Of a stretch of DNA of 64,000 nucleotides, positions 1 to 64,000 are shown piece by piece. The stretch is taken from contig BEHX01000006.1 in NCBI GenBank assembly GCA_002898295.1, positions 1-64,000 of the forward strand, in the 5' to 3' direction. Within the stretch, counting starts at the first letter, position 1. Every line of letters begins with the position of its first letter. The position numbers and the translations under genes were made by a program. The notes beneath the pieces were generated by a model that worked only from the letters and a program-made list of their open reading frames with translations, searched no databases and was not told where the DNA came from. Source of the DNA: a bacterium HR21 (lineage in GTDB: Bacteria > Bacteroidota > Ignavibacteria > Kapaibacteriales > HRBIN21).

Positions 1-2
1 TG

Positions 3-1388
3 TTCGAGGATGATGAGCGGCTCTATCCCTCTGAGTGCTGGCGTTGGGGAGCAAGGTGGAGATGGCTTGCCCGCCATCGCTATTGGGATCAGATACGCCA
101 CGAGGTAGACAGCGTATGGAAAGAGGTGCGGCAGCACTCGCTTTCTGGAGCGGCAGTGTGCTTTTATGGCTTTGTGCTTGCGCGCCGGTGGGACAAGGCT
201 GCGGAGGCAGGGCAAGCTCTCCTCGAACGTATGGAGGAACGTGCTGATCTCCCGTGGAGCCTTCTCGCGGACCTCCTCTCCCACATCTGGCTCATCCTTC
301 CAGCAGGCGATCCGCAGGCGGAACGGAGTGCCGCGCTAGTTGCTGCTCTCTGGGCTCGTTTTCCTCTGGAGCTGGGAGCTGAAAAGCGCCTGGGAGATCA
401 AGATGTTGTCCCGGAGCTCTTCCGCCAAAAGAGTCTTCGGCATTACCGGACTATCCTGGATGGTTGGGCACGTTGGTTCCTGGCAGAAGGAGAAGAAGAG
501 AAGAGGCGTGTCTGTGGGTATGCCTTGGTTGCAGCCAGGAGACTTCTTGAGTGGGAAGCTGATACGGTGCTGGCGGTCAGGCTTCTGAGGCGAGGGGGTG
601 AATTAGTCGAAGGAATGCCCGAGGAGAGCGCTCCTGGATGCGGAGTAGAGCTTGCCCTCAGTGTGCTCGAGCCAGGACGGGAAAAGCTAGGGTGGACGAG
701 CTCTCTCTGGCTAGAGTTGGGGAAAGTGCTTCTGGCGCAGAACTCACCGGAGGGAGAGCTATGGCTGCGGAGGGTAGCCGAGCTGCCCTTGAGAGACGAA
801 ACCAGAGGTGCCATTTTTCAGGCGTGTTATTGGCTTGGGCAGAGGTATGCTGAGAGGCAAGATAGGGATAGCGCCGTGAAGTACTGGGCATGGATGCAGC
901 AGCTCAACGATAGGCATCCACTCGTGGATAGCCTCTGGCAGCAGCTTCGGGAGTCATTTTCGCTGCGGGCAGCATCGCGCACAACTCTTATCCGCCGCTA
1001 CCCGTACGTCAGCAGCCGGCAGCCGGTTCCCCCCATTGTGACAGTGGATGGAAAGGTACTCGAGCCTGCGCGGATGTCCAAGCCTACCGTGTTGTTGTTC
1101 TCGTCCAGGGAGTGCGGCTTGTGCAAGCTATGGTATCCGGTGCTTTTGGCAGAACTGGCAAAGCGACGCCTGTCGCCGATGGTTGTGGTCGTCAGCCCGG
1201 ACAGTGTACTGGAGCCGATTCCATCGGCTCTCCCACTTAAGCACGCCCTGCTCACACGCGAACTCTCTGCTGCCTACCAGGTCGTTGCGTTTCCTACGGT
1301 GGTGGTTGTGCAAGGCGAGAACGTCGTGTACAGAGGCTCGCTTGCCTCGTGGGGGCATGTGCAAGCGGTCATTGCCTCCGTTCGTTGA
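3..1388 (+). CDS. Secreted/periplasmic protein with C-terminal thioredoxin-like domain (5' partial)
   Basis: The frame is open from the first bases of the window and encodes plausible protein there, so the gene begins upstream; a GTG at 126 is probably internal. The first ~330 visible residues are mainly helical and rich in Leu, Ala, Arg and Trp, with a TPR-like look (for example the YAERQDRDSAVKYW stretch), but I cannot assign a family. The last ~110 residues look like a thioredoxin/TlpA fold: a strand (TVLLFSS), then RECGLC with a CxxC pair encoded at 1113 and 1122, then a helix, and later a VVAFPTVVVV strand carrying the usual cis-Pro context. It is followed after 20 bases by repeat copy 1. 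The C-terminal thioredoxin-like arrangement matches the gene at 1915-3918, so it is probably the last gene of another unit of the same system. Confidence 0.75.
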   Translation, partial: FEDDERLYPSECWRWGARWRWLARHRYWDQIRHEVDSVWKEVRQHSLSGAAVCFYGFVLARRWDKAAEAGQALLERMEERADLPWSLLADLLSHIWLILPAGDPQAERSAALVAALWARFPLELGAEKRLGDQDVVPELFRQKSLRHYRTILDGWARWFLAEGEEEKRRVCGYALVAARRLLEWEADTVLAVRLLRRGGELVEGMPEESAPGCGVELALSVLEPGREKLGWTSSLWLELGKVLLAQNSPEGELWLRRVAELPLRDETRGAIFQACYWLGQRYAERQDRDSAVKYWAWMQQLNDRHPLVDSLWQQLRESFSLRAASRTTLIRRYPYVSSRQPVPPIVTVDGKVLEPARMSKPTVLLFSSRECGLCKLWYPVLLAELAKRRLSPMVVVVSPDSVLEPIPSALPLKHALLTRELSAAYQVVAFPTVVVVQGENVVYRGSLASWGHVQAVIASVR

Positions 1389-1408
1389 ATCGGGGAAGAG
1401 GCAGTATG

Positions 1409-1537
1409 ACAGGGTTACCACTGGTCATATTCGTATGGGAGCAGGGGCTCTGCTGGAGCAGCGGAAGCTGAGGGCGCTCTCCCGGCGCCGGTGCCGGAGG
1501 CGGACGCGCTCACGGCGGGGCGGCGCCGGTCCTGCTC
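1409..1537 (+). repeat. GC-rich repeat copy 1, candidate structured leader RNA
   Basis: First of three homologous intergenic elements, each just before a small secreted-protein gene. Visible structure: a CATA-TTCG-TATG tetraloop hairpin (1426-1437), a closing stem GAGCAGG (1439-1445) with CCTGCTC (1531-1537), and an inner 8-bp stem CCGGCGCC (1482-1489) with GGCGCCGG (1522-1529). It ends 58 bases before the small gene's start. Substitutions between copies show no third-codon-position bias, which argues for RNA or DNA function over coding. I do not recognise it as a known riboswitch. Confidence 0.7.
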
Positions 1538-1595
1538 TCAGTTAGGATGCCACCAAGTAGGGACTTGATGTTCTACTAGAGGACGGAGGGTACCG

Positions 1596-1949
1596 ATGAA
1601 GGTGCTGCTTGTTGTGGCGGGGGTAGCTCTCGCTTCAGCTCTCGTCAGCGCCAGGACTATCATCATTGTGAAGGTGAATGGTGGGCCATCGGGCTTCAAC
1701 CGGGTTTCCGAAGTCCACACAGAGAATGAGTCAAAGCTGACGTGTTACGGCTCTGGGAGTACGGCATGTGAGTGGACGGTCAAACCGCAGCTGGTTCGAG
1801 GATACCCACGGCTTATTGAGTACGCGGAGACCCAGATTGCTGAGGGTAACCTTGTCGGGACCTACACGGAGATGATTGACGGGGTCCCGTGCACCGTGCG
1901 GTGGGAAGCGCAGGATGTATACAACGCGGAAATTGTTCTGGAGGATTAG
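1596..1949 (+). CDS. Small secreted Cys-containing protein, unit 1
   Basis: A 117-residue protein with a clear signal peptide: M-K, a hydrophobic stretch of Val/Ala/Leu to about residue 18, and a likely cleavage after VSA. The mature part has three Cys; two lie in a CYGSGSTAC pattern, the third near the C-terminus. The stretch YAETQIAEGNLVGTY, followed by G and V-x-W-x-A, matches YALSQIAAGNLRGEW in the product at 6522-6935, so the two are paralogues. The start is supported by GGAGGG at 1585-1590, five bases upstream. It follows repeat copy 1 and overlaps the large gene downstream. No known function; a secreted peptide or substrate handled by its large neighbour is an inference from the arrangement. 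Confidence 0.8.
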   Translation: MKVLLVVAGVALASALVSARTIIIVKVNGGPSGFNRVSEVHTENESKLTCYGSGSTACEWTVKPQLVRGYPRLIEYAETQIAEGNLVGTYTEMIDGVPCTVRWEAQDVYNAEIVLED

Positions 1950-3918
1950 GCGAGTGGTAGCACCCCTGGGGGTAGCTCTGTTGGGGCTATCCCCAGGGTA
2001 TGCACACACAGTATGCTCAGGAAAACAGCATTGGTGGTTGCCAGGAGAGGAGGTGTTTCTGGCTCCGCAGCTGGTATTGCTTTCCGAAGCGCGAACAGCG
2101 ACTGTCGGGGTGGTAGATTCGCTTCTGTGGTGGTATCAGCCGAGCACGGATCGTCGAGGATTACACATCTACTGGTTTTCCCTCCCCTCCCGTACCTTGC
2201 TCCGGCGGGAGCTCCTTCCATTCCCTCGAGTGCAAGTCTCGCCATCGGTGGTCCGACGTATTCTCATTGGTATCTCCCCGCAGGAGCTCTTCCCTAGCTC
2301 TCCGCCGGAGCGGCAACGACAGTGGGAAAAGTGGAGGCGAGAGATTCTCCAGTGGAGCGACTCGGCGATCCGGCGGGCGTGGACAAAGGAGCGGTGGACA
2401 ACAGATCCCGGAGGCATAGGTCGGTGCGCCGTGGATGTCACCGCAAGCCGTGCTGCTGCTGTTCTCCGGCGTGTTGTGGAATTCCTGGCGATATGGAAGC
2501 GTGTGGCGGGGAGATGGCATCTTGACACGGTGCTTCCGTGGGAAGGTGTTGTGGACGGAATCCGATTTCTCGACAGCGCAACCTTAGCCGTCTGGGGGAC
2601 AGCCAAGGTGGGGCGGTATGTCCCGTACACTTCCCTGGCGCTTCTCTCCCGCACTCTCCAGGGATGGAGGGTACAAAGGCAGACGTTGAGGAATCCCGAA
2701 GGGCTGATTTTTACGGTGTTTTTGCCTCGCCAACTCATGGATGTGTCCAGGCGGTGGGTTGTCATTGCTGAGCCGATTCGGTATCGGCTTCGACTCTATC
2801 CGCTCCGTTCGGTAGAGGATTCTGTCGTTCTCGAACGTATGCCGGCTGAATGGCGCGCCGTCGGTGATACGGCATATGTGCTGTTGGACCGTGATCCTTA
2901 CCGAGCCGACCTCAAGGACCTGATGGACCTGGTTCGGGGACAGGTGTATAGCGCCTCGTCCATTCAGTCGGTAATGTTTCTGGACGATACGACCTTGAGT
3001 GTTCGTTGGTATACTCGTCAGCCTCTCCCGCACGATTCCGGGACGCTCCTTGAGCGGACAAGCCGGCAAGGATTCCTCACAGCGATGGACATCTGGCAAT
3101 ATCGGTTGGGAAGATGGGAGCTTCTGGATAGTAATCTGTGCCCGCCGAATCCATCTCTACACCATCACTTCGTGCCTCTGCTACATCCGCTGGGATTGGA
3201 GAGTTACTGTGATGGACGGGGCAACTGCTTTACGCCCATACAGCTTGCTCCAGGCGTTCGACCACAAGATTACACCTATGGTGAGTTGAAGCGGCTGCTA
3301 GAGCACCATGCTCGCGAAAATGATTCCGTGCTCATCGGCATGGTCTGGCATCGGTGGCAGGGAAAAGCTGAGGTGCACGGGGGCACAGGGAGGCGACAAG
3401 ATGCCGTTGGCGAGAAAATCTCCATCCACTATCCTGAGAATGATCGCCAGAATGATCGCCGATGGCGTGCGGTCACTCTTGCTGGGGATACTCTTGATGT
3501 GGCGACACTTGCCCGGGTTGTTGCTGTGGTTTTCCTTTCCGGCTCCGTGTGCCTTGAGTGTATTCCTGAAGTGGTACAGTTTCTGCGGTCTCGTACTGCT
3601 CAGGATCGGAAGGTGCGGTGGGTGGCACTGTGCTTGGCTGGTCCCGGAGCAGTAGAGCGGCGTAGCTATATCCAGAGCGTCCGAGAGTACCTTGGAACTT
3701 CTCTCCGGTGGGTTGTTGCCTTCGATTTATGCGAGGGAGGTTCCCTTGCGCGCCATGATCTGCCCGAAAGGTTGCCGTGCCGCTGGTGGGGCAAGCTCCG
3801 CATTCACCGGACTCCTGCTGCAGCTCTCTTCCGCAATGGACAGCTCGTGCACTTTTGGCGGTTTGAAGATTTGGGGCTGACGTCCTGGGCAAGGGGAGGA
3901 GGGGGCAAGCGGAGGTAA
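1915..3918 (+). CDS. Large exported protein, propeller-like with C-terminal thioredoxin-like domain, unit 1
   Basis: About 667 residues. The start chosen (ATG 1915) gives a good signal peptide: KLFWRIRR, then a hydrophobic stretch ending in GYA. A GTG at 1954 with GGAGG at 1940-1944 is an alternative with a better ribosome site. The middle part is rich in Trp, Arg and short beta-strand-like segments and resembles the large proteins at 4706 and 6994; a beta-propeller is likely but not proven. From about residue 525 a thioredoxin-like domain follows: AVTLAGDTLDVATL, a hydrophobic strand, then VCLEC with Cys at about 546 and 549. It overlaps the small gene by 35 bases, so the two are probably co-translated. 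Confidence 0.75.
   Translation: MYTTRKLFWRIRRVVAPLGVALLGLSPGYAHTVCSGKQHWWLPGEEVFLAPQLVLLSEARTATVGVVDSLLWWYQPSTDRRGLHIYWFSLPSRTLLRRELLPFPRVQVSPSVVRRILIGISPQELFPSSPPERQRQWEKWRREILQWSDSAIRRAWTKERWTTDPGGIGRCAVDVTASRAAAVLRRVVEFLAIWKRVAGRWHLDTVLPWEGVVDGIRFLDSATLAVWGTAKVGRYVPYTSLALLSRTLQGWRVQRQTLRNPEGLIFTVFLPRQLMDVSRRWVVIAEPIRYRLRLYPLRSVEDSVVLERMPAEWRAVGDTAYVLLDRDPYRADLKDLMDLVRGQVYSASSIQSVMFLDDTTLSVRWYTRQPLPHDSGTLLERTSRQGFLTAMDIWQYRLGRWELLDSNLCPPNPSLHHHFVPLLHPLGLESYCDGRGNCFTPIQLAPGVRPQDYTYGELKRLLEHHARENDSVLIGMVWHRWQGKAEVHGGTGRRQDAVGEKISIHYPENDRQNDRRWRAVTLAGDTLDVATLARVVAVVFLSGSVCLECIPEVVQFLRSRTAQDRKVRWVALCLAGPGAVERRSYIQSVREYLGTSLRWVVAFDLCEGGSLARHDLPERLPCRWWGKLRIHRTPAAALFRNGQLVHFWRFEDLGLTSWARGGGGKRR
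1964..1998 (+). terminator. Stem-loop just after small gene 1, inside signal-peptide codons of the large gene
   Basis: CCCTGGGGGTAGC (1964-1976) pairs with GCTATCCCCAGGG (1986-1998): 13 bp with one G-U pair and a 9-base loop. It begins 14 bases after the small gene's stop, as similar hairpins do in units 2 and 3. There is no T-run, so it is more likely an attenuator, translation-control stem or RNA-stabilising element than a full terminator. Confidence 0.55.
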
Positions 3919-4060
3919 TTGAGTCGCATCGGGCATGGCAGGCATAAGGGGTCGGCGTAGCGGCATTCAAATCACGTCAATGTGAGGTTGAAACGAGCAG
4001 TTGTGGAATGGCTTCAGCAGTGGGCGTGCCTCCCTGTCGGCAGGGAAGGTGAGCGTGCAG
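3919..4060 (+). other. Intergenic stretch before repeat copy 2
   Basis: Together with repeat copy 2 this makes a gap of 316 bases between genes. The only structure I see before the repeat is a small perfect hairpin, TCCCTG-TCGG-CAGGGA at 4031-4046, without a T-run. No RNA gene or convincing promoter is visible here. Confidence 0.4.
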
Positions 4061-4193
4061 ACAGAGTCAGTTACCACCGATCATATTCGTATGGGAGCAG
4101 GGGCTCTGCTGGGGCAGCGAAAGCCGCGGGCACTCTCCCGGCGCCGGTGCCAGAGGCGGACGCGCTCACGGTGGGGCGGCGCCGGTCCTGCTC
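4061..4193 (+). repeat. GC-rich repeat copy 2, candidate structured leader RNA
   Basis: Second copy. It keeps the CATA-TTCG-TATG hairpin (4082-4093), the closing stem GAGCAGG (4095-4101) with CCTGCTC (4187-4193), and the inner stem CCGGCGCC (4138-4145) with GGCGCCGG (4178-4185). Similarity to copy 3 continues past the repeat for about 60 more bases, through the ribosome-binding region and the first codons of the small gene. Copy 1 loses similarity at the end of the closing stem. Confidence 0.7.
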
Positions 4194-4234
4194 GTGAGCC
4201 AAACGGGAATGTCCCACAGGAGCTTGGCAAAACC

Positions 4235-4633
4235 GTGCGGTGGTCCATTGTCGCAGCAGCTCTGCTGTTCGTTACCCTGCAGACTAAGGCACAGCATATT
4301 GCGCGGGGAAAGGAGGATGTGGAGTGCGTTCCTCCGGAGGACAGGATATGCCGGATAACGTATTTCGATGGCTGGCAACTTATCGAGCGCGGGCATCCGA
4401 TCGTCGTTTCGCGACCTGGCAACATCACTGTCCCCGAAGGGTGCCCTTCCGAGACCTCCCAAGAGGCGACAGCAATGTTTGTCTTCACCAACCCCGATAA
4501 CCCGGACGAGGGCGTCGGGTGGATCAATGCACACATATGCTCGGGAGAGCGGAAGGCTGTTGTCTATCTTCTCGACCAGACGCGGGAGTACCGTTCCTAT
4601 GAGGAGTGGCAACAGGCTCTTCCACAGCGTTGA
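4235..4633 (+). CDS. Small secreted Cys-containing protein, unit 2
   Basis: A 132-residue product starting at GTG 4235. The homologous position in unit 3 is an ATG at 6522 within nearly identical sequence, which supports this start; the frame is open further upstream through the repeat, but that part is judged non-coding. A signal peptide (RWSIVAAALLFVTLQTKAQ) is followed by a mature region with four Cys. The mature sequence is not clearly similar to the unit 1 and 3 proteins, except for being small, secreted and Cys-bearing. It lies between repeat copy 2 and a strong hairpin, then a large exported protein. Function unknown. Confidence 0.7.
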   Translation: MRWSIVAAALLFVTLQTKAQHIARGKEDVECVPPEDRICRITYFDGWQLIERGHPIVVSRPGNITVPEGCPSETSQEATAMFVFTNPDNPDEGVGWINAHICSGERKAVVYLLDQTREYRSYEEWQQALPQR

Positions 4634-4645
4634 GGGAAGTCCTCT

Positions 4646-4672
4646 GGGGGAGGAGCATCCCGCTCCTCCCCC
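4646..4672 (+). terminator. Perfect 11-bp stem-loop between small and large gene, unit 2
   Basis: GGGGGAGGAGC (4646-4656) pairs perfectly with GCTCCTCCCCC (4662-4672) around a 5-base loop, followed only by TTG. It begins 13 bases after the small gene's stop and lies 33 bases before the large gene's start. It is terminator-like without a U-tract and could lower expression of the large gene relative to the small one. Confidence 0.6.
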
Positions 4673-4705
4673 TTGTGTACGTACAGCAGGCGTGGAGGAG
4701 AAACC

Positions 4706-6307
4706 ATGCAGGTGATTTTCCCTTTGGGTGTGCGAGTTCTCGCATGTGGTGCGGTCTTCACTATCGGGCAGGTATTCGCTCAGTCGGACACTGCCAGAGC
4801 TGTTGTGACGTGGCTCCACCGTGTGGCACAGCAGCTGGAGGATTTCGATCCCCGGCGTCCGACAGTGCTCTTCTGCGCAACTCTCTCCGATGCTGTGCAG
4901 TGTGGTGGGACCGGGATCAATGTTTCGCTTGAACGCATCAGGCGGCTCCGCCTGGAAGCGAATGTAGCTGTGGCTCTTGCCTGCGATGTCGAGGGTGAGG
5001 CAGGGGTTGTCCGCACGGAATTCGCCACCTCGAACATTATCGAGGTCACCGATGGGAGTCTCCAGCAGCTCTTCGGGAGGGTGATTTTTCCCTCAGCGCT
5101 GATCATCGCTCCTGATGGGAACATACTGCGGTACCACCCCGCTCCTTTCCACAATCCGCTCACGCCAGAACTCCTACTTCGGTACCTCCGGCCGTTGCCG
5201 AGAGAGCTGCGGGGTGGACGCCCGCTCCGGGCTTTGGGGAAGCGACCGTTATTGGAAGTGGGGAGTGCGCTAGAGAGAGCCTCGGGAGATGTCCTCCTCG
5301 TTGATGGGGTGCAGAAAGTGCTCTTCAGCCTTGACCCAGAGCAGGCAACCTGCCGTCTTCTCTGGAGCCCCTCTGATTCCCTGCGTTACCACCCGGCGCT
5401 GCAGCTCTCGGAGGTTCCTGAGACCTTTTGGCGCAGGATGCGACAGAACGATAGACGACCGCTCGTTGCTATCGAACACCTTCTCCGGAATTCTGCTGAC
5501 ACATTGGAGGCTTCAGCATACCTTCTGACCGCAGAGCACGTTGAGAAGGAGGGACAGTCTGGATGGAGCTTTTGGCGGCGTGCTGCCTTTGTCATGCTCC
5601 GGCTACGGGATGGGGATGCAGAAGTTCTTTCCGTCAACTTGAGTCCCCCGATAGCTCCCTCAGGGTACACAGTAGGGCATTGGGGAGGCGGCTATGAGAG
5701 GGAGGATACAGTCTGGTTCTTCTATGGCACTGAGCGGGGCTGGGAGCGGCTTCCTCTTCCGTGCAACTCGTCGGGAATCGCCAAGAAGGTCACAGCGGAA
5801 GTCTTCGTGATGGGGTTTTCTGCCGGGATGTTCAGCGTGTTTTCCCCGAAGCTACAAGCCATTCAGTGGTTCCAGCTCTCGGGAGAGACAGCGAGGATCC
5901 GTGCGGAAACCAAGCCGGGAGGTGCTCTTCTGCAGCTCCTCAGCCGTTTTGATAGCCTGGCGCAGGTGAGCTATGCTGAGGGAGTGCGTATTGCTCGTGA
6001 GATGGAAATTCACGAGGAGCCAACGGTTCTGGTAAAGCTGCCACTGCAGACCTTCGTATGGAAGGATTCCGTGCTCTGTATCTCCCTATCAGAGCTCAAG
6101 GCGAAGAAGCTGACCCTCCAGAGCTACGTGCCGAGAGGGCTCGAGGCAGAGCAGGTGCTCACTCTTGAGCCTCCGAATCCGGAGAGCGAACTCGTTGCCC
6201 TCCACGTTGTTCCAGTAACCGGGCGCAATGCGCTCGCCGTGCTGGGTAAGTGGAAGCCTGAGGGATGGTACGTGTACTGGCTGCCGATGGAGGATGACGA
6301 GAGATAA
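4706..6307 (+). CDS. Large exported protein with N-terminal thioredoxin-like domain and propeller-like region, unit 2
   Basis: About 533 residues. The start at ATG 4706 has GGAGG just upstream and gives a signal peptide ending near VFAQ. Residues ~45-160 resemble a thioredoxin-like fold: strand PTVLFCATLS, a second Cys eight residues on, then IFPSALIIAPDGNILRYH, where Phe-Pro and the following strand match the cis-Pro region. There is no CxxC pair. The remaining ~370 residues look like a beta-propeller (for example LLVDGVQKVLFSLDPEQ) and resemble the proteins at 1915 and 6994. The order of the two domains is reversed relative to unit 1. Activity as an oxidoreductase is uncertain because of the missing CxxC. 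Confidence 0.75.
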   Translation: MQVIFPLGVRVLACGAVFTIGQVFAQSDTARAVVTWLHRVAQQLEDFDPRRPTVLFCATLSDAVQCGGTGINVSLERIRRLRLEANVAVALACDVEGEAGVVRTEFATSNIIEVTDGSLQQLFGRVIFPSALIIAPDGNILRYHPAPFHNPLTPELLLRYLRPLPRELRGGRPLRALGKRPLLEVGSALERASGDVLLVDGVQKVLFSLDPEQATCRLLWSPSDSLRYHPALQLSEVPETFWRRMRQNDRRPLVAIEHLLRNSADTLEASAYLLTAEHVEKEGQSGWSFWRRAAFVMLRLRDGDAEVLSVNLSPPIAPSGYTVGHWGGGYEREDTVWFFYGTERGWERLPLPCNSSGIAKKVTAEVFVMGFSAGMFSVFSPKLQAIQWFQLSGETARIRAETKPGGALLQLLSRFDSLAQVSYAEGVRIAREMEIHEEPTVLVKLPLQTFVWKDSVLCISLSELKAKKLTLQSYVPRGLEAEQVLTLEPPNPESELVALHVVPVTGRNALAVLGKWKPEGWYVYWLPMEDDER

Positions 6308-6357
6308 GGACCTCGGAGGGCATGGTGTTGAAGGCACCGGTGGTGACACTGTCCGGG

Positions 6358-6480
6358 ACAGGTTCCCACTGGTTCGTGTGGGAGCGGGGGCTCTGCTGGG
6401 GCAGCGGGAGCCGAGGGCACTCTCCCGGCGCCGGTGCCGGAGGCGGACGCGCTCACAGCGGGGCGGCGCCGGTCCTGCTC
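6358..6480 (+). repeat. GC-rich repeat copy 3, candidate structured leader RNA
   Basis: Third copy. The first hairpin has changed sequence but is still paired: TCCCAC (6364-6369) with GTGGGA (6378-6383) around a loop holding TTCG. The closing stem keeps pairing because GAGCAGG became GAGCGGG, where G pairs with T(U) of CCTGCTC (6474-6480). The inner stem is CCGGCGCC (6425-6432) with GGCGCCGG (6465-6472). These pairing-preserving changes are the main evidence for a folded RNA. Confidence 0.7.
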
Positions 6481-6521
6481 ATGAGCCAAACGGGAATGTT
6501 CCACAGGAGCTTGGCAAAACC

Positions 6522-6935
6522 ATGCGGTGGTCCATCGGTGCGGTAGTCCTGGCAATGCTGGTGGTGCAGGGACCTGAGGCAGGTGCGTACTTCAAGCGGG
6601 TTGTCAATGACTGCGACTGGGATGCAAAGCGTGGGACTATTTGCAGTTACGTCAGGGTTCTCCGGACAGATAGAGACACGGACATTTGGTGCGAGAATCC
6701 AGGGCTAGAGCCTTGCCCGCAGAAAGCGGTCAAGCAGCGAGAGGACGGGAGCGAGGCTGTGGATGCAGATGAGCAGCGGTGTGTAGACTATGCGCTCTCC
6801 CAGATTGCTGCAGGGAACTTGCGTGGAGAGTGGCAAGATCCCGGCTCGGGAAAGCGGGTGGTGTGGACTGCAACAGCACCACAGGGCGGGAGCTCTACCA
6901 TCAAAGTCTGGGGACCCGACGAGCAGGAACCGTGA
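6522..6935 (+). CDS. Small secreted Cys-containing protein, unit 3
   Basis: A 137-residue product from ATG 6522, with AGGAG at 6505-6509. A signal peptide (MRWSIGAVVLAMLVV, cleavage near EAGA) precedes a mature part with five Cys, two of them in CENPGLEPC. The YALSQIAAGNLRGEW stretch followed by V-V-W-x-A aligns with the unit 1 small protein, so these are members of one family. It follows repeat copy 3 and is followed by a strong hairpin and a large propeller-like protein. Function unknown; secretion is supported by the sequence, a signalling or substrate role is inference. Confidence 0.8.
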   Translation: MRWSIGAVVLAMLVVQGPEAGAYFKRVVNDCDWDAKRGTICSYVRVLRTDRDTDIWCENPGLEPCPQKAVKQREDGSEAVDADEQRCVDYALSQIAAGNLRGEWQDPGSGKRVVWTATAPQGGSSTIKVWGPDEQEP

Positions 6936-6942
6936 AGTATCT

Positions 6943-6971
6943 CCCCGGGGGAGTGGAGCTCTCCCCCGGGG
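6943..6971 (+). terminator. Perfect 11-bp stem-loop between small and large gene, unit 3
   Basis: CCCCGGGGGAG (6943-6953) pairs perfectly with CTCCCCCGGGG (6961-6971) around 7 bases. It begins 8 bases after the small gene's stop and ends 22 bases before the next start codon. It has no U-tract. Same position and style as the hairpin of unit 2. Confidence 0.6.
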
Positions 6972-6993
6972 TAAAGCCTGCACAGGAGGGAGG

Positions 6994-8271
6994 ATGATGC
7001 GGAGGACGCTGCGGCTTCTTTACGGGAGCGTGGGGATGCTTGCGAGCGTGGGTGCAGGGATAGCACAGGAACGGACTCCTGGGTGGATTGAGCGTGTCCA
7101 CTTTGTACCGACCGGGATTGAGCGCAACGATATCCGGTTTGGGCGGCAGTGGTGGAATATGCTCGCGGTCAGTGGAGAGCATGCCTGGCTATACCTGCCC
7201 TCGTGGCGGGAGGATGTGGAGCGGTGGGAGGATGACACCTTGCGCTTCCTGCGCTTCCGGCTCTCTACCGGCGTGTGGGACACGGTGTATGGTATCGCTC
7301 CTGGACTCTCGCGCTGGCTAGTGCGCCCGGCACCGGCGTTTTTCGATATCCGGGATTCGCTGCTCATGCTTGGTTTTGTCGGTCCGGACAGGAGTCCGGA
7401 GCTCTTCGTAGTACAGGGCATCGTTGGGAGGGATTCGCTGCGGGGGATTCGCTGGAGGCAGGTGACGTTCCCCGAAGATCCGCGGAGGTACGAGTACGCC
7501 CGGATTGTGTCCGGGAGGGCAATTGTGTTCGGCAAGTGTTATCGCCACAATCCCGCTGCGGATTCGGGCAATGTCGGTTTCCTCCTGCTGGAGTGGGAGA
7601 CACTTCGGAGCAGGGCGCGGCGGGAGGTGCGTGGGCTGCGAGGAATGGAACTGACACACTTTGGACCGTCCCGGCTCATTGATGCGCGCGGGGAGTGGAT
7701 TGCGCTGGTTGAGCCGGGCACATACACGGTTGTGCTCTACGACACAGCGCTGCGGGAGCGTTATCGGATTCGTCGCACTCCGCCCCAATGGCGGCAGATT
7801 CCACTCGATACGCTGCGGAAGTATGCACAGCAGGGTGGGGTCAAGCAGCTCATTCGTGCAGTGGAGCCATACGTCTACGCCGGCAGCCGCATCGAGATGG
7901 TGTGCTTCCTCGATGAGCGGCACCTTCTGCTCCGATACACAGCGCCAGCAAGTACAGAGGGAGCTATGGCAGACGAGCGCTGGGGCTACGACATCTGGCG
8001 CTTAGAGGAAGACACCGCAGTGCTGGTGGCAGCAGATCTCGACGAGCGCGCCCCGGCAGAGGGTGAGATTCCGACTCCTCAGTGGCCATCCTTGCGGTGG
8101 ACTCTCCCAGTGGCGGATTTTCCCTGGGTTGTTACTCTGCGGGCAGATGCCCCGATTGACTGGGTGGGGAAGCCATCGCAGGAATACTGGCGAGAGCGGG
8201 AAGAGTACGCCAGAGAGCACGAGGCAGAATATGTCGTGGAGATTGCTCGCCTGCGGGTACCTCTGCGGTAA
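6994..8271 (+). CDS. Large exported propeller-like protein, unit 3
   Basis: About 425 residues, starting at ATG 6994 (or 6997) behind GGAGGGAGG. The signal peptide has MMRRTLRLLYG, then a short hydrophobic stretch ending near GIAQ. The rest has repeated short strands with Trp and Gly, such as SGEHAWLYLPSW and RGEWIALVEPGTYTVVLYD, and resembles the non-thioredoxin parts of the proteins at 1915 and 4706. I infer a beta-propeller, probably periplasmic or surface-exposed. It has no thioredoxin-like domain; that is encoded separately by the next gene, which overlaps its end by 41 bases. Confidence 0.75.
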   Translation: MMRRTLRLLYGSVGMLASVGAGIAQERTPGWIERVHFVPTGIERNDIRFGRQWWNMLAVSGEHAWLYLPSWREDVERWEDDTLRFLRFRLSTGVWDTVYGIAPGLSRWLVRPAPAFFDIRDSLLMLGFVGPDRSPELFVVQGIVGRDSLRGIRWRQVTFPEDPRRYEYARIVSGRAIVFGKCYRHNPAADSGNVGFLLLEWETLRSRARREVRGLRGMELTHFGPSRLIDARGEWIALVEPGTYTVVLYDTALRERYRIRRTPPQWRQIPLDTLRKYAQQGGVKQLIRAVEPYVYAGSRIEMVCFLDERHLLLRYTAPASTEGAMADERWGYDIWRLEEDTAVLVAADLDERAPAEGEIPTPQWPSLRWTLPVADFPWVVTLRADAPIDWVGKPSQEYWREREEYAREHEAEYVVEIARLRVPLR

Positions 8272-8782
8272 GCTGGCGCTCCTCTTTGCGGGTACGGCTC
8301 CGAATGTGGGGCGGTGGCAAGTCTTGGACGTGCGCGGTGATACCGTGGAATTGCTCCCGGGTGGCGTTGAGCACGCGCTCGTGCTCACGCATACACGCTA
8401 CACTTGCAGCGCGTGTTATCAGCACTTTGGGGATTCTCTCCGGGGCTGGATGCGGATGCTGGATACGGCAGCGCGGCTGCCGGTGCTCCTTGTAACAGGG
8501 GCTGCCACAAGCGGTTTTGGGCGTCGGACCGTTGCACGGTGGATGCGTGCCCTCTGCCCGGTGATTACAGAGGTGCGCTTCGCTTTCCCCGGCGGGACGC
8601 TTCCGGAAGCGCTCCGGGAAGCATTACAGCAGGATCGGTTTGTGATTGCCTACTGCCACCGTGGAGGCTGCGAATGGGTAGTCGCCTACGAGCGGCTGGA
8701 ACGCTCGGCTGTTGAACGCCGGCGCTTCCTCGAGCGGCTTGCACAGGCTCTCAGAGGATTCTCAGCTAGGCGTGGACCGTGA
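8231..8782 (+). CDS. Thioredoxin-like exported protein, unit 3
   Basis: A 183-residue product overlapping the propeller gene by 41 bases, which suggests translational coupling. The N-terminus (SWRLLACGYLCGKLALLFAG) is hydrophobic and could be a signal or anchor; LLAC also resembles a lipobox but the stretch before it is too short to be sure. CSAC then gives a CxxC pair, followed by a helix and the strand VLLVTGA. Later YCHRGGCEW carries two more Cys. Unlike units 1 and 2, the thioredoxin-like part is a separate polypeptide. It ends 29 bases before the convergent polA. Confidence 0.65.
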   Translation: MSWRLLACGYLCGKLALLFAGTAPNVGRWQVLDVRGDTVELLPGGVEHALVLTHTRYTCSACYQHFGDSLRGWMRMLDTAARLPVLLVTGAATSGFGRRTVARWMRALCPVITEVRFAFPGGTLPEALREALQQDRFVIAYCHRGGCEWVVAYERLERSAVERRRFLERLAQALRGFSARRGP

Positions 8783-8811
8783 GGGAGAAGGCACTCAGGG
8801 GAATCGGGGCG

Positions 8812-11544
8812 TCAGTGCGCCTCGTCCCAGTTATGTCCGATCCCAATCTCAACCACGATGGGGATCTCGCCCAAGGGGAGGGCATGTTGCATTTCGGTGC
8901 GGACCAACTCTTCGACGGTGGGGAGTTCTGCTTCCGGGACCTCGAAGAGTAGCTCGTCGTGGACCTGGAGTATCATCATGGTCTGGAGTCGTTCCTGTTT
9001 GAGGCGGCGGTGGATGGCGATCATGGCGCGTTTGATCATATCGGCAGCGGAGCCTTGGATGGGGGCGTTGATTGCAGCGCGTTCGGCGGCAGCGCGGACG
9101 GTGGCATTCTTGCTTGTGATGGTGGGGAAGTAGCGGCGACGTCCGCAGAGTGTCTCGACGTAGCCCAGTCGTCGGGCACGCTCGATGGTCTGCTCGATGT
9201 AGCGTCGGATTCCGGGATAGCGTTCGAAATACTGCTCGATGATGTGTCGGGCTTCGGTCTTGGAGAGACCCAGCCGCTGCGCCAGCCCAAAGGGCTGGAG
9301 ACCGTACATGATGCCGAAGTTGACAATCTTGGCAGCACGGCGCATCTCTGGGGTGACGCTTTCGAGAGGTACATCGAAGAGGGCGGCTGCCGTTGCGGCA
9401 TGGATATCGTGCCCGGCTTTGAAGGCGGCGCTCAGTGCCTCGTCGCCGCTCATGTATGCCATGATGCGGAGCTCAATCTGGGAGTAATCTGCCGAGAGGA
9501 GCACCCACCCTGGGCGTTGAGCGACGAAGGCTTTCCGAATTTCCCGCCCACGTTCGCCGCGGACAGGGATGTTTTGCAAGTTGGGGTTGCTCGAGGAGAG
9601 CCGTCCGGTGCTGGTCCCCGTCTGGTTGTACGTCGTGTGGATGCGTCCGGTGCGGGGGTTGATTAGCTCGGGGAGCGTCTCGATGTAGGTCGAGAGGAGC
9701 TTTCCCAGCTGACGGTACTCCAGGATGAGCGCGGCAATGGGGTAGCTTGCTGCGAGCTCGGTCAGGACAGATACGTCGGTGCTGTAGCCAGTTTTCGTCT
9801 TCTTCAGCGGCGGTAGATGGAGTTTTTCGAAGAGAACTTCCGCCAGCTGTTTGGGGGAGTCAATATTGAACTCCGTGCCTGCTTCGGCATAAATGCGTTG
9901 GCGCAGCTGATCTTGTTCCTGGCGGTAGAGTATCCCCAGCTCGTGGAGAATCGCCGGGTCAATGGCGATGCCGTTCCACTCCATCTCGGAGAGGACTTCC
10001 ACGAGCGGGAATTCAATCTGTTCGGCAAGGCTGTGGAGGTTGTGCTGGTGGAGCTCAGTTTCCAAGCGCTCCCGGAGCCAGTGGAGGCGAACTGTATGCT
10101 CACAGAGCGGGGCAATTGCCGTATCAGGCTCGGAGACGAAGCGGATGCTCGGGGCAGAGGGAAGCCATTTCTGCACCACGATGTCGAAACTGTGCTGGTC
10201 ATCGGGATTGAGGACATACGAGGCAAGCATTGTGTCGAAAGGAGAAGGCAGGCGAGCAGGTGTATGGTGCTTGAGGGCGAGCAGCAGGCGCTTGACATCG
10301 TGTCCGCACAGGCGCGGGGGTGGGTTCAAGAGCAGCGGGAGGAGCTGGTCGAGGACCCAATCGGTGGCAAAGCCATCGGGATGTCCTTGAGTGAAGAGAT
10401 CGGGCTGCTGGTGCTGCAGCGTTCCGTGAGGGGAAACGGGAACAGCGTAGACCAGCTCTGGACGCGGCGAGAGGAAAAGCCAACGCAGCTGAGCATCAAC
10501 GTGAGAGCCGACAACATCGATGTCGAAGCTCAGCCATTCCGAGTGGCGCAGCTCCTGGAGCATGGCGGAGAAAGCCTCTGGTGTGGTGACAACCTGGAGC
10601 GAAACAGCCAGCTCAGCCCGTTTGGGAGCTGGCAGGCTGGGAGACTCCAACAGCTGGCGCAGTTCGGGCACAAACTGGGAGAGGCGTTCCCGAAGAGTGC
10701 GCATGGCAAGGCGGTCAAGGAGTGCTGAGAGTTCCTCCACATCAGGAGAGCGACGGCGACAGAGCTCCGGGGAGAAGGTGACGGGGGCGTCTGTGCGTAA
10801 GCGAACCAGTTGTCGGGACAGAAAGGCATTGTGGTACCCTTCACGCAGGCGTTCGCGCAGGGAAGGTTTCTGCAGTGTGTCCAGCTTTGCGTAGAGCTCT
10901 TCCAGAGAGCCAAAGTGCTGGAGAAGTTGGAGGGCGGTTTTCTCCCCAACGCCACGAACCCCGGGAACATTGTCCACAGGGTCCCCGACTAGGGCAAGGA
11001 AGTCCACCACTTGCTCTGGAGTCAATCCCCACTGACTGCGGAGGCGCTGGAGATCCCAGCGTTCGTATTCGGTGCCTTCCCGCGTTGTGGGGCGCAGAAC
11101 GACGATGCGCTCGCTGAGGAGCTGGAAGAAATCCTTGTCCGAGGTGACGCAGAAGACCGTGTAGCCCTGGTCGGCTGCTTGCCGAGCAAGGGTGGCAATG
11201 AGGTCATCGGCTTCATAGCCCGGGACTTCTAGGCGCGGGATGCCGAGGGCATCGAGGAACCCCTTGACATGCTCGATTTGGATAGCGAGGTCCTCCGGCG
11301 GGACCTGGCGGGTGGCTTTGTAGGGGGCGTAGTGTTCGTGGCGAAAGGTAGGCGCCGGGGTATCGAAAACGACCGCCACAAGCTCTGGCTGCTCGCTCCG
11401 CAGCAGTGCCAGAAGCATATTGGCAAAACCGAAGGTGGCAAATGTGGGTTCTCCGCTGGGTGCATGGAGCCCGGTGCGCATCAGCGCATGGTAGGCACGG
11501 AAGAGCAGCGACATGCCGTCGAGCAGGTAGACACGGTCTGCCAT
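8812..11544 (-). CDS. polA: DNA polymerase I
   Basis: A 910-residue family A DNA polymerase that fills gaps and removes RNA primers. Residues 1-~300 are the 5' nuclease domain, with VFDTPAPTFRH, YEADDLIATLA, TSDKDFFQLL and a helix-hairpin-helix (GVRGVGEKTALQLL). Residues ~310-500 are the 3'-5' exonuclease fold, but the metal ligands are lost: FDIDV in place of FDTET, GHDVKRLL lacking the Asp of the second motif, and no Tyr-x-x-x-Asp. Proofreading is therefore probably absent. The polymerase domain is intact: DYSQIELR (~683), RRAAKIVNFGIMYG and HDELLFEV (~862). It converges with the accessory region at its 3' end. Confidence 0.97.
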   Translation of the reverse strand: MADRVYLLDGMSLLFRAYHALMRTGLHAPSGEPTFATFGFANMLLALLRSEQPELVAVVFDTPAPTFRHEHYAPYKATRQVPPEDLAIQIEHVKGFLDALGIPRLEVPGYEADDLIATLARQAADQGYTVFCVTSDKDFFQLLSERIVVLRPTTREGTEYERWDLQRLRSQWGLTPEQVVDFLALVGDPVDNVPGVRGVGEKTALQLLQHFGSLEELYAKLDTLQKPSLRERLREGYHNAFLSRQLVRLRTDAPVTFSPELCRRRSPDVEELSALLDRLAMRTLRERLSQFVPELRQLLESPSLPAPKRAELAVSLQVVTTPEAFSAMLQELRHSEWLSFDIDVVGSHVDAQLRWLFLSPRPELVYAVPVSPHGTLQHQQPDLFTQGHPDGFATDWVLDQLLPLLLNPPPRLCGHDVKRLLLALKHHTPARLPSPFDTMLASYVLNPDDQHSFDIVVQKWLPSAPSIRFVSEPDTAIAPLCEHTVRLHWLRERLETELHQHNLHSLAEQIEFPLVEVLSEMEWNGIAIDPAILHELGILYRQEQDQLRQRIYAEAGTEFNIDSPKQLAEVLFEKLHLPPLKKTKTGYSTDVSVLTELAASYPIAALILEYRQLGKLLSTYIETLPELINPRTGRIHTTYNQTGTSTGRLSSSNPNLQNIPVRGERGREIRKAFVAQRPGWVLLSADYSQIELRIMAYMSGDEALSAAFKAGHDIHAATAAALFDVPLESVTPEMRRAAKIVNFGIMYGLQPFGLAQRLGLSKTEARHIIEQYFERYPGIRRYIEQTIERARRLGYVETLCGRRRYFPTITSKNATVRAAAERAAINAPIQGSAADMIKRAMIAIHRRLKQERLQTMMILQVHDELLFEVPEAELPTVEELVRTEMQHALPLGEIPIVVEIGIGHNWDEAH

Positions 11545-11599
11545 TGGTAGGATGGCGTCAGGGATTAAGCAAACTTCGCGAAAGTCTCGGGGACACTCT

Positions 11600-12517
11600 T
11601 CAGAGGAGGTTCCGCAAGCGGCGGACGAGGAGGTAGCTGGAGAGCCAGCTTTTGAGGGCGATCCAGAGCTTGTGTGGGAGCGACACCCGGTACCGACGCT
11701 GGAAGACGCGGAAGTCGTCCAGCTCCATCTTTTCCAGCAGGCGGTAGTAGATCAGGTCCATTGCTTCGGCGGGGAAGAGCGTGGCTCGGTCATCAGGGTG
11801 GAGGTGCATGCGAGCCGTGTGGTAGAGGGTGCGGGTACGCTGGGCTTCGAAGCGCATCAGTTCGAGGAAGCGTTCGTCGTAGCGCTCTGCGATGAGGTCC
11901 TCTTCCGTGTACCCGAAGCGCTCCAGGTCTTCCTGTGGCAGGTAGATGTAGCCCCGGTCCTTGTCTGGCTTGATGTCGCGGAGGATATTGGTCAGCTGCA
12001 GGGCGTATCCGAGGTAGATGGCGTATTGGCGTGCCTGCGGGTGCTTGTAGCCGAAGATTTCAATGCAGATCAACCCAATGCTGCTGGCAACGCAGTAGCA
12101 GTAGTCCTTCAGCTCGTCGAAAGTGCGGTATCGGCGTTGGAAGAGATCGCGCTCGAAGCCATCGAGCAGGAGCAGGAAGTACTGCTTCGGGAGCTGGAAG
12201 CGCTCGATGACGTGTGCCAGCGGGAGGAGCACGGGATGGAATGGTGTGCCGGCGTAGAGATTTTCAATCTGCTGGCGCCACCATCCCAGCCAGCGGCGCT
12301 TCTTCAGTAAGCCTTCCTCCGTGTCATGGGGTGAATCGATGAGCGTGTCAACGGTGGTGGCGAAGCGGTAGACTGTCTGGATTGCCGTGCGCTGAGCCGA
12401 GGGCAGGAGCAGGAAGGAGTAGTAGAAGCTGCTTCGGTGAGGTGCAGCAGTTTCGATGCCGGGCGGAAGCTCACCGGCGCCGGAGTTTCCATGCCTGTAT
12501 GAGGAGCGGGATGCCAT
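11600..12517 (-). CDS. hpnD: Squalene/phytoene synthase family, HpnD-like (presqualene diphosphate synthase)
   Basis: A 305-residue prenyl synthase. In the HpnCDE route, HpnD condenses two farnesyl diphosphates to presqualene diphosphate. SSFYYSFLLLP at the N-terminus and QLTNILRDIKPDKDRGYIYL are typical of HpnD. The first Asp-rich site reads VDTLIDSPHD instead of DDIVDE, a slight departure. The start at ATG 12517 is the last one before the conserved domain; ATG 12562 is also possible. It overlaps hpnC by 47 bases. HpnE is not in the window, so whether the end product feeds hopanoids or carotenoids is not shown. Confidence 0.85.
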   Translation of the reverse strand: MASRSSYRHGNSGAGELPPGIETAAPHRSSFYYSFLLLPSAQRTAIQTVYRFATTVDTLIDSPHDTEEGLLKKRRWLGWWRQQIENLYAGTPFHPVLLPLAHVIERFQLPKQYFLLLLDGFERDLFQRRYRTFDELKDYCYCVASSIGLICIEIFGYKHPQARQYAIYLGYALQLTNILRDIKPDKDRGYIYLPQEDLERFGYTEEDLIAERYDERFLELMRFEAQRTRTLYHTARMHLHPDDRATLFPAEAMDLIYYRLLEKMELDDFRVFQRRYRVSLPHKLWIALKSWLSSYLLVRRLRNLL

Positions 12518-13394
12518 CACCGAGCCCGAGCTGAGGACGCCTGTAGAGAATGCGGGATCCAAGCTGCCGGAGGCGCTGCCGAAGACGATGTGCCGCTGCC
12601 AGTGTTACCAGCGTTTGGCATCGGAGCCGAGAGTGCCCGATGTCGTGCAGACCCCGCTCGGCTCGCTGCAAGAGATTGGCGACTACCGAATCGAACTCTG
12701 CCAGGCACAGCTGCAATTTAGTAGGATTCTCCCACAGTGCCAGCGCTTCCAGCTCAAGCCGCTTGAGAAGTTCTCGCGGCAGGTAGAGCCGTCCGCGTGG
12801 CAGGTCGAGCGAGAGATCCTGCCAGAAATTGAGAAGTTGCAACGCCGTACAGAGCGCATTTGAGGCGCAGAGGGCTTTCGGAGTACAGCTCCGATGGAGC
12901 CAGAGGAGTGCTTCCCCGATGGGATTTGCCGAGTGGTGGCAGTACCAGAAGAGCTCTTCCCAACTGGGGAAAGGGCGAAAGGCGGCGTCGTACCGGAAAG
13001 CGACCAGAAGGCGGCGGAGAAGTGCCTGCGGCAGGCGCGTTGCCTGGAGAGTATCAGCAAGGGCAAGGAGGATCGGATTGCCCGAAGAGGGCTGTCTGCG
13101 GAGGACCTGCTGGAGCGACTCTTCCAGAAGCTGCAACAGTGCAAGCTTCTCCTCGGCAGGTGCCTCGGGGTGATCGGCAATATCGTCGGCAAGGCGCGCG
13201 AAGGCATAGAGGTGAGTCACATGCGGGCGCGTCCGCCGAGGCAGTAGGAGAGAGGCAACGGGGAAGTTTTCCGCGTGACGACGTGTCCAGCGGCGGCAAA
13301 AGCGCGACGCCTCTGCTCGGCTCCGAACACGGAAGCTGCCACCATCGGGTTGGCAGAGGCTGGAGAGCTCCTCCCAGTGGAGACCCAAAGGCAC
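12471..13394 (-). CDS. hpnC: Squalene synthase HpnC-like
   Basis: A 307-residue member of the squalene/phytoene synthase family. ENFPVASLLLPRRTRPHV and FARLADDIADHP at the N-terminus are close to the HpnC signature, with the DDIAD metal-binding site intact. The second site appears as LLNFWQDLSLDLPRGRLYLP. HpnC works after HpnD to turn presqualene diphosphate into hydroxysqualene. The gene lies directly upstream of hpnD and overlaps it, so the two enzymes are made together. nuoK ends 22 bases upstream. Confidence 0.88.
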   Translation of the reverse strand: MPLGLHWEELSSLCQPDGGSFRVRSRAEASRFCRRWTRRHAENFPVASLLLPRRTRPHVTHLYAFARLADDIADHPEAPAEEKLALLQLLEESLQQVLRRQPSSGNPILLALADTLQATRLPQALLRRLLVAFRYDAAFRPFPSWEELFWYCHHSANPIGEALLWLHRSCTPKALCASNALCTALQLLNFWQDLSLDLPRGRLYLPRELLKRLELEALALWENPTKLQLCLAEFDSVVANLLQRAERGLHDIGHSRLRCQTLVTLAAAHRLRQRLRQLGSRILYRRPQLGLGDGIPLLIQAWKLRRR

Positions 13395-13415
13395 AGCGCG
13401 GAGGGACCTGGAGTG

Positions 13416-13724
13416 CTACCACCGCATGAGATTGACTTCGTCAATGAAGACGGTCTGCCGATTCCGGAACAGTGCCAGCACGATCGCCAACCCGACTGCT
13501 GCTTCAGCAGCAGCCACCGCCATGACGAAAAAGACCAGCAACTGCCCTTCGACGTTGCCTACGTAAGCTGAGAAGGCAACCAGGGAGAGGTTGACGGCAT
13601 TGAGCATGATCTCAATTGCCATCAGCACAACGATGGCGTTCCGGCGTGTGAGCACACCGACAACGCCAATGGTGAAGAGTGTGGCAGACAGGAGCAAATA
13701 AGCTTCCAGCGGGAGCCTCTCCAT
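13416..13724 (-). CDS. nuoK: NADH-quinone oxidoreductase subunit K
   Basis: A 102-residue membrane subunit of complex I with three hydrophobic segments. [18 protein letters not shown] includes the conserved Glu in helix 2 that takes part in proton transfer, and [16 protein letters not shown] carries the second conserved Glu. It starts 9 bases after nuoJ, the usual order. The rest of the nuo operon is not next to this pair: hpnC follows, and an EF-G-like gene precedes nuoJ, so the complex is encoded at more than one site. Confidence 0.95.
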
Positions 13725-13733
13725 TGGACGCCC

Positions 13734-14246
13734 TCAGGGTTCCACTTTCCGCTTTGCCAGGATCACGGCACCGACAACTGCTGCCAGCAGCAGCAGGGAG
13801 ACCGCCTCGAAGGGGAAGAGGTAATCCGTGAAGAGAACCTGTCCAATTGTCTGCGGTGAGCCAAGCTCGGCTGCTTTGGGCGAAGGAGCCTGGTAGCCTG
13901 TTGGGCGGCTCAGCAAGAAGACCAGAAACTGCAACACGAGCAAGGCACCTAAGGCACTTGCCAATCCGACTCGGGGGTTGAAGCGCTCGCGGAGCTGTTC
14001 TGGGTTGCCCAAATTGAGGAGCATGATGACAAAGATGACCAGCACCATGATAGCGCCGGCGTAGATGAGCACTTGCATGACGGCGATGAAAGGAGCGTAC
14101 AACGTCAGATAGAGCCCTGCCAGCGTCAGGAAGTAGCCGACCATCCAGAGGGCAGAGGCAACGGGATTGCGCCGTGTGATGACTGCCAGAGCGGTCCCCA
14201 CGGCAGCAGCACCGAACAGGAAGAAGAACAGCGTCTCTGCCGCCAC
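13734..14246 (-). CDS. nuoJ: NADH-quinone oxidoreductase subunit J
   Basis: A 170-residue complex I membrane subunit with about five hydrophobic segments. FIAVMQVLIYAGAIMVLVIF is the family hallmark, where the helix has a pi-bulge in known structures. The GTG start at 14246, with AGGGAG just upstream, is chosen over an ATG at 14396, which would overlap the EF-G-like gene and add a non-hydrophobic tail unlike the family. A loop with Pro-rich sequence precedes the last helix. It forms a pair with nuoK. Confidence 0.93.
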   Translation of the reverse strand: MAAETLFFFLFGAAAVGTALAVITRRNPVASALWMVGYFLTLAGLYLTLYAPFIAVMQVLIYAGAIMVLVIFVIMLLNLGNPEQLRERFNPRVGLASALGALLVLQFLVFLLSRPTGYQAPSPKAAELGSPQTIGQVLFTDYLFPFEAVSLLLLAAVVGAVILAKRKVEP

Positions 14247-14282
14247 GGTATGCTCCCTGAGAGAAAGCACATACTGCGGGCG

Positions 14283-14290
14283 CAAAATTA
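14283..14290 (-). promoter_or_regulatory. Possible -7 promoter element upstream of nuoJ
   Basis: TAATTTTG on the - strand fits the TAnnTTTG element of Bacteroidota promoters and lies 37 bases before the GTG start. No TTG at the expected distance is visible, so support is weak. Confidence 0.3.
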
Positions 14291-14313
14291 CAGTGCCTTC
14301 AAACAGCGCTGGG

Positions 14314-16449
14314 TCAGGCTTCCTCGCTGACGTGCGCCCGGTGTTCTTCGACGAGCTTCTGCTGGATGTGTGGCGGCACAGGCACGTACTCGGCAAAGCG
14401 CTGCGTGTAGGTTGCGCGACCTTGAGTCAGCGAGCGCAGGGCTGCAGAGTATTTGTCCAGCTCAGCCAGCGGCATGTGGGCGCGGATGCGCTGGTAATGC
14501 CCATCGCTCTCAACGCCCAAGATAACCGCCCGCCGGGCAGGGAGGTCGCTCATGACAGCGCCGACAAACTCCTCGGGAACCGTGATGACAACCTCGTAGA
14601 TCGGTTCGAGCACCTTCGGATCGGCTTCCAAGAAAGCGTTCTTGAACGCCATCATCCCGGCGATTTTGAAGGCGGCTTCGTTGGAGTCTACTGGATGCAT
14701 TTTGCCATCGAAGACGCTGACGCGAATATCCCGAACGTAGGAGCCGGTGAGCGGACCGTCTTGCATCTTCTCCATGATGCCCTTCAGAATCGCCGGCATG
14801 AAACGGGCGTCAATGACGCCGCCGACGATGCAGTTGAGGAAGACCAACTTCCCGCCCCAGGGCAGATCGTATTCCTCTTTGCTGCGGACGGTCAATCCGG
14901 CAGGGTCGGGCATGCCTTCGCTGTATGGTTCGATGAGCAGGTGGACCTCCGCATACTGTCCAGCACCGCCGGTCTGTTTCTTGTGCTTGTAGTACCCTTT
15001 GGCTGGCTTCTGAATGGTTTCCCGGTAGGGAATGCGCGGCTCAGCAAATTCTGCCTCTACCCGGAACCGGTGTTGCAGGAGCCAGCGGGCAACAGCTAGG
15101 TGCAGTTCTCCTTGCCCGTGCAAGATAATCTGCCGCAGCTCCTGGGCGTGCTCGACGCGGTAGCTGGGGTCCTCTTCCTGCAGCTGATGGAGTGCTGCCC
15201 CGACTTTTTCCTCATCGCCTTTCTTGACCGGGACGACGGCAACGCGGACACGGGGAGGCGGGAATTCAATGGGGGGCAGCACCAAGCCGTCGGCACCTCT
15301 GTCGTGGAGGGTATTGTTCGTGTGCGTATTGCGCAGCTTGACCGTCGCTGCCAGATCACCGGCGGCAACAGGGGTGACCTCCGTCCGTTTCTTCCCCAAC
15401 ACGGTAAACAGCTGGGGCAGCCGCTCGACCGTCCCGGTTTGGGCATTGACGAGCTCCATACCGGCACGGAGAGTACCCGAATAGACACGCAGGAAGCTCA
15501 TATCCCCCAGTGCCGGCTCAGAGAGTGTGCGGTAGACGAATGCGACGGTTGGTCCCGAGGGATCGCACGGGATGGGCTTTCCATCGATGCTCCGCGCTGG
15601 GGGCAGTTCCAGAGGGCTGGGCAGGATGTGCGTCAGAAACCAGAGGAGGCGGGAAATGCCCACGTCGGTCTGCGCACATACGCAGAGGATGGGGAAGAGC
15701 TCACGCCGTACCAATGCCTGCCGCAATCCGCGCTGGAGTTCGTCCGCGGTGAGCTCTCCATTGGCGAAGTAGGACTCCATGAGCGTTTCCTCAGAGGCGG
15801 CGACCATCTCCATGAGCTGCTCGCGGAAGTGCCGGAGACGCTCGCGTTCGCTGTCGGGAGCAGCAACGGGCTGCGCGGGAGTTCCCGGAGCATCAGCGCC
15901 GTAGAACTGTTGGGAGAGCACATCGATGATGCCCTGGAACTGGGCGCCTTCTCCCAGGGGATACTGGAGCACCACGGCGGAGGTACTCAAGCGCTGGCGA
16001 ATCTGCTCGAGCGTTCGCTCAAAGCTTGCCTGGTCAACATCGGGCTTGGTCAGTACCAGCGCAAGCGGCAATCCTTCCCGTTCGGCGTACTTCCAGAGCA
16101 GTTCCGTCCCGACTTCTACTCCGCTTTGGAGGTTGACTAGCAGCAGACCGAGATCGGCAACCCGCAAAGCGGGGAGGACTTGTCCGATGAAGTCATCGTA
16201 GCCTGGGGTGTCGAGCACATTCACTTTGTACGGCTCCCACTCGAAGGTCAGCAGACTGGCGAAGACCGAGGTGCCTCGTTCGTGTTCGAGATCGTGATAG
16301 TCTGAGATGGTGTTCCGCTCCGGGACGCTCCCTTTGCGGGTGATTGCCTTTGCAATGAAGAGCAGCGATTCGGTAAGCGTTGTCTTCCCACACCCGGCGT
16401 GTCCCAGCAGGACAGCGGTGCGGACCTGCTGCGCATCGAAGACCCTCAT
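14314..16449 (-). CDS. Elongation factor G-like GTPase (EF-G2 type)
   Basis: A 711-residue translational GTPase. G1 is GHAGCGKTTL, G3 is DTPGYDDF, and G4 reads TKPD rather than NKxD. The switch-I region (SVPERNTISDYHDLEHERGTS) is the divergent form seen in the EF-G-like paralogues rather than classical FusA. Domain IV and V sequences are present to the end (SDLPARRAVILGVESDGHYQ). It is of full EF-G length. Whether it acts in translocation, ribosome recycling or another role cannot be told from sequence. A separate fusA is expected elsewhere in the genome. The next gene upstream is purN, 104 bases away, with a promoter-like sequence between them. Confidence 0.88.
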   Translation of the reverse strand: MRVFDAQQVRTAVLLGHAGCGKTTLTESLLFIAKAITRKGSVPERNTISDYHDLEHERGTSVFASLLTFEWEPYKVNVLDTPGYDDFIGQVLPALRVADLGLLLVNLQSGVEVGTELLWKYAEREGLPLALVLTKPDVDQASFERTLEQIRQRLSTSAVVLQYPLGEGAQFQGIIDVLSQQFYGADAPGTPAQPVAAPDSERERLRHFREQLMEMVAASEETLMESYFANGELTADELQRGLRQALVRRELFPILCVCAQTDVGISRLLWFLTHILPSPLELPPARSIDGKPIPCDPSGPTVAFVYRTLSEPALGDMSFLRVYSGTLRAGMELVNAQTGTVERLPQLFTVLGKKRTEVTPVAAGDLAATVKLRNTHTNNTLHDRGADGLVLPPIEFPPPRVRVAVVPVKKGDEEKVGAALHQLQEEDPSYRVEHAQELRQIILHGQGELHLAVARWLLQHRFRVEAEFAEPRIPYRETIQKPAKGYYKHKKQTGGAGQYAEVHLLIEPYSEGMPDPAGLTVRSKEEYDLPWGGKLVFLNCIVGGVIDARFMPAILKGIMEKMQDGPLTGSYVRDIRVSVFDGKMHPVDSNEAAFKIAGMMAFKNAFLEADPKVLEPIYEVVITVPEEFVGAVMSDLPARRAVILGVESDGHYQRIRAHMPLAELDKYSAALRSLTQGRATYTQRFAEYVPVPPHIQQKLVEEHRAHVSEEA

Positions 16450-16493
16450 TGTCGACTCTCGCTCCGGTGTGACATAGCGGTATGCGGAAGGCG

Positions 16494-16525
16494 TAAAAAT
16501 ACCGACTTCCGCCCAAAGGCAGCAA
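16494..16525 (-). promoter_or_regulatory. Candidate promoter of the EF-G-like gene
   Basis: On the - strand, TTG (16525-16523), 21 bases, then TATTTTTA (16501-16494). This fits TTG-N19/21-TAnnTTTG with one mismatch in the last base, and would start transcription about 40 bases before the ATG at 16449. Confidence 0.4.
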
Positions 16526-16553
16526 GAGGTGCCCGTCAGGCAGGCATTGGAAA

Positions 16554-17171
16554 TCAGCAGTGGCGCAACACTCGAGCCTGCTGGTTGAGCACCAGAGGGT
16601 AGAGTTCGTGTTCGTACGGCAGCAGGCGTGCAGCAAGCTGTTCCGGGGTCTCACCGGGGAAGATGGGAATGCGGATTTGTGCCAGGACAGGACCAGTGTC
16701 GTATTCCTCCTCCACCAGGTGGATGCTGGCGCCGGTATAGAGTTCCCCGGCACGGAGGACAGCTTCGTGGACGTGGAGTCCGTACATGCCCGGACCCCCG
16801 AATTTGGGCAAGAGCGCCGGATGGATGTTGAGGATGCGCCCTCGGTATGCTTGGACAACTTCCGGGGGAACCTTCTTCAGATATCCTGCCAGAGCGATGA
16901 GCTCAACGGCGTACTCGGCGAGCGCTCGAAGCAGAGCAGCGCTATACAGAGCTGGCTCAGGATGGGTGTGACGACTGACGTGCACGAAGGGGATCCCGTA
17001 CCGCTCGGCAACTTGGCGAACGCCAGCGGTGGAGAGGTTGCTGACGATGAGCACGACGCGATACCGCGCTTCCGGGCGCTGACTGAAGCAGATGAGAGCT
17101 TCAGCGTTGGTCCCGCGTCCGGAGGCGAAGATGGCAACGCGGACGGGCTCTATGGGGTTAGCGTTTCCCAC
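16554..17171 (-). CDS. purN: Phosphoribosylglycinamide formyltransferase
   Basis: A 205-residue GAR transformylase of purine synthesis, moving a formyl group from 10-formyl-tetrahydrofolate to GAR. FASGRGTNAEALI is the phosphate-binding loop. NIHPALLPKFGGPGMYGLHV holds the catalytic Asn and His, and YDTGPVLAQ holds the catalytic Asp. The length is normal. The start overlaps the preceding Rossmann gene by 14 bases, so the two are probably in one transcript. purM lies elsewhere in this window (33880-34872). Confidence 0.96.
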   Translation of the reverse strand: MGNANPIEPVRVAIFASGRGTNAEALICFSQRPEARYRVVLIVSNLSTAGVRQVAERYGIPFVHVSRHTHPEPALYSAALLRALAEYAVELIALAGYLKKVPPEVVQAYRGRILNIHPALLPKFGGPGMYGLHVHEAVLRAGELYTGASIHLVEEEYDTGPVLAQIRIPIFPGETPEQLAARLLPYEHELYPLVLNQQARVLRHC

Positions 17172-18831
17172 GCTGACCGTGTTCCTCGTAGCTCAGAATC
17201 CAAGCGACGAGGTTGCCTTCATCCAAGGTGGACAGGTGCGCCCAGTGGAGCCGAGCTTCCCCGCTGGCGGAGCTAGTATCGGAGGCACTGTCGGTGCTGG
17301 TTTGTTGCATGCGCCGGAGGCGGTCGTGCCAGCGCGCCATGTTCGTGGGACGCAGGTCAATCCAGCCGGCTTCACACCAGCGCTCAAGGGCTTCTGGGGT
17401 GCAGCGCACGTCTTCCTCTGCGCGGGGGACTTTGACCTCTGCCCCGCGCAGGTAGTGCTGCCCATCGGGCAGCAGGATGACAAGCCCGATGGTCAGAATC
17501 TGTGAGCGCAGCTGGCTATCACGGCAGAGCACGTTCCAGAGGCTGACCGAGAGATCTTCGGGGGTGTGTTCCAGCACGGTCTGCAGTGACCCAAAGGCGC
17601 GCTTGAGCAGGTGGGCTTCGTAGAGGAGCTTGGTCAGGCGCGGGGGACCGAGCATTTCGAAGGCGACGCCTTCGGTGTGGTGTTCGGCTTCGAGCTGTCG
17701 CAGGAGCTCGCGGGCAACATGCCGCAGAGCGCCTCCGCGGTAGGTTGGTCCTAGGACGGCAGCATCGAGGGCAGCGACAATATCGTGCCCCGTGTTGCCC
17801 CCGAGGACTTCCCGAACAACGACTTCCGCAATCTCTTCCGGGGTGATGAGCTCCATTTGCCCGAGGGCGGTGACGGTTTCAAATTCCGCACGGGAAAACA
17901 GCCCGTTTTCCCCGGTGTCGATGAAGACAGACCGCAGGGGCTCAGAAAAGGAGCGCAGAGCAGCTGGAGGGTGGGATGGGAAGATGTCTGTCAATTCCAG
18001 AGCATGCTCCGGCGGGAGATCAACCCGCATCAGTGGGCGTCCACGGAAGCAGACCGTGTCGTACGCAATGCGTTTCCAGCCGATGATGGCTGCGGGTTTG
18101 ACCTCTTTCACGATCGGGGCACCGGGTGTCCGTCCCATGAGGAAAAGCAGAAGGGAGTGAGCCCCAGCAATGGCGGATTTTGCCAGCAGCACCCGGGAAG
18201 GACGTTCCTCGCTGTGGGTGTACGGAATGTTGAGACCCATGCCACCGGTTCCGGTCGTGCCGACCTTCAGGTAGAGTCGGGTTCCGGCTGCCAGCAGGCT
18301 GTGGTAGAGAATCTGCACGTGCCGAATCAGTTGGGGAATGTAGAGGCTGCTCAGCAGGCGCTCGATCGGCTCAGAGGAGCTGCCGCCAAGCTGGAGCAGC
18401 TGCCGCACCGTGGTAGCAGCGCTATAGATGTCTTGGTAAGCGATTGCCGTTGCCGTATTGATGCAGTCAACAACGATGCTGGGGCGGACGTCGGTCAGGA
18501 GCTCATAGAGGGCAGATTGCCGCAGGCGTGTGTCATCGAGCTCGTCGAGAATGTCTTCGATCAGCGCGGAGCGAGCCTGGGGATCGCTGAGCAGCTCCGA
18601 CCGTGGGCGCTCCTTCCAGGCACTTCGCACGAAGATGTCGCCCCAGCGTGCCTCCAAGTGGGTCTCGGCTGCAAGGGGGCGGAGTTCGGCAACGGCATGT
18701 TCGGCTTCCTCGCGACGGAGCGAGGTGATGACCAGACGCTGTGGGCGTTCCTGCAGCAGACGGCGGCAGACCGCAGAGCCGACCAATCCCCATCCGCCCA
18801 ACACCACAACTGTTTCCGTTCGAAGGCTCAT
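17158..18831 (-). CDS. Large Rossmann-fold (SDR-like) protein of unknown function
   Basis: About 557 residues. The start at ATG 18831 with AAGG upstream puts the nucleotide-binding loop VVVLGGWGLVGSAVCRRLL (GxxGxxG) at the very N-terminus; an earlier in-frame ATG adds an unlikely Cys/Pro-rich tail. A GTTGTGGMGLNIPYTHSEER segment near residue 200 with a downstream SAIAGAHS looks like a conserved core. The C-terminal ~150 residues are not recognisable. The length is about twice a usual SDR. It sits between metE and purN in a tight operon, which hints at one-carbon or amino-acid metabolism, but I do not assign a reaction. Confidence 0.8.
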   Translation of the reverse strand: MSLRTETVVVLGGWGLVGSAVCRRLLQERPQRLVITSLRREEAEHAVAELRPLAAETHLEARWGDIFVRSAWKERPRSELLSDPQARSALIEDILDELDDTRLRQSALYELLTDVRPSIVVDCINTATAIAYQDIYSAATTVRQLLQLGGSSSEPIERLLSSLYIPQLIRHVQILYHSLLAAGTRLYLKVGTTGTGGMGLNIPYTHSEERPSRVLLAKSAIAGAHSLLLFLMGRTPGAPIVKEVKPAAIIGWKRIAYDTVCFRGRPLMRVDLPPEHALELTDIFPSHPPAALRSFSEPLRSVFIDTGENGLFSRAEFETVTALGQMELITPEEIAEVVVREVLGGNTGHDIVAALDAAVLGPTYRGGALRHVARELLRQLEAEHHTEGVAFEMLGPPRLTKLLYEAHLLKRAFGSLQTVLEHTPEDLSVSLWNVLCRDSQLRSQILTIGLVILLPDGQHYLRGAEVKVPRAEEDVRCTPEALERWCEAGWIDLRPTNMARWHDRLRRMQQTSTDSASDTSSASGEARLHWAHLSTLDEGNLVAWILSYEEHGQRGKR

Positions 18832-18845
18832 GGCGCAGTCACCCT

Positions 18846-21125
18846 TCAGCTGTTGGTAGAACTGGCATGGACCCGGTGGGCAACTCGGCGAGCTGCAGTG
18901 ACCATGTTGCGGAGAGCCGGGATAACCTCTTCCCACCGGCGAGTCTTGAGTCCGCAGTCTGGGTTAACCCAGACCGCCTCTGGCGGAAGGACTTGGAGGA
19001 CGCGCGCCAGAATGGCTTCAATGTCGCTCACCTCTGGAATAGCCGGGGAGTGGACGTCGTAGACGCCGACCCCGACATGGATGCTTCCTGGCGGCAGTGT
19101 TGCGAAGCGGTCTACGATTTCCCCTTTGCTCCGCGAGCCTTCGATGGAGAGCACATCGAAGTCCAGCTCGGCAATGAAGTGCACGATGTCGTTGAATTCG
19201 GAGTAGCACATGTGGGTGTGGATCTGCGTCTCCGGGCGTGCGCGGGCGTGGCAGAGGCGGAAGGCGCGGATTGCCCAGCGGAAGTAGCTATCCCAGTGGC
19301 GCCGTTTGAGCGGGGCACCCTCACGGAAGGCGGGTTCATCAATCTGGATGATGCGGATACCGGCGGCTTCCAGGTCTCGGACTTCATCGGCAATGGCCAG
19401 CGCCAGCTCGTAGGCAAGCTCCTCTGCCGGGATATCCTGGCGCCAGTAGCTCCACAGGAGCATGGTCACCGGACCGGTCAGCATCCCCTTGACGGGCTTT
19501 GAGGTCAGCGACTGGGCGTAGGTAATTTCCCGGACGGTCATTGGTGCCGGACGCCAGACATCCCCGTAGATGATTGGCGGACGGTAGACACGGGAGCCGT
19601 ACGAGAGGACCCACCCATGTTCGGTAGTGGCGAAGCCTTCGAGACGCTGGGCGAAGTACTCAACCATATCGCTGCGCTCGAATTCCCCGTGGACGAGCAC
19701 GTCCAATCCCAGCTCTTCCTGAACAGCGATGGCATGGCGGATATGCTGCTCAATGGCAGCAGCGTAAGCGCTGGCCGAGAGCTCGCCCCGCGCATATTGG
19801 CTCCGGAGGCGACGGATCTCTGCCGTCTGGGGAAAGGAACCGATAGTCGTTGTCGGCAAGAGAGGGAGCTGGAGCCGGTGCTGCTGGAGCTGACGCCGTA
19901 GAGGAGCCGGCGGCGTACGCTGGAAATCTCCCTCTCGCAGAGCACTCACACGCTGCCGTACGCGTTCATTCCGTGCAAAGGGGGTCTGGAGTAGCTGTGT
20001 CTGAGCCTGCGCCTCCCGTAACGCGCCAGGGTCGCCTTCCCAGGCAGCTTTCAGGAGTCGCAGCTCCGCGATGCGCTCGCGGGCAAACGCGAGGCGTTCC
20101 TGTAGCCCTTCGGGCAAGTTCCTCTCCAGTGAGACGGTAACGGGGAGGTGGAAGAGCGGGCACGATGGGGCAATGACGAGCTCCTCTACCCAGAGGTGAA
20201 GCCTCTCCAGGAAGCGGAGGCGCTCAATCAGGTCGGAGCGCCAAACCTGCCGTCCATTGAGGATACCGGCAATGAGGGTCTTTTCCCGGGGAAAGCCGTA
20301 TCGCTGCAGCTCAGCCCAGTTTTCGTCGTTGGAGACGAAGTCCAGCCCGATACCGGCAACGGGAAGCTCGCTATAGCGGCGGTAGTCGGAGACGCTGTCG
20401 TAGTAACAGAGCACCCAGAGTTGCACACCACAGCGGGATAGTTCTCCATACCAGCTGGCGAGCAGTTCCCAGTGTGATTCGGGGACCTCCAGTGCCAGCG
20501 CCGGCTCGTGGACAACCGCCAGCTGCACTCCCTCAGTAGCCAAAGAGTGCAGGACAGCGCTGTAGGCAGCCACAGCAGCAGAACCAAACTCGACGAATTC
20601 CTCCTCCCGGAGGGGCGCCACACGCACAAGCCCATCCCCGGCGGGACGCACCCGCTTTGAGAGACGCAGGAAGGTGTATGGACCGATGAGCGTCGGCACG
20701 GTCTCGATCCCTTCATGGCGGTGAAAGCGGACGTCGTCCAGCGGGAAGTTCTGCACTAGCTCAAAGGTTGGCTCTTCCAGCTCAGGCACGAGGTAGTGGT
20801 AGTTCGTGTTGAACCACTTCGTCAGTTCCAGGGCGTGTTTGCCCCGTGCGAGGGCGAAGTAAGTTGAAAGCCCTGCGTACGGGCGGAAGCGGCTCGGGAG
20901 TGCGCCAAGCATGACAGCGGTGTCGAGCATCGGGTCGTAGAGGGAAAGCTCGTTCGAGGGAATCACATCCATGCCCTGGTACTCCTGCAGGCGCTCTCGC
21001 TTGAGCTCTGCGATGCCCTGCTGGAACGCCTCACTGCTCAGGGAGCCGTCCCAGAAGCGTTCCAGCAGTGTCTTGTACTGTCGGTGTACTCCGAGCCGGG
21101 GGAAGCCGAAGGCAAAGGTGCGCAT
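18846..21125 (-). CDS. metE: Cobalamin-independent methionine synthase
   Basis: A 759-residue enzyme that moves a methyl group from 5-methyl-tetrahydropteroyl-polyglutamate to homocysteine. Both halves of the duplicated barrel are present. The C-terminal half starts with LPTTTIGSFPQT and carries the zinc ligands: His and Cys in HTHMCYSEFND, Glu in DVLSIEGSRS and Cys in VWVNPDCGLK. IQIDEPAFREG holds the substrate-binding Asp and Glu. It lies 40 bases after prmC and 14 bases before the Rossmann gene. I see no cobalamin or SAM riboswitch upstream; the gap is too short. Confidence 0.97.
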   Translation of the reverse strand: MRTFAFGFPRLGVHRQYKTLLERFWDGSLSSEAFQQGIAELKRERLQEYQGMDVIPSNELSLYDPMLDTAVMLGALPSRFRPYAGLSTYFALARGKHALELTKWFNTNYHYLVPELEEPTFELVQNFPLDDVRFHRHEGIETVPTLIGPYTFLRLSKRVRPAGDGLVRVAPLREEEFVEFGSAAVAAYSAVLHSLATEGVQLAVVHEPALALEVPESHWELLASWYGELSRCGVQLWVLCYYDSVSDYRRYSELPVAGIGLDFVSNDENWAELQRYGFPREKTLIAGILNGRQVWRSDLIERLRFLERLHLWVEELVIAPSCPLFHLPVTVSLERNLPEGLQERLAFARERIAELRLLKAAWEGDPGALREAQAQTQLLQTPFARNERVRQRVSALREGDFQRTPPAPLRRQLQQHRLQLPLLPTTTIGSFPQTAEIRRLRSQYARGELSASAYAAAIEQHIRHAIAVQEELGLDVLVHGEFERSDMVEYFAQRLEGFATTEHGWVLSYGSRVYRPPIIYGDVWRPAPMTVREITYAQSLTSKPVKGMLTGPVTMLLWSYWRQDIPAEELAYELALAIADEVRDLEAAGIRIIQIDEPAFREGAPLKRRHWDSYFRWAIRAFRLCHARARPETQIHTHMCYSEFNDIVHFIAELDFDVLSIEGSRSKGEIVDRFATLPPGSIHVGVGVYDVHSPAIPEVSDIEAILARVLQVLPPEAVWVNPDCGLKTRRWEEVIPALRNMVTAARRVAHRVHASSTNS

Positions 21126-21160
21126 TGTAGCAACTCCGCAAGCAGACGGAAGCGAGCACG

Positions 21161-21168
21161 CAAATTTA
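21161..21168 (-). promoter_or_regulatory. Possible -7 promoter element upstream of metE
   Basis: TAAATTTG on the - strand, 35 bases before the metE ATG, fits TAnnTTTG. Its TAA is also the stop codon of prmC. No TTG lies at the right distance. Confidence 0.3.
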
Positions 21169-22038
21169 GGGAACGCTTGAGGGGGGAGTGCTGGGCGAAG
21201 CGTAGGTGCCGATCAGCACGCGTTCGATCCCAGCGTAATCCCGGCGGATGCGGAGGGTGGCGCCGGGGAAGAGCGCTGCCACATGCGTGGCCATCCCGTC
21301 GGCAACTTCCAGCAGGAAATGCCCCCCGGGTGCCAGCAGGGAAGGAAAAAGCTCGGCAAAGCGGCGGTAGAAGAGTAGCCCATCCGCACCATCGGTCAGG
21401 GCTTCGTGCGGCTCGAAGAGCCGAACTTCCGGCTGTAGCTGCGGGAGAAGGTCTATCGGGATGTACGGCGGATTGGCAACAATCAGCTGGAAAGGTGCCC
21501 CCGGCGGAGTGTCACGGAGGATATCGAGGGAGAGGAAGCGCACGTTCCGAAGCCCGAGCCGTCGGGCGTTGCGGCGGGCGCAGCGGAGCGCGGTTGTGGC
21601 GATATCAATCCCGAGCACAGTCGCAGCTGGACGATGGAAGGCAAGTGCCAGGGCAATACACCCAGAGCCAGTTCCAATGTCGAGTACTCGGAAGGGTGTG
21701 CCGCTCTCCGGGGGAATGTGCGCCAGGGCTTCTTCCACGAGTACTTCCGTTTCCGGGCGAGGGATGAAGACTCCACGCTGGAGCAACAGAGGCAGCCCGA
21801 AGAACTCCGTCTCCCCGAGGACATACTGCAGCGGCTCGCGACGTAGGCGGCGGCGGAGGAGTCGGAGCAGGGTGGGACGTGCAGTGTGGGGAAAAGGCTC
21901 GTGCTGACGGAGCAGCAGCTCCAGACGGCTCCAGCCCAGGACGTGACACAGCAGGAGTTCGGCGGTGCGCTGGGGACTGTCCAGCCCCTCTGTCTGCAGG
22001 AGACGGACAAGAGTGCGGCGGAGCTCGCCGATGCTCAC
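21166..22038 (-). CDS. prmC: Release factor glutamine methyltransferase PrmC
   Basis: About 290 residues. PrmC methylates the Gln of the GGQ motif in release factors RF1 and RF2 using SAM. VLDIGTGSGCIALALAF is the SAM-binding loop and IVANPPYIP is the NPPY catalytic motif; FIPRPETEVLVEEAL is also characteristic. The GTG start at 22038 places the family N-terminus correctly and avoids overlap with carB; an ATG at 22098 would add 20 Ser/Pro-rich residues. It follows carB by 13 bases. Its usual partner prfA is not in the window. Confidence 0.93.
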   Translation of the reverse strand: MSIGELRRTLVRLLQTEGLDSPQRTAELLLCHVLGWSRLELLLRQHEPFPHTARPTLLRLLRRRLRREPLQYVLGETEFFGLPLLLQRGVFIPRPETEVLVEEALAHIPPESGTPFRVLDIGTGSGCIALALAFHRPAATVLGIDIATTALRCARRNARRLGLRNVRFLSLDILRDTPPGAPFQLIVANPPYIPIDLLPQLQPEVRLFEPHEALTDGADGLLFYRRFAELFPSLLAPGGHFLLEVADGMATHVAALFPGATLRIRRDYAGIERVLIGTYASPSTPPSSVP

Positions 22039-22051
22039 GCCAGAGGGGAGG

Positions 22052-25000
22052 TTACTCGGCGTAGTATTCCTGCAGGGGCTTGATGGTGAACTCGGCATGG
22101 CGCAGTTCTACCAGACCACGCAACGACGCGGCAGCCGCTGCCAGTGTTGTGAAGAAGGGAATGCGGTGACGCATCGCAGTGCGCCCCATGATGTGTTCGT
22201 CGTATCGGGCGTTTTCGCCAAGCGGGGTGTTGATGAGGATATCCACTTTGCCGTCCGTGATGTAGTCGATGATGCTCGGTCGTCCTTCGTAGTGCTTGCG
22301 CACGGGCGTGACGGGTAGTCCGTGACGTTGGAGGAAGGCGGCAGTGCCCGTGGTTGCCCACAGTTCGAAGCCCAGCTCCAGGTACCCGCGGGCAATCTCC
22401 ACAGCAAGGGGGGTTTTGTCGTAATCGGCCAGCGAGATGAAAACCCGTCCACCCTTCAGCGGGATGCGATTTCCAGCGGCAAGGTGCGCTTTGATGAGTG
22501 CCCGTCCAAAGGAGGTGTCCAGCCCCATGACCTCTCCGGTAGAGCGCATTTCGGGTCCGGGGAAGACGTGTACCTGGGGGAACTTCGTGAAGGGGAAGAC
22601 GGATTCTTTGACCGCTACGCGCCCGATATCGAGCCGGAATTCCGGCAAGGGGAGCTGGCTCAACGACTCCCCGAGCATTGCCCGGACGGCAAGCTCAATG
22701 ACCGGAATGCCGGTGGCTTTCGCCACGAAGGGCATCGTGCGGGAAGCACGGGGATTTGCCTCCAGGACATAGATGACACCGTCCTGCATCGCGTACTGGA
22801 CATTGAGCGGTCCGATGACGCCGAGGGCACGGGCAATGCGGCGGGTGTAGTCGCAGAGCGTCTCCAGCTGCTCGTGTGTGATGTTGTACGGGGGCAGAAC
22901 GCAGGTCGAATCGCCTGAGTGGATGCCTGCTTCCTCAATGTGCTGGAGTACCCCGGCGATCAGCACTGTTTCCCCATCGGCAACGGCATCGACGTCGAAT
23001 TCGTAGGCGTGTTCCAAGAAGCGGTCGATCAGGACTGGGCGTTCCGGGAAGGCAGCGAAGGCGTTGTGGACGTAGCGGTGGAGGGTCTCTTCGCGGTAGC
23101 AAATCTGCATGGCACGTCCGCCCAAGACGTAGGAGGGGCGAACGAGGACCGGGTAGCCGATGCGGCGGGCGATGTCGAGAGCTTCTTCCACGGAGCGAGC
23201 AGCTCCCCAGGGAGGGCACGGGATGCGGAGTTCTGTCAGGAGTCGGGCGAAGCGCTCGCGGTCTTCAGCAATGTCAATCCCTTCGGAGGACGTTCCCAGA
23301 ATGCGGAAGCCAGCGGCTTGCAGGCGATGGGCCAGTTTCAACGGTGTTTGCCCACCGAGGGTGACGATGACCCCGTCGGGGCGCTCCTGTTCGAGGACAT
23401 TGAGCACATCTTCGGCTGTCAGCGGTTCGAAATAGAGCTTGTCCACGGTGTCGTAGTCCGTTGAGACGGTCTCCGGATTGCAGTTGATCATGATGGCTTC
23501 GTAGCCCATGCGGCGCAGGGTGAAGACGCCTTGCACACAGCAGTAGTCGAACTCGATCCCCTGCCCGATGCGGTTCGGACCGCTTCCCAGGATGACGACC
23601 TTTCGGCGTCGGGAAGGACGCGCCTCGTTTTCCCCCGGAGCGTAGGTGGAGTAATGGTACGGGGTTTCGGACTCAAACTCAGCCGCGCAGGTGTCCACGG
23701 TCTTGTAGACTGGGCGGAGAGCGAGTTTCCGGCGCAGCTCGGCAACTTCGGCTTCGGTGCAGCCTGCTAGCGTTGCTAGCTGGACGTCGGAGAAACCCAG
23801 TGCCTTGAGCGCTCGCAGCCGTTCAGAGCCAAGGTGTTCCAGGAGGTGGATGCCGTGCAATCCGCTGTGAGCACGCCACCGCACGAGCTCTTGGGCAGCA
23901 CAGACAATCTCGCGGCACTGCTCAATGAACCAGGGGTCGTAGCCGGTCAGGGCGTGAATCTCCTCGCTACTCATGCCGAGACGGAGGGCATCGCAGAGAT
24001 CGAAGAGCGAACGGGAGTGCCGGCGGCGCAAGCGGGCACGGATGACTTCCCGATCCTCTGGCGACACGGGCTGCAGGTATTCTGCCCGATCGAATCCAAA
24101 GCCATAGCGCCCCTGCTCAAGGCTGCGGATCGCCTTCTGGAGGGCTTCCTTGAACGTGCGTCCGAACGCCATAGCTTCCCCGACGGATTTCATCTGCGTG
24201 CCCAGCTCGTCGGGGACTTCGGGGAACTTCTCGAAGTCCCAGCGTGGGATTTTGACCACGACGTAATCGATCGAAGGCTCGAAGCATGCCGGTGTCTTGC
24301 CGGTGATGTCGTTGAGGATTTCATCGAGCGTGTAGCCGATAGCGAGCTTGGCGGCAATCTTGGCGATAGGGAACCCCGTTGCCTTCGATGCCAAGGCTGA
24401 GCTCCGGGACACGCGGGGATTCATCTCGATGACCAGCATCCGCCCGGTGCGGGGATGAACGGCAAACTGGATGTTGGAGCCACCGGTGTCTACCCCGATG
24501 GCACGCATGATACGAATGGCGGCATCCCGCATCTGCTGGTATTCCGCATCGGTCAGGGTCTGCGCCGGTGCAACAGTGATGGAATCACCTGTGTGCACCC
24601 CCATGGGGTCGAAGTTTTCAATCGAGCACACAATCACGACGTTGTCCTTGCGGTCGCGCATGACCTCCAGCTCGTACTCCTTCCAGCCCAGGACGGACTC
24701 TTCCACCAGAACGCGCTGGATCGGGCTGGCAATGAGGGCGGCGCTGAGCAGTTCGCGGTATTCCTCCATGTTGTAGGCAATCCCGCCACCGGTTCCCCCC
24801 AGGGTAAAGGAGGGACGCAGGATTGCCGGAAAGCCGATGTGCTCAATTGCTTCCAAGCCTTCGTGCAAGGAGTGGACGAAAACGCCGCGGGGAGTTTCCA
24901 GCCCACACTGTCGGACAACTTCCTGGAAGAGCTTGCGGTCTTCGGCTTTGCGGATTGCTTCCACCGAGCATCCGATGAGGCGGACACCGTAGCGTTCCAG

Positions 25001-25321
25001 CACACCGCGTTCGGCAAGCTCGACGGCAATATTGAGCCCGGTCTGTCCTCCAAGGGTTGGCAAGAGGGCATCCGGGCGCTCACGAGCGAGAACTTTCTCG
25101 ACAAACTCTGCCGTGATAGGCTCAATGTAGGTTGCATCGGCAAGCCCTGGGTCGGTCATGATGGTGGCGGGATTGGAGTTGACCAGGATGACGCGGATGC
25201 CTTCCTGGCGGAGAGCTTTACACGCCTGGGTGCCGCTGTAGTCGAACTCACATGCCTGTCCGATAACGATCGGACCGGAGCCGATGATGAGGACGCTCTG
25301 TAATTCAGGCAGACGCGGCAT
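22052..25321 (-). CDS. carB: Carbamoyl-phosphate synthase large subunit
   Basis: A 1089-residue enzyme making carbamoyl phosphate from bicarbonate, ATP and ammonia for arginine and pyrimidine synthesis. Both homologous ATP-grasp halves are present: [20 protein letters not shown] near the N-terminus and [20 protein letters not shown] near residue 580. The C-terminal MGS-like regulatory domain contains [20 protein letters not shown]. The length is standard. The small subunit carA is not adjacent. The epimerase gene ends 5 bases upstream and prmC starts 13 bases downstream. Confidence 0.97.
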
Positions 25322-25326
25322 GGCAC

Positions 25327-26319
25327 TTAGGAGACCGTTCGGGGGACCTCGCTGAGGCGTCCTGCTTTGCGGAGCTGCTCTTCGATCCAGCGGTAGGTGC
25401 GGTCCAGCCCAACTTCGAGCGGGACTTGGGGTTCCCAGCCCAGGACCTGACGCAGGCGGGTGTTGTCGCTATTCCGTCCTCGGACACCTTGGGGTTTACT
25501 GGTATCGTATCGCTTCCGGATGTGTTTGCCGGCAATCCGGGCAATGAGGTCAACCAGGTCGTTGATTGTCACCAGGCGATCGCTGCCCAGGTTGAGCGGG
25601 TGGGGGTAATCGGAGAGCATCAGGCGATAGATGCCTTCGACACAGTCGTCAATGTAGAGGAACGAGCGTGTTTGGTTGCCATCGCCCCAGATTTCGATTT
25701 CGTCCCCGTCATGTGCCAGAGCGATTTTGCGGCAGAGGGCTGCCGGGGCTTTCTCCCGTCCGCCCTCGTATTCGCCCAGGGGACCGTAGACGTTGTGGAA
25801 GCGGGCAACGCGGATGTGCATGCCGTAGTCTTCGGCATAGTACTGGCAGAGCTTTTCCGTAAAGAGCTTCTCCCAGCCATAGCCCTCTTCTGGGTCGGCG
25901 GGGTAGGCATCTTCTTCCCGCAGCGGGGTAACCTCGGCAGTCCGTTGGCGGTACTGCGGGTAGATGCAGGCAGAGGAGGAGAAGAAGAAGCGCTCTACCC
26001 CATTGAGGCGGCTGGCTTCGAGCATGTGGGCGTTGATGAGAATGTTGTTGCGGGCAATATCAGCGTGGTTGTGGCTGATGTAGCCGATGCCACCCATGTC
26101 GGCAGCCAGGTTATAGACGTGTTCGATCCCCTCGGTGGCGCGCAGACAGTTTTCCCAGCGTCGGAGGTCGAGGAGGAGGAATTCATGAGCGGCGGTAGGC
26201 TCGTAGGCTGGGGGCTTGATATCAGCACCCCGAACCCAGTAGCCACGTTCGACCAGAAAGCGGACCAAGTGATGCCCGATGAATCCCCCGGCACCGGTGA
26301 CAAGGACCCGCGTTGACAT
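25327..26319 (-). CDS. NAD-dependent epimerase, GDP-mannose 3,5-epimerase-like
   Basis: A 330-residue extended [18 protein letters not shown] is the NAD-binding loop. The catalytic set is Ser in [14 protein letters not shown] and Tyr/Lys in YGWEK. SSACIYP, followed by a QYRQ-like sequence, and [10 protein letters not shown] closely resemble GDP-mannose 3,5-epimerases. A sugar-nucleotide function in capsule or lipopolysaccharide synthesis is likely; exact substrate is not shown. The start at ATG 26319 is right before the Rossmann fold; an upstream ATG at 26466 adds an unlikely tail. It faces the divergent gene at 26438. Confidence 0.88.
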
Positions 26320-26437
26320 TGTTTCCCGACTCGCAGTGTGACGGCAGGCGCAATGACGTACGAAGGAGTGGAGTTGATGCCCGAAGGGTGAGCACTCCGG
26401 AGGTAGTAAGTTTGCATGCCCTGGAAGCAGCGTTGGG

Positions 26438-27007
26438 ATGGGAAGCGGGGAAGAGCGCGGACGCAACCGTTTCTGGTGGCGCTTGTGGGTGAGCTGTGTT
26501 GTTGTCGGCGGAGCGCTCTTTCTGGGCGGAGGGGCGCTGCGAGCGGTGGCACTCTTCTCCGTCTTCGAACCGTTTACAGTGCAGCTGGCTGTAGAGCTAC
26601 CCCCAGAGGTACGGCTGCAGAGCTACCGCATCGCAGTCAATGGGACACCGTACGTATGGGCAGGCGGGGTGGCGTTCTTCGTGGGAGTGATCGGGAGCGT
26701 GCTGATGCGGTGGCAGCAGTTGCGAGCCTGTGGTTGGCTATTCATGGCGCTGGTGCTGGCGGCATTGGCGCTGCCCGTTGAGCTCTGGATTGCTTTCAAG
26801 TACGACCTCGCGTTGGTCCGCCTTGTTGCTGCGGGGAATGTGGCAGTGGAGCGGGTCGAGACAGCCGTCCTCGAGCGGGTTACCCGAGCGGGTGTGGTGG
26901 CAACACTGGCAGCCTGCGCCGAGTGGACGATTCTGCTCTTGTTCCTCTGGCGTCCATTGGAGCGCGGAGAGCATGAAGCCGGAGCGTCTGGTCGAGGAAC
27001 TGCTTGA
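26438..27007 (+). CDS. Membrane protein of unknown function, four helices
   Basis: A 189-residue protein with four hydrophobic segments: residues ~12-35 (VSCVVVGGALFLGGGALRAV), ~70-90 (AGGVAFFVGVIGSVLM), ~97-115 (GWLFMALVLAALALP) and ~150-172 (VVATLAACAEWTILLLFLW). An external segment of about 30 residues lies between helices 1 and 2. I do not recognise a family. It starts an operon-like run of + strand genes and overlaps the next gene by 35 bases. The divergent intergenic region holds a TAAGTTTG (26407-26414), which could serve as a -7 element. Confidence 0.65.
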   Translation: MGSGEERGRNRFWWRLWVSCVVVGGALFLGGGALRAVALFSVFEPFTVQLAVELPPEVRLQSYRIAVNGTPYVWAGGVAFFVGVIGSVLMRWQQLRACGWLFMALVLAALALPVELWIAFKYDLALVRLVAAGNVAVERVETAVLERVTRAGVVATLAACAEWTILLLFLWRPLERGEHEAGASGRGTA

Positions 27008-27290
27008 GATTGCCCGGCGCAGTGGGATTCGCATCCGGCGGGAGCAGGGTCGCTTCCGCGGAGGCTACTGTATCGTGCGAGACCAGCGGCTGATTCTGCT
27101 GAATCGGAAGTTGCCGCCGGAGCAGATGAGCTTGGTTCTGGCAGAAGCACTCCGCTGTGTGCCGCTGGAGGATCTCCCGATGAAACCCGCCGTGCGTGCC
27201 TGGTTGGAGGAGGTGTTGGGGCAAAAGGTACATGTACCCCTTGTGCTGGACGTCTCTGCGCAGGAATCAACGGTGCGCACGAATCCATGA
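26973..27290 (+). CDS. Small conserved-looking protein of unknown function
   Basis: A 105-residue soluble protein starting at ATG 26973 behind GGAG, in the tail of the membrane-protein gene. The N-terminal part (ERLVEELLEIARRSGIRIRRE) is helical, followed by strands GYCIVRDQRLILLNRKLP. The pattern, with a segment near ALRCVPLEDLPMKPAVRAWLE, resembles small Bacteroidota proteins of unknown function found next to SurA-like genes, but I cannot name it. Its stop overlaps the SurA-like start by four bases (ATGA), so it is part of that transcript. Confidence 0.7.
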   Translation: MKPERLVEELLEIARRSGIRIRREQGRFRGGYCIVRDQRLILLNRKLPPEQMSLVLAEALRCVPLEDLPMKPAVRAWLEEVLGQKVHVPLVLDVSAQESTVRTNP

Positions 27291-28561
27291 TACGCTGGCT
27301 GTTCGGTGTGGGAATCCTCCCCGTCCTCCTCTGGGGACAGGTGCGCGAGGGGGAGGTCCTCGACCGCGTTGTCGCACTCGTCGGTGGGGAGGTGATTTTC
27401 GCTTCCGATGTCGAAGCTCAGGTGCACTTACTTCGGCAGCAGCTGCCCGCGGGGGTAGAACTTCCCGATAGTATCTTGCGGCGTCGAGCGCTGGAGGCAC
27501 TGATTGATGAAAAGCTCATGCTGCTCAAGGCGCAGGAGGACAGCATCGTGGTTACCGATGAGGAGGTCACCCAGCGGCTCGAACTCCAGCTCCAGTTGGT
27601 GGTACAGCAGTTTGGTTCAGAGCGACGTGTGGCCGAAGTCTACGGCATGCCGCTGGAACAGTTGCGGCGAGAGTACCGCGAGGAGGTTCGGAAGCGCCTG
27701 CTGGTAGAGAAGCTCCAGCAGCAGCGCTTTGGTTCGCTCCGGTGTAGCCCCCGGGAGGTTGAGGAATTCTTCGCCCGATACCGGGATTCGCTGCCTCCGG
27801 TGCCTGCACAGGTTGAGCTGGCGCATCTGGTGCGGTATCTGCAGCCCGATTCTGCCCAGCGGTGGGAAGTCTGGCAGCTAGCGCAGCGGGTTCGGGATAG
27901 CCTCTTGCGCGGTGGGGATTTCACCGAGTTTGTGCGGCGCTACAGCGGGGACCAGGGAACCCTGTCCAGCGGCGGGGACATTGGCTGGGTAGAGCGGGGA
28001 AAACTCCTGCCCGAATATGAACGCGCAGCCTTTGCATTGCAGCCCGGCGAGATTTCCCCTCCGGTGGAAACGCCGATGGGATACTACCTCATCCAGCTTC
28101 TGGATCGCCGACAGGATGCCGTCCGTACGCGGCACATCCTCTTTCGCCTTCGGGGTGATGTCGAACAGGTTCGCTCTTTCTTGCTCCAGCTGCGTGAACA
28201 GCTCCAACAGGGTGCTTCCTTCGACTCGCTGGCGCGGCTCTACTCGGAGGAGATGGACACTCGCGGCTTTGGGGGCTCGCTTGGGCTGGTGCCACTGGAG
28301 ACGCTCTCTCCGGAGCTACGCAGCATTGTCGAGAAGCTACCCGATGGGGGGATTTCCGAGCCGGTACCGTATCTGGCAGACCCTAATCGTCCGGGGTTGC
28401 AGCTGCTGTACCGCAAGCGTCTGGTGCCGCAGCATCTGCCGCGTCTTCCGGAGGATTCTCGCTATGTGGAGCGCTTCTGTGAGCAATGGAAGCGGGAACA
28501 GGAATACCGGCGCTGGATGGCGGAACTGCGGCGCCATTTCCCGTGGGAGGTCAGGCAGTAG
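27287..28561 (+). CDS. surA: SurA-like periplasmic peptidyl-prolyl isomerase/chaperone
   Basis: A 424-residue exported chaperone. A short signal peptide (MIRWLFGVGILPVLLWGQ) is followed by a SurA N-terminal domain (LDRVVALVGGEVIFASDVEA and ALEALIDEKLML). Two parvulin-like domains follow: the first at ~180-285 (FTEFVRRYSGDQGTLSSGGD, then GWVERGKLLPEYERAAFAL), the second at ~290-390 starting with RTRHILFRL. SurA helps outer-membrane proteins fold on their way through the periplasm, which fits its place among exported proteins. It starts four bases inside the preceding gene. Confidence 0.9.
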   Translation: MIRWLFGVGILPVLLWGQVREGEVLDRVVALVGGEVIFASDVEAQVHLLRQQLPAGVELPDSILRRRALEALIDEKLMLLKAQEDSIVVTDEEVTQRLELQLQLVVQQFGSERRVAEVYGMPLEQLRREYREEVRKRLLVEKLQQQRFGSLRCSPREVEEFFARYRDSLPPVPAQVELAHLVRYLQPDSAQRWEVWQLAQRVRDSLLRGGDFTEFVRRYSGDQGTLSSGGDIGWVERGKLLPEYERAAFALQPGEISPPVETPMGYYLIQLLDRRQDAVRTRHILFRLRGDVEQVRSFLLQLREQLQQGASFDSLARLYSEEMDTRGFGGSLGLVPLETLSPELRSIVEKLPDGGISEPVPYLADPNRPGLQLLYRKRLVPQHLPRLPEDSRYVERFCEQWKREQEYRRWMAELRRHFPWEVRQ

Positions 28562-28565
28562 TCCG

Positions 28566-29321
28566 ATGCCGTCCGGTGCATGCCTCGGTGGGATTCTCAG
28601 CCTTGTGCTTGCCTGGACAGCGGTGGCACAGGTTCCGGCACCCCTGCAGCAGCCTCGCTCCCCGAAGGAAGCCCTCAGGCACGGGAGCACACAGCCGGAT
28701 ACGCTCCGTCCTGTGCCGCTGCCTACCGAGGAAGTCTTTGGGTTTACGCCAGAGCAGGATAGTGCCTACGTACGGGCACTGCGGCAGCCATTACCCCCGG
28801 CGGCGCGCTGGAGTGCAGAGTTGCGCCGCTCCTCGGCAATATGGCTCCAACTGCAGCAGCGTGAGCTGCCGACACCCTGGCAGAGCGCTCTCCGGAACTT
28901 GCAGCTCGATCCCACCGTCCTCCTCCCAACGGGGCAGGAGCTAGCACAGCACGCTTACCATCTGCAGCAGGCTCAGGCCTTACCCAACCCAACGCTGCCG
29001 CGGACTCCCGGAAGTACCATTGCTGTCCCTTTGGCAACGCTGGCTCGGGTCCTTGGGCTGAGTGAAGATCTCTCCCCGACCATCCGCTACGAAGTCCCGG
29101 AAGTAACCCGGGTCCAGGTCCTGGTGTTCTCTGCCCAAGCGCTTCTGGTGGCAACGCTCGTCGATGGGGTGCAGCGTCCAGGGCGGTATGTGGTGCGGTG
29201 GAACGGGCGGGACGATGCCGGGCGTGCCCTGCCTCCGGGCGATTACGTTGCAGAGGTCCGGCTCGGCAATGGACAGCGCTTCTACAAGCGAATCCGTCTT
29301 ACAAGCTCGGATGTGCAATGA
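28566..29321 (+). CDS. Secreted protein with FlgD-Ig-like domain
   Basis: A 251-residue protein. The signal peptide (GACLGGILSLVLAWTAVAQ) is clear. A long Pro/Leu/Gln-rich middle region has no known fold. The last ~90 residues look like a FlgD Ig-like/T9SS-type beta-sandwich: PGRYVVRWNGRDDAGRALPP then GDYVAEVRLGNGQRFYKRI. It lies between the SurA-like gene and a subtilase whose start codon overlaps its stop (ATGA), so it may be made with that protease. Function unknown; a cell-surface role is inference. Confidence 0.75.
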   Translation: MPSGACLGGILSLVLAWTAVAQVPAPLQQPRSPKEALRHGSTQPDTLRPVPLPTEEVFGFTPEQDSAYVRALRQPLPPAARWSAELRRSSAIWLQLQQRELPTPWQSALRNLQLDPTVLLPTGQELAQHAYHLQQAQALPNPTLPRTPGSTIAVPLATLARVLGLSEDLSPTIRYEVPEVTRVQVLVFSAQALLVATLVDGVQRPGRYVVRWNGRDDAGRALPPGDYVAEVRLGNGQRFYKRIRLTSSDVQ

Positions 29322-32185
29322 AGACCGTGCGGCGTGTTTTCCTGCTAGTCTGGCTGGTGAGCATCGGGATACAGGCAGAAGCGGTCCCGATCGTGCTCAA
29401 GCTGCGGGGTTTGAGCGCTGCAGCAGCGCAATGGAAGCGCAGTGGTCGAGCGGCACTCCCGGCACAGCTCTCTCCACTGGTGGGCATCGGAAAAGTCCGT
29501 CCGTACGTGCCCGATGCGCTGCTCCAGGCAATCCTCGGACGGGCACGGCAACTGCAAGCTCTCCAGAGCCTGGGAGCTCAGCGTTCGTTGGCGGAGCTGG
29601 AACGCATTCTCATCGTGGAAGTCCCCGAGGCGGTTGACACACTGCTGCTCATTGCGAAGCTCCGACGGCATCCTGAGGTTGAATACGCTGAGGTCTTGCC
29701 AGAGCGCTTCCTGTGCGGAGTTCCCAACGACCCGCTTGTCGTCGAACAGTACGCGCTCCGGCTCATCCGCGCCTTCGATGCCTGGGATGTTCTCCCGGTG
29801 GAGGCGTCGCCTCTGGTGGTCGGCGTGGTGGATACCGGGATCGACTTGACGCATCCTGACCTGGCAGCCAACATCTTCCTCAACCCTGGGGAAATCGGCA
29901 CTGACGCCAACGGACAGGACAAGCGTTTCAACGGCGTTGATGACGATGGCAATGGCTTTGTGGACGACTGGCGGGGATGGGACTTCGCCGCTGGGACTGG
30001 GTCCGACCAGGATAACGATCCCAGCCCGGGCAATGGGCATGGGACACACGTTGCTGGCATTCTCGGTGCAGTGGTCAATAATGCTGTCGGGATTGCCGGC
30101 GTTGTGCCGCGGGTGCGGCTGCTGGCAGTCAAAATTGGACCTGATGCTCCGGGATCTTCCTCGGTGGTCAATTCTTACCAGGGCATTCTCTACGCTGCAG
30201 CGATGGGAGCAGCCGTGATCAATTGTAGCTGGGGAGGTCCGGGGCGCTCAGAAGCTGAGCACGAGATTGTGCGGGCAGCTGTTGCTCTGGGCTCCGTCGT
30301 TGTTGCCGCCGCCGGAAACGATTCCCGCAACATGCCCTTCTATCCCGCTGCCTATCCGGAGGTGCTCTCAGTCACGGCGACCGATTCCACCGATGGGAAG
30401 GCGTGGTACGCCAATTACCACAGCAGCGTTGATGTTTCCGCACCGGGCGATGAGATCCTCTCAACCATTCCGGGCGGTCTCTATCTCCGCATGAGCGGGA
30501 CCTCGATGGCAGCTCCTGTTGCGAGCGGCGTAGTGGCTCTCGTGCGGCAGAAGTTCCCCACGTTGTCTCCACACCAAGCGATGGCGCGGGTCATGATGAC
30601 GGCAGACCCGATAGACCGCTCCCAGCCTTGGCTTGCAGGGCTGATCGGCTGGGGACGGGTCAACGCCCTGTCGGCGCTGACGGTTGAGCGATTGATCGCC
30701 TGCCGGATTGATAGTCTGCAGATTACCGACAGCGACGGTGATGGATTCTTCGATGCCGGCGATACGCTCCTGATCACGTTCGGTGTAGAGAATGTCCTCG
30801 ATCCTGCCGATAGCCTTGTGGTAAGCGTCTTTTCGCCCTTCGTCCCTGCTCCGGAGCTGCTTCGCGGACAGGTTTCTCTGCTCCAAATGGAGAGCGGCGA
30901 ATGGCGCCGGCTGCCGCGTCCACTGATGCTCCGGATTCCCCTCGATGTTCCGGCCAATGCCGTCATGGAGCTCCGCTTCAGCGTTCGTTTCGGTCAGCGG
31001 CTGGTCGGGCGGGAGTGGACCTCGATTGTGCTGCGCCCGGTCTATCGAACGCTGGGGGCAAACAACATCACTGTGACCTTCAACAGCCGGGGCAATATCG
31101 CCTTCAACGACTACCCGGAAAACCTCCAGGGAGATGGCTTCCGGTGGAAGAGTAGCCCAAACTTGCTCTTTGAGGGAGCCTTGATGGCGGGGATTTCTCC
31201 GGAGCGCCTCTCCAATGTGGCTCGGGGTGCCGTGCAGAGTCAGCAGGATCAGTCATTCGTCATACAGAAGGTGATCTCCCTGGTTCTGACGGATATATCA
31301 CTCGAAGCAGAGGCACTCTTTGCCGATCGGCAGCAGCCGGGTGATCTTGGAGTCGCGGTCCGCCAGCGGGTCTACCAGTTTCAAGTCCATGAATGGCGGG
31401 ATTTTGTCCTGGTCGTCTACGAGCTGGTCAATCAGACGGCGGAGCCTTTCACCAATCTGCACGTTGGCTGGTACCTGGACTGGGACATCAGCCCTTCGGC
31501 ACAGGGGGATGTGGCGCTCTACGACGATAGCTCCGGGGTGGGGTACACTGTCTGCCAGACCTGCTCTTCGCCGTTGCCGATCGCTGGGGCGGTCCTTCTG
31601 AGCAATGCCCAAGTCAACTTCTACGCCATCGACAACGACGGCAGCGGATCAGAGCTTGGCGTCTACGACGGGTTCACGCGGCAGGAGAAGTGGACGGCGC
31701 TCAGCAGTGGGATTGCCCGGAAGCGGTCGCGGGTGACCGATGCCTCGATGGTGCTGGCAGCCGGTCCGCTGCAAGTTGCACCAGGGGATACAGTTCGCGT
31801 TGCCTTCGCGCTGGTTGCGGGAATGACGCTGGAGGAAGTGCGCCGGGCAGCGTCGGCAGCTCGGCAGGCAGCGGCTTGGGTGGGGATTGATACCGTTCCC
31901 TGGGAGCCCCTCCCGAACCAGATGGCGGCTGGAGTGTATCCAAACCCGTGGGTGCCGGGCGCCCCGGTCCCGCAGTTAGTGGTGAAGCTGCCAGAGCAGC
32001 GATATGTGCGCATCCGCCTGGTGGACGCGCTTGGACGAGAGCTGGCTCCTGTGAGCGAAGGACTGATGCAGCCGGGAGAGCATGTGCTGCGTCTTCCTTC
32101 AGCCCTCCTCGGGAGCGGGGTGTACTTCCTCTACATCACGGCTGAGCGTGAAGGGATGGCTGTCCCGCTCCTGATTGTACGCTGA
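29318..32185 (+). CDS. S8 subtilisin-like protease with T9SS-type C-terminal domain
   Basis: A 955-residue secreted serine protease. The signal peptide is [20 protein letters not shown]. The catalytic triad is visible: Asp in [16 protein letters not shown], His in [12 protein letters not shown], Ser in [13 protein letters not shown], with oxyanion Asn in AAAGNDS. The remaining ~400 residues are beta-rich. The last ~80 residues start with VYPNPWVPG and end with SGVYFLYI, the layout of a type A sorting domain of the type IX secretion system. A second protease of this design lies at 37305-40193. It is coupled by ATGA to the gene before it. Confidence 0.92.
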
Positions 32186-32186
32186 A

Positions 32187-32408
32187 ATGGAGCGGTACGA
32201 GCAGTTGCTGCGCTTGGTCGAAAGCTGCCGAGCCGATTTCGAGCGCTTCTACCGGAAGCAGAACCGCCGTGCTGGTATTCGGCTGCGCAAGCGGATGCAG
32301 GAGCTGCGCCGCTTGGCAAAGGAAATTCGGGACGAGATTCAGCACCTGCGGCGGAGCTTCCCGCCAAAGCCGAAGCGGCGCTCGTCGGCTGCCCCACCGT
32401 CGCAATGA
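32187..32408 (+). CDS. Short histone-H1-like DNA-binding protein
   Basis: A 73-residue, Arg/Lys-rich helical protein starting at ATG 32187, one base after the protease stop. [20 protein letters not shown] followed by [16 protein letters not shown] is the pattern of the short histone H1-like (Hc1) proteins of Bacteroidota, with a basic Pro/Ser tail ([13 protein letters not shown]). These are thought to bind DNA non-specifically. The product is small, but the match to that pattern is good. It precedes fumC with an 82-base gap that holds a hairpin and a possible promoter. Confidence 0.8.
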
Positions 32409-32417
32409 GGGCGCACA

Positions 32418-32431
32418 CTCCCCGAGGGGAG
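32418..32431 (+). terminator. Short hairpin after the H1-like gene
   Basis: CTCCCC-GA-GGGGAG is a perfect 6-bp inverted repeat starting 10 bases after the stop codon. It has a G/C-rich stem like the other hairpins of this window and no T-run. A weak terminator at best. Confidence 0.35.
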
Positions 32432-32441
32432 GGAAAGAGGC

Positions 32442-32449
32442 TAAATTTG
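32442..32449 (+). promoter_or_regulatory. Possible -7 promoter element upstream of fumC
   Basis: TAAATTTG fits TAnnTTTG and lies 42 bases before the fumC ATG. No TTG is present at the expected upstream distance. Confidence 0.3.
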
Positions 32450-32490
32450 CCCCCCACGGTGGGTGTGTTCTGGAAGGAAGGACGCTAACC

Positions 32491-33900
32491 ATGAGGTCGA
32501 CACGCATCGAGACCGACACGATGGGACCGATTGAAGTCCCAGCGGACAAGTACTGGGGTGCGCAGACGGCACGCTCGCTCATCCACTTCGCGATCGGCAC
32601 GGAAAAAATGCCGCGGGAGCTCATCCGTGCCCTGGGCATTGTCAAGAAAGCTGCCGCACTGGTCAACCGCGACCTGGGACTGTTGCCGCCGGAGAAAGCC
32701 GAGCTGATCATCCGTGCTGCCGACGAGGTCATCGAGGGAAAGCTCGATGACCACTTCCCGCTCTCGGTCTGGCAGACCGGCTCCGGAACGCAGACCAATA
32801 TGAACGTCAACGAAGTCATTGCCAACCGTGCCATTGAACTGTCCGGCGGCGTTCTGGGGAGCAAGAACCCGATTCACCCGAACGACGATGTGAACAAGTC
32901 GCAGAGCTCAAACGATGTCTTCCCCACGGCGATGCACATTGCTGCGGCGGAGCAGCTTGTGCACCATCTGCTGCCGTCCGTCCGGGAGCTGCACCAGGCG
33001 TTGGCGCAGAAGGCGGAGGAATTCCGGGACATCATCAAAATCGGGCGCACGCACCTGATGGATGCTGTCCCGCTGACGCTCGGGCAGGAGTTCTCCGGGT
33101 ACGTGCAGCAGCTCAGCAACGCTATCCGCCGGATTGAAGCGACACTCCCAGACCTCTATGAGCTGGCAATTGGTGGAACAGCGGTTGGCACTGGGCTCAA
33201 TACCCATCCGGAATTCGCCGAGCGGATGGCACGAACGATTGCCCAGCTGACCGGGCTGCCCTTTGTCTCGGCGCCGAACAAGTTCGAAGCACTGGCAGCG
33301 CACGATGCCCTGGTGTGGGCACACGGGGCGGTGCGGACGCTGGCGGTCGCGCTCCACAAGATAGCCAACGACATTCGCTGGATGGCGTCGGGTCCCCGGG
33401 CGGGGCTGGCAGAGATTCGCATTCCAGAAAATGAACCCGGCTCCTCCATCATGCCGGGGAAGGTCAATCCGACGCAGTCGGAAGCGATGACAATGGTGGC
33501 AACGCAGGTCATTGGCAACGATGTCACCATCAGCATGGCAGGCGCGCTCGGGGCGTTCGAGCTCAACGTATACAAGCCCGTCATCATCTTCAACTTCCTG
33601 CAGAGCGTCCGCCTGCTCGGGGATGCATGCCGTTCGTTTACCCGCTACTGCGTTGTGGGTATCGAGCCGAACGTGGAGCGGCTGCGGGCGTACGTGGAGC
33701 ACTCGCTCATGCTCGTTACGGCACTCAATCCCTACATTGGCTACGACAACGCTGCCCGGATTGCCAAGCACGCCTACCAAACCGGCAAGACCTTGCGGGA
33801 AGCTGCCATTGAACTGGGCTTGCTGACGGCTGAGGAGTTCGACCGTATCGTGCGACCGGAACTCATGCTCGGACCGAATCTACGCCGCAGGGACAACTGA
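32491..33900 (+). CDS. fumC: Fumarate hydratase class II
   Basis: A 469-residue enzyme that interconverts fumarate and malate in the citric acid cycle. [17 protein letters not shown] is the family signature with the catalytic Ser loop. [28 protein letters not shown] and [14 protein letters not shown] are the other substrate-binding regions. The length is standard. The start ATG 32491 has GGAAGGAAGG upstream. Its last 21 bases overlap the end of purM on the other strand. Confidence 0.97.
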
Positions 33901-34872
33901 GCCGATCACGACGGGCTGTTCCTCAGCGCAGAGAGCGAGCACTTCGCTGACTGTCTCCGGTGCGGTGACTACCACCATACCGATTCCGAGGTTGAAAACC
34001 CGGCGCATCTCCTCTTCGGGAATGTGCCCCGCGCGCTGGATGTAGCGGAACAAGGGCGGGACTTCCCAGGCGGACCACTCAATCTGGGCACGCACGGTCT
34101 TCGGGAGAATACGGGTGAGATTACCCAGAATGCCACCGCCGGTCACGTGTGCCAGCCCTTTGACCAGTCCCCGCTCCAGGAGCGGCAGGAGTGTGGCAGC
34201 GTACGAGCGGTGAATGGACAAGAGAGCCTCTGCCAAGGAGCTGCCCAGCTCTGGGCGGTAGGTTTCCAGGTCTTCGGAGCGGAGGGCTGCCAGGGCAAGC
34301 GAGTAGCCGTTTGTGTGCAAGCCCGTGGAGGCAAGCCCGATGAGGACATCGCCTGCCTGGATGCGGCTACCATCGAGGAGGCGTTCCCGTTCGACTACCC
34401 CGACGATGGTTCCGGCAAGGTCGTAATCGCCGGGAGCATAGAGCGAAGGCATCTCCGCCGTTTCCCCGCCCAGAAGAGCGCAGCCGTTTTCCCGACACGC
34501 CGTAATGATGCCCCCGATGACCTGTTCAGCAATGGCAGGGTCGAGCTTCCCGCAGGCGAAGTAGTCCAGAAAGAAGAGCGGGCGAGCTCCGCAGCAGAGA
34601 ATGTCGTTGACGCAGTGATTGACCAAGTCCTGCCCAACGGTACTGTGGATACCCAGCCGGATTGCCAACTTGACCTTTGTGCCAACCCCGTCTGTGCTGG
34701 CAACCAGCACGGGGTGCGCGTAGCCGGTAAAGCGGGCGTCGTAGCAGCCGCCGAAGTGCCCGATGTCTGCAAGGACAGCAGGGGTAAAGGTGGAGCGGAT
34801 TGCCGGTTTGAGCCGGCGCAGGAGTTCTTCGGCAGCATCTATGTCAACGCCAGCGTCTCGGTACGTTAGCAT
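33880..34872 (-). CDS. purM: Phosphoribosylformylglycinamidine cyclo-ligase
   Basis: A 330-residue AIR synthetase, closing the imidazole ring in purine synthesis with [22 protein letters not shown] and [16 protein letters not shown] are the N-terminal ATP-binding regions; [20 protein letters not shown] and [15 protein letters not shown] are conserved. The start at ATG 34872 is the family N-terminus; the frame is open further upstream but shadows the glycosyltransferase gene. It overlaps that gene by 7 bases. Its 3' end overlaps the convergent fumC. Confidence 0.96.
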
Positions 34873-35624
34873 GTGTCCGGGGGCGGGACGTGGGACATCT
34901 CGCGGACGGGTTCCCACTTGCGGGAAATCGAGCGGCGGAGGAGGAGAACGGAGGCAGCATTGAGGGTCCACAGCCACAGCGTCCGTGCGTAGCCGTAGCG
35001 GCGGTATCGGCGAGGAGATTCGTAGATGAGCAGCTCCCATGCCATGCGGATTTTCCCCAGGCGCCGCAATCGCCGGTAGAGCTCGAAGTCTTCCCCCGCG
35101 GCGAGCCGTTCGTCGTATCCACCGACCTGCCAGAATGCCCATCGGCGTACGATGTGGCACTCTCCACGTCCCATGCCTAAGCCGCAGGTGTTGAGCAGCC
35201 CGATGTAGCGGTTGTACACAGCGTGGAAGAGACGGTCTTTCCACGTGGCGCACTCGGGGTGAACGGTAATCGGGCACGCTAGGGCAACTTCCTCAGCAGG
35301 TGCGGTGGCTGCCCAGCGCAGTACAGTCTGGGCAAAACGGTCGCTCTCGGCGGGGACGGAATCGGCATTGAGGAAGACGAGCACGTGCCCTTCTGCCACA
35401 CGAGCCCCCCAGTTGCGCCCCTGGGCAATGGTCTGGCGCTCTGTGCCGGTGTACTCAATGACAACGTCGGCATGGGCATGGGCACAGGGCAGGGTGGCGT
35501 CAGTGCTCCCGCCATCGCTGATGATGAGTTCGATGCCGTAGCGTTCACGGAGCTCCAGCGGGAACTGTGCCAGCGTCTTTCCCAGGGTGCTCTCTTCCTG
35601 GAGGGTCGGGATGATGAGGCTCAT
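34866..35624 (-). CDS. Family 2-type glycosyltransferase
   Basis: A 252-residue GT-A glycosyltransferase. SLIIPTLQEESTLGKTL at the N-terminus, IISDGGSTDATL and LVFLNADSVP (DxD-like) are the nucleotide-sugar and metal-binding parts. A C-terminal hydrophobic stretch (ARTLWLWTLNAASVLLL) suggests membrane attachment. The start is taken at ATG 35624 with GGAG upstream. An ATG at 35723 directly after the preceding gene's stop would add 33 residues not typical of the family. It resembles enzymes of the TIGR04283 kind (rSAM-associated glycosyltransferase) in general layout; substrate unknown. Confidence 0.85.
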   Translation of the reverse strand: MSLIIPTLQEESTLGKTLAQFPLELRERYGIELIISDGGSTDATLPCAHAHADVVIEYTGTERQTIAQGRNWGARVAEGHVLVFLNADSVPAESDRFAQTVLRWAATAPAEEVALACPITVHPECATWKDRLFHAVYNRYIGLLNTCGLGMGRGECHIVRRWAFWQVGGYDERLAAGEDFELYRRLRRLGKIRMAWELLIYESPRRYRRYGYARTLWLWTLNAASVLLLRRSISRKWEPVREMSHVPPPDTC

Positions 35625-35725
35625 CTGGACACTCTCCAGGGGTATACGGCGGTGCACCCACACGCGTGCCGCCGGCGGCAGGAGCTCAGTAGGCAGCGTC
35701 ACCGGGGCAACGGGAGTGACCATCC

Positions 35726-36499
35726 TTACTCGACGAGTTCACGGACCTGGTCCACGAAGACAACGACGGTGGGGGCTTCGGGAATGGGGCGGACAATCGG
35801 CAGTGGCGGGATGTCGAGCGTGAACCGGATACGCTCCTCACCGTCCCGGACCCCCGGCAGCAGGTACTGCCGGAGTGCCTCCGCACGGGCATTTGCCAGC
35901 TTCTGCGCCTGCTCCAAGAGTGTCGGCGACGGTGGTAGCTCTGCCTGGGCACTCCCTCTCTTCTTGCGCTGACGGGGAGGATTCGGGCGCGACCCTCCCT
36001 CCATGATTCGAGTGTCCAGAATGGAGACCTGCACTGTTACCCGGAGCGAACGGTTCCGGTTGAGCAGCTGTTTGAGCTCCTCCAGAGTGGCGGAGGCAGA
36101 GGGGCGGAGCGTTGCTTTGCCCGGATCGAAGGCGTGGAGCCGAAACAGCTCCATACCCGGGCGCAGGAGGGTGACGGTGAAGGTTTTCGTGACCTCGCTG
36201 TACTCCTTGCTCGCGGGAAGCTCGATGGTGTCGCTTTGCCGCAAGACGTTGTAGCCGCGGAACGTCACCACATACCGCTGCCCGGGTTGGAGCACAGCTT
36301 CGAAGGTGCCACGGCGGCTGTCCGACCGTCCCTGCTGGAGAATCTTCCCCGTCGTCGCATCGCGGATGTCGAACTCTGTCCCGACCGGCGTTCCAGTCTG
36401 CCGGTCTACAACAGTACCGCGTACCAGGGTGACGACTTTCAGCTGCGCAGACGCACTCCAGAGTCCGCAGCACAGGAGCACCCAGACGAGCCACCGCAT
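35726..36499 (-). CDS. Exported OmpA-like protein with N-terminal carboxypeptidase-regulatory-like domain
   Basis: A 257-residue protein with signal peptide MRWLVWVLLCCGLWSASAQ. Residues ~20-100 form a beta-sandwich like CarboxypepD_reg domains (LVRGTVVDRQTGTPVGTEF). Residues ~120-250 resemble OmpA-type peptidoglycan-binding domains: ATLRPSASATLEELKQLL, a strand of Val/Leu, then LAQKLANARAEALRQYLLPG in its usual place, although the segment between them contains a long insertion of basic and Pro residues. It may anchor the outer membrane to peptidoglycan. The start has AAGG upstream; a more distant in-frame ATG (36553) is less likely. Confidence 0.78.
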   Translation of the reverse strand: MRWLVWVLLCCGLWSASAQLKVVTLVRGTVVDRQTGTPVGTEFDIRDATTGKILQQGRSDSRRGTFEAVLQPGQRYVVTFRGYNVLRQSDTIELPASKEYSEVTKTFTVTLLRPGMELFRLHAFDPGKATLRPSASATLEELKQLLNRNRSLRVTVQVSILDTRIMEGGSRPNPPRQRKKRGSAQAELPPSPTLLEQAQKLANARAEALRQYLLPGVRDGEERIRFTLDIPPLPIVRPIPEAPTVVVFVDQVRELVE

Positions 36500-36515
36500 T
36501 CCCACGCTACCCTTC

Positions 36516-37286
36516 CTACTGTGACATACCCCGTTGGAGGAAGCTCTCAACACCGGCGCGGAATTCCGGCGTGGTTCGGGCTAGGACGTTGAGTCCGGCA
36601 GCATAGTGAAGAGCGCTTTCCGGAGACATGCTATGGACTGAGTTCAGCAGCGCTTTCGTCAGGCGCAGCGACGGCGCACTGTATGATGCCAGACGCTGTG
36701 CGAGCTCCTCCACGAAGCGGTCCAATTCCGCGTCCTCCACCACGTAGTTGACCAGACCGAGCCGTTCGGCTTCCTCAGCCGAGATGAGATCGGCTGTCAG
36801 CAGGAGGCGGCGTGCACGCTGGTCCCCGATTTTGTGCACGAGGAGTACCCCGACGAGCGCGGGCACAAATCCTAGACGCACCTCCGAGTACCCGAAGCGA
36901 GCACCCTGCCGAGCGGCAACAATAAGGTCGCAGGCGCTGGCTAGACCACACCCCCCAGCAATGGCGGGTCCGTGCACCTTCGCAATGACAGGCTTCGGGT
37001 ACGTGTACACCTGCCACAGGACACGCAGGAGCAGCTCGGAGTCTTCCAGATTCTCCAGCGGAGAGAAGTGCGTCAGCTGGTGTAAGTACGCTAAGTCAGC
37101 CCCGGCGCAGAATGCCGGTCCTGCCCCTTCGAGGATGACCACACGCACCTCGGGCTGTGTCTCCAGCTGACGGAGAGCCTCTGACAGAGCCCGCAGCAAT
37201 TCCGGGCTTAGCGCATTGCGCTTCTCCGGACGGTTGAGCCGGAGACGGGCATACCCATTGCCGGGAAGAATCTCTACAACGGACAT
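36516..37286 (-). CDS. Enoyl-CoA hydratase/isomerase family protein
   Basis: A 256-residue crotonase. RLNRPEKRNALSPELL and GPAFCAGADLAYL are the CoA-binding and oxyanion-hole parts. At the first catalytic Glu position the sequence is AGGCGLASACD, Gly instead of Glu; the second Glu is kept in YSEVRLGFVPALVG. This pattern is also seen in the methylglutaconyl-CoA-hydratase-like crotonases of Bacteroidota, so a role in leucine or fatty-acid degradation is possible. Substrate not shown. The gene lies between the OmpA-like gene and the second subtilase. Confidence 0.85.
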   Translation of the reverse strand: MSVVEILPGNGYARLRLNRPEKRNALSPELLRALSEALRQLETQPEVRVVILEGAGPAFCAGADLAYLHQLTHFSPLENLEDSELLLRVLWQVYTYPKPVIAKVHGPAIAGGCGLASACDLIVAARQGARFGYSEVRLGFVPALVGVLLVHKIGDQRARRLLLTADLISAEEAERLGLVNYVVEDAELDRFVEELAQRLASYSAPSLRLTKALLNSVHSMSPESALHYAAGLNVLARTTPEFRAGVESFLQRGMSQ

Positions 37287-37304
37287 CGAAGACCTTCGGC
37301 TGTG

Positions 37305-40193
37305 CTACGGATACACGGTCACAAGCTGTTGCCAGGAGCTATGCCCTGAGCGCAGACGCACCAGCACGACCCCGACCGGGAGAGCAGGAAGAGCAGCAGC
37401 GAAGCTCCCCGCAGGGAGCCAGCGCTCTCCATACCAGAGAAGCCGCCCCAGGAGGTCCCACAGCTCAATGCGCCACAGACCTTCATGAGGAAGCTCCCCG
37501 CGGAGGACTCCATCCTGCACGGTCACGCGCGGCAAGTCCCTCGGAGGGCTGGAAGCGATTGTCAGTGTCTTAGCGTAGCGGACGCATTCCCGGAAGCGCT
37601 CCGCTAGCTCCGAGCTGTTCTGGGCAGCACCGAAACAGAGCACGAACTGACGGACCTGTTCCGGGTGCCACGCCTCTGGGAAGCGGACTCCCACCACGAG
37701 TGCCACATCGCCGGTATCAGGCTCCTGCACGGAGGTCCCGGAGGTCAACAGGCGGATTTTCTCCGCCGCTGAGAAGCCATCCCCATCGTAGAGGAAGCGA
37801 GTGGAAAGTCCTGCGCACTGCACCTCTGCTGCTTGGGTCAGCGCTACGACACATCCGCCAACACTGGGCAAGCCCGGGTGTTCAACGACTTCCGCACCAT
37901 GGGGGAGATCAAGGTCAGGAAGGCGGGCTTCGGGAAAGAATCGAGCACGATCCCCCCGTCCACCTCTGCCCAGGTCCCAGTCCATCAGGAAGCCTATGGA
38001 GACGCCATGCAGGGTGATCCCGGAGAGATTCCATGCGCTGACCAGCATTCGAATGACGCCCGAGCTTTCGGCGTCGAAGCCGAGAATATCCTGCCGGAGG
38101 AGCAACCCGATGCGGCGTTCGGGAGGTGCCTGAGCATCGCTGAGGAGATTGCTGTGCTCCTCCGGCTCGAGGAAAGGCTTCAAGACGGTAAAATCATGCT
38201 CGCGTGCGAATCCCGAAGGGGTGCTCCCGACGGCTTTCCCCCGCAGGCTGTCAGCGGCAAAGAGCCCGCCGCTGTAGAGCAGACCGCAGAAGTCCCGGTA
38301 GCGAAAGCCGATGCCGTGCGTATTGTTCGGATAGTCGGAAAAGCCCAGAGCGCCATCGTCTGCGATGCTCAAGGCAGCGACAGCACTGGTGAAGGTTGCC
38401 ACATCCGGGGTCGGTGTGAGCGGCAGAAAGAGGCGTTGCCAGTAGATACTGCTGCTGTCGGAGCATTCGGCGCACAGGAGGATGGGGTCTGTTCCAGCGC
38501 GGCGGACACGAGCTCGGAATGGGCCGAGTTCAACGGCTGCGTCTGCTTCGATGAGCGGCACTGTCACGGTGGAGTCAAGGAGCTGGAGGGTTTCTGCGGT
38601 ATCTACTGCGCGGATGAGCCGGCATGTCACCGCAGAGCCGGTACCGAGCACATTCTGTGCCCGGATCCAGAGCCACAGCGTGTCCCCGAGGCGCCAGCGG
38701 CGGCGTTCTCGCCCGTCAGGGGTGCGCACCACAAGCTCCGGTAGTGTCAGTCCCGGGGCTTCCTCTGGCGGGGAGGCAAGCAGCTTCCACAGGTTGAGCC
38801 GCCCGGGCAGAAGGGAAGCCCAATCTGGATTTGCAGCCTCCACCGGGTCTGCCGTTCGGGCAATGAGTGCCGCAGCCTGCAGCGGAGAAAGCTCCGGATG
38901 GAGAGCACGCACGAGAGCAGCGGCAGCAGAGACAATCGGTGCTGCCCCCGAAGTCCCTCCGAAGGTGGTGTAGGAAGAATCCCCGTCGTTGCCGGTTGTC
39001 CAGGCACCTTCGCCAGGAGCAAGAACCTGGGTGCCGAGTCCCCGTGCCGAGAGCGGGTGGAGCGCATCGTTTGGATACGTATTCCCAACCCCCAGGACTC
39101 CGGGATATCCTGCCGGATACCATGTTGTTGTGCTGACCGGCGAGTTTCCAGCCGCAGCTACCACAAGCGTTCCCCGTGCCAGAGCGTAAGCCACCACAGC
39201 CTGGTTGGTGCACGAGAAGGTCTGACTTCCCCAACTGCAGTTGACAACGGCGAAGCCCATGAGGGCGCAGTAGAGAATGCCCTGGTAGCCGTAGTAGATG
39301 GCAGGGACGCCCTCTGGGGCAGCCTTTACCGGGAAGAAGCGGCAGCGAAAGCCAATCCCGGCAATTCCTCTGCCGTTATTGAGCGTTGCAGCGGCAATGC
39401 CTGCTACTCCCGTGCCGTGCCCCTCGGTAAAGTTCCGCGGGTCACCTGGCGATGTTTGGTCCTCTGCCGCGGTGAAGTTGTAGCCGAGGTAATCATCGAC
39501 GTAGCCGTTCCCGTCATCATCAATCCCATTGCCGGGGATCTCTGCTCGATTGAACCAGAGTGAGCCTGCCAGATCTTCGTGGGTGAAGCGGACGCCGGTA
39601 TCCACAATGCCGACAACGACTGTGCTATCGCCCTGTCCGATATCCCAGGCAGCGAAGGCATTAATGGTCCAGAGCAGCTGCTGGCGTGGGAGCAACGGAT
39701 CGTTGGGGGTGAAGAAAGGCGTTGCCAGCGTGTACGGTTCGGCATACTCCACAGCGGGGCAGCGAGTCTGGAGGAATTTGCACACGTACTCCGGCTCCCA
39801 CGGTTCGGCGTATTCGAGCACGAAAGTGCGCAGGAGGGGTTCTTCCGCCTGGAGTGCAGCGCTCCGCTGAGCGGTGGACAGGGGAGAGCGCTGGACGCCA
39901 CTGTGGAGGCTCTGTTCCCATCGCAGCAGAGGCTCTGCGCGGATGGAGCGCAGCGGCAGTGGCGGGGTATTCTGCAGACGGATCGAGACGTGGTCATTCC
40001 GGAAGCGCACGAGCACAACTCCCTGGAGCACGGGGTCAAGCCGTCCGATGGAAGGATTGGGGAAGAGCACAGCCTTCCTTGCCAGTGGGATAGCCGCATG
40101 GGCAAGCTGGAATCCCAGCAGACCGAGCAGGTACGTGTGCCACAAGCCTCTGCCCCCTTGCCGCCGGGCTTGGGGCATTTTTGTAGTTTGCAT
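37305..40193 (-). CDS. S8 subtilisin-like protease with T9SS-like C-terminal domain
   Basis: A 962-residue secreted protease. The N-terminal export signal (GLWHTYLLGLLGFQLAHA) follows a basic start. The triad is Asp in VVVGIVDTGVRFTHEDL, His in EGHGTGVAGI and Ser in FGGTSGAAPIVS, with Asn in AAAGNSPV. GIDDDGNGYVDDYLGYNF is a calcium-binding-like insert also seen in the protease at 29318. The C-terminal ~90 residues (WRIELWDLLGRLLWYGERWL) look like a T9SS sorting domain. The start is ATG 40193 with AAGGGA. It is divergent from dnaX, sharing 43 bases. Confidence 0.9.
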   Translation of the reverse strand: MQTTKMPQARRQGGRGLWHTYLLGLLGFQLAHAAIPLARKAVLFPNPSIGRLDPVLQGVVLVRFRNDHVSIRLQNTPPLPLRSIRAEPLLRWEQSLHSGVQRSPLSTAQRSAALQAEEPLLRTFVLEYAEPWEPEYVCKFLQTRCPAVEYAEPYTLATPFFTPNDPLLPRQQLLWTINAFAAWDIGQGDSTVVVGIVDTGVRFTHEDLAGSLWFNRAEIPGNGIDDDGNGYVDDYLGYNFTAAEDQTSPGDPRNFTEGHGTGVAGIAAATLNNGRGIAGIGFRCRFFPVKAAPEGVPAIYYGYQGILYCALMGFAVVNCSWGSQTFSCTNQAVVAYALARGTLVVAAAGNSPVSTTTWYPAGYPGVLGVGNTYPNDALHPLSARGLGTQVLAPGEGAWTTGNDGDSSYTTFGGTSGAAPIVSAAAALVRALHPELSPLQAAALIARTADPVEAANPDWASLLPGRLNLWKLLASPPEEAPGLTLPELVVRTPDGRERRRWRLGDTLWLWIRAQNVLGTGSAVTCRLIRAVDTAETLQLLDSTVTVPLIEADAAVELGPFRARVRRAGTDPILLCAECSDSSSIYWQRLFLPLTPTPDVATFTSAVAALSIADDGALGFSDYPNNTHGIGFRYRDFCGLLYSGGLFAADSLRGKAVGSTPSGFAREHDFTVLKPFLEPEEHSNLLSDAQAPPERRIGLLLRQDILGFDAESSGVIRMLVSAWNLSGITLHGVSIGFLMDWDLGRGGRGDRARFFPEARLPDLDLPHGAEVVEHPGLPSVGGCVVALTQAAEVQCAGLSTRFLYDGDGFSAAEKIRLLTSGTSVQEPDTGDVALVVGVRFPEAWHPEQVRQFVLCFGAAQNSSELAERFRECVRYAKTLTIASSPPRDLPRVTVQDGVLRGELPHEGLWRIELWDLLGRLLWYGERWLPAGSFAAALPALPVGVVLVRLRSGHSSWQQLVTVYP

Positions 40194-40219
40194 TTCCCTT
40201 CGCAGCCAGCTTGGCTGGG

Positions 40220-40251
40220 CAAAATTACAGGAAACCATGGCAGAGCAGCAA
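40220..40251 (-). promoter_or_regulatory. Candidate promoter of the second subtilase
   Basis: On the - strand, TTG (40251-40249), 21 bases, then TAATTTTG (40227-40220), a full match to TTG-N19/21-TAnnTTTG of Bacteroidota promoters. Part of it lies inside the first codons of dnaX. Confidence 0.45.
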
Positions 40252-41844
40252 TCAGCGGGGTTTGTGAGCCTGGCGCTCAAGTGGCGTCCCCAGACCTTTG
40301 CCGCAGTCGTTGGGCAGGAGCATGTCACAACTACCTTGCGGAATGCAGTCCGGCTCGGGCGCATCCACCAGGCATATCTCTTCTGCGGTCCGCGTGGGGT
40401 TGGGAAGACCACAACTGCCCGCGTTCTGGCTCGGGCGCTCAATTGCCAGCAGGTCACTCAGGAAGGGGAGCCCTGTAACCAGTGCCCGCCGTGCCGAGAA
40501 ATCCTGCAGGGGCGCTCTCTGGATGTCTTGGAAATTGACGGCGCCTCCAACAACAGTGTTGAAGACGTTCGACGCTTGCGCGAGAGCGCGAAGTTCCCCC
40601 CGAGTTCGGGGCGGTACAAGCTCTACATCATCGACGAAGTGCACATGCTCTCGCTGTCGGCGTTCAACGCTTTGCTGAAAATTCTGGAGGAGCCGCCGGC
40701 ACACATGGTCTTTGTCCTGGCAACGACCGAGCCGCAGAAAGTCCCGGCAACAGTGATCAGCCGCTGCCAACGCTTTGACTTCCGCCGGCTTTCTCTGGAA
40801 CAGATTACCGCGCACCTCTGCTTCGTTGCCGAGCAGGAAGGTGTCCGACTCCCGGTAGATGCAGCCTACATGCTTGCCAAAAAAGCTGAAGGCTCCCTAC
40901 GGGATGCCCTCTCGTTGCTCGACCAAGCAATCGCTTTTTGTGGGACGGAGATTCCGCCAGATGCCCTCACGCAAATGCTCCACGTCGTTGATACTGATAC
41001 GCTCTTCCGCACAACGGCAGCGCTCCGGCAGCGGGACCTCCGGGGCATCCTGGAGTTGGTCCAGGGGATTGTGAACCGAGGCTACGACCTTCAGGAGTTC
41101 ATCGAGGCACTCATCGAACACCTTCGTCATCTGGTTGCAGTCTGTGCCACTGGTTCAGTGCAGTTCCTGGACTTCCCACACGACATTGCCCGGCAGTATG
41201 CTGCCGAGGCGCAGCTCTTCCGTTTACCTGACCTCATGAACTGGCTTACTCTGGCGCATGCTACGCAGCAGGCCATGCGCTTCAGCCCTCATCCTCGGAT
41301 CCGGCTGGAGGTGGGGCTGATCCAGATGGCATTGCTGGAGAATGCAGCGGAGTTCGGAGAGCTCCTGCAGCTCCTCTACCGGCTAGAACAGCGGGGCGGG
41401 ATAGATCCGATTGCTCCAACGGTTTCGGAGGCGACTGCGCCGTACACGGTAACAGGTGGACGGGCACCGCACAGGACGCCGGAGCCAGCGCACGCGGAGG
41501 CTGCTCCCGAGCAGCTTCTCCAGGAACTGCTCGGCCAGGACCCGATGCTGCGTACACTGCTGCAGACCGGGGTACTCCAGGTGCTCCCGGTAGGCGACGT
41601 CCTCCTTTTGCGCACTCAGCAGTCGTACGTCAAGGACATACTCCAGCAGCGCCTACCGCAGCTTCAGGCAGAGATGCGTTCCCGCCTTGGCTCGACGGCG
41701 CCGGTAGTGCAGCTAGAGCTTTCCACCGCGGAATCCCCGAGGTCTTCTCCGGGGAACCTGGAGCGGCTCGAAGAGCGGCTCCAGACCTTGCTCGGGGCAC
41801 AGAAGGTGCCCTCCACAACGGTGAAAGGTCGGTCATCGCTCTGA
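40237..41844 (+). CDS. dnaX: DNA polymerase III subunits gamma/tau
   Basis: A 535-residue clamp-loader ATPase. GPRGVGKTTTARVLARALNC is the Walker A motif; four Cys follow in a zinc-binding pattern (CQQVTQEGEPCNQCPPC). IIDEVHMLS is Walker B and PATVISRCQRFDFR is the arginine-finger region (SRC). Residues ~370-535 form the tau-like C-terminus. A programmed frameshift that would make a separate gamma form is not visible: I saw no A-rich slippery run in the right area. It starts an operon with the peroxiredoxin, seven bases downstream. Confidence 0.95.
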   Translation: MAEQQSAGFVSLALKWRPQTFAAVVGQEHVTTTLRNAVRLGRIHQAYLFCGPRGVGKTTTARVLARALNCQQVTQEGEPCNQCPPCREILQGRSLDVLEIDGASNNSVEDVRRLRESAKFPPSSGRYKLYIIDEVHMLSLSAFNALLKILEEPPAHMVFVLATTEPQKVPATVISRCQRFDFRRLSLEQITAHLCFVAEQEGVRLPVDAAYMLAKKAEGSLRDALSLLDQAIAFCGTEIPPDALTQMLHVVDTDTLFRTTAALRQRDLRGILELVQGIVNRGYDLQEFIEALIEHLRHLVAVCATGSVQFLDFPHDIARQYAAEAQLFRLPDLMNWLTLAHATQQAMRFSPHPRIRLEVGLIQMALLENAAEFGELLQLLYRLEQRGGIDPIAPTVSEATAPYTVTGGRAPHRTPEPAHAEAAPEQLLQELLGQDPMLRTLLQTGVLQVLPVGDVLLLRTQQSYVKDILQQRLPQLQAEMRSRLGSTAPVVQLELSTAESPRSSPGNLERLEERLQTLLGAQKVPSTTVKGRSSL

Positions 41845-41850
41845 GCCGGA

Positions 41851-42318
41851 ATGGTGCATGTTGGGATGCCTGCGCCAGACTTTGAGGCGCTCGATGACCA
41901 GGGGCGTCCCTTCCGTCTCTCCCAGCTTCGGGGACGGTGGGTGGTGCTGTACTTCTACCCGAAGGACAACACCCCAGGCTGTACCCGAGAAGCCTGTGCA
42001 TTCCGGGATACCTCCGGGAGCTTCGCGCAGTATGGAGCCGTCATCGTTGGTATCAGCCCCGATAGCGTCCGCTCGCATCAGCGTTTCAAACAACGACATG
42101 GGCTGCCATTCCTGCTGGTCAGTGACCCCAATGGGCACATTGCCCAGCTCTACGGTGTCTGGCAGGAACGGCAGCTGTACGGACGCCGCTTCCTGGGAGT
42201 GGTGCGAAGCACATTCGTGATTGACCCTGAGGGCATTGTACGGGCGGTCTTCCCGCATGTCCGGGTGGAGGGACACGCTGAGGAAGTCCTTCAACATCTG
42301 AAGACACTCCAGGCATGA
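41851..42318 (+). CDS. bcp: Thioredoxin-dependent peroxiredoxin (Bcp/PrxQ type)
   Basis: A 155-residue peroxidase reducing hydroperoxides. VVLYFYPKDNTPGCTREAC contains the peroxidatic Cys in PGCT and, five residues on, a second Cys typical of the Bcp alpha2 type. GISPDSVRSHQRFKQRHGLP is the usual following segment, and RSTFVIDPEGIVR is the C-terminal strand. Its stop overlaps the TatD start by four bases (ATGA). Confidence 0.95.
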   Translation: MVHVGMPAPDFEALDDQGRPFRLSQLRGRWVVLYFYPKDNTPGCTREACAFRDTSGSFAQYGAVIVGISPDSVRSHQRFKQRHGLPFLLVSDPNGHIAQLYGVWQERQLYGRRFLGVVRSTFVIDPEGIVRAVFPHVRVEGHAEEVLQHLKTLQA

Positions 42319-43715
42319 TTGATACGCACGCCCATCTTGATTTACCCCACTTCGATGAGGACCGTGCTGAGGTCGTGCAGCGTGCCCGGGAGGCTGGTGT
42401 GGAAGCCATCATTATGCCCGCTATTTCCCCGGACGGCTTTCCGAAGGCGCGGCAGCTCGTAGAGGAGTATCCGGAACTCTACCGGGCGGTGGGCATCCAT
42501 CCGCATGCTGCTGCTGATGTTGGTCCACAGCAATTGGCAGCGGTTGAAGCAGAAGTCGGGTGCCCGAAGGTGGTTGCCATCGGGGAAATCGGGCTCGATT
42601 ACTTCTACGCTGAGCGTGCCTTGCCGGAACAGCAGCAGCGCGTTTTTCGCGAGCAGATCCGCTTGGCGAAACGCTGTGGATTGCCCATTATCGTGCACAA
42701 TCGAAATGCCCATGCCGATGTGCTGCGGCTCCTGGAAGAGGAGCAAGATGGAACGCTGCAGGGCGTGCTCCACTGCTTCTCGGGTGATGCTGCTGTTCTG
42801 GAACGGGCGCTGGCGTTGGGCTTCCATGTGTCGTTTACCGGGAACATCACGTATCGCAAATCTGCTGTCGCAGAACTTGTCCCGCTGGTTCCGGAAGACC
42901 GCCTCATGGTAGAGACCGATGCTCCCTACATGACACCGCAGCCCTATCGGGGGAAACGCAACGAGCCAGCATTCGTGCGGTACGTCGTGGAGAGAATTGC
43001 CGAACTTACTGGACGAGCCCGCGAACGCGTTGTGGCGGATACCTCTCGGGTTGCTCGGGCACTCTTCCGACTCCCGCTGTTGCTTGGAGCCTTCTGCCTT
43101 TCTTGTCTCTGGGCACAGGGGCAGCAGGATTCCGCCTCAGGGCGTCATCTCTACGCGAAAGGGTTGGGCTTCGGACTCCATGGGGCAACGAACACCATCG
43201 TTGAACTCCGGCGCTTTGTCACGGGTGGAGATCAGACCTTCTCCTACGAGGGAGTACCCGCCTTTGGGCTGCACCTCTTCTACGAGTTCCACGACTATGT
43301 TGCTGCCGAGCTTGCGTATACGTATTCCCGCAACACGAAGGTGCTCAAAAGCCCGCAACGTCCGTGGGGGCAGGACAGACCGGACATTTACCAGGTCCTT
43401 GAGCTCTGCGCTCATGTGAGTCCGAATCCCTATGGGCGGGTCAACTTCTACGGGACCCTGGGGGGAGCGGCGCTGTTCAACCGCATCAATGACCAACCGG
43501 AGAACAGGGTTGCGCTCGTTACTGGGGTGGGACTCCGCTTCAACGTGCTGACTTCCTTCGGCATGCTCATGCCGTGGATGGAGTGGCGCCTGGATTTTGC
43601 CCTCGGGCGCGAGGAGCGAGAGGTTGTGCTGAGCCTGACAGAGCGCCGGCGTGCGGAGGTCGGTTTCTACCTTTCCCTGCCCAGAGTGGGGCTGCTATGG
43701 TTCCCGCGGTGGTAG
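42315..43715 (+). CDS. TatD-family nuclease fused in frame to a secreted beta-barrel-like domain
   Basis: One open frame of 466 residues. Residues 1-~251 are a complete TatD-type metal-dependent hydrolase: MIDTHAHLDL, AVGIHPHAA, AIGEIGLDYFY, IVHNRNAH, HCFSGD and VETDAPYMTP, ending with RVARALFRL as the family does. Then comes a signal-peptide-like stretch (PLLLGAFCLSCLWAQGQQ) and ~200 residues with alternating strand pattern like a small outer-membrane beta-barrel. A cytoplasmic nuclease joined to an exported domain is unlikely. A GTG in frame at 43032 could start the second protein separately, so this may be two genes whose separating stop codon is lost or never existed. Upp overlaps its end by 19 bases. 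Confidence 0.82.
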   Translation: MIDTHAHLDLPHFDEDRAEVVQRAREAGVEAIIMPAISPDGFPKARQLVEEYPELYRAVGIHPHAAADVGPQQLAAVEAEVGCPKVVAIGEIGLDYFYAERALPEQQQRVFREQIRLAKRCGLPIIVHNRNAHADVLRLLEEEQDGTLQGVLHCFSGDAAVLERALALGFHVSFTGNITYRKSAVAELVPLVPEDRLMVETDAPYMTPQPYRGKRNEPAFVRYVVERIAELTGRARERVVADTSRVARALFRLPLLLGAFCLSCLWAQGQQDSASGRHLYAKGLGFGLHGATNTIVELRRFVTGGDQTFSYEGVPAFGLHLFYEFHDYVAAELAYTYSRNTKVLKSPQRPWGQDRPDIYQVLELCAHVSPNPYGRVNFYGTLGGAALFNRINDQPENRVALVTGVGLRFNVLTSFGMLMPWMEWRLDFALGREEREVVLSLTERRRAEVGFYLSLPRVGLLWFPRW

Positions 43716-44356
43716 AACGGCATCCTGGGGTCTGGACGGTCGAGCATCCTGGTGCGCAGCACGAGCTGGCGATTCTGCGCTCGAAGACAACGCAGCGGGC
43801 CGAATTCCGCGCAGCGGCAGAACGGCTGGGACTCTACTTGGCGATGGCAGCGACAGCTTCCTTAGAGACGGAGACGGTCGAGCTTGAAACCCCGCTGTGC
43901 CGGACGCAAGGGCGCCGGCGGACGGAGCCCATCGTGCTTGTCCCCATCCTGCGGGCGGGTATGCTGCTTCTCCCGGCATTCCTGCGGCTCTTCCCAGAGG
44001 CGCGTATCGGGTACTTAGGGCTGCGGCGCGACGAGCGTACGCTGGAGCCAGTACTCTACTACGCCAATATCCCACCGCTGCAGCCGCGTGCCCGCATTTT
44101 CGTTCTCGATCCAATGCTGGCAACAGGCGGGAGTATGGAAGCCGCGGTGCGCTTTCTCCAGCAGCAGGAAGGGGTGAGCATCACCGCTGTCTGCATCCTG
44201 GCAGCGCCTGAAGGACTTGAGCGCTTCCGGCGTTCTTTCCCTGGGGTGCCTGTCATCGCAGCTGCTATTGACCAGGGGCTTAACTCCCAAGGCTTCATCG
44301 TTCCCGGTTTGGGCGATGCTGGGGACCGAGCGCATGGGACAGGAGGAGCAGGGTAG
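43697..44356 (+). CDS. upp: Uracil phosphoribosyltransferase
   Basis: A 219-residue salvage enzyme making UMP from uracil and PRPP. The PRPP loop is FVLDPMLATGGSMEAAV. LVPILRAGMLLLPAF and SQGFIVPGLGDAGDR, the C-terminal uracil-binding stretch, are characteristic. The start at ATG 43697 lies in the end of the preceding gene. It is followed by a convergent terminator shared with dnaK. Confidence 0.95.
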   Translation: MVPAVVERHPGVWTVEHPGAQHELAILRSKTTQRAEFRAAAERLGLYLAMAATASLETETVELETPLCRTQGRRRTEPIVLVPILRAGMLLLPAFLRLFPEARIGYLGLRRDERTLEPVLYYANIPPLQPRARIFVLDPMLATGGSMEAAVRFLQQQEGVSITAVCILAAPEGLERFRRSFPGVPVIAAAIDQGLNSQGFIVPGLGDAGDRAHGTGGAG

Positions 44357-44367
44357 GGAAAGAAAAA

Positions 44368-44396
44368 CGGCGGCATCGGCTCAGCCGATGCCGCCG
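44368..44396 (-). terminator. Rho-independent terminator between upp and dnaK
   Basis: CGGCGGCATCGGC (44368-44380) and GCCGATGCCGCCG (44384-44396) form a perfect 13-bp stem with a 3-base loop. On the - strand it is followed by five T's (AAAAA on the + strand just before it), so it terminates dnaK. For upp on the + strand there is no T-run after it. Confidence 0.8.
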
Positions 44397-44416
44397 GGAA
44401 AGGAGCGCAAGCACCT

Positions 44417-46336
44417 TCACCGTTTGTCGTCGTCCACAATGCGGTAATCGGCTTCCTCGACACGTCCGCCGCCATCGCTTTGGCTGCCGGAGGTGCCCCC
44501 GCCCGAGGAAGGTGGCGGGGTGGATGCGCCGGCGTGCTGGTAGAGGTGCACGGAGGCTTCATTCCACGCCCGATTGAGCTCATCCATAGCGCTCCGCAGC
44601 TCTGTGATGGGGGCGTTATTCTTCAGCGCGGTCTGCAGCTTCTCCTTTGCCTGTTCGATGCGGGCGCGATCAGCGGTAGAGAGCTTCTCGCCGAGCTCCC
44701 GGAGCTGCTTCTCGGTCGAATAGAGGAGAGCATCAGCCTGGTTGCGCAGCTCGATTTCCTCGCGCCGGCGCCGGTCCTCTTCGGCATGTTCCTGGGCTTC
44801 CCGCTTCATGCGCTCGATTTCCTCTTTGCTCAGAGTGCTGGCACCCGTGATGCGGATGCTCTGCTCTTTGCCCGTGGCGCGGTCACGGGCGGTGACGGTC
44901 AGGATGCCGTTGGCATCGATGTCAAAGGTTACCTCAATCTGCGGCACCCCGCGCGGTGCCGGGGGAATGCCATCCAGGTGGAAGCGTCCCAGGGAACGAT
45001 TGTCTTTCGCCAATGGGCGCTCGCCTTGCAGCACGTGGATTTCCACCGACGTCTGGTTGTCGGTTGCGGTTGTGAAGACTTCTGTCTTGCGGGTTGGGAT
45101 AGTGGTGTTTGCCGGGATGAGCACTGTCATGACCCCACCGAGTGTTTCCACACCGAGCGAGAGCGGGGTGACATCCAAGAGGAGCACATCGCGGACTTCG
45201 CCGGCGAGCACGGCAGCCTGGATGGCGGCACCGACGGCGACGACCTCATCGGGATTGACGCTCTTGCTGGGCTCTTTGCCGAAGAACTCACGCACCAGCT
45301 GCTGAATGCGTGGGATGCGGGTTGAACCGCCGACGAGAATGACCTCGTCGATCTGTGCCGGGGTCAGCTTAGCTGCTCGCAGCGCTTTCTCGCATGGCTC
45401 GAGCGTCTTCTGGAAGAGGTCCTCGCAGAGGCTTTCGAATTTTGCCCGCGTAATGGTCATCTGCAGGTGCTTGGGTCCCTCCGGAGTTGCGGTGATGAAG
45501 GGCAGATTGATCTCGGTTTGCAGCAGCTGCGAGAGCTCAATTTTTGCCTTCTCGGCGGCTTCCCGCAGGCGTTGCAGTGCCATCGGGTCTTTGCGCAGGT
45601 CAATACCTTCCTGCTTGAGGAACTCTTCAGCGATGTAGTCCACCAGGCGCTGGTCGAAGTTATCGCCGCCCAGGTGAGTATCGCCGCTGGTGGCTTTGAC
45701 CTCGAAGACGCCCTCGCCGATTTCCAAGATGGAGATATCGAACGTGCCACCGCCGAGGTCGTAGACGGCAACCGTCATTGTCCGCCCGCGCTTATCCAGC
45801 CCGTAGGCCAGCGCAGCTGCGGTGGGTTCGTTGATGATGCGGCGGACATTGAGACCGGCGATTTCGCCGGCGATCTTCGTTGCTTGGCGCTGCGCGTCGT
45901 TGAAGTAAGCCGGCACCGTGATGACAGCGTCGGTGATTTTCTCGCCCAAATAGGCTTCAGCGTCAGTTTTGAGCTTCTGCAAGATCATCGCCGAGATCTC
46001 TTCCGGAGCGTAGAGCCGCCCGTCGATCTCGACGCGTACGGCGTTGCCGTCGGGGGATGGCACGACTTTGTAGGGCACCATCAGCATCTCCTCCCGTACC
46101 TCCTCGGGGCGGCGTCCCATGAAGCGCTTGATAGAGTAGACGGTATTCTTCGGGTTGACAATTGCCTGCCGCTTGGCAGCGGCTCCGACCAGGCGCTCGC
46201 CTGTCTTGGTAAAAGCAACAACAGACGGTGTCAGCCGGGAGCCTTCGCTATTGGGAATAACCACCGGCTGCCCGCCTTCCATAACGGCGATGACGGAGTT
46301 AGTTGTCCCCAGGTCAATGCCAACAATGCGTCCCAT
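44417..46336 (-). CDS. dnaK: Chaperone protein DnaK (Hsp70)
   Basis: A 639-residue ATP-dependent chaperone. [19 protein letters not shown] is the first phosphate loop, [17 protein letters not shown] the second and [14 protein letters not shown] the third. The substrate-binding domain begins around residue 390 ([19 protein letters not shown]). The acidic tail ends in [10 protein letters not shown], where the usual EEVD-like motif is modified. Neither dnaJ nor grpE is adjacent. A separate hsp20 gene lies upstream on the same strand, with a strong hairpin between them. Confidence 0.97.
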
Positions 46337-46374
46337 GGTTGCTCATCTGCACTCTTGTGGTACATTGCAGAAGG

Positions 46375-46400
46375 GCGCGGGGGAGAGCTCTCCCCCGCGC
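46375..46400 (-). terminator. Palindromic hairpin between hsp20 and dnaK
   Basis: GCGCGGGGGAGAG followed directly by CTCTCCCCCGCGC is a perfect 26-base palindrome, 11 bases after the hsp20 stop. No T-run follows. It is of the same GGGGGAG style as the hairpins in the accessory units and probably ends or limits the hsp20 transcript. Confidence 0.6.
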
Positions 46401-46411
46401 CGATGAACCCG

Positions 46412-46855
46412 TTAGCGGACCTTCACCTCTACCTCCTTCGGCTTTGACGGCTCCGCCTTCGGGAGCGTGATGGTCAAGACGCCATTCTCAAACTTGGCGT
46501 CAATCTCATCAATTTTGACGTTCTCCGGTAGCATGAAGCTGCGGGAGAAGCTCCCGAAGGTGCGCTCCACCCGAAGGAAGTTCCGCTCCTCGACTTTACG
46601 CTCCTGCTTCTTCTCGCCACGGATGGTCAGCACCCGATCCTCGGAGATGGTCACCTTGACGTCTTCCTTCGCAACGCCTGGCAGTTCTGCCTGGATGTAG
46701 ACGTTGCGCTCGTCCTCCGAGATATCTACCCGCGGCGAGAAGCTGCCAAGCTCAAAACGCACAGGCATCGAGCGATCCAGCTCGTCGAAGAGCTCGTTGA
46801 AACGCCGAATCATGGACTCAAAGGTCCGGAACGGTTCAAACCGCACCAGCGTCAT
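46412..46855 (-). CDS. hsp20: Small heat-shock protein (Hsp20/alpha-crystallin)
   Basis: A 147-residue holdase chaperone. FRTFESMIRRFNELFDELDR is the N-terminal helix. The alpha-crystallin domain runs from ~45 to ~140: FSPRVDISEDERNVYIQAEL, GVAKEDVKVTISEDRVLTI, ending with AKFENGVLTITLPKAEPSKP, which includes the conserved A-x-x-x-n-GVL. The start at ATG 46855 is the family's; an upstream ATG adds an unlikely tail. A possible sigma-54-like promoter and an 11-bp inverted repeat lie upstream. Confidence 0.95.
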   Translation of the reverse strand: MTLVRFEPFRTFESMIRRFNELFDELDRSMPVRFELGSFSPRVDISEDERNVYIQAELPGVAKEDVKVTISEDRVLTIRGEKKQERKVEERNFLRVERTFGSFSRSFMLPENVKIDEIDAKFENGVLTITLPKAEPSKPKEVEVKVR

Positions 46856-46894
46856 GGCTACACCCTGTGTTGGTTGTTGGACATTTCCCGACAG

Positions 46895-46921
46895 CAGTGG
46901 CTCTCTGGACGAGAGCCACTG
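46895..46921 (-). promoter_or_regulatory. Inverted repeat in the hsp20 leader
   Basis: CAGTGGCTCTC (46895-46905) and GAGAGCCACTG (46911-46921) are perfect 11-bp arms around 5 bases, 40 bases before the hsp20 ATG. It is not CIRCE, which has different arms and a 9-base spacer, but its position fits an operator or a 5' RNA stem that controls translation by temperature. No proof of either. Confidence 0.5.
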
Positions 46922-46929
46922 GCTAGAAG

Positions 46930-46946
46930 GGAAAACACCGTGCCAA
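46930..46946 (-). promoter_or_regulatory. Possible sigma-54-like promoter of hsp20
   Basis: On the - strand, TTGGCACG-GTGT-TTTCC compares with the consensus YTGGCACGrNNNTTGCW: the -24 half is perfect, but the -12 half has TC where GC is nearly invariant. If used, transcription would begin near the inverted repeat at 46895-46921. Confidence 0.25.
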
Positions 46947-47033
46947 CCCCTGTTTCCCAGGGAATTTCTGCCACTTTGTGCAGAAGGTCTGCCGTCAACG
47001 GTGTCAAAGCGGCTCTGGAATCTGCCAGATGTG

Positions 47034-47549
47034 TCAGTTGGAAGCAGGTGGGGGCAGCAGACGGCGAAAGCGGACGGTTGAGCCGATTGCCGCAACGGAG
47101 GAGAGCGGCTCGATGACTACGCCGCGGCTCCGCGACGCGTGGGCAACGGCGCCGTTGCCGAGGTAGATGCCCACGTGGCGAACGCGTTTACCCTGGAGAA
47201 CGACCACGATATCGCCAACCCTCGGTACGTCGGGTACAGCCCACCCAACGGTGGCTTGTTCAGCGCTTGTCCGCGGCAGGCGTATGCCGAGCGCAGCGAA
47301 GACTTGCTGGACGAACCCGGAGCAATCAGTGCAGGCATCGTCTGCCCCACCGTAGCAGTAGGGGATTCCGAGTCGGCGCTGGACTTCGGAGAGAAGGCGC
47401 TGGTGGAGTGGAGACAGCGGCTCGCGTACAGTGCCAGGCCCGCCTCTGCTCAGGGACGCTGGGCTGTGGCATGCGCTGAGCAGCACCGGTGCTGCCAGCA
47501 GCCACGCCGCTTTGAGCAGTGGATGGGGTCGACCACAGTGCCGCAGCAT
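47034..47549 (-). CDS. NlpC/P60 (C40) peptidoglycan peptidase, lipoprotein
   Basis: A 171-residue endopeptidase that would cut peptide bonds in the cell wall. The signal peptide ends in a lipobox (LLSAC), so the enzyme is probably lipid-anchored in the periplasm. CTDCSGFVQQVFAALGI holds the catalytic Cys and VRHVGIYLGNG the His, followed by AHAS. The start at ATG 47549 has GGGAGAGG upstream; the longer frame would add residues before a proper signal peptide. It follows uvrC in the same direction with a gap of 81 bases. Confidence 0.9.
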   Translation of the reverse strand: MLRHCGRPHPLLKAAWLLAAPVLLSACHSPASLSRGGPGTVREPLSPLHQRLLSEVQRRLGIPYCYGGADDACTDCSGFVQQVFAALGIRLPRTSAEQATVGWAVPDVPRVGDIVVVLQGKRVRHVGIYLGNGAVAHASRSRGVVIEPLSSVAAIGSTVRFRRLLPPPASN

Positions 47550-47630
47550 ACCTCTCCCGCAAGCGGTATCGTCCGGGAGTTCATGCATGCTCTGTGCCAC
47601 CCTGTGCCTGGAGAGTTCCGGCAATGTACC

Positions 47631-49523
47631 TTACGGAGTGGCAGGATCGTCCTGGGGGGAAGAGCTGGGGAGTGGTTCGGTGGGGTGGAAGTACCGATAG
47701 AGCGCTGCTGCCTGGCGGGCAGGGAGGGAACGCCGGAGTTCGTCCCAGGAGGCAGCTCGGATGGCATCGAGGGAACCGAAGAGCGTGAGCAGTTTCTGTG
47801 CCGTGCGGGGACCAATCCCGGGGATACGGGTCAGCTCTGTTTGGAGCGCTTCTCTGCGGTGGCGCAGGCGATGGTACTCAATGGCAAAGCGGTGAGCTTC
47901 GTTGCGGATGCGCTGGAGCAGGCGTAGACTCTCGGATGTCTTGGGCAGAAGGAGCGGTTCTGGATCTCCCGGACGGAAGAGCTCTTCCAGCCGTTTCGCC
48001 AGGGCTATGACGGGGAAGTGGTTGTCCAGACCGTGTGTGCGCAGTGCTTCGAGGGCTGCTGAGAGCTGACCTTTCCCCCCATCGATGAGCAGCAGGTCGG
48101 GGGCGGCGTCGGTACCTTCGCGGATGCGGCGGGCGTAGCGGCTGACAACTTCTCGCATCATGGCGAAATCGTCGTTGCCCGGTGCCTGCTCAATGCGGAA
48201 TCGGCGGTATTCCGACTTGCGGGGTTTGCCATCCAGAAAGACCACCAGGGCTGAGACGGGGTCCGTACCCTGAAGGTGGGAATTGTCAATACAGGCGATG
48301 CGGCGAGGCAGGCGCGGCAGCTGCAGATCCCGCTGCAGGGCGGAGAGTTCTGAGGGCACGCGCCCGGCTTTTTGGGACTGTTGCAGGAGGTGGTTCTCCA
48401 GAAGTGCCCGAGCATTGAGTTCTGCCAGGTGGAGGAGCTGGGTTTCCTCGTCTGCCTGGGGCAAGCGGAGCACCACAGGTGTGCCCCGCTTCTGGCTGAG
48501 CCACTGCTCCAGCAACGACGCGTGGTCAGGGAGCTGCGGCAGGAGAATCTCCGGCGGGATTTCCGTCTGCTCCAGGTACCACTGCTCCAGAGCTGCCTGT
48601 ACGAGGGTAGAAAGCTCGTGGTCGTGCCCTTGCTGCAGCAAGACGTGCCGCTTGTCAACGAGCTTGCCCTCGCGGACACTCAGGAAGACGGCGCACGCCA
48701 GCGTGGGGTGGCGAGCAATGCCGAGGATGTCGCGGTCTGCCGGGTCAATACTGACAACCTTCTGGCGCTCTGTGTGCTCGTGGAGAACTCGGAGGCGGTT
48801 GCGCAGGAGGGCTGCTTCTTCAAACCGGAGCTGCTCTGCCAGGGCATGCATCTGGGCTTCGAGCTCTTCGGCAAGCCGCCGGGTTCGCCCTCGGAGGACC
48901 TCGATTGCTTGGTCAATGAGCCGGCGATAGTCGCTTTGGGCAATCTTCCCTTCGCACGGTCCGAGGCACTTCCCGATGTGGTAGTCAAGGCAGATACGGA
49001 ACTTGCCCCGTCGGATGGACTCTTCCGTCAGCGGGAGGTCGCAGCTCCGGATCGGGAACAGGGCGCGGAGTGTGCGCACCAGGTAGCGGGCGTACTTGGC
49101 ATCAGTGTAGGGACCGAAGTAGAGGCTGCCGTCCCGGACCAGGCGGCGTGTGAGGAAGATGCGGGGATAAGGTTCATTGGTGATGCGGATGAAGGGGTAG
49201 GTTTTGTCGTCGCGGAGCAAGATGTTGTAGCGCGGCTTGTAGCGCTTGATGAGCGTGTTTTCCAGAATGAGGGCGTCCACCTCGGTGGCGGTCAGGATGT
49301 ATTCGAGCCGGGCAATGTTGCGCAGGAGCGCCTGGGTTTTTGCGTCGGTCGGGCGACCGGACTGGAAGTAGGAGCGGACGCGCTGGCGCAGATTTTTCGC
49401 CTTCCCCACGTAGATGACCGTGCCAGCAGCATTTCGGAAGAGGTAGACACCGGGAGCCGTGGGCAATGCCTCAACGGCTGCCAGCAGCTCTGCTGATGCC
49501 GGGGGTGTCCGAGACCGTTTCAT
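47631..49523 (-). CDS. uvrC: UvrABC excinuclease subunit C
   Basis: A 630-residue nucleotide-excision repair nuclease. The GIY-YIG domain at the N-terminus contains PGVYLFRNAAGTVIYVGKAK. A UVR motif near residue 210 contains LRFEEAALLRNRLRVL. The RNase H-like second nuclease domain has RIACIDNSHLQGTDPVS with a conserved Asp. Helix-hairpin-helix motifs close the protein (IPGIGPRTAQKLLTLFGS). The start ATG 49523 overlaps the preceding SDR stop (ATGA), so they are co-transcribed. Confidence 0.97.
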   Translation of the reverse strand: MKRSRTPPASAELLAAVEALPTAPGVYLFRNAAGTVIYVGKAKNLRQRVRSYFQSGRPTDAKTQALLRNIARLEYILTATEVDALILENTLIKRYKPRYNILLRDDKTYPFIRITNEPYPRIFLTRRLVRDGSLYFGPYTDAKYARYLVRTLRALFPIRSCDLPLTEESIRRGKFRICLDYHIGKCLGPCEGKIAQSDYRRLIDQAIEVLRGRTRRLAEELEAQMHALAEQLRFEEAALLRNRLRVLHEHTERQKVVSIDPADRDILGIARHPTLACAVFLSVREGKLVDKRHVLLQQGHDHELSTLVQAALEQWYLEQTEIPPEILLPQLPDHASLLEQWLSQKRGTPVVLRLPQADEETQLLHLAELNARALLENHLLQQSQKAGRVPSELSALQRDLQLPRLPRRIACIDNSHLQGTDPVSALVVFLDGKPRKSEYRRFRIEQAPGNDDFAMMREVVSRYARRIREGTDAAPDLLLIDGGKGQLSAALEALRTHGLDNHFPVIALAKRLEELFRPGDPEPLLLPKTSESLRLLQRIRNEAHRFAIEYHRLRHRREALQTELTRIPGIGPRTAQKLLTLFGSLDAIRAASWDELRRSLPARQAAALYRYFHPTEPLPSSSPQDDPATP

Positions 49524-50239
49524 GGCAAGTCGCCCAACTGGGGACGGAGCACAAGCTCTTCGGGCAATACCTGCCTGCGGGAGCTCATCTGCATGAGAGC
49601 AACGACGGCATCGGCAACATCGTCCGGGCGCAGCATCCGGTGCCGCCACCGCCGCCGTAGGGACGCGCTCCACAGTGGCGTATCCGTTGCTCCCACGTGG
49701 AGGTTGACGACTTTGATGCCCTGCGAGCGCACCTCCTCGCGCAGTCCCCGGAGCATTTGGGCGGCGGCAGCTTTCAGCCCCCCGTAGAGTGCCGAGTTCG
49801 GAAATGCCCGCAGCGTGGCAACAGAGCTGATGTAGAGGATCGTGCCCCGATGCTGCCGGAGCATCAGCGGGAGAGCCATCCGAGTACAGAGGAAGGCGCT
49901 GCGGAGAGTAGCGTTGACCAGCGCTTCGAACTCCTCCACAGAGGTCTCCGCCAGGGGTTTGAAGAGAGCGCTTCCGGCGCAGAGTACCAATCCGTCGAGG
50001 TGTCCGAAGAGCTGCTCAATCTGGGCAACAGCGTGCATGACAGCCTCATGGTCAGCGCAGTCGCAGGGCAGTGGGTGGAGTTCCGGGATTGACCGCGCAA
50101 GGCGGTGGAGGAGTGCACGGCGCCGAGCACTGGCAAGCACCGTATAGCCCTCTGCTGCCAGGCGTCGAGCAATGGCAGCACCGATACCGCTGCTGGCACC
50201 TGTGACCCAGATGACACCAGCCTTTCGGCTTGGTCCCAT
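49520..50239 (-). CDS. Short-chain dehydrogenase/reductase
   Basis: A 239-residue classical SDR. VTGASSGIGAAIARRLAAEG is the NAD(P)-binding loop. NAG is replaced here by CAGSA. The catalytic Ser is in ILYISSVATL and Tyr/Lys in YGGLKAAAAQML. RR after the first strand suggests NADPH. The substrate is not shown. It is placed between the helicase and uvrC, and shares four bases with uvrC. Confidence 0.9.
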   Translation of the reverse strand: MGPSRKAGVIWVTGASSGIGAAIARRLAAEGYTVLASARRRALLHRLARSIPELHPLPCDCADHEAVMHAVAQIEQLFGHLDGLVLCAGSALFKPLAETSVEEFEALVNATLRSAFLCTRMALPLMLRQHRGTILYISSVATLRAFPNSALYGGLKAAAAQMLRGLREEVRSQGIKVVNLHVGATDTPLWSASLRRRWRHRMLRPDDVADAVVALMQMSSRRQVLPEELVLRPQLGDLP

Positions 50240-50243
50240 CGTG

Positions 50244-52256
50244 TTACCCGTTTCCGAGTGAGTCTTCGGAGACCAGTACCCAGCGCTCGGCGACCCCGTC
50301 GTGCTCCAGCTCTGTCAAGAACGGCGAGGGCTTGCTCAGAACCCAGCCGCTTTCACTGTCGAGAGCACGCACGGGGTAGAGGACGTAGAGGTAGCGTTTG
50401 CTCCGTGTGCAGGCAACGTAGAAGAGGCGCCGTTCTTCTTCCAGCGCCTCGGGCGACTCATACGCCCGACCGACAGGGAAGCGCCCATCGGTCATCCAGA
50501 TGAGGAAGACGGCACTCCACTCCAGCCCTTTGGCGGAATGGACCGTTGAGAGCGTCAACGGGGTTTCTTCCTGCACGCCCGGTGCACCGATCTCGAGGAC
50601 GCTCTCTGTTGGAGGTTCCAGTGCCAGATCGGCGAGGAATTCTCGCAGCGAGCGGTAGCGCTCAGCCAGAGCGATGACGGCTTCAATGTCCTTCCAGCGC
50701 TTGTGGTGGTCATCGTACCGGCGGTGGAGCAGCGGCTTGTAGAAGGCAGCGCACTGGCGCAGGAGCTCAGGAGGAGGAACCTGGCGCAGAGCCAGCTCGC
50801 ACAGAAACTTCCAGAGCTCAGCCAGAGATGTTCGGGCAGCCGCTGAGGTCCCAACCAGAACAGCCTCCATACTTGCAGGGTCTTCCCAGCGCAGGGGTCC
50901 GCTGCGGAGCGCCTCGACAATGCGGCGCGCCGTCCGGGGACCGACGCCCTCCAAGAGGAGCAGAACCCGGTACCAGCTGATAACGTCGCTGCTATTGTCC
51001 ACGATGCGGGCAAATGCCAAAAGATCCTTGACGTGAGCGGTTTCGGTGAACTTCGTGCCGCCGAATTTCCGGTAGGGAATGCCTGCCCGTGCCAGCTCGA
51101 TTTCGAGGTCGAAGAACAAATGCGCTGCCCGAGCCAGCACCGCCATCTCCGACAGCGCAATGCCCTGTTCGCGGAGCTCCAGCACCTGCTGCACCACAAA
51201 GAGCGATTGCTGCCGTTCATCTTCCGCGCGGATCAGCGCTGGGCGTGGACCTTCAGGCTGTCGGCTCGTGAGGCGCTTCTGGTAGCCATAGATGGCGCGG
51301 GAGAGGATCGCGTTCGCAAAGTCCAACACCGGCTGCGTGCTCCGATAGTTTTCTTCCAGCCTGATGAGCGTGCAGTGGCGGAATGCCTTGGGGAACTCCA
51401 GGATGTTCCGGAAATCGGTGCCCCGGAAGGAGTAGATACACTGGGCATCATCGCCGACGGCGAGGATGTTCTCTTCTGGTCCTGCCAGGAGGAGGCTCAA
51501 GCGGTGCTGCAGTCGGTTGGTGTCCTGGTACTCGTCTACCATGACGGCACGGAAGTGGGCATGGAGGCGCTGCCGAATGCCGGGATGTTCTTCGAGGAGC
51601 TCAAGGCAGAAGAGGAGCAAGTCATCGTAGTCCAGGAGCCCATGCCGGCGTTTGTAACGCCGGTATTCCTCGAAGAGGTGCTCGAGGATCTCAGTCAGAT
51701 GGGCAAAGTGGGGATACTCCTGCCGGAGGACTTCGGCAATGGGCAGGCAGCGGTTGACCGCGGCGGTGTAGATTGCGTAGAGCGTGTGCTTATGGGGAAA
51801 GCGTGTGCCTCGGCGCTCGGTGACGAACTCGGCGCGTACCAAATTGAGCACATCTTCAGCGTCGGGCTGATCCAGGACGGTGAAGTTCTCCGGCAGGCGC
51901 AATGCGGTGCCGTAGCGGCGGAGGATGCTGTGGGCAAACGCGTGGAAGGTGCCTCCGCTGACGCGTTCGCAGCGCCCGTCCAGCAGCAGTGCTGCGCGGC
52001 GGAGCATTTCGCGGGCTGCCTTGCGGGTAAAAGTCAGCAGGAGAATGCTCTCGGGCGGGACCCCGTCCTCGACTAGGCGGGCAACACGGTAGACGAGCGT
52101 CCGGGTCTTCCCCGTTCCGGCACCGGCAATAACCAGCGCAGCGCCTTCTCGGTGCATGACGGCACGCAGTTGCGCGGGGTTGAGCTCCGCCTCATACCGG
52201 ATACGGTACGATCGCCGGTGCGTGTCGGCGGGAAGGACTCGGATGCGCTTTTCCAT
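50244..52256 (-). CDS. UvrD/PcrA-type superfamily 1A DNA helicase
   Basis: A 670-residue 3'-5' helicase. LNPAQLRAV and IAGAGTGKTRTLVYR are the Q motif and Walker A; LLLTFTRKAAREM is motif Ia; VDEYQDTNRLQ is Walker B; VGDDAQCIYSFRG is motif III; LEENYRSTQPVLDFAN is motif IV; TVHSAKGLEWSAVFL is motif V; RLFYVACTRSKR is motif VI. All are intact. The length is shorter than E. coli UvrD (720). It ends 4 bases before the SDR, and near uvrC, which fits a repair role. Confidence 0.93.
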   Translation of the reverse strand: MEKRIRVLPADTHRRSYRIRYEAELNPAQLRAVMHREGAALVIAGAGTGKTRTLVYRVARLVEDGVPPESILLLTFTRKAAREMLRRAALLLDGRCERVSGGTFHAFAHSILRRYGTALRLPENFTVLDQPDAEDVLNLVRAEFVTERRGTRFPHKHTLYAIYTAAVNRCLPIAEVLRQEYPHFAHLTEILEHLFEEYRRYKRRHGLLDYDDLLLFCLELLEEHPGIRQRLHAHFRAVMVDEYQDTNRLQHRLSLLLAGPEENILAVGDDAQCIYSFRGTDFRNILEFPKAFRHCTLIRLEENYRSTQPVLDFANAILSRAIYGYQKRLTSRQPEGPRPALIRAEDERQQSLFVVQQVLELREQGIALSEMAVLARAAHLFFDLEIELARAGIPYRKFGGTKFTETAHVKDLLAFARIVDNSSDVISWYRVLLLLEGVGPRTARRIVEALRSGPLRWEDPASMEAVLVGTSAAARTSLAELWKFLCELALRQVPPPELLRQCAAFYKPLLHRRYDDHHKRWKDIEAVIALAERYRSLREFLADLALEPPTESVLEIGAPGVQEETPLTLSTVHSAKGLEWSAVFLIWMTDGRFPVGRAYESPEALEEERRLFYVACTRSKRYLYVLYPVRALDSESGWVLSKPSPFLTELEHDGVAERWVLVSEDSLGNG

Positions 52257-52265
52257 GGGGTGTTT

Positions 52266-52991
52266 TCAGCTCGCTTTGACAAGGGCGATAGCAAAGACGC
52301 GTCGGGCACCGAGGCTCAGCAGAGCAAGAGCGCAGCTATTGAGGGTAGAACCAGTTGTGACTACGTCGTCCACCAGCAGCACCGTTCGGGCACGTACGAC
52401 CGGGGCTTCTCTTCCAGCGGCAAAGGCGCCGAGAACGTTGCGCCGCCGCTGTTCGGCAGTCAGCTGCGTCTGCGACGGTGTTGCAACACGCCGGCAGAGC
52501 GCGTCACGGAGGAGCGGGAGCGCACAGCTTTCGGCAACGCCTGCGGCGATTGCTTCTGCTTGGTTGTATCCGCGCTCGCGCCGGCGAGCCGGGTGGATAG
52601 GCACGGGGATGACAGCATCGAGCTGATGCGGTACAAGCTGCGGCAGCACAGCTCCGAGTGCCTGTCCGAGCGCCCGTCCGAGTGGGAATGCCCCCCGGTA
52701 TTTGACCGCGTAAATCAGCTCCATTGGTGGAGAGCCTTCCGCAAGAGCGAACAGGGCTCCCAGTCCGGAGAGCGCTAGCTCATCTCCAGGGAAAGTGCAG
52801 AGGAGCTCGTTGTAGAGCCGTTCTGGGGGTGGTGCCAGAGGGAGATTCTCCCAACACGGGCGGCAGACGTACCGCTCCAGCACCGTGCGTGCCTCCACCG
52901 GTTGCCGGCAAATACAGCAGTGATACGGAGCTACCAGGTGGAATGCGTACTCTGCCACTGTCCGGAGAGCTGTTCGGAAGCGCACCAGCAT
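52266..52991 (-). CDS. ComF-family phosphoribosyltransferase-like protein
   Basis: A 241-residue protein. A four-Cys zinc-binding motif at the N-terminus (CCICRQPV, then CRPC) is followed by a phosphoribosyltransferase-type domain with VLLVDDVVTTGSTLN, the PRPP loop. ComF proteins are involved in DNA uptake in competent bacteria, but in many others the role is unclear. Its start shares one base with the stop of the tryptophan dioxygenase (TAATG). Confidence 0.92.
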   Translation of the reverse strand: MLVRFRTALRTVAEYAFHLVAPYHCCICRQPVEARTVLERYVCRPCWENLPLAPPPERLYNELLCTFPGDELALSGLGALFALAEGSPPMELIYAVKYRGAFPLGRALGQALGAVLPQLVPHQLDAVIPVPIHPARRRERGYNQAEAIAAGVAESCALPLLRDALCRRVATPSQTQLTAEQRRRNVLGAFAAGREAPVVRARTVLLVDDVVTTGSTLNSCALALLSLGARRVFAIALVKAS

Positions 52992-54070
52992 TATCCGTGG
53001 ACCTCAACGGCAAAGCGGAGGCGGTTTTCGATTTCGGCAGGAAGCGGAGGAATTTCCGCCGGAGGGAGCAGGTAGCTGGCAAGGCTGCTGAGGTCCTGAA
53101 AAATGTGCTGCTGCAGCGTTGTCTGCAGCAGGTACTCATACCCGCTGGAGCCTCCTGTGCCGACTTTGCGTCCGATCATCCGATTGACCATCACCGCATG
53201 GCGGTACCGCCAGAGGCTGAAACGGTGGTCGAGACGGATCAGGGCATCCAAGAAGCGGAACGGAAGCTGCAAGAGCGGGTAGTCCCGGTAGAGCATGATG
53301 AAGAGCGCTGCCAAGGTTGCCCGGTGCGAAAGCCGCCGCTGCCGCCGGCGTAGAAGTTCCTCGTAGCGCTCGGGCTCGAAGAGCGCGTGGAAAGCGGATT
53401 CATTGACGTGTATCTGCTGGAGTTTCCGGTGCTTCTCCTCGTCTGTCAGTGCGGGGTGTTCCAGGACGGCACGGCGTTCCCGTTCGAACATGCGGATGAC
53501 CGCTCCCCGATAAGCCTCCCAGAAGCGATATGCCCCCACTTCCAGGAAGGGCATCCGTTCCAGCCATGCTTGGACAGCGCCGAAGAGGGTCGGTTGAGAA
53601 CGTGCGGCTTGGAGCTCGGCTCGGTCGCGCTCGTCGAGACTCTGCTCAAAGCCTTTCAAGACACGGGTTTCATCATCCAGCCCCAGCCGGATTTCCAACA
53701 GGCGAAATTGCAAGGACTGAAAGCCGCTGGCAGGATGGAGGAGGTCGCGAAACGCCAGGAAGTCCAGCGGCGTCATGGTCTCCAGCAGGTCAAATTGGGC
53801 GATAGCCAGGCGGAAAATCTCCCCGATGCGCTCCAGCCGGAAGAGCGCCGTTGCAACTTCGTGTTCGGGAACATACGGCTGCTGGACAATCGTGATGATC
53901 GAATCCAGCTCGTAGAGCGCCTGCTTGAACCAGAGCTCGTAGACTTGGTGGACAGTGATGAAGAGCATCTCGTCGTGGGCAGCTTTCCCCTGCTGGCGAC
54001 TCCGAGGATGCTGCGCGGAGAGGATGGTGTCGAGTGCAAGGTAGTCGCGGTAGTAGAGGTGGTCTGCCAT
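52991..54070 (-). CDS. kynA: Tryptophan 2,3-dioxygenase
   Basis: A 359-residue heme enzyme that opens the indole ring of tryptophan to form N-formylkynurenine, the first step of the kynurenine pathway. FITVHQVYELWFKQALYELD is the N-terminal substrate-binding region with the active-site His. WRYRHAVMVNRMIGRKVGTG and GGSSGYEYL are the heme-side signature, where WRYRH probably supplies the iron ligand. The length is rather more than the usual ~280-300 residues of bacterial forms. No other kynurenine-pathway gene is next to it; it lies between comF and a lipoprotein gene. Confidence 0.93.
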   Translation of the reverse strand: MADHLYYRDYLALDTILSAQHPRSRQQGKAAHDEMLFITVHQVYELWFKQALYELDSIITIVQQPYVPEHEVATALFRLERIGEIFRLAIAQFDLLETMTPLDFLAFRDLLHPASGFQSLQFRLLEIRLGLDDETRVLKGFEQSLDERDRAELQAARSQPTLFGAVQAWLERMPFLEVGAYRFWEAYRGAVIRMFERERRAVLEHPALTDEEKHRKLQQIHVNESAFHALFEPERYEELLRRRQRRLSHRATLAALFIMLYRDYPLLQLPFRFLDALIRLDHRFSLWRYRHAVMVNRMIGRKVGTGGSSGYEYLLQTTLQQHIFQDLSSLASYLLPPAEIPPLPAEIENRLRFAVEVHG

Positions 54071-54079
54071 GGTGTGACC

Positions 54080-55444
54080 TCAATTGCGGTAGTACCACAG
54101 GTCATCCCGTCGGAAGAGGCGTTCCCCGAGCCCGGCACCGATACCGATGTACCAACCCCGGAAGGAAGTTGCTTCTTGCAGCAGGTCCCACCATTGACTC
54201 CCGCGCAGGGGGGAGCCATTTGCAAAGCCAGCTACGGCGCAGAGGGTGAAGAACTCAGAGAGGCGCAGTACTAGCCGAGCAGAGAGCGCAACAGCGCTTG
54301 AGGGGTAATAGAGTGCTTCGGCACCCAGATCGCCGTAGAGCCCAGCAGGGACAAGCTCGCGCCAGTAGCCCAGTCGGAGCGGCAGGATGCCGATGGCACC
54401 GCCATCAGTCCCCATCAGGAGTGCCGTTGCCAGCGATGTTCCGGCATAGAATCCCGGGGGACCAACAGGGAGAGCCAGCTGGACAGGGAACAAGCGCACA
54501 AGCAAGCCTGTTATGAGGGGTGATGGTCCTTCGGTCCAAATGGACCGCGAGGAAGAGGTACGCAGGAAGAGGAACTGTCCGAGCCCAACACTCCATGCGG
54601 AGTGGCGATGCTCGCGCCATTCCTGGTATAGCTCCTCTTCACGATTGAGGAAGTCCAGCAGCGAGGTGCCCAGTCCAGCATAGAGTGTGGCAACGCTGGT
54701 CCCAGCCTCTGCCTGGAGGGACTGTGCAGGGTTTTGTCCCCACAGGAAGCCGACATATCCCCGGAGGTTGACCCCACCGAGGGAGCCGACCTCCAGTGAA
54801 GCATTCAGGTGGAGATACTGCGATGGGATGAGGCTAACTCCAATGCCGATGGCTGCAGCAGCATAGGGAGGTTCCTCCCGCCAATACCAGCGCTTGCGCA
54901 GATAGAGCGGGAGAATCCCTGCAAGCCATTCCTGCTCATCCCGACGGAGCTGGAAGAGCTCTACGGCGGTGGTCCCCACGCTCCAGTCTCGGGCGCCGTG
55001 GAACCAGGGAAAGCGGTACTCTACAATGCCGAAACGGCGCCATGCACCAGTGAACAGGGGCGAACCCCGAGGAGAGCTTCCTTGCTGGGGGAGGTCGGGA
55101 AAGAGTCCGAAGAGTCCGGCATCGTATGCCTGGTCTGCGGGCGCTGTGCCGAGCAGTCCAACGCTCTCGAAGAGCCCGACGCGGATGAAATTCGGATAGT
55201 GGCGTTCTACGATGCTATCACGCAACACCGCCGTGTGGTGTATTGCCGTCTGCCGAAGGCTGGGAAAGAGGACGCCGCGGTCGGCTTCGCCAGGAGGATT
55301 CCGGAGCTGGGTCTGCACGAGCGTATCCCGCTCAAGGAGCGTGTATGTGTCGCGTTCGGTTCGGGTAAGAGGGCTCTGCAGCAGGTCCGTTGCTGCTGCG
55401 CAGCCGCCGAGCAGGAGGAGGAACGCAGGCAGCACCGCTTTCAT
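54080..55444 (-). CDS. Lipoprotein with beta-barrel-like body, unknown function
   Basis: A 454-residue protein. MKAVLPAFLLLLGGC is a lipoprotein signal peptide with lipobox LGGC. Much of the rest has alternating hydrophobic residues, aromatic residues and Gly (for example AAAIGIGVSLIPSQYLHLNA and NLRGYVGFLWG), the look of beta-strands in an outer-membrane barrel or of a large beta-sandwich. I cannot name a family. The start ATG 55444 overlaps the preceding lipoprotein gene's stop by ATGA. A companion of that small lipoprotein is likely. Confidence 0.75.
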   Translation of the reverse strand: MKAVLPAFLLLLGGCAAATDLLQSPLTRTERDTYTLLERDTLVQTQLRNPPGEADRGVLFPSLRQTAIHHTAVLRDSIVERHYPNFIRVGLFESVGLLGTAPADQAYDAGLFGLFPDLPQQGSSPRGSPLFTGAWRRFGIVEYRFPWFHGARDWSVGTTAVELFQLRRDEQEWLAGILPLYLRKRWYWREEPPYAAAAIGIGVSLIPSQYLHLNASLEVGSLGGVNLRGYVGFLWGQNPAQSLQAEAGTSVATLYAGLGTSLLDFLNREEELYQEWREHRHSAWSVGLGQFLFLRTSSSRSIWTEGPSPLITGLLVRLFPVQLALPVGPPGFYAGTSLATALLMGTDGGAIGILPLRLGYWRELVPAGLYGDLGAEALYYPSSAVALSARLVLRLSEFFTLCAVAGFANGSPLRGSQWWDLLQEATSFRGWYIGIGAGLGERLFRRDDLWYYRN

Positions 55445-55758
55445 GGCTGGAGGGAGAGGATTTCCACAACCTCGATGCAGGTTCCAACCCCACAGCTTGG
55501 ACGGCACTCCGGGCGCAGCAGAGCGCGGAGCCGCACACGGGCATTGTCTCGCCGCAGCTGCTGCAGGAGTCGCTCCGGACCATGGAGTTCGTAGAAGGCT
55601 TTCTCCTGCATGCCGCCCGTCTCCAGCATCCAGCAGAGCTGCGAATCCATCCGGAGCGGGTTGACGGTTCCGGATAACTCTACCAGTGTCCCTTGCAGCC
55701 GAGCCGAGGAGCAGCCCCACAGAATTCCCAGAGCAATCAGCACGCTAAGCCTTCGCAT
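55441..55758 (-). CDS. Small lipoprotein of unknown function
   Basis: A 105-residue protein with lipoprotein signal (MRRLSVLIALGILWGC, lipobox LWGC). The mature part seems to be an OB-like or beta-rich domain: LQGTLVELSGTVNPLRMDSQ, with three Cys in CRPSCGVGTC near the end. I do not recognise it. It overlaps the M20 peptidase by 14 bases and the next lipoprotein by four, so all three are probably one transcript. Start at ATG 55758. Confidence 0.72.
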   Translation of the reverse strand: MRRLSVLIALGILWGCSSARLQGTLVELSGTVNPLRMDSQLCWMLETGGMQEKAFYELHGPERLLQQLRRDNARVRLRALLRPECRPSCGVGTCIEVVEILSLQP

Positions 55759-57115
55759 GGGCGTACTCCTGCAGAAACAGTGCCGATGCAAGGATTCCAC
55801 GCAGGAAGTTCTTCACGTGGAAATGCTCATTCGGGGCATGGGCACCCTCGGTTTCCAGCCCCAGCCCCATGAGGACGACAGGGACGCGGAAGAGCTCGGT
55901 GAACCACTCAACGACGGGGATCGTGCCGCCTTCGCGGACGAAAACCGGTGAGCGCCCGAAGACACGGGCGAGTGCTCGTGCTGCCGCGTGCAGCGGAGGG
56001 CTATCGAGCGGGATCACAACGGGATTGGCGCTGTGGAGCACGCGTATCTCAACCGACGCTGTCGGCGGTGCCAGAGCGCGGATGGCAGCTTCAGTTTTCC
56101 GAGCAATGTCATCGGCGCGCTGGTGAGGTACCAGGCGCATGGAGAGTTTTGCCGAAGCAACGGCTGGCAGCACAGTCTTTGCTCCCGTTCCTGTAAAGCC
56201 ACCGATGATACCGTTGATGTCCAGAGTCGGGCGCAGCCAACGGCGTTCCAGCACGGAGTAGCCTAGCTCGCCGAACAGACACGGTGCTCCGAGCTGGTGA
56301 CGGAGCTCTTCCTCATCGGGAGAAAGCTCGGCAAGACGCTGCCGCTCTTCGGGGGTCGGCTCCAGCACATCGTCGTAGAACCCCGGGATCGTTATGCGCC
56401 CGTAGCCATCACGGAGTCCAGAGAGGATGTGGGCAAGTACCAGAATGGGGTTGTCAACAACGCCGCCGAAGACGCCGGAGTGGAGATCCGCTGCTGCTGT
56501 GCGGACGCTGACTTCGAGGTAGCACAAGCCCCGAAGCCCATAGCAGAGTGTGGGCAGATCGTCACGGTAGAGCGCTGTGTCAGAGATGAGAACCGCATCG
56601 CAGCCGAGCAGTTCCGGATGCGTCTCCAGGAACGGGCGCAGGTGAATGCTCCCGATTTCCTCTTCCCCTTCCACCAGGAGAATGACGTTAAGCGGGAGAC
56701 GGTCCAGGCGTACCAAGGCTTCCAGAGCCTTCACGTGGGCGAAGAATTGTCCCTTGTTGTCTGTTGCCCCGCGGGCGTAGAGGCGACCGTCCCGGAGTAC
56801 AGGCTCGAAAGGTGGAGAGTCCCAGAGTTCTACGGGATCCGGCGGCTGGACATCGTAGTGCCCGTAGATGAGCACCGTCGGAGCCTGGGGGGAGATTTCC
56901 CAGCGGGCATAAACAAGGGGATGTCCTTCGGTGGGGAAAAGCTCCAAGCGAGTTGGTGCAAGGAGGGCAAGGTGATCGCAGAGCCACTCGGCGCAGGCGC
57001 GGACATCCGCAGCGTGCTCCGGGAGGGTGCTGATACTCGGGAAGCGAAGCAAGCTCATCAGTTCGCTCAGAAAACGCTCCCGGTGCTGCGCCACGTAGGT
57101 CTCAAGCTCCTGCAT
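55745..57115 (-). CDS. M20-family metallopeptidase (dipeptidase-like)
   Basis: A 456-residue zinc peptidase. GHYDVQPPDPVELWDSPPF holds the first zinc His and Asp, ARGATDNKGQ the bridging Asp, VEGEEEIGS the catalytic and zinc Glu, and DLHSGVFGG belongs to the lid domain where dimerisation takes place. LHSANPVVIPLDSPP is near the C-terminal zinc site. It resembles cytosolic dipeptidases; no signal peptide is visible. The start at ATG 57115 sits right after the tyrosine kinase stop codon region. Confidence 0.93.
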   Translation of the reverse strand: MQELETYVAQHRERFLSELMSLLRFPSISTLPEHAADVRACAEWLCDHLALLAPTRLELFPTEGHPLVYARWEISPQAPTVLIYGHYDVQPPDPVELWDSPPFEPVLRDGRLYARGATDNKGQFFAHVKALEALVRLDRLPLNVILLVEGEEEIGSIHLRPFLETHPELLGCDAVLISDTALYRDDLPTLCYGLRGLCYLEVSVRTAAADLHSGVFGGVVDNPILVLAHILSGLRDGYGRITIPGFYDDVLEPTPEERQRLAELSPDEEELRHQLGAPCLFGELGYSVLERRWLRPTLDINGIIGGFTGTGAKTVLPAVASAKLSMRLVPHQRADDIARKTEAAIRALAPPTASVEIRVLHSANPVVIPLDSPPLHAAARALARVFGRSPVFVREGGTIPVVEWFTELFRVPVVLMGLGLETEGAHAPNEHFHVKNFLRGILASALFLQEYAHAKA

Positions 57116-57116
57116 T

Positions 57117-59495
57117 TCAGCTGGGCGTCCGTGGTACTCTGCGGCGGTGCGCGTCGGAGTCGCTGTAGTAGTGGTAGTAGCGGTAATAACGGTAGTAGCG
57201 GTAGTACGAGCCGTAAGTTGTGGTGATATCGAACTCGTTGAGCACTGCCCCGGCAATTCGGGCAGAGACGCGCTCGAGCATTTCCCGAGCTTTGAGCAGG
57301 GCATCAATGCGGGTCTCGTTCGCACGGGCTACGAGAATGTAGACAGAGGCTAGGGGAGCCAAGACGAGCGCGTCCGTGACGGAAATGATCGGCGGGGTAT
57401 CGATGAGCAGGAGGTCGTACTGCTGCCGGAGTTGCTGGAGGAGCGTCCGGGTCCGCTCCGAGCCCAAGAGCTCCGAGGGATTCGGGGGAATAGGACCGCA
57501 GGTGAGGACATCGAGATTCCGAATCCCTGTCGGGCGGCACGCTTGTTCGGCAGGAAGTTCTCCGATGAGCACGTTGACCAGGCCCGGTTCCCGTCCGAAG
57601 CCGAAGACAGAGTGGACAGACGGACGCCGCAGGTCGGCATCCACCAGCAGCGTCTGGTACCCTGCCTGGGCAAAGGTGATGGCAAGGTTGACCGCCGTTG
57701 TTGTCTTCCCCTCTTGCGGGACAGAGCTGGTGATCACAACCACGGGGTGGGCGGTGTCAACGATTGCAAACTGGAGGGCGGTGCGGACGGCACGGTAATT
57801 TTCTGCAATCGGCGATTTTGGATTGCAGTGCGAGATGAGATGGGGTGGGAGTGTTTGCTCAGCAGGGAAGCGGCTGTAGAACGCAGTATCTTCCTCGCTT
57901 TGAGCCAGCAGCGCTGCGTCCTGCGCGGTGAGGTCTGGAGGGATTCGGGGAATCGCTGCCAGGACGACCGTCCCGCTGTTTTCTACATCCTCCGGGGATC
58001 GAATCGTGGTGTCGGTCAAAGCACGCAGCAAGACAAAGCCAATCCCGAGAAGCAGCCCCAAGAGGGTTGCAACAGTCATGTTCAGGGAGCGGTTCGGGCT
58101 GATAGGGCGGCTCGGAGGGAGTGCCCGCTCCAGAATAGAGACGGTGGCGAACACGGACTGCTCGGCAATAATGGCTTCGTTGAGCTTTTCCGAGAGTAGC
58201 TCGTGGAGCTTCTCGAGGCTTCCTGTTGTGCGCCGGAGCCGTGCCAGGGCGATGATCTGGGCGGGGAGCTGTTGGAATTCTCCTTCCGCTTTTCGCCGTG
58301 CCTGCTCGATGGCAGCAAGGCGTGCTTCCTCGGCACGGAGTTGGACGCTGAGCTCGAAGACCTTCTGCCGCAGGTTCTGCAGTGCTGCCGTTGGTCCACC
58401 CCCTTCTGGGGCGAGGGGGAGCGCTCCGAGCTTGGAGCGCTTGAGCTCTTCGGTGCGCTGCCGGAGCTTTTCCTTGAGTTCGGCAAGCTGAGCTTCCAGT
58501 TGCTGCATCTGGGTCTGGAAGTAGACCGAGCTTGCAACGATGGGTTTGCTCGCAAGGATAAGGTCCCGCTGTACCTCAAGCTGGGCAATCTGCTGCTGCA
58601 GCGTCTCGATGTAAGGCGAGGAGACCGCGGAGAGCTCCTCTGCCAATGTCGGCTCAATTTCCCGGAGCTGGCGTTGATACTGTTCTAGGGTCTGCCGGAG
58701 GGCATCGCGCGCGATACGAGCTTCGCTGGCTTTGCCATCCAACTCCGCCAATTGCGTCACGAGGGCGTTAGCGCGGGCGTCCAACTCCATGGAGCCAGTC
58801 CGGCTCATGTAATCCTGCAGTGCTTGCTCGGCTTTTGCCAGAGTGTCTCGCGTCCATTCGTACTGCTGCTGGAGGAATTCTCGCACCCGGCGGGCGTTTG
58901 CCCGATTGTTCTGCTCGTTGACCTGGAGGTACACTTCGGCGAATGTGTTCGCAATGAGGGCAGCCTCCTGCGGATCGTTGGTGCGGACACGGATGTCTAC
59001 AATGTCAGCATCTCGGGTCGGGACCAAATTGACGACACTGCGGACACGGGCGGCAAGCGCTTGGAGACTATCCTCCCAGGTGCGCAGTGGCGGGGCTTTC
59101 TTCCCCTTGGAAAAGTCTGCAAGGGGAAGCTGGGTCCCGGAACGGACTTTCCGCCAGAGGGCTTCCGCCACCGCCTGCATGGTCTCGTGGGCATTCATCT
59201 GCATGAGTTCGTTACGCAGCGTGCGCTCATCCTGCCCGCCTAATCCAACCAAGACAATGCCGGTGGGAGGACGGCTTGTATTGACCAGCAGGCGGGCTGA
59301 GGCTTCGTAGATGAAGGGACGGGTCCAGGTGTAGTAGAAAGCAGCAGCAAGGATAGCACCGGTGATGCCGATAATCCACCACTTCCCCTGCCAGATCAGG
59401 TGCAAGTAGTCCACAAGCGTGAAATGGCGTTGCAAGGAGAGAGGAGCGCTCCCATTGCGAGAGGCAGCCTGACGCGCTCGCGGGGTAGTTGGCAT
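57117..59495 (-). CDS. Polysaccharide biosynthesis tyrosine autokinase (Wzc type)
   Basis: A 792-residue inner-membrane protein. It has a membrane helix (WWIIGITGAILAAAFYYTWT) followed by a Wzz-like chain-length domain with long coiled coils, a second helix (TVATLLGLLLGIGFVLLRAL) and a cytoplasmic BY-kinase: SSVPQEGKTTTAVNLAI (Walker A), TLLVDADLRRP (Walker A') and YDLLLIDTPPII (Walker B). The C-terminal tail carries eleven Tyr in a YYR repeat, the phosphorylation cluster. It controls capsule or exopolysaccharide export. The start at ATG 59495 has GGAGGAATCC upstream. Confidence 0.95.
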   Translation of the reverse strand: MPTTPRARQAASRNGSAPLSLQRHFTLVDYLHLIWQGKWWIIGITGAILAAAFYYTWTRPFIYEASARLLVNTSRPPTGIVLVGLGGQDERTLRNELMQMNAHETMQAVAEALWRKVRSGTQLPLADFSKGKKAPPLRTWEDSLQALAARVRSVVNLVPTRDADIVDIRVRTNDPQEAALIANTFAEVYLQVNEQNNRANARRVREFLQQQYEWTRDTLAKAEQALQDYMSRTGSMELDARANALVTQLAELDGKASEARIARDALRQTLEQYQRQLREIEPTLAEELSAVSSPYIETLQQQIAQLEVQRDLILASKPIVASSVYFQTQMQQLEAQLAELKEKLRQRTEELKRSKLGALPLAPEGGGPTAALQNLRQKVFELSVQLRAEEARLAAIEQARRKAEGEFQQLPAQIIALARLRRTTGSLEKLHELLSEKLNEAIIAEQSVFATVSILERALPPSRPISPNRSLNMTVATLLGLLLGIGFVLLRALTDTTIRSPEDVENSGTVVLAAIPRIPPDLTAQDAALLAQSEEDTAFYSRFPAEQTLPPHLISHCNPKSPIAENYRAVRTALQFAIVDTAHPVVVITSSVPQEGKTTTAVNLAITFAQAGYQTLLVDADLRRPSVHSVFGFGREPGLVNVLIGELPAEQACRPTGIRNLDVLTCGPIPPNPSELLGSERTRTLLQQLRQQYDLLLIDTPPIISVTDALVLAPLASVYILVARANETRIDALLKAREMLERVSARIAGAVLNEFDITTTYGSYYRYYRYYRYYHYYSDSDAHRRRVPRTPS

Positions 59496-59537
59496 GGATT
59501 CCTCCGATGGCAGGCAATGGCTGTGCCTGAGCAAACC

Positions 59538-59545
59538 CAAAAATA
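59538..59545 (-). promoter_or_regulatory. Possible -7 promoter element upstream of the tyrosine autokinase
   Basis: TATTTTTG on the - strand fits TAnnTTTG and lies 42 bases before the ATG. The nearest upstream TTG is 15 bases away, shorter than the usual 19-21. Confidence 0.35.
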
Positions 59546-59621
59546 CGGCTTTGCTTCCAGCAAGGAAGCCTGCACGAAGGCGGGGGCATTGCTCGTTTCT
59601 GCTGCTGTGGAGAACGCTGCA

Positions 59622-60731
59622 ATGCGGTGGATTGGTGTCATCGCTGCCGTCGTGCTCTGGGGTTGTGCGGAGAGCCCGCTCGAGGAGCTTCCGATGCCGG
59701 AGGAGCGCACGGTGAGGATTGCATCAGACTTACTCGGCGGAACGGAAGGTGAGCCGGGAAAGGAGTATACGTTCACCGCGGTGGCTCCTTCCCGCCCGGC
59801 ATGGTTTCGCCTGGAGTGGGATTTCGGCGATGGCTCGCCGCGGCAGGTTCTCATCGGGACCCTCCAAGTGCGACATCAGTTCGTTGAGGCAGGGACATAC
59901 ACGGTAGTTGCGCGGTTGCTCGACCAAGCAACGGGAGCGCTATGGGCGCTTGGGACTGTGGTGGTCAACATTCGCCCGACGCCGCCTCCGCCACCGATGG
60001 TCACACTCCCAGCGGGACGCTTCCTCATGGGCTCCACGCGGGATATTGCCGAGCAGCCGGTCCACGAGGTAGAGTTGACCCACGCTTTCCTCGTGTTGCA
60101 AACGGAGGTCACGCAAGAGCTCTGGACTGCCGTCATGGGCTACAATCCTAGCTGGTTCCGAGGGGCACAATTGCCGGTGGAGAATATCACCTGGTGGGAG
60201 GCAGTAGAGTTCTGCAACCGTCTCTCGCTCCGCCATGGGCTGCAGCCTTGCTATACACGCCGTGGGGATACGGTCTTCTGGGACCACACGGCGAATGGGT
60301 ATCGGCTCCCGACGGAGGCAGAGTGGGAGTATGCGTGTCGTGCCGGTACTGTCACCGATACCTATGCGGGCGATCTCCGCCAGCCGTGGGGTGCCTGCGA
60401 GGAGGAGGAGCCGGAGCTGGAGCGCATTGCCTGGTACTGTCGCAATAGCGATGACCGTACCCATCCAGTCGGGCAGAAGCAGCCCAACCGCGCTGGGCTG
60501 TTCGACATGTTAGGCAATGTGGCCGAATGGGTTTGGGATTGGTTTGATCCACAAGCATACCAGAGGCACGAGCCGAAGGACCCGTCGGGACCGCTTTCGG
60601 GTGTGCGGCGGGTCGTGCGGGGAGGAGCATGGAGTATGGGAAGCTCGGCGTTGCGCTCGGCAGCTCGTTTGAGTGCCTCCCCATGGCATCACTCGCCTGC
60701 GGTTGGCTTTCGGATCGTACGCACGCCATGA
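59622..60731 (+). CDS. Lipoprotein with PKD-like domain and SUMF1/FGE-like domain
   Basis: A 369-residue protein. MRWIGVIAAVVLWGC is a lipoprotein signal. Residues ~35-125 are PKD-like (WFRLEWDFGDGSPRQVLIG, a later HQFVEAGTYTVVAR). Residues ~135-369 are a formylglycine-generating-enzyme-like fold: RFLMGSTRDIAEQPVHEVEL, NPVE-like LPVENITWWEAVEFCNRLS, RLPTEAEWEYACRAG and GNVAEWVWDWF. At RRVVRGGAWSMGSSALRSAA the Cys pair of true FGEs is absent, so it may be non-catalytic. It overlaps the next gene by four bases (ATGA). Start ATG 59622. Confidence 0.9.
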   Translation: MRWIGVIAAVVLWGCAESPLEELPMPEERTVRIASDLLGGTEGEPGKEYTFTAVAPSRPAWFRLEWDFGDGSPRQVLIGTLQVRHQFVEAGTYTVVARLLDQATGALWALGTVVVNIRPTPPPPPMVTLPAGRFLMGSTRDIAEQPVHEVELTHAFLVLQTEVTQELWTAVMGYNPSWFRGAQLPVENITWWEAVEFCNRLSLRHGLQPCYTRRGDTVFWDHTANGYRLPTEAEWEYACRAGTVTDTYAGDLRQPWGACEEEEPELERIAWYCRNSDDRTHPVGQKQPNRAGLFDMLGNVAEWVWDWFDPQAYQRHEPKDPSGPLSGVRRVVRGGAWSMGSSALRSAARLSASPWHHSPAVGFRIVRTP

Positions 60732-62074
60732 GATTCCGACGGGCGATACTCGTGCTGGGTGGGATAGCGCTCTGGAGCAGCTGTTCGCCGGAGTCTGGAC
60801 CGACCGCCCCACCGGGCAGAGCCGGGCGCAGCGATACGGTGGCAGCCCTCCGCCGTGTGGTTGCCGAGGCAGAGCGGTGTCAGCCGTGCCATCCGCAGCA
60901 CTACGAGGAGTGGCGCATCTCCATGCATGCCTACGCGGTAGAAGATCCGGTCTTCCACGCACTCAATGCACTCATGCTCAAAGGGCAGCCCGTGGTGGAC
61001 GAGCAGTTCTGCATGCGGTGCCACTCTCCTCTGGGGTCGCTTTTCGGGGAAACACTCCCGGGAGTGCGGAAAGAGCAGCTCTCGCCCGTCGCCCGGCAGG
61101 GGATTACCTGCGACGTCTGTCATATGATGGCGCTTCCCCATCCGGCGGGGCGGGGTGTGGAACGCTTCCGGCTGGATGGAGCGCGGATTGGGACGCTGCC
61201 CGATCCTGCGCCGAACACCTTCCATGCGTCGGTCTCTGAGCCACTGCTCGGGCAATCGGAAGCCTGTGCCCCGTGTCACGATGTGGTCAATCCGCTCGGG
61301 GTACTGGTAGAGCGCACGTATACGGAGTGGCGCGAAAGCCTCTTCCCAGCTCGTGGCATCACGTGCCAGGTCTGTCATATGCCCTGGCAGGAGGAGCCGG
61401 TTGCCGTTGGTGGACCGGTGCGTCGGCGTCATCGTCACCTGATGCCCGGTGTGGATGTTCCGCTGTCAGAGTTCCCCGGACGAGAACAGCTCCTGGAGGC
61501 GGTTGAGTACCTATTGCAGAATGCACTCCGCATGACGGTCACGGTGCCCTCGGAGATATCCCGAGATGGCCTCCTCCGGGTTCGTGTGGTGCTCTCCAAC
61601 ACTATCACTGGGCACGATATCCCCACGGGCTCTATTTTCACCCGCCAAATGTGGGTAGAGGTCGTCGTGCAGGACGCGGCAACCGGGCGTGTCCTCTATG
61701 AGAGCGGTACGCTCGATTCGTACGGGGATTTACGCACACTGCACAGTATGGACGTCCAAGCCGGGCGGCTTCCGCTCGATACGGCGCTTGTCCTCTTCAA
61801 TGGGACAGCCCTGCGCAATGGCAGACCAGCCTTTTTCTGGGAAGCCCATACGGTCGAATTCCGGACTATTCCCGCCTTCGATAGCCGGACGGCTGTCTAC
61901 GCGATTCCTCCGCCGCCAGGAGGATGGACCGGGGACCTTGAGGTGCGGATCCGCCTCCGTTTCCGGGCGCTCCCGCCGTATCTGCTCCGGAGCCTGGGAC
62001 TGGGAGAGCTAGTTGGGCGGCTCCCTGTCTTCGACATGGAGCAGGAGCTGTACCAGGTGCGGATTCGCCTCTGA
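60728..62074 (+). CDS. Pentaheme cytochrome c (c554-like), probable lipoprotein
   Basis: A 448-residue exported multiheme cytochrome. It has a signal peptide ending at LWSSC, a possible lipobox. Five CxxCH motifs bind heme: CQPCH, CMRCH, CDVCH, CAPCH and CQVCH, all between residues ~50 and ~235. The C-terminal ~200 residues form a beta-rich domain with the NTITGHDIPTG motif often found after such heme domains. An electron-transfer role outside the inner membrane is likely; the partner is unknown. It is translationally coupled to the FGE-like lipoprotein. Confidence 0.9.
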   Translation: MRFRRAILVLGGIALWSSCSPESGPTAPPGRAGRSDTVAALRRVVAEAERCQPCHPQHYEEWRISMHAYAVEDPVFHALNALMLKGQPVVDEQFCMRCHSPLGSLFGETLPGVRKEQLSPVARQGITCDVCHMMALPHPAGRGVERFRLDGARIGTLPDPAPNTFHASVSEPLLGQSEACAPCHDVVNPLGVLVERTYTEWRESLFPARGITCQVCHMPWQEEPVAVGGPVRRRHRHLMPGVDVPLSEFPGREQLLEAVEYLLQNALRMTVTVPSEISRDGLLRVRVVLSNTITGHDIPTGSIFTRQMWVEVVVQDAATGRVLYESGTLDSYGDLRTLHSMDVQAGRLPLDTALVLFNGTALRNGRPAFFWEAHTVEFRTIPAFDSRTAVYAIPPPPGGWTGDLEVRIRLRFRALPPYLLRSLGLGELVGRLPVFDMEQELYQVRIRL

Positions 62075-62088
62075 AGGAAGCTTGCGGC

Positions 62089-62114
62089 AAAAAGCGTAAT
62101 TTGCGTTGCTTTTT
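62089..62114 (+). terminator. Possible AT-rich hairpin before rpsA
   Basis: AAAAAGC (62089-62095) and GCTTTTT (62108-62114) are 7-bp arms 12 bases apart, ending in a T-run. It lies 15 bases after the cytochrome stop and could end that transcript. The stem is weak. Confidence 0.35.
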
Positions 62115-62175
62115 CAGGTCTACCCTGCCCGAAGATTGTTGGGGTATGTCTCACTGACAGAGAGTAGCGGAGTGA

Positions 62176-64000
62176 ATGGCGAATCCAACCAGCACTAGCG
62201 CCGTACAGCGCACAGCGTTCCAGCGGCAGCAGCTCCTGGAGTCCCTCCTTGAAGGGACAGAAGCCCCTGCCACCATAGACGACGCTCAATTAGAGCAGTT
62301 GCTCGAACAGAGTCTTTCCCGCATCCGCGAGGGGGAATTGGTCAAAGGACGTGTTGTGGGGTTTAGCAAGAATGAGGTGCTCGTTGAGCTCGGAGCAAAG
62401 TCGCTCGGGGTAGTGCCGCGGCGAGAGTTCAGCACTGACCCGAAAATCGGCGAGGAAATCGAGGTTTTCGTGGAGAAGGTCGAGGACAAAGAAGGGCGAG
62501 CTGTGCTTTCCCGTCGGCGAGCGGAGCTACTCCGCGTCTGGGAGCGGATTCAGCAGCTCTACGAGAAGCAGGAGACGGTGCAGGTCACCATTACCCGCCG
62601 AGTCAAAGGTGGGTTCGTCGTAGACCTGATGGGCATGGAGGCATTTCTGCCAGGCTCGCAGGTTGATATCCGCCCGGTGCGGGATTTCGATGCATGGCTG
62701 GGCAAGACCATTGAGGTCCGCATCGTCAAGCTCAACCAGCCTGGGGAAAATGTCGTGGTAAGCCGCAAGGTCTTGCTCGAAGACCAAATTGCCGAGCAGC
62801 GGCAACGGATTCTCAGCCAGCTCGAGCGTGGGTTGGTCCTGGAGGGCACGGTCAAAGCGATCACTGACTTCGGAGTCTTCGTGGATCTGGGCGGGGTAGA
62901 TGGACTGGTTCATATCACCGACCTCTCCTGGGGACGAGTCAATCACCCCAGTGAGATTGTATCGCTGGACCAGACGGTCAAGGTAGTCGTGCTGGACTTC
63001 GACGAGGAGAAGAAGCGTATCTCGCTCGGCATCAAGCAGTTGACCCCGCATCCCTGGGAAACCATTGGGGACAAGTACCAGCCCGGGACGATTGTCCGCG
63101 GCAAGGTGGTCAGCATTACCGACTACGGCGCTTTTGTGGAGATCGAGAAGGGCATTGAGGGACTGATTCACATCAGCGAGATGTCCTGGACGCAGCACAT
63201 CAAGCATCCCTCGCAGGTGCTCTCCCTCGGGCAGATGGTCGAAGCGAAGGTGCTCAGCATTGATAAGCAAGAGCGCAAGCTCGCGCTCGGACTCAAGCAG
63301 TTGCAGCCCGACCCGTGGCAGGAGCTGGTCAAGAAGTACCCGGTGGGCTCACGGCACAAGGGGATTGTGCGCAACATCACAAACTTCGGGGTCTTCGTAG
63401 AGCTGGAGCCGGGGGTTGAAGGCTTGGTGCACGTCAGCGACCTTTCCTGGACGAAGAAGGTTCGCCATCCCGGGGAGCTGGTCCGACGCGGACAGGAGCT
63501 GGAGGTGGTGGTCCTGGAGGTGGACCCGGAGCATCGGCGCATCGCACTCGGACACAAACAGTTGCAACCGGATCCCTGGGAGTACTTTGCCGAAAAATAC
63601 CGTGTCGGTGCTGAGACCGAAGGACGCATTGTGCGTATTCTGGAGCGTGGAGTTATTGTAGAGCTCCCCGATGGGGTTGATGGCTTCGTGCCCGCATCGC
63701 AGCTCTCCTTTGCCCCCATCTCCTCGATTGCCGATTACTTCCAGGTCGGCGATGTGCTCAATTTGAAGGTTGTCGAGTTCGATCGCGAAGCCCGCAAGAT
63801 CGTGCTCTCCGCGGTTGAGTATTTCCGTGATAAAGACCGGGCAACCATCGAAGCCTACATTGCTCAGCATCCAGTTCCGGGAGCGGAGAAGTACGCCTTC
63901 GTTGCACCGGTGACCGAGAGCCAGAGTGCCCCAGAGCCGCCGGATGGAGGAGAGCCGAAGAAGAAGAGTGCGGCACGGCGGAAGAAAGCTACTGCCGCAG
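62176..64000 (+). CDS. rpsA: 30S ribosomal protein S1 (3' partial)
   Basis: The first 608 residues of S1; the frame is still open at the window's end. S1 helps the ribosome bind mRNA. Six S1 (OB-fold) repeats are visible, beginning roughly at residues 50, 135, 220, 305, 392 and 478; typical lines are GTVKAITDFGVFVDLGGVDG, GKVVSITDYGAFVEIEKGIE and GIVRNITNFGVFVELEPGVE. The repeated KQL-x-P-x-P-W linker between repeats is conserved. A Lys/Arg-rich tail (EPKKKSAARRKKA) follows. The start at ATG 62176 follows AGCGGAG. A 101-base gap separates it from the cytochrome gene. Confidence 0.96.
   Translation, partial: MANPTSTSAVQRTAFQRQQLLESLLEGTEAPATIDDAQLEQLLEQSLSRIREGELVKGRVVGFSKNEVLVELGAKSLGVVPRREFSTDPKIGEEIEVFVEKVEDKEGRAVLSRRRAELLRVWERIQQLYEKQETVQVTITRRVKGGFVVDLMGMEAFLPGSQVDIRPVRDFDAWLGKTIEVRIVKLNQPGENVVVSRKVLLEDQIAEQRQRILSQLERGLVLEGTVKAITDFGVFVDLGGVDGLVHITDLSWGRVNHPSEIVSLDQTVKVVVLDFDEEKKRISLGIKQLTPHPWETIGDKYQPGTIVRGKVVSITDYGAFVEIEKGIEGLIHISEMSWTQHIKHPSQVLSLGQMVEAKVLSIDKQERKLALGLKQLQPDPWQELVKKYPVGSRHKGIVRNITNFGVFVELEPGVEGLVHVSDLSWTKKVRHPGELVRRGQELEVVVLEVDPEHRRIALGHKQLQPDPWEYFAEKYRVGAETEGRIVRILERGVIVELPDGVDGFVPASQLSFAPISSIADYFQVGDVLNLKVVEFDREARKIVLSAVEYFRDKDRATIEAYIAQHPVPGAEKYAFVAPVTESQSAPEPPDGGEPKKKSAARRKKATAA

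What the first reader, a model, noticed from the sequence alone, without database searches (positions are those of the whole stretch)
1409..8782. Three-unit array: structured repeat + small secreted protein + hairpin + propeller/thioredoxin protein
The order is repeated three times on the + strand within 7.4 kb, with a fourth large protein at the left edge. Seen in sequence: three homologous ~125-bp repeats; three small proteins with signal peptides and 3-5 Cys; three strong stem-loops just after the small genes; three large exported proteins, all paired with a thioredoxin-like domain. Known: in Bacteroidota, small NVEALA-type peptides sit beside 6-bladed propeller and TlpA-like proteins. Inference: this is a related or analogous system in a distant lineage, perhaps a secreted peptide whose disulfides or maturation depend on the neighbour.
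Basis: partly seen in the sequence, partly recalled or inferred. Interest (0 to 1): 0.85.

Follow-up and report, generated by a model that had tools for sequence, protein, structure and literature searches.

The report
Repeated RNA-led secreted-protein cassettes
A stretch of bacterial DNA carries three copies of a unit made of a structured RNA leader, a small secreted protein, an RNA hairpin and a large exported protein with a thioredoxin-like partner; the same unit recurs across a whole bacterial class, matches no named family in the libraries searched, and looks like an undescribed, RNA-controlled secretion or maturation system.

Summary
Window 1414-8782 contains three consecutive units: leader repeat, small secreted protein, strong hairpin, exported propeller-type protein with a thioredoxin-like partner. 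The same genome has two more sites on another contig. One has a fourth leader (71% identical) before a small-protein/TlpA unit. The other is a paralogous two-unit array (large proteins 34-45% identical to those here) whose second unit has a diverged leader that keeps every proposed helix.

The order small protein > propeller > CxxC thioredoxin-like protein recurs in about 20 loci from other genera and families of the same class. A long hairpin between small and large genes is enriched (12/18 gaps versus 5/33 controls). Small protein, propeller and leader match nothing in Pfam, PDB sequences or Rfam. The small protein is predicted as a compact fold without a PDB match. NVEALA (PF14055) and DUF5128 (PF17170) were tested and not met. 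Five congeners have an empty site here, so the array is accessory.

A distant genome carries an unrelated leader about 15 times, before the same kind of secreted-protein operons. Best reading: an accessory secreted-protein system with a regulatory leader RNA and a hairpin that favours the small protein. Its biochemical role is inferred, not shown.

The parts
3..1388 (+). Protein with C-terminal thioredoxin-like domain (CGLC), 5' end cut off by the contig start
   Evidence: Weak Thioredoxin_2 match 7e-4, below cut-off; homologue L046:2449-4308 in a congener, E 1e-109
1414..1537 (+). Leader copy 1 (RNA core 1435-1539)
   Evidence: 93% identical to copy 2; RNA model 118.5 bits (the model was built from these copies)
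1596..1949 (+). Small secreted protein 1 (family S, 117 aa, 3 Cys)
   Evidence: Homologues in about 20 genera; purifying selection against paralogue
1954..3918 (+). Exported propeller-type protein fused to C-terminal domain with CLEC; GTG start with GGAGG upstream
   Evidence: 45% identical paralogue G000:C2:126702-128693; homologous to propeller family
1964..1998 (+). Hairpin 1 (16-bp stem) inside the signal-peptide codons of large gene 1
   Evidence: RNA fold; the paralogue has a hairpin at the same place with different sequence
4060..4245 (+). Leader copy 2 (RNA core 4091-4195), reaching into the first codons of small gene 2
4235..4633 (+). Small secreted protein 2 (second family, 132 aa, 4 Cys)
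   Evidence: Paralogue L039:8948-9367; homologue L084:2264-2602 in another family, E 1e-12, just before a homologue of large protein 2
4646..4672 (+). Hairpin 2 (11-bp stem)
4706..6307 (+). Exported protein with N-terminal thioredoxin-like domain (active site degenerate) plus second domain
   Evidence: Homologues L039:9457-11088 and in L082, L083, L084
6373..6551 (+). Leader copy 3 (RNA core 6378-6482), reaching into the start of small gene 3
6522..6935 (+). Small secreted protein 3 (family S, 137 aa, 5 Cys)
   Evidence: Family alignment A5; AlphaFold2 pLDDT 88.8, pTM 0.77
6943..6971 (+). Hairpin 3 (11-bp stem)
6994..8271 (+). Exported propeller-type protein
   Evidence: AlphaFold2 pLDDT 78.6, pTM 0.82, all-beta; best PDB match 4raa, E 5e-7
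8231..8782 (+). Exported thioredoxin-like protein (CSAC), overlapping the end of the propeller gene
   Evidence: CxxC, signal-like N terminus and position as in other cassettes; no Pfam match

Best explanation
The array is an accessory island of secreted-protein cassettes. Each is transcribed with a structured 5' leader RNA that controls several unlinked units together (inferred). The first gene makes a small exported, disulfide-capable globular protein. A strong hairpin after it, or just inside the next gene, lowers expression or stability of the downstream message, so that much more small protein than large protein is made (inferred from position and conservation). The downstream propeller-type and CxxC thioredoxin-like proteins act in the same extracytoplasmic space as partners of the small protein: binding, disulfide maturation or anchoring (inferred). 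Shown by computation: the recurrent order, the homology of the parts, coding and purifying selection, the helices of the leader and their retention in a diverged copy, the enrichment of hairpins, and the accessory distribution.
For: Five leaders in one genome, each directly upstream of a small secreted gene. A model built from four copies finds the diverged fifth (L039:8797-8899) as its next-best match in 96 kb (25.5 bits, E 0.014). P3 changes G-C to A-U, P2 changes U-G to U-A twice. The helix CCGGCGCC/GGCGCCGG becomes CCGGCACC/GGTGCCGG in the fifth copy. Changes in the leader fall about evenly on the three codon positions although the frame is open, so it is not coding. Small > propeller > CxxC protein, or small > propeller, in about 18 of 23 small-gene loci outside this genome; all those propellers but one are joined by a profile. 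Stem of 10 bp or more in 12/18 small-large gaps against 5/33 control gaps, p 3e-4. Empty sites in five congeners. In G063 another leader occurs about 15 times, before exported-protein genes and several times before a small plus large pair.
Against: No expression data. The leader's covariation rests on five sequences; within the four close copies it is not above the shuffles (120/500). The hairpins lack a T-run, so they are not standard terminators. The thioredoxin-like domains are mostly below Pfam thresholds. No interaction of small and large protein was tested. This leader sequence family is found in this one genome only.
Confidence: 0.5

Rival explanations
1. A secreted effector with its cognate immunity or receptor proteins: the small protein acts on other cells or on itself as a signal, and the propeller/thioredoxin pair protects from it or senses it.
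For: Several paralogous units per genome; accessory, gained and lost between congeners, with a broken remnant in G002.
Against: No toxin or signal family match. The small genes are under purifying selection and are not faster than the large ones (56% against 45% identity). Thioredoxin-like proteins are unusual immunity proteins.
Confidence: 0.2
2. The leader is a recombination or insertion site that spreads and shuffles cassettes, and its conservation reflects gene conversion rather than an RNA function.
For: Leader copies are 93% identical where the proteins are unrelated; units sit at insertion sites absent in five congeners.
Against: Changes between copies keep pairing, including a double change in the diverged copy. 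Copies sit 41-59 nt before start codons in one orientation only. No repeat at the far end of a unit.
Confidence: 0.12
3. A diverged branch of the Bacteroidota NVEALA / 6-bladed propeller / TlpA arrangement with the same unknown role.
For: Same kind of neighbours (recalled from memory); closest solved folds include Bacteroides exported proteins 4raa and 3s9j.
Against: PF14055 absent in 99 genomes with a positive control; PF17170 does not match the cassettes; the small protein is a compact domain of about 95-115 aa after the signal segment.
Confidence: 0.15
4. Plain tandem duplication of an operon with its promoter region; leader and hairpins have no special function.
For: Array of paralogues; one congener has lost most of the related locus.
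Against: Unit 2 is not homologous to units 1 and 3 in either gene, yet shares the leader. Hairpins differ in sequence but recur at the same place across genera. An unrelated leader is likewise shared in G063.
Confidence: 0.08

Closest known systems
Bacteroidota NVEALA peptides beside 6-bladed propeller and TlpA-like proteins (arrangement recalled from memory; no paper in the library)
   Same: Small exported Cys-containing product next to an exported propeller and a thioredoxin-fold protein
   Different: No NVEALA match, no DUF5128 match in the cassettes, compact globular small protein, structured leader RNA, hairpin between genes
Exported Bacteroides proteins BF0058 (4raa) and DUF4221 (3s9j)
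   Same: Among the closest solved folds to the unit-3 propeller model (E 5e-7 and 2e-5)
   Different: About 10% identity and TM-scores of 0.43-0.51, similar to other propellers, so a fold class rather than a family
Lantibiotic operons with a stem-loop between precursor and modification genes (from general knowledge)
   Same: Hairpin between an abundant small secreted product and its large partners
   Different: No RiPP enzymes; Sec-type signals; no sequence relation
Riboswitches and other cis-regulatory leaders
   Same: About 105-nt structured 5' leader with two mutually exclusive folds or a pseudoknot, shared by unlinked operons
   Different: No Rfam match; downstream genes are not metabolic; ligand unknown

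Membership tests
NVEALA (PF14055) | Match to the Pfam model | tested here: not met
   0 of 99 genomes of the order at E 0.01, this genome included; Bacteroides control rings
6-bladed propeller DUF5128 (PF17170; equated with the 6-bladed family from memory) | Match to the Pfam model by the cassette propeller | tested here: not met
   No match at any cassette in 12 genomes; weak matches elsewhere in four
Beta-propeller fold | Predicted toroid of four-stranded blades, matches to solved propellers | tested here: inconclusive
   All-beta model pLDDT 78.6, pTM 0.82; solved matches are mainly propellers but TM-scores are below 0.6 and blade number was not determined
Thioredoxin-like (TlpA type) | CxxC and family match | tested here: inconclusive
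   CxxC in window proteins at 3-1388, 1954-3918 and 8231-8782, degenerate in 4706-6307; Pfam matches weak or absent, but the fourth unit's large protein is clearly AhpC-TSA/Thioredoxin_8
Known structured RNA (Rfam) | Score above gathering threshold | tested here: not met
   No match in window or related loci except tRNAs; nothing credible at E 5
Riboswitch | Ligand binding that changes expression | not testable with these tools
   Needs in-line probing and reporter assays

The most novel reading that the evidence does not exclude
An undescribed class-wide secretion or maturation system: a globular secreted protein of a new fold with dedicated propeller and thioredoxin-like partners, in which lineage-specific families of structured leader RNAs (at least two unrelated ones, about 105 nt and 215-280 nt) serve as shared regulatory tags for whole sets of unlinked secreted-protein operons.
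Probability: 0.4. Interest if true: 0.88.

Novelty: new variant of a known kind. Interest (0 to 1): 0.7.

Why it matters
Neither the small protein, the propeller nor the leader has a family model in Pfam or Rfam, although the order recurs across a bacterial class. It offers a clean test of two open points: what the enigmatic small-protein/propeller/thioredoxin neighbourhoods of this phylum do, and whether bacteria use shared structured leaders to coordinate secreted-protein operons that share no coding sequence. The paired units also give ready-made candidates for protein-protein binding and for RNA switching experiments.

Tried and rejected
Leader as coding N-terminal extension of the small proteins: the frame is open in copies 2-4, but changes fall about evenly on codon positions (40/46/30 for positions 1/2/3, so no excess at the third) and copy 1 has a stop; rejected. 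Known RNA family: three Rfam searches, nothing. Single-sequence RNA folding of the leader is not unusual for its composition in three of four copies, so the case rests on comparison. More copies with the RNA model: the two extra genome hits inspected (L099, L100) lie inside genes and look like chance. Leader in relatives: none by blastn in 99 genomes or by model in 123; short blastn matches in G003 and G020 were not followed. Weak small-protein matches in G201 and G232 lack the cassette, and the one in G165 has stops. Naming the organism: scans of named genomes found no cassette relatives, and polA gave only distant names (best segment 49%, a Balneolia MAG), so the lineage is left unnamed. Papers: nothing on NVEALA or on this arrangement in the library.

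Full report
Observation. The repeat is a 5' leader: copies at 1414-1537, 4060-4245 and 6373-6532 are 93% identical, and copies 2 and 3 extend through the start codon into the first codons of the small gene. Small genes 1 and 3 are homologous; small gene 2 is a different family. Hairpins 2 and 3 lie between small and large genes; hairpin 1 lies in the signal-peptide codons of large gene 1 because these genes abut. Large proteins 1 and 3 are homologous; large protein 2 is another family with an N-terminal thioredoxin-like domain. The small genes are real: pN is well below pS against their paralogues.

More units in the same genome. The window is G000:C6:1-64000. A fourth leader at C2:293091-293276 precedes a small Cys-rich secreted gene, a strong hairpin and a TlpA-like protein with clear AhpC-TSA and Thioredoxin_8 matches and a CarboxypepD_reg match just below cut-off. 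A second array at C2:126353-131087 holds paralogues of units 1 and 2 in the same order (large proteins 45% and 34% identical). Its unit-2 small gene is preceded by a diverged leader, L039:8800-8898, which the RNA model built from the other four picks out as its next-best match (25.5 bits, E 0.014 in 96 kb). In the whole-genome search it is not listed, so it is a weak match on its own and its position before the small gene is part of the argument.

The leader. Proposed helices: P1 GAGCAGG/CCTGCTC, P2 GCTCT/GGGGC, P3 GGCAC/GTGCC, and an 8-bp helix CCGGCGCC/GGCGCCGG between the P3 loop and the linker before P1. The last crosses P2 and P3, so it is either a pseudoknot or one of two alternative folds; both folds are stable, and which is lower differs between copies. 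All 25 pairs form in all four close copies, against 39-55% when partners are slid, but most pairs do not vary; the variation is one double change (P3) and four one-sided changes, not above shuffles. The diverged copy has GGTGGGA/TCCCACC for P1, TCCGC..GGGAAG/CTTCCC..GCGGA for P2, TGCC/GGCA for P3 and CCGGCACC/GGTGCCGG for the long helix, which is no longer a palindrome and so separates pairing from direct repetition. All 30 pairs form there (shuffle maximum 22 of 30 in 2000), but these helices were found by inspection, so that number overstates the case. The leader is not coding and has no Rfam match.

Recurrence elsewhere. Profile searches with the small protein found family S in about 20 further genomes of the same class and no credible member outside it in two phylum-wide samples. 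Fetching these loci shows small > propeller > thioredoxin-like protein on one strand in L040, L042, L043, L044, L045, L078 (twice), L079, L080, L081, L085, L087, L091 and L094, with variants in L041, L082, L083, L084, L086 and L092; exceptions are L047, L088, L089, L090 and L093. The downstream propellers are linked by a profile of six members (E 1e-38 to 4e-5 scaled to 100,000 sequences); the first propeller of L045 is not. The pair small 2 + large 2 also recurs in another family (L084). The separate thioredoxin-like partners carry CxxC (read from the sequences).

The hairpin. In 18 small-large gaps of 40 nt or more, 12 hold an uninterrupted stem of 10 bp or more, against 5 of 33 other co-directional gaps in the same loci (Fisher p 3e-4). 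Sequences differ freely, so the position and strength are what is kept. In this genome all six small-large junctions examined have it, twice inside the next gene's signal-peptide codons.

Structures. The unit-3 propeller model is fairly confident (pLDDT 78.6, pTM 0.82); its best solved match is an exported Bacteroides fragilis protein (4raa, E 5e-7), followed by many propellers at low TM-score. The small protein is predicted as beta strands, one helix, beta strands (pLDDT 88.8, pTM 0.77) and has no credible PDB fold match (best E 0.17). Neither family matches Pfam or PDB sequences; NCBIfam was run on the propeller alignment and on the window's own proteins, without credible matches.

Accessory distribution. 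In five congeners polA is followed by an AsnC-type regulator, glutamine synthetase, RecX and an OmpA-type protein without any cassette. In this genome the same block lies at the right end of contig C2 with the leader/TlpA unit inserted between RecX and glutamine synthetase, so the end of C2 and the start of C6 are probably neighbours, and cassettes were inserted at two nearby sites. In G002 the locus corresponding to the second array keeps a homologue of the left-edge protein and only a broken remnant of the unit-1 large protein.

A second leader family. In G063, from another family of the order, a 215-280-nt leader unrelated in sequence occurs about 15 times, clustered, before exported-protein genes: two family-S cassettes, several other small-plus-large pairs, and large exported proteins alone. 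Its changes are also even over codon positions; its predicted fold shows almost no covariation. This makes shared leaders a repeated solution rather than an accident of one array, though it may also reflect duplication.

Mechanism and rivals. The best-supported reading is co-ordinated expression by the leader, excess small protein by the hairpin, and propeller/thioredoxin partners acting on the small protein outside the cytoplasm. The first two steps rest on anatomy and conservation, the third on linkage alone. An effector/immunity or signal/receptor role is the main rival. Some loci have a sigma factor next to the cassette (L042, L086, and downstream in L039 and L010), which suggests transcriptional control as well.

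Verdict. The family set appears undescribed, with its function open beyond inference.

Noticed in passing
L078, L118-L123 (G063): A 215-280-nt leader unrelated to the window's occurs about 15 times before exported-protein genes; it contains a G-tract whose length varies between copies (about 3 to 12 G), a possible slippage site.
   Followed up: partly
window left end / L010 right end: Synteny with five congeners suggests that contig C2's right end (AsnC-type regulator, glutamine synthetase) adjoins this window's left end; the cassettes interrupt a block that is intact in the congeners.
   Followed up: yes
L042:6920-7432, L086:4507-5028, L039:12529-13191, L010:12711-13595: Sigma-70 region 4 (ECF-like) proteins sit beside several cassettes, directly upstream of the small gene in two.
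   Followed up: partly
L046:7057-7425 (G002): Remnant of the unit-1 large protein with three in-frame TGA in a congener, at the locus corresponding to the second array of this genome.
   Followed up: partly
L039:5220-6239: A tyrosine-recombinase-like ORF lies next to the second array and is not seen at the corresponding place in G002; it might be linked to mobility.
   Followed up: no
L045:4261-4530: An 89-aa secreted protein with two Cys (CVGTGTC), outside family S, sits before another propeller/CxxC pair and is followed by a 13-bp hairpin: a further small-protein type with the same architecture.
   Followed up: no
L088, L090: Two family-S genes lie just after a carboxylase gene instead of before a propeller: an exception to the rule.
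   Followed up: no
window 4706-6307: The thioredoxin-like site of large protein 2 has lost the first Cys (DAVQC where its paralogue has STCFAC), so this copy may bind without redox activity.
   Followed up: no
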